Assembly: GCA_003554345.1 (NCBI GenBank)
Contig: PWGE01000414.1
Coordinates: forward strand, 1-10,355
Origin: T1SED10-198M sp003554345 [NCBI: Candidatus Sumerlaeota bacterium]
GTDB lineage: Bacteria; Sumerlaeota; T1SED10-198M
Direction of reading: 5' to 3'
DNA length: 10,355 bases
Shown in pieces: positions 1-10,355 of this stretch. The notes under the pieces were generated by a model. That model was not told the origin of the DNA, did no database searches, and saw nothing but the letters and a program-made list of their open reading frames with translations. The stretch's first letter is position 1. Every line of letters starts with the position of its first letter. Position numbers and translations under genes: made by a program.

Positions 1-1
1 C

Positions 2-70
2 AATATATATTTCTATGGTTTCGGGTCATGGTTGAAAGGATTACCGGAAAGTCATGTTATACAAGGTTGA
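2..70 (+). CDS. Possible 3' end of an upstream gene (partial)
   Basis: The frame starting at base 2 is open from the window edge to a TGA at 68-70 and encodes about 22 residues including YFYGFGSWLKGLPESHVIQG, which reads like ordinary protein. A second frame is also open, from base 1 to a TAA at 85-87, so the choice between them is uncertain. No family is recognisable from so short a tail. If real, this gene ends about 60 bases before the flavoprotein start and could belong to the same transcription unit. A weak promoter-like pair (TTGAAA at 32-37, TGTTAT at 55-60, 17-base spacer) overlaps it, but the -10 match is poor. Confidence 0.25.
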   Translation, partial: NIYFYGFGSWLKGLPESHVIQG

Positions 71-130
71 TACCGGCAAATGAATAACAATCTTCACTCT
101 TGACCCTTTTCATTGGAAAAGAGGATGACA

Positions 131-1192
131 ATGCTCATTATTTATGCCCATCCCAATAAAGATGGTCACTGCGGTTGTTTCCTGGAAAATGTAGTAAAGA
201 TTTTAAGGGAGGAAAAAGTCGATTTTGAGATTGTGGACCTTTACCAGATAGGATTTTCTCCGTTATTGAAGCCAGAAGAGCATTATACTTCCGGTCAAAA
301 GCAGGTGGCTCCTCAGGTCCGGAAAATTCAGGAAAAGATTAAACAGCACGATAGGCTCATTTTTATTTATCCGACATGGTGGCAAAATGTGCCGGCTATT
401 TTAAAGGGGTTTATTGACAGGGTTTTTCTGCCGGGATTTGGATTTTCTTACAAAGGGAAATTGCCCCGTGGATTGCTTAAAGAAAAAAAAGCCCTTATTT
501 TTACCAGTACCGGCGCTCCGAGATATATTACGAAAATTCTTTATGGGGACCGGAGCGTCAAGGTCATCAAGAAGGATATCCTCTCTTTTTGTGGCATTAA
601 ATCAGATGCTTTTGTTATTGATAATGCGAAGCATTTTTCTGATACCCAAAAAAATCGTATTAACAGAGTGGTTTCAAAAGCGTTGAAAAGATTCTTTACT
701 CTCTTATTTGTTTCTTTTCTTGTTTTACCCGGTTTTTCTCTCTCCCGAATAGATAACTGGCAGGATGTCAATGAGAAAAAGTGCTGGCTGTCAGGAGATG
801 AGAAGCAGGAAGTTACTTCAAAAGAGGTGGTATCTTCTGAAAATATGTACTTATGTGCATTGGCTGTTCGGGCTTTGAGACAAGAGGGAAAAGCTGAAGC
901 TCTTTACCTCGATATTCCCGAACTATCTGCTGTTAGTATTCTTGCCAGGTGGCATCTTGCCGAAATTAAGCGTCGAAATCATAAGATCGAAGAATGCTGG
1001 CAAATCCCGGAAAAAATAATACGGCTTCAGCCTGATTATGTGCCGGCAAGGATCAGACTTGCATATGTTTTTCATATAAAAGAGAAATATGATGAGTGCC
1101 TTGATGTGGTTAGCAGGATTCAGGAGAAGTGTTCAGACAATTTGGATACGGGTAGCCGTATATGTACCCATTTGATGACTGGTGGAACATAA
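131..1192 (+). CDS. Flavodoxin-fold NAD(P)H:quinone oxidoreductase-like protein, reading through into TPR sequence
   Basis: Residues 1-185 belong to the flavodoxin-2 (MdaB/KefF/NQO-like) family, cytoplasmic FMN/FAD proteins that reduce quinones or similar acceptors with NAD(P)H. The sequence shows the N-terminal strand LIIYAHPN, the PTWW motif near residues 81-84, and the LKGFIDRVFLPGF signature near 92-104. ATG 131 is chosen because AAGAGG (119-124) lies six bases upstream; in-frame TTG 113 and ATG 125 are poorly placed. The family is usually about 190 residues, but this frame continues to TAA 1190-1192 (353 residues), adding a hydrophobic segment (about 186-204) and TPR-like helices. That extension is probably a neighbouring gene in the same frame: a TGA at 684-686, one frame away, overlaps a possible TTG start at 683 (TTGA), and an A7 run at 648-654 sits just before. 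The family assignment is firm; exact substrate and true C-terminus are not. Confidence 0.8.
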   Translation: MLIIYAHPNKDGHCGCFLENVVKILREEKVDFEIVDLYQIGFSPLLKPEEHYTSGQKQVAPQVRKIQEKIKQHDRLIFIYPTWWQNVPAILKGFIDRVFLPGFGFSYKGKLPRGLLKEKKALIFTSTGAPRYITKILYGDRSVKVIKKDILSFCGIKSDAFVIDNAKHFSDTQKNRINRVVSKALKRFFTLLFVSFLVLPGFSLSRIDNWQDVNEKKCWLSGDEKQEVTSKEVVSSENMYLCALAVRALRQEGKAEALYLDIPELSAVSILARWHLAEIKRRNHKIEECWQIPEKIIRLQPDYVPARIRLAYVFHIKEKYDECLDVVSRIQEKCSDNLDTGSRICTHLMTGGT

Positions 1193-1548
1193 GGAATGCC
1201 GGGAGAAGAGGATTCCATGCTAAAAAGGATATCACCGTGACTGAACACTCTGCGCCAACACGGGGAAGTAGGTGGAGTACATCCTGATGATAGCAGCGTG
1301 TTACTTGTCTGTGGAAGTTGTTACCTTATGATGTTCAGAGCGATTGGTGGTGATAAAGACAAAGCGGGTCCCTATCTCCGTTGCAGGCCTGAAAAAAGAC
1401 CCGAAGTCTCCCGATATCCGTGCCAGGTTTGCCGGGCTCTGTTTAGAGGAGGGGAATGAAGAAAAAGCCTGGTACTATATTCAGAAAACAAAAGAACCTG
1501 GCGAGTGTAAACCTCTTGGAAGAAGTTTTGAAAAATCACGAGGATTGA
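683..1548 (+). pseudogene. Broken TPR-repeat protein with signal peptide
   Basis: From TTG 683 the translation begins LKRFFTLLFVSFLVLPGFSLS, a typical signal peptide, followed by TPR-like helices (for example IIRLQPDYVPARIRLAYVF and KYDECLDVVSRIQ). The frame is then stopped at 1190-1192 (TAA) and 1238-1240 (TGA). The same frame reopens, giving a TPR helix ending IGGDKDKAGPYLR near 1381. The protein continues in the next frame as GLKKDPKSPDIRARFAGLCLEEG, then after an AAAA run (1485-1488) in the third frame as NLASVNLLEEVLKNHED with TGA 1546-1548. Removing one T near 1382 and one A near 1487 joins the last three pieces into a normal TPR tail ending two bases before the prenyltransferase start. 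The middle (about 1155-1290) cannot be reconstructed with confidence. Either the gene is decaying or the sequence contains several indel errors. Its native role is unknown; by its signal peptide it would be exported or membrane-anchored. Confidence 0.6.
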
Positions 1549-1550
1549 AA

Positions 1551-2450
1551 TTGCAACGTACTCCATCAATCAGACAGTATTGCATGGTTTCCCGGGCTGA
1601 TTTTTTTGTTACTTCGTTATTGCCTCAGGGAGTTGTTCTGGCAGTTGCCTTATATTATAATGATCCGGTGACGTGGGAACTGGTACCGGCTGTTTTTATC
1701 GGGCTTGCAGCCATTCACTGGATGGCAAATCTTACTGATGAATATTTTGACTTTATGAAAGGAATAGATCAGAAGACTGATGAGGGGTTTAAACATCCTC
1801 TTGCGGAGGGAACCCTTTCTCCCGGCAGTGTAAAAATGTTACTTTGTCTCTCCTTCTGTGTTGTAATTGCCTGTAGCATCCCTGTCTTTCTGGTTCGGGG
1901 CTGGCTGGTTGTACTGTTCATTGCCGCAGGTATTTCCGGCGGTTTCTTTTATACTGCTCCTCCTCTGAATTTTAAATACAGGGGGTTGGGAGAAGCAGGA
2001 ATAATGCTTTTTATGGGTCCGCTTTTAGGAGTGGGGGGCTATCTGGCATTGACAGGCCGTATTAGTTTGCCCGCTGGACTATTGTTATTTCCTTCCGGGT
2101 TGATTATTGCCGCAGTTGTCAATTCAAATAATATCAGAGACCTTCGCCAGGATTCCAGAGCGGGCATAAGGACTGTCCCTGCAATGATCGGAGTTTTTAA
2201 GTCATCTGTCCTGGTAGCAGCCGCTCTGGCTTTATCCTTTCTCATTATTATATTCATGGTCATGGCAGATTTGCTGCCCTTATCTGCTCTTCTTGTGTTG
2301 GGACTTGTCCCTATGGCAGTTAGCAACCTGAGGACTCTTTTCAGGCTCGATCCCCAAAATATGCCCTGGATTGATAAACGTCTGGCAAAACTGGACATAT
2401 CCTTTCATGGCATTCTTCTGATCATTCTGTTAGTGGCAACATGGCGATGA
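1551..2450 (+). CDS. MenA-like UbiA-family prenyltransferase
   Basis: This integral membrane enzyme should transfer a polyprenyl chain from its diphosphate to an acceptor. The aspartate-rich motifs are intact: N60-L-T-D63-E-Y-F-D67 with G71 and D73, and N193-N-I-R-D197-L-R-Q-D201 with G205 and T208. The block from FYTAPPL through KYRGLGE to MGPLLG (about 133-159) matches the MenA (1,4-dihydroxy-2-naphthoate prenyltransferase) branch better than UbiA itself. About eight to nine hydrophobic helices are visible. TTG 1551 is chosen because CGAGGA (1539-1544) lies six bases upstream and the 299-residue product is of normal family length. An in-frame TTG at 1344 would add 69 residues, but these are TPR sequence with no ribosome site, best explained as the broken upstream gene. 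The end overlaps the next gene. Menaquinone-type substrate is an inference; an archaeal-type lipid prenyltransferase is a less likely alternative. Confidence 0.85.
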   Translation: MQRTPSIRQYCMVSRADFFVTSLLPQGVVLAVALYYNDPVTWELVPAVFIGLAAIHWMANLTDEYFDFMKGIDQKTDEGFKHPLAEGTLSPGSVKMLLCLSFCVVIACSIPVFLVRGWLVVLFIAAGISGGFFYTAPPLNFKYRGLGEAGIMLFMGPLLGVGGYLALTGRISLPAGLLLFPSGLIIAAVVNSNNIRDLRQDSRAGIRTVPAMIGVFKSSVLVAAALALSFLIIIFMVMADLLPLSALLVLGLVPMAVSNLRTLFRLDPQNMPWIDKRLAKLDISFHGILLIILLVATWR

Positions 2451-3544
2451 TGAGAAGCAATATGGATATACCTGTTATTAAAACAATTAAAAAACGGCTG
2501 GAAGAAGAGGCTGCAAGATATACATCTTCCCTCGAACAGTATTTCCCTCCTGTAAGGGGCAGGGAGTTCATGGTGAATATGCTGAGAGAACATATCATTT
2601 CTGGGGGAAAAAGACTGCGACCGATATTATTTGTCCTTTCCTATATGGGATATACAAAAAAGGGTATCAATGAGACTATTTATCGGGGAGCCCTGGGAAT
2701 GGAAATGATGCATCTCTTTGCCCTTATCCATGATGATATTATTGACAAGACAGATGAAAGAAGAGGGAAGCCTTCTCTCCATAAACTTTTTGAAACTCGT
2801 ATTCATAATCAGAAATATGAGTATGCCAGAGGGGAAGATTATGCTCTGGTGGGTGGGGATATTCTTTACTCTTTCGCTCTTGTGTGTTTTATGTCCATGG
2901 ATATAAAGGCAGACTTGAAATCTGATGCCATGCTCTATCTTTTACAAACAGCATTGCGGACAGGCAGTGGAGAAATTATGGAACTTTACAATGCTGGCAG
3001 AGACTTTGATACGATGAAACGACAAGAATTATTAGATTTGTATGAATATAAGTCATCCTGGTACACTTTCATCTGTCCCCTGGTTTTAGGAGCAATGCTT
3101 GCGGAAACCAATCAGAAAGAGTTGTCTTCTTTGAAAAAATATGGTTTGTATATGGGATATGCCTTTCAGTTGAAAGATGACCTTCTCGATATGCTGGGTA
3201 AACATGAAGCCAAGGGGAGGAGACCTTTTGATGATATTCGGGGAAAGAAAAAAAACCTGCTGTTATGGCATGCATATCAGGCTGCAGTAGAAGAGGACCG
3301 TCAGTTTCTGCAGGATGCTTTTCGCTTCTCTGAGTTAACGCTTCAACAATGTCTTGCGGTACAGCAGATATACAGAAAAACTAAAACCTTTGAGTTTGCC
3401 TGGAATGAAATATGTGCCAGTATTGAAAAAGCGCGAAAATATTTGCCTGAATTAGAGATGGACGGGGATATTAAAAAAGCCCTGGAGGGGTTTTGTGAAA
3501 TGATATTAAATGTAAAACAATTAAAAGCCCTTTGTTCTATGTAA
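2441..3544 (+). CDS. trans-Polyprenyl diphosphate synthase (IspA/IspB/GGPP synthase family)
   Basis: This soluble enzyme adds isopentenyl diphosphate units to an allylic primer. All family landmarks are present in the 367 residues: GGKRLRP (55-61), the first aspartate-rich motif D98-D-I-I-D102 followed by RRG (107-109), the K204/YTF block (204-210), and the second aspartate-rich motif D246-D-L-L-D250. There is no insertion in the first motif. Phe93, five residues before it, is the position that limits product length in archaeal-type GGPP synthases, while long-chain IspB-type enzymes have a small residue there; a C20-range product is therefore suggested. The gene overlaps the prenyltransferase stop: ATG 2441 overlaps by 10 bases, and ATG 2447 gives an ATGA overlap. 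No clear ribosome site is seen, so translational coupling is likely. It would supply the chain for the MenA-like enzyme. Confidence 0.9.
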   Translation: MAMMRSNMDIPVIKTIKKRLEEEAARYTSSLEQYFPPVRGREFMVNMLREHIISGGKRLRPILFVLSYMGYTKKGINETIYRGALGMEMMHLFALIHDDIIDKTDERRGKPSLHKLFETRIHNQKYEYARGEDYALVGGDILYSFALVCFMSMDIKADLKSDAMLYLLQTALRTGSGEIMELYNAGRDFDTMKRQELLDLYEYKSSWYTFICPLVLGAMLAETNQKELSSLKKYGLYMGYAFQLKDDLLDMLGKHEAKGRRPFDDIRGKKKNLLLWHAYQAAVEEDRQFLQDAFRFSELTLQQCLAVQQIYRKTKTFEFAWNEICASIEKARKYLPELEMDGDIKKALEGFCEMILNVKQLKALCSM

Positions 3545-3601
3545 ATAATGACAATAGACTTCACCGGTAACTAAAGTATGTCATACATCTTTAACAACAC
3601 C

Positions 3602-3639
3602 GCATAATATAAGAACTGTTCCGGGAACAGGGATTATGC
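3602..3639. repeat. Two-tier inverted repeat
   Basis: GCATAAT (3602-3608) pairs with ATTATGC (3633-3639), and inside it CTGTTC (3616-3621) pairs with GAACAG (3625-3630) around a CGG loop. The internal loop is asymmetric (seven bases against two). No T run follows on either strand, so it does not look like a rho-independent terminator. It starts 57 bases after the prenyl synthase stop and could be an RNA-stabilising 3' structure or a protein-binding site. Confidence 0.5.
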
Positions 3640-3695
3640 CTGGCTATGTGAGGTGAAATGCGGGCCCTGAAATAAAAAATCACTCAAAATCCGGT

Positions 3696-3709
3696 TGTTG
3701 TAGACAACA
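3696..3709. repeat. Short palindrome TGTTGT-AG-ACAACA
   Basis: This is a 6+2+6 perfect inverted repeat in the gene-free region, with no T run after it. As RNA it can only form five pairs around a four-base loop. It has the size of a dimeric regulator site, but there is no adjacent promoter or regulator gene to support that. Confidence 0.3.
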
Positions 3710-4102
3710 GTGGTAATTATAATTGTCCAGGCGGAAGAAGTTTGAAGAGCCAAAATATTTGCCATCCTCAAAAATACCTCTGCACGTTCAGACAATAGAT
3801 CTCGTAAAGAAGTTACCGGAAAAATATATAAAAATTCAAAAGTTGTATTGATGCAGAAAATGTACAGGTCAGGTAACCGTAAACAGCAAAAATGGCAACG
3901 CTTATACCAGGCAAAGGAGTATTACCAATCCCGTCAAAAAGACTTTAAATAACCTTTTCGTGGTATTATCGATCTTCCTCTCATAGTTTACCCGGGCGGG
4001 AATAGCACGGGTGGTACTTTTACTCGTCGAATTCAGCTGAATAAATAAAATTATATACCGTAGCAGTATGAAATGACAAATCAGTGAAAGATACACTGCT
4101 GT

Positions 4103-4147
4103 CGGGGTTATCTCTTAATGCCAGGACAACCATAAGAGGTTATCCCG
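4103..4147 (+). terminator. Possible terminator or structured RNA hairpin
   Basis: Bases 4103-4117 pair with 4133-4147 over 15 positions with one T/T mismatch and two G-T pairs. The core is CTCTTA/TAAGAG and the base of the stem is CGGG with CCCG, around a 15-base loop. On the plus strand a TTTT follows two bases later (GTG then TTTTG), which is a weak terminator tail. It lies about 560 bases after the prenyl synthase, so it may instead end an unidentified transcript in the gap. Confidence 0.35.
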
Positions 4148-4199
4148 GTGTTTTGTATTATTAACCTCTCTCTTCAGATCTTGCGGGTTCTATGTGTTG

Positions 4200-4298
4200 A
4201 TGAATATTAAAAAATTTCTACTGCAGCCCTGGAATAATTATCTGATCATTTCAATCTTTTTCTTGCAGATACTGAATTGTTATGAAATGGGGAGGTAA
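4200..4298 (+). CDS. Hypothetical 32-residue hydrophobic micro-ORF
   Basis: ATG 4200 to TAA 4296-4298 encodes MNIKKFLLQPWNNYLIISI followed by FFLQILNCYEMGR, which could form one membrane segment. There is no clear ribosome site before it, and AT-rich DNA gives such frames by chance. Its last codons (GGG AGG TAA) form the ribosome site of the next micro-ORF. Confidence 0.15.
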   Translation: MNIKKFLLQPWNNYLIISIFFLQILNCYEMGR

Positions 4299-4302
4299 AT
4301 CG

Positions 4303-4344
4303 ATGATACATTTAACGTACAATTCTTTATATTTCATGCTATAA
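4303..4344 (+). CDS. Possible 13-residue leader peptide
   Basis: A strong ribosome site, GGGGAGG (4289-4295), stands seven bases before ATG 4303. The frame encodes MIHLTYNSLYFML and stops at TAA 4342-4344, thirty bases before the transglutaminase-fold gene. If translated, it would lie on a transcript starting further upstream, because its stop codon is within the -10 element of the promoter at 4337-4345. Confidence 0.25.
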   Translation: MIHLTYNSLYFML

Positions 4345-4345
4345 T
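4337..4345 (+). promoter_or_regulatory. Extended -10 promoter for the transglutaminase-fold gene
   Basis: TGCTATAAT is a perfect extended -10 element (TGN plus TATAAT). The -35 is weak: CGTACA at 4316-4321, 18 bases upstream, matches only the ACA end, which fits the extended -10 class. Start of transcription is expected near 4352, leaving a short leader with the ribosome site AAAGGAG (4361-4367) seven bases before ATG 4375. Confidence 0.7.
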
Positions 4346-4374
4346 ACCCCAAACCAATAAAAAGGAGTGGCGGT

Positions 4375-5841
4375 ATGAAACGAGCAGTGTTCTTATGGGT
4401 TATCATTACTACTGCTTCTTTGTTAATGGGCGGAAATGAGTTGCCTCCTTACACCGAATTTATTGAATCTATGCGGGAGCGTAAAGAAGCGGGTGAGTTT
4501 TCCAGTGTACACCAGCGTATAGAAGAGTATTTAAATGAATATCCCCAATTGGATAAAGACAGGGTAAGGGAGTTGCAGACAATTGTTGATATAATGGAAC
4601 GCATTGATTTTGACTTTTCTCTGACCCGGGAGGAACTTCTTGATACACTTGATAACGAAATTGAATTATTTGAACCGGAGGAACTGGAACAATGGAAAGA
4701 AAAGGGATTGATTCAGTCAAAGGTGATCGATGATACCACCTATTTTTTTCGCAAAACCATCCCCAATATTTTTTTCCGTTCCCGGGAAATACGAGCGCGG
4801 CGTAAAACGCCTGCCAGTGAACTGCCTCTTGCCCTGGTAGAATCTTCTCAGGAAGTGATTTCTGCATATAAGAATGAGTACAATTATTATCATTTGCCCA
4901 TTACAAGGGTGATACGTTTAACCAATACCATAGACAAAGAACTTGAGACAGCAGACTCAATGGAAGTGTGGCAACCCTTTCCCCTGGAGTTGCCCTATCA
5001 AAGCAGTATAGAGTTTTTTGAATATTCACCGGGCTTACAGTATTCTGCTCCTACCAGTAATCCGGTGAGGAATCTTTATTTTACCAGGCGTTTCTGGAAT
5101 TCAGGAGAAGAGAGCTTCTCAGCAACCTATCGTTTGATTCAGCGGGCACGCTATAAGAAAGTCGACTCTGAAAGAATAGAACCTCTCCCTGACCCGAAAC
5201 CTGCCATTGCCTTTTATCTGGAAGAAAAAATGCCCCATATTCAATATGAAGAACCAATTCGTAATACTGTGGATGAGATAGTTGAAGATGAGAATAACCC
5301 TTATTATATGGCGAGACGAATTTATGACTGGTTTGAAGATGAAATAATATTCAGCTATTCACCTGATTATGCAACTATTGATAATCTTTCCAGACAGGTT
5401 TATGATGACGGATATGGTGATAGTGTGCAGATTTCTCTTCTTTTCATGACGATGTGTCGGTATGCAGGTATTCCGGCTCGCTGGCAGGGGGGCTGGCTGA
5501 TATATTCTGAATATAAGGAACCACATGCCTGGGTGGAACTTTTTCTGCCTCCTTATGGTTGGTTACCTGTAGATCCCTCAGTTCCTGCCATTTTTAATGC
5601 TACATCTCATCCTGAAGTATCTTCAGATGATATTGTAACTGCGATCGACTTTTACTTTGGTAGTATGGACCGGCATCGACTGGTATTTTCAAGATCTTTT
5701 GATTATACTCTTTATCCTTCTAAAAGTGGAAAACGCACAGATCCCGTCGCTTTTTTTGAAGGAGAAATAGAAGTGAATGAAAAGCCCCTCTTTTTTGATG
5801 AATATGATTTTTCTGTTGAAATACTGGCCGAAGAGAAATAA
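4375..5841 (+). CDS. Exported transglutaminase-fold protein with Ser in place of the catalytic Cys
   Basis: The 488 residues begin with a signal peptide (about 1-20, ending SLLMGG; no lipobox cysteine), so the protein acts outside the cytoplasm. Residues about 170-290 form a beta-rich region of the kind preceding bacterial transglutaminase cores; residues about 300-405 are the core. It contains GYGDSVQISLLF (346-357), CRYAGIPARWQGGW (361-374), HAWVELF (384-390) and GWLPVDPS (395-402). The His384 and Asp400 of the catalytic triad are clear, but counting back from GIPAR, the nucleophile position is Ser350 (codon AGT at 5422-5424) where the family has Cys, typically in a GDC motif. It could be an inactive binding protein or have a different chemistry; a TGT-to-AGT sequence error is also possible. 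ATG 4375 has a good ribosome site and an extended -10 promoter. It appears to be a single-gene unit. Confidence 0.85.
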   Translation: MKRAVFLWVIITTASLLMGGNELPPYTEFIESMRERKEAGEFSSVHQRIEEYLNEYPQLDKDRVRELQTIVDIMERIDFDFSLTREELLDTLDNEIELFEPEELEQWKEKGLIQSKVIDDTTYFFRKTIPNIFFRSREIRARRKTPASELPLALVESSQEVISAYKNEYNYYHLPITRVIRLTNTIDKELETADSMEVWQPFPLELPYQSSIEFFEYSPGLQYSAPTSNPVRNLYFTRRFWNSGEESFSATYRLIQRARYKKVDSERIEPLPDPKPAIAFYLEEKMPHIQYEEPIRNTVDEIVEDENNPYYMARRIYDWFEDEIIFSYSPDYATIDNLSRQVYDDGYGDSVQISLLFMTMCRYAGIPARWQGGWLIYSEYKEPHAWVELFLPPYGWLPVDPSVPAIFNATSHPEVSSDDIVTAIDFYFGSMDRHRLVFSRSFDYTLYPSKSGKRTDPVAFFEGEIEVNEKPLFFDEYDFSVEILAEEK

Positions 5842-6064
5842 TAGGGACATGAGGAGTAGAAAGGGTTGTTGTATTTGAGATTGGCGGTTAATGCCTGAGT
5901 GAGGAAATAACCGGGAATGATGATCCTTTTTTGTTGATGCCGAATGCATTAAATATAGCTGAAGGCTGTTAATCTTTCAGGCGATAGTTTTGTGGCTGAC
6001 TGAAAATGATGCGGATATTGAGCCATTTGTTTTGTCAGCTGTAAAGGACATTGCTTTCTTTTAA

Positions 6065-6113
6065 AAAAACTCAAAGCTCAGAAGAGTCTCTTCTTTCATA
6101 CTGATGAGTTTTT
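6065..6113 (+). terminator. Nested hairpin, possible terminator or dapB leader element
   Basis: AAAAACTCA (6065-6073) pairs with TGAGTTTTT (6105-6113), enclosing a perfect 7+1+7 palindrome AGAAGAGTCTCTTCT (6080-6094). The closing strand ends in five Ts, so it could terminate transcription from the upstream gene, although it is about 220 bases past that stop codon. The inner palindrome alone could also be an operator, 20 bases before the putative dapB -35. Confidence 0.4.
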
Positions 6114-6141
6114 GATAAAATGCTTTTAAAGGTAATATATG
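6112..6141 (+). promoter_or_regulatory. Tentative dapB promoter
   Basis: TTGATA (6112-6117) is a good -35 match. The -10 is ambiguous: TATATG at 6136-6141 gives an 18-base spacer and TAATAT at 6133-6138 gives 15, each matching four of six positions. Its location 34 or more bases before the dapB start is suitable. Confidence 0.35.
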
Positions 6142-6174
6142 TATGAATAGATAACTACAGGAGGTAAGAGCGTT

Positions 6175-6936
6175 ATGAGAGTTGTTATTAATGGAATTTT
6201 AGGCCAGATGGGACAGAGAATACTGGCATGTTCAAAAGATGTACCCGAAATTGAAGTGGTTGGTGGTGCAGATATTAACGCCGAAGAGGGGTTATATGAA
6301 GATTTGAAAATTGCCCAGACCCTTGACGATTTTTCGGGAGCATGTGATGTTGTGATTAATTTTTCCGCTCCGGAAGCATTATCTGATGTTCTGGAATTTG
6401 TAAAAAAAGAAAAATGTGCTCTGGTTGAAGGGACGACCGGTTTTTCTGAAGATCAAAAGAAAGAATTGAAAAGAGTGGCAGAGAATGTGCCCATTATTTT
6501 TTCGCCCAATATGAGTCTGGGCGTTAATTTCCTTTTTTATATTCTTCCCACTTTTGTCAGGGCATTGAATGATTGGGATATGGAACTGCTTGAGTTGCAC
6601 CATAAGAGAAAGAAAGATGCACCCAGTGGAACTGCCGAGAGATTGTTGGAAATTATTCAGGAAAATGAACCTTCCAGGGAAGAGCTTGTCTGGGGACGTC
6701 ATGGTCAGGTAGGCAAAAGAAAACCCAGTGAATTGGGTTGTTTTGCTATTCGTGGTGGTGATGTTGTGGGAGAACATACGGTTTATTTTCTCAACGAAGG
6801 TGAACGTATTGAACTCACTCACAAGGCTCAAACCAGGGATACCTTTGCCAGGGGAGCAGTTCAGGCTGCCCGGTATATTCATGGTAAAGAACCCGGTCTG
6901 TATTCAACCTTTGATATGATCAAGGACCGTTTGTAG
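6175..6936 (+). CDS. dapB: 4-Hydroxy-tetrahydrodipicolinate reductase
   Basis: DapB reduces hydroxy-tetrahydrodipicolinate to tetrahydrodipicolinate with NAD(P)H, the second committed step of lysine and diaminopimelate synthesis, in the cytoplasm. The 253 residues show the nucleotide-binding GILGQMG (7-13), VEGTTGF (84-90), and the diagnostic ELHHKRKKDAPSGTA (140-154), where His142 and Lys146 correspond to the catalytic His/Lys pair and Ser151-Gly-Thr153 bind substrate. The C-terminal domain keeps GRHG (174-177) and RGGDVVGEHTV (193-203). Asp33 after the second strand would favour NADH, by general Rossmann-fold rules. ATG 6175 is preceded by AGGAGG (6159-6164), ten bases away. Length is normal and all key residues are present. 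It stands alone, without dapA or lysA beside it, and ends in a shared terminator. Confidence 0.97.
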   Translation: MRVVINGILGQMGQRILACSKDVPEIEVVGGADINAEEGLYEDLKIAQTLDDFSGACDVVINFSAPEALSDVLEFVKKEKCALVEGTTGFSEDQKKELKRVAENVPIIFSPNMSLGVNFLFYILPTFVRALNDWDMELLELHHKRKKDAPSGTAERLLEIIQENEPSREELVWGRHGQVGKRKPSELGCFAIRGGDVVGEHTVYFLNEGERIELTHKAQTRDTFARGAVQAARYIHGKEPGLYSTFDMIKDRL

Positions 6937-6966
6937 TTAGAAACGACTCGAGAAGCCAGAATATAG

Positions 6967-7004
6967 AAAAACCGGCGGAAATTTTTATTCCGCCGGTTTT
7001 TTTT
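6967..7004. terminator. Bidirectional rho-independent terminator
   Basis: ACCGGCGGAA (6971-6980) pairs perfectly with TTCCGCCGGT (6988-6997) around a seven-base loop. It is followed by a T run (to 7002) on the plus strand and preceded by AAAA (6967-6970), which is a T run on the minus strand. It lies between the convergent dapB and carboxypeptidase genes and should serve both; the T run overlaps the peptidase stop codon region. Confidence 0.9.
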
Positions 7005-8955
7005 ATTGCTCCGTAGGTTCCAGACGTTGTATTTCGCCCTCCAGAATAGCGTTGATAACAGCTTTCATGGCGTTTTTATGCTTCTCCTGGTATGTTTCAA
7101 TAAGCTCAGGAGTTGCGCCGTCATAATAAACCACCTGGCCTTTTTCATAAGAATCCAGCTCAAGAGAAAGAGCCGGCGTCCGCAATTCTTTATGCATCCA
7201 GACATTGTGACTGCCCTGACGTGATGTATGATGATGCCAGTAGTATTCCGTATAATCATCTCCATACATTGCTTCAGCATAAATACGGCCAACTTTTTCC
7301 ACAAGCTCCAGGTATTTTTGATCACCTTCGCTGTCCGCATACTGTGAAGTGACAAAACCGGCACTGCATATTGAACCCAGACTGTGAAAAAAGAACGATG
7401 CCCAGGGGTCTGTTTCTTCCGTAAATGCCATGATAGCCTGTGTTTCAGGTTCAGAGGCAGGCTCGGGACCGCGGTAGATTTCTGCATCAGGATCATCTGT
7501 CTGCGGCGTTCCTTCAGGAGGCAGCTCTTCCCAGTGAGCAGGGAAATTACGGTTAATATCTACACCGGCAGCGTTTTTTCTTAGATAACGGGGATATCCT
7601 GTTTCCAGCTTTCTCTTGCGCTCGTCCAGAGTTACACATGGTATGGCGGCAATGCCCACTTTTTCCACCAGTTCAGGGCTTTCTTTCAGAATCTTTTTCA
7701 AAGCACCCAGAATGAGCTCTGGTCCGGACTCTGAAACATGTACTGCACCGATAAAAGCAATCATCTTTTCCTGGTTGCCTGCCAATAATGCTTCTAAAGG
7801 ACGACCTTCTACCGTTTCCCCGAATTTTTCTGTCTCGATGAGATCAGGATACATTTCGATAAGCTCTGTCTGTTTTTCCTCGATAGTCTCCAGAGACCAC
7901 CATACCTCTGGATGATACATACGTACCTTTGCCGGGTAGACCCGAAAATTTTTCCCGTCTGGTGTCACCCAGTAGTAATAACTGTAACCATCTGAAACAG
8001 GTTTGGTGTCAAGATATTCATAGACCCCTTCCTCATCGGGTTCCAGGTTCCCGGAAAAAAGCTTCTCTCCTCCTTTAACACCTGGATTTTCGTCATTTCT
8101 GCGACTGGCATTACGATAAATATGCAGCCTGGTCTCCTCGTCGTTGTTTTCCTGAGCCTGCGTAAATTCATCTGTGGCTTGAAAGGAAAATTTGATGCCT
8201 TCTGGTGTACGAAGTGCTTCTAATTCTTCGAAAGCCGGTTTGACTTCCTCAGACGGCTGATGGTCTGCAGGAGCTGAATCCTCGTAAAGTTTATTGATTT
8301 CATTTTTACTCAAGGGCCTGTTGAATATCTTTACCTCATCCAGTGAGCCTCTAAAGGCATTAAAAGGCCTTTCAGCACTTCCCAGGTAAAAGGTGTCAGG
8401 AAAACCGGTTACCTTTCCTGTGCATTCCTGACTGGCGGTAAGATTGCCGTTTTGAAAAAGTCGAACTTCTTTGCCATTGTAAGTAACTGCGATATGCATC
8501 CATTCATACATCGGAATATGATCTCCAACAACCGGGTGATAGGGGGTTTCGTCCGTGTGTATATAAAGGGTCAATTTTTGATTGTTTTCAGCATAAAAAA
8601 GCTGATAGCCTCTCTGAGAACCGCCGTTGATGATAATGCCGTCCCATCGGGTGCCGGTGTTATCCCGGTATACCCAGGCACTGAGCGTAAAAGAGTCTTC
8701 AAGATGAAGAGGTTCCTTATCTTCGAAAACCACGTGAGAATCCATTTCTCCGGGAAAAGAGAGAGCGGTGTTTTGAATACCTTCTACTCTTTCTACATTA
8801 CCTTTGATTTGTCCATGAATCCCATGAGGTCCGGAATCTTTAACTGTTTGATTCTCTTCGTCAAAGTTCCACCAGGCTATTAATCCGTTATCTTCTTCTG
8901 CTGCTGAAAAGATAAAAAGGATAAATATCAAGCATAGTGTAAGTCTTCTTATCAC
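7003..8955 (-). CDS. Secreted M14-family metallocarboxypeptidase with N-terminal LamG domain
   Basis: This 650-residue exported protein has a signal peptide (1-19, ending FSAA), a LamG/concanavalin-like domain (about 25-226, starting LIAWWNFDE and ending SLDEVKIFNRPL), a linker and beta-rich segment (about 240-345), and an M14 zinc carboxypeptidase domain (about 355-640). Catalytic residues are complete: zinc ligands His406 and Glu409 (HVSE) and His524 (FFHSLGS), the GVDINRNFP motif (464-472), RGPEPASEPET (495-505), and the general base Glu599 (TPALSLEL). It probably degrades extracellular peptides, with LamG binding a glycan or surface; substrate is not predictable. GTG 8953-8955 is chosen over an upstream TTG (8980-8982) because AGGAGG (8961-8966) is five bases before it and the product then begins directly with the signal peptide. 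The gene has its own strong promoter. Confidence 0.92.
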   Translation of the reverse strand: MIRRLTLCLIFILFIFSAAEEDNGLIAWWNFDEENQTVKDSGPHGIHGQIKGNVERVEGIQNTALSFPGEMDSHVVFEDKEPLHLEDSFTLSAWVYRDNTGTRWDGIIINGGSQRGYQLFYAENNQKLTLYIHTDETPYHPVVGDHIPMYEWMHIAVTYNGKEVRLFQNGNLTASQECTGKVTGFPDTFYLGSAERPFNAFRGSLDEVKIFNRPLSKNEINKLYEDSAPADHQPSEEVKPAFEELEALRTPEGIKFSFQATDEFTQAQENNDEETRLHIYRNASRRNDENPGVKGGEKLFSGNLEPDEEGVYEYLDTKPVSDGYSYYYWVTPDGKNFRVYPAKVRMYHPEVWWSLETIEEKQTELIEMYPDLIETEKFGETVEGRPLEALLAGNQEKMIAFIGAVHVSESGPELILGALKKILKESPELVEKVGIAAIPCVTLDERKRKLETGYPRYLRKNAAGVDINRNFPAHWEELPPEGTPQTDDPDAEIYRGPEPASEPETQAIMAFTEETDPWASFFFHSLGSICSAGFVTSQYADSEGDQKYLELVEKVGRIYAEAMYGDDYTEYYWHHHTSRQGSHNVWMHKELRTPALSLELDSYEKGQVVYYDGATPELIETYQEKHKNAMKAVINAILEGEIQRLEPTEQ

Positions 8956-8960
8956 TTTAA

Positions 8961-8966
8961 CCTCCT
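8961..8966 (-). promoter_or_regulatory. Ribosome binding site fixing the carboxypeptidase start
   Basis: On the minus strand this is a perfect AGGAGG with the five-base spacer TTAAA to GTG 8955. An in-frame TTG further upstream would place this site inside the coding sequence, and it lacks its own ribosome site. Confidence 0.85.
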
Positions 8967-8995
8967 GTTGAAAACGTTTCAAGCGGTTCCTTTAA

Positions 8996-9023
8996 AGTAT
9001 ATCAGGGGGGAAGGGGGTGTCAA
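8996..9023 (-). promoter_or_regulatory. Strong sigma70-type promoter with C-tract spacer
   Basis: On the minus strand TTGACA (9023-9018) is a perfect -35. After a 16-base spacer, TATACT (9001-8996) matches five of six -10 positions and is preceded by TGA, making an extended -10. The spacer reads C5-TT-C6-TGA. Transcription should start near 8989, giving a leader of about 35 bases before GTG 8955. Confidence 0.85.
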
Positions 9024-9054
9024 GAAGGATGGAAAAAAGACAATTGTTAGTATT

Positions 9055-9088
9055 AAAAAGGGTGGCTCGTTCAAGAACCACCCTTTTA
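9055..9088 (-). terminator. Rho-independent terminator of the amidase gene
   Basis: AAAAGGGTGG (9056-9065) pairs with CCACCCTTTT (9078-9087), with a 12-base loop. Read on the minus strand it follows the amidase stop by about 30 bases and ends in TTTTT then AATA. It separates the amidase transcript from the carboxypeptidase promoter just downstream. Confidence 0.85.
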
Positions 9089-9118
9089 TCAATTATCAAT
9101 GGAAGTATTTGGTTTTTA

Positions 9119-10355
9119 TTAATAGAGAGACCAGGACTCTACAACAGTTGGTTCAAAGTGATTAAGTACGCGTCCCATTACATCCGCACGAACAGATTCT
9201 TCCTTGATAGTTTCAAAAGGAAAGGCAAGATGTACAACCTGATAGTCTCCCACATATTGAATACCGGCGATTCCCTGGTCTGTTCCATCATCATAGCGCA
9301 ATGCTTCTATTGAACCTGCACTGGTGTCATAAACATCTGTGAAGCGAGGATGATACATCAAACTGGAGGAGCCATCTTCAAAATCAAATGGATCGATATC
9401 ATAAAAGATACTCTGCTCGTTATCACCTCCACGTACTGTGTAAGTATCGGAACTTTCCGAAATGAACTCAGCATGGAGGGTATTCCTGAAAAAATCCTGA
9501 GCGTGTCCTTCGTGGTCGAGGTCCCAACCGATTTCAGAACCGGATACCATCAAATTTCCGCCTCCATCCAGAAAACTCTGTACCTGGTTGCGTTCAGCAT
9601 TATCAAATGTCCGGTAGTCGCCGGATTCCTGTCCCAGTATCCAGATGACAGTGTGGTAATCTTCCAGGTTTATATCACCATTTATGATGGCTTCATTGGC
9701 ACAGGAATCTATTCCATAATAATCGTTATCGACAATTGCCTGGGCATGCTGGGCGGTGTAATTAAAGAGGTTGACTTCAGGGATATAGAGATATTCGCGT
9801 GTTTGAGGGTAATCTCTTTGTGAGACCACGCCCTTGTCAAAGCGGTTATAGCCGTTTACGATAAGAATACTGGCTGTATCATCCCAGACGGTAAAGGTCA
9901 GGGTTTCCGTAGCGAAGGATTCACCGCCGCTGTTAAGAGCGGTTACCCTCACAAAATACAGTTCACCGGGTTCCAGATCGGTAAAAAGGTGTTCGGTGTC
10001 TTCCACTTCTCTGCCGTTGTCAAATCCAAAACCATCCCTGCTCAAATAGACCTTATAGCTTTCAGCCTCGTCACCTGCAATGACTTCTTCAGGAGTGCCA
10101 TCTGGATCTTGAGAAACGGGCTCCTCCCATTCAACCCTTACCTCATTTCCTCCTTCATTGGTGACTCTTAAATTCTCGGGAGGATTGGGGAGATATTTTA
10201 TAACATGATCTCCGCCGTGATCGCGATTATTGAGGTAATCCACCACTCCGTGGTAAAAACTTCTTGCCATAAAGTTGCGAAAATGAGGGTTACGATACAG
10301 CAGCATGTCTTCTTCATTGTCGTGAAAAATGGCTTCGATAAGAAAGCCCGGTACA
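9119..10355 (-). CDS. N-acetylmuramoyl-L-alanine amidase with FN3 and GATase-like domains (5' part outside the window)
   Basis: The frame is open to the window edge, so the N-terminal part is missing; 411 residues are visible. The first 50 match the end of the Amidase_3 fold: PGFLIEAIFHDN with the catalytic-type Glu (visible residue 7), then LLYRNPHFRNFMARSFYHGVVDYL. These zinc enzymes cut the bond between muramic acid and the stem peptide of peptidoglycan. A fibronectin type III domain follows (about 57-156: PPENLRV to LTFTV). The last part (about 161-400) has a glutamine-amidotransferase-like look: SILIVNGYNRF, VIWILGQES, FLDGGGNLMVSGSEIG, and a tail GDYQVVHLAFPFE. There is no sorting domain at the C-terminus (ends EPTVVESWSLY). 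The protein should be secreted, but its signal sequence is not in view. Internal ATG 10304-10306 lies within the amidase fold and is not the start. Confidence 0.85.
   Translation of the reverse strand, partial: VPGFLIEAIFHDNEEDMLLYRNPHFRNFMARSFYHGVVDYLNNRDHGGDHVIKYLPNPPENLRVTNEGGNEVRVEWEEPVSQDPDGTPEEVIAGDEAESYKVYLSRDGFGFDNGREVEDTEHLFTDLEPGELYFVRVTALNSGGESFATETLTFTVWDDTASILIVNGYNRFDKGVVSQRDYPQTREYLYIPEVNLFNYTAQHAQAIVDNDYYGIDSCANEAIINGDINLEDYHTVIWILGQESGDYRTFDNAERNQVQSFLDGGGNLMVSGSEIGWDLDHEGHAQDFFRNTLHAEFISESSDTYTVRGGDNEQSIFYDIDPFDFEDGSSSLMYHPRFTDVYDTSAGSIEALRYDDGTDQGIAGIQYVGDYQVVHLAFPFETIKEESVRADVMGRVLNHFEPTVVESWSLY

What the first reader, a model, noticed from the sequence alone, without database searches (positions are those of the whole stretch)
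5413..5577. Transglutaminase fold with Ser350 where the catalytic Cys belongs
GDS-VQISLLF...CRYAGIPARW aligns with the family pattern GDC...LLF...CR..GIPARW, and His384 and Asp400 are kept. The nucleophile alone has changed, giving a Ser-His-Asp set. The rest of the protein, its signal peptide, promoter and ribosome site are intact, which argues against simple decay. It may be a non-catalytic binder or an enzyme with altered chemistry.
Basis: partly seen in the sequence, partly recalled or inferred. Interest (0 to 1): 0.6.

Follow-up and report, generated by a model that had tools for sequence, protein, structure and literature searches.

The report
Transglutaminase-like protein lacking its catalytic cysteine
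A probably secreted bacterial protein keeps the transglutaminase fold but has serine in place of the cysteine that does the chemistry; it is most likely a once-active enzyme copy turned into a non-catalytic binding protein, a kind of change already known elsewhere.

Summary
The intact 488-aa ORF at 4375-5841 carries AGT (Ser350) at 5422-5424 in the nucleophile position of a strong Transglut_core match, with His384 and Asp400 kept. The only cysteine is Cys361, in the CR motif. The same genome holds a full-length sister with Cys (35-36% identity). All 37 other full-length relatives aligned (the sister and 36 from other genomes) have Cys. The tree pairs window and sister (98/98), the window branch about twice as long. 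The window protein departs at 19 of 59 conserved family positions (next highest 8), including the residue after the nucleophile and a C-terminal motif. So one copy of a duplication lost its nucleophile and diverged, yet the frame stayed open. The kept His and Asp do not argue for a working Ser-His-Asp triad: of 41 Cys-less rows examined, 40 of them spirochaete, 38 keep His and 41 keep Asp, whether the residue is Ala, Thr, Ser or Pro. Best reading: a probably secreted pseudo-transglutaminase (binder or regulator), a new member of a known kind. A serine enzyme is less likely. No close orthologue or reads were available. In passing: spirochaete Cys-less relatives sit behind an ECF sigma/anti-sigma-like gene pair.

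The parts
4375..5841 (+). Whole gene, 488 aa, probably secreted transglutaminase-like protein without catalytic Cys (stop included)
   Evidence: ORF; family match
4337..4345 (+). TGCTATAAT, extended -10-like promoter word
   Evidence: the two-hexamer scan listed no site here
4359..4367 (+). AAAAAGGAG, likely ribosome-binding site
   Evidence: by eye
4375..4434 (+). Probable signal peptide, residues 1-20, no lipobox Cys
   Evidence: By eye; hydropathy; only Cys is residue 361
5263..5577 (+). Transglut_core domain, residues 297-401
   Evidence: core model of residues 270-445 matches transglutaminase folds
5422..5424 (+). Ser350 (AGT) in the nucleophile position; Cys in 37 of 37 A1 relatives
5425..5427 (+). 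Val351; Gly in 37 of 37 A1 relatives
5455..5457 (+). Cys361 of the CR motif, the only Cys of the protein
5524..5526 (+). His384, kept
5527..5529 (+). Ala385; Asp in 37 of 37 A1 relatives
5572..5574 (+). Asp400, kept
5734..5766 (+). Residues 454-464, eroded form of the family motif RSDTVDFQRGE (window RTDPVAFFEGE)

Best explanation
A probably secreted pseudo-transglutaminase. A gene for an N-terminally extended transglutaminase-like protein was duplicated in this lineage (shown by the tree). One copy, the sister on contig C416, kept Cys-His-Asp. The window copy lost the Cys and diverged about twice as fast, but stayed an open, complete gene with the domain match and His/Asp in place (shown). 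Inferred: the domain no longer forms an acyl-enzyme; the old active-site groove binds a peptide, glycopeptide or protein partner, so the protein acts outside the membrane as a binder or regulator, perhaps of its active sister's substrate.
For: Cys in 37 of 37 other full-length relatives, Ser here. Sister with Cys in the same genome; window and sister are a 98/98 clade with end branches 1.03 and 0.52. Co-changes at 351 and 385 and in the C-terminal motif: 19 of 59 positions conserved at 90% or more, against 8 of 58 in the next most deviant of the 38 rows. No Cys besides Cys361. In a neutral simulation reaching 19 changed conserved positions, 0 of 1000 runs were free of stops (mean 8.6 stops). 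Separate losses elsewhere: spirochaete relatives with Ala/Ser/Thr/Pro, His kept in 38 and Asp in 41 of 41 Cys-less rows, window included. In Caulobacter HvyA, an exported transglutaminase homologue, C192S/A variants could not complement although they accumulated like wild type (PMC4241560, passages). The Cys-less transglutaminase-like domain of Cyk3 is important for stimulating chitin synthesis (PMC4758748, passages).
Against: No binding partner, no conserved neighbours of the window gene and no orthologue from another genome of its class, so selection for a new function is inferred, not measured. Changed conserved positions are no denser in the core (6 of 27) than outside it (13 of 32), so the change is not confined to the active site. 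Ser is the one replacement that could in principle still act. In Cyk3 mutating His and Asp together abolished function, so a kept His and Asp may still do chemistry or be needed for binding. The full-length fold model failed (pLDDT 34.9), and the core model (pLDDT 61.9) is too rough for active-site geometry.
Confidence: 0.68

Rival explanations
1. Serine-type enzyme: Ser350-His384-Asp400 is a working triad, so the protein is a slow esterase, amidase or acyltransferase with altered chemistry.
For: Ser, His and Asp are all present. PMC10318531 (passages) lists papain-like families with conserved Ser at this place and reports that bleomycin hydrolase and congopain keep some activity after Cys-to-Ser.
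Against: HvyA C192S is non-functional (PMC4241560, passages). Val351 and the lost C-terminal motif mark a changed site. His and Asp persist in relatives with Ala, Thr or Pro, so their presence is no sign of catalysis. In spirochaetes a Ser protein (L065) pairs with an Ala protein (L068) at 100/98, so Ser there swaps with Ala.
Confidence: 0.14
2. Relaxed or decaying copy: the gene has no current role and has simply not yet picked up a stop.
For: Long branch, many conserved positions changed both inside and outside the core (6 of 27 and 13 of 32), no orthologue to measure selection.
Against: 0 of 1000 neutral runs stop-free at 19 changed conserved positions; 10 of 1000 at 12; 95 of 1000 at 6; 278 of 1000 at 3. 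Codon-position G+C of the gene lies within the range of four neighbours. Start, likely ribosome site and 40 of 59 conserved positions intact. The simulation assumes that all counted changes came after selection ceased, so a recent release after adaptive change is not excluded.
Confidence: 0.13
3. Base error in the metagenome assembly turned a Cys codon into AGT.
For: AGT is one base away from a Cys codon; the genome is a 454-contig draft, 87.7% complete with 4.3% contamination; reads not available.
Against: The neighbouring residue and other conserved positions have changed as well, which a single error cannot explain.
Confidence: 0.05

Closest known systems
Active-type sister in the same genome (L001, contig C416) and the 36 other A1 proteins (35 from the same phylum; L026 from a genome of another phylum)
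   Same: Full-length homology, N-terminal extension, His and Asp, place in the tree
   Different: They have Cys-Gly, Asp after His and a C-terminal motif of the RSDTVDFQRGE kind; window has Ser-Val, Ala after His and a worn motif
Cyk3 of budding yeast (Cys-less transglutaminase-like domain)
   Same: His and Asp kept, Cys lost, domain functionally important (PMC4758748, passages)
   Different: Eukaryotic cytokinesis protein; no sequence comparison made here
Erythrocyte protein 4.2 (EPB42)
   Same: Inactive transglutaminase fold; appears among structural matches of the core model (7tvz_E, Z 7.2, a middling value); called catalytically inactive in PMC10318531 (passage)
   Different: Eukaryotic erythrocyte protein; its exact residue at the nucleophile place was not looked up
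RloB-type inactive transglutaminase with seven TM helices (Pseudomonas)
   Same: Bacterial, inactive transglutaminase domain predicted to face the periplasm (PMC12239564, passages)
   Different: Seven TM helices and an rlo operon; the window protein has no 19-residue stretch of mean hydropathy 1.6 or more
Inactive transglutaminase domains of polymorphic toxins
   Same: Exported bacterial domain with lost triad residue(s), proposed to bind peptides (PMC3482391, passages)
   Different: N-terminal domain before RHS repeats; no such repeat family was matched in the window protein
Spirochaetota TIG-transglutaminase family without Cys (L034 and relatives)
   Same: Cys replaced, His and Asp mostly kept
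   Different: IPT/TIG domains and ECF sigma/anti-sigma-like neighbours; separate loss in the tree

Membership tests
Transglut_core superfamily (PF01841) | Profile match over the cut-off | tested here: met
   77.2 bits against 23, residues 297-401
Transglut_core superfamily (PF01841) | Transglutaminase/papain-like fold | tested here: met
   Core model pLDDT 61.9, pTM 0.65; Foldseek top hits TglA (E 3.0e-4, TM by query 0.48, rmsd 7.0) and TgpA (E 3.7e-4, TM 0.48); VIA-align Z 10.9 to TglA, rmsd 4.1 over 147. Model confidence is moderate and the superpositions are loose.
Active transglutaminase-like enzymes | Catalytic Cys | tested here: not met
   Ser350; no other Cys but Cys361
Active transglutaminase-like enzymes | Catalytic His and Asp | tested here: met
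   His384 and Asp400
Active transglutaminase-like enzymes | Enzyme activity | not testable with these tools
   Needs protein
A1 family (full-length relatives aligned) | Full-length homology and place in the tree | tested here: met
   24-35% identity to the window protein; inside the A1 clade, 100/100
A1 family (full-length relatives aligned) | Cys-Gly, Asp after His, and C-terminal RSDTVDFQRGE-type motif | tested here: not met
RloB-type inactive transglutaminase (7TM) | Seven transmembrane helices | tested here: not met
   No 19-residue window with mean Kyte-Doolittle value of 1.6 or more in 488 aa; Pfam scan at E up to 1 listed only Transglut_core, Transglut_core3 and DUF433, the last two below cut-off
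Serine papain-like families (menin, DUF2272, DUF2145, DUF3750) | Profile match | tested here: not met
   None listed in the Pfam scan at E up to 1
Spirochaetota Cys-less TIG-transglutaminase family | IPT/TIG domains before the core | tested here: not met
   Not listed for the window protein; two stretches each in L034, L035 and L066
Spirochaetota Cys-less TIG-transglutaminase family | ECF sigma/anti-sigma-like genes just upstream | tested here: not met
   Nearest genes are polyprenyl synthetase upstream and DapB downstream
Pseudoenzyme kept by selection | Replacement conserved among orthologues, dN/dS under 1 | not testable with these tools
   Class search held only the window's own genome

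The most novel reading that the evidence does not exclude
Ser350 is a true nucleophile: after gene duplication a cysteine transglutaminase-like protein became a secreted serine hydrolase or acyltransferase, with Val351 and the rebuilt C-terminal motif reshaping the pocket for it. That would be a natural switch of nucleophile inside one paralogous pair, with the Cys parent type still present in the same cell.
Probability: 0.12. Interest if true: 0.65.

Novelty: new member of a known kind. Interest (0 to 1): 0.34.

Why it matters
It adds a clean bacterial example of nucleophile loss after duplication, with the Cys-bearing sister in the same genome as a natural control. Together with the spirochaete relatives it suggests that the transglutaminase fold without its Cys, but with His and Asp, is a recurring exported binding module. 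This can be tested, and it warns that annotation by Transglut_core match alone will call such proteins enzymes.

Tried and rejected
Chance or wrong frame: rejected. Another Cys in the active site: unlikely, only Cys361 exists, eleven residues on in the CR motif; no reliable model was available to place it. Shared origin with the spirochaete Cys-less family: not favoured, the window sits with its Cys sister at 98/98 inside the A1 clade at 100/100; the test of one joint clade was not run. A link between nucleophile loss and a bulky next residue: Cys rows have Gly/Ser/Ala/Thr next in 53 of 55, Cys-less rows have something else in 40 of 41, but the tree holds only 2 independent pairs on starred branches (3 on all) and the sign test has no power (median p 0.5), so it stays a hint.

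Led nowhere: full-length structure (3 sequences, pLDDT 34.9). Viral-contig scans for more sequences: none, one locus. NCBIfam listed nothing for the window protein at E up to 0.01. Shared neighbours of A1 genes, 38 loci examined: the largest clusters appear by eye to be reading frames overlapping the transglutaminase gene itself; a downstream gene is shared by 6 loci and two others by 4 each, and none of these is shared with the window. A tblastn of seven window ORFs at E up to 1e-5 found DapB, UbiA and polyprenyl synthetase in no locus but the window's own, within the stretches held (mostly 1.5 kb flanks); a remote match of the M14 peptidase appears in L024. Paper searches (capped listings, open-licence library only) listed no paper that I recognised as treating this protein or the spirochaete family; PMC7586716 (one passage) only lists a T. 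denticola gene annotated as transglutaminase. No survey of how often Ser occurs across all transglutaminases was made.

Rows dropped or biased: duplicates L058, L059 and L062 were left out of the spirochaete rows; most of those 47 rows were chosen by likeness to a Cys-less protein (three, L057, L060 and L061, came from a Transglut_core search of two genomes), so their share of Cys-less members is not a frequency. In one search, 22 of 96 rows (long or near-identical ones) were left out of the tree. The set: 52 distinct proteins, 48 Cys, 2 Ser, 1 Ala, 1 without the column.

Full report
OBSERVATION. The window is one whole contig (C423) of a draft genome of 2.55 Mb in 454 contigs, 87.7% complete. 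It encodes at 4375-5841 an intact 488-residue protein whose residues 297-401 match Transglut_core at 77.2 bits. The nucleophile position is Ser350, codon AGT at 5422-5424; His384 and Asp400 are present. The sole cysteine is Cys361 in the CR motif; 36 of 37 A1 relatives have Cys there too, the sister has Leu.

RELATIVES. The same genome holds two more Transglut_core proteins, both with Cys at the motif (for the third, L003, by eye). One of them, the sister on contig C416, is homologous nearly end to end at 35-36% identity. Of 99 genomes searched, 57 had some match to the window protein; one is the window's own, 39 are of the same phylum, 59 only of the same domain, and none is nearer than phylum. 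A class search returned only the window's own genome. From these I aligned 38 full-length or nearly full-length proteins (A1): the window protein, its sister, 35 from other genomes of the phylum and one (L026) from another phylum. Of the 37 besides the window, 37 have Cys at 350, Gly at 351 and Asp at 385. The window protein is the outlier: it departs at 19 of 59 columns that are at least 90% conserved in the others, against 8 of 58 for the next and 7 of 59 for the sister. The departures include Cys350Ser, Gly351Val, Asp385Ala, Asn439Ser and several residues of the C-terminal motif RSDTVDFQRGE. They are no denser in the core (6 of 27) than outside it (13 of 32). Asp385Ala alone is not a sign of inactivity, since other Cys-bearing rows here have Ala, Val or Arg there.

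HISTORY. In a maximum-likelihood tree of 74 core domains without columns 350 and 351, window and sister form a clade (98/98) inside the A1 clade (100/100), with end branches of 1.03 and 0.52. An earlier quick tree of 96 rows agrees (93). This reads as a duplication in the lineage followed by faster change in the copy that lost Cys. Decay is unlikely but not excluded: in neutral simulation from the window ORF, by the time 19 conserved positions had changed 0 of 1000 runs were free of stops (mean 8.6); at 12 changes 10 of 1000, at 6 changes 95, at 3 changes 278. The simulation assumes that the counted changes came after selection ceased.

DOES SER-HIS-ASP MEAN ANYTHING? A scan of named genomes brought in two spirochaete relatives, one with Ser (L034) and one with Ala (L035). 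Searching 198 genomes of L034's phylum with the L034 protein gave matches in 83, many of them weak or to the core only. Of 47 spirochaete rows read (mostly picked by likeness to a Cys-less protein, so not a frequency), the nucleophile is Ala in 19, Ser in 9, Cys in 7, Thr in 6, Pro in 2, Val in 2, Glu in 1 and Tyr in 1. Counting the window, 41 rows lack Cys; 38 keep His and 41 keep Asp. So His and Asp survive without any nucleophile, and their presence beside Ser350 is not evidence of a triad. One Ser protein (L065) pairs with an Ala protein (L068) at 100/98. In HvyA, an exported Caulobacter transglutaminase homologue, the C192S/A variants could not complement although they accumulated like wild type (PMC4241560, passages read). 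Against this, some papain-like enzymes keep partial activity after Cys-to-Ser, and several families with natural Ser have been proposed, without proof, to be active (PMC10318531, passages read). And in Cyk3, which lacks the Cys, changing His and Asp together abolished the domain's function (PMC4758748, passages): kept His and Asp can matter without the Cys, for reasons that paper's passages do not settle.

STRUCTURE. The full-length model failed (pLDDT 34.9). A model of residues 270-445 reached pLDDT 61.9, with Ser350 near the start of a helix (residues 348-363), where the nucleophile stands in this fold (recalled); His384 lies in a following strand (380-391) and Asp400 just after the next (395-399); the stretch before the helix is of low confidence. 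Best matches are TglA of S. pyogenes and TgpA of P. aeruginosa (Foldseek E 3.0e-4 and 3.7e-4, TM by query 0.48 each) and TglA at Z 10.9, rmsd 4.1 over 147 residues; the inactive protein 4.2 appears at Z 7.2, a middling value.

CONTEXT. Neighbours are a UbiA-type prenyltransferase and a polyprenyl synthetase upstream, DapB downstream, and an M14 carboxypeptidase and an fn3 protein on the other strand. None points to a partner; among 38 A1 loci the most widely shared gene that is not an overlapping frame occurs in 6. A likely ribosome site and a perfect extended -10-like word precede the gene; the two-hexamer promoter scan listed nothing there.

MECHANISM. Most likely (0.68) the protein is a secreted pseudo-transglutaminase that binds a peptide or a protein partner through the former active-site groove. 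Shown: Cys loss, domain match, duplication, faster divergence, kept His/Asp, open frame. Inferred: secretion, no catalysis, binding role, link to the sister's substrate. Known parallels are Cyk3 (PMC4758748, passages), protein 4.2 (PMC10318531, passage), RloB (PMC12239564, passages), polymorphic-toxin domains (PMC3482391, passages) and a 7TM inactive transglutaminase affecting vesicle production (PMC12096838, passages). The finding is therefore a new member of a known kind.

SIDE FINDING. In Spirochaetota the Cys-less proteins tested carry IPT/TIG domains before the core (L034, L035 and L066 over cut-off; L092 below it). In 28 of 40 loci examined a shared ECF-like sigma gene lies upstream on the same strand, and in 25 of 40 a second shared gene, zf-HC2-like where tested, lies upstream as well; a third shared frame occurs in 12 of 40. 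Pfam was run on two of these loci only: sigma-70 regions over cut-off in both, zf-HC2 over cut-off in L065 and just under it in L066. The 25 loci with both genes have Ala 14, Ser 5, Thr 5, Pro 1. The 12 loci without a sigma gene are the two with Cys (L087, L088) and ten (L092-L101) fetched with under 500 bases upstream of the frame, so absence there is untested. A pseudo-transglutaminase acting as a periplasmic partner of an anti-sigma factor is a testable idea that I did not follow further.

Noticed in passing
L062-L086 and L089-L091 (spirochaete loci): Cys-less TIG-transglutaminase genes lie downstream, same strand, of an ECF-like sigma gene (28 of 40 loci) and, in L062-L086, of a zf-HC2 anti-sigma-like gene (25 of 40) (Pfam on two loci only). 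They may form a periplasmic sensing arm of a sigma/anti-sigma switch.
   Followed up: partly
L092-L098: Seven 517-535 aa relatives, six on contigs of about 0.91-0.96 Mb and one on a 0.41 Mb contig (Borrelia-like by size, no name from a call), keep His and Asp with Ala, Val, Thr, Pro or Glu at the nucleophile.
   Followed up: partly
window 113-1192: One open frame joins a Flavodoxin_2 domain (residues 5-173) to about 185 residues of no known family with a signal-like hydrophobic stretch in between (by eye); it may be two genes read as one.
   Followed up: no
window 3545-4374: About 830 bases between the polyprenyl synthetase and the transglutaminase gene hold no listed ORF of 80 aa or more.
   Followed up: no
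window 9119-10306 (-); L105 35-625 and 977-2404: Three proteins of this genome end in ESWSLY, SSSWSLFK and SSSWSLFQ, perhaps a shared C-terminal tail.
   Followed up: no
window 7003-8982 (-): M14 zinc carboxypeptidase fused to a Laminin_G_3 domain.
   Followed up: no
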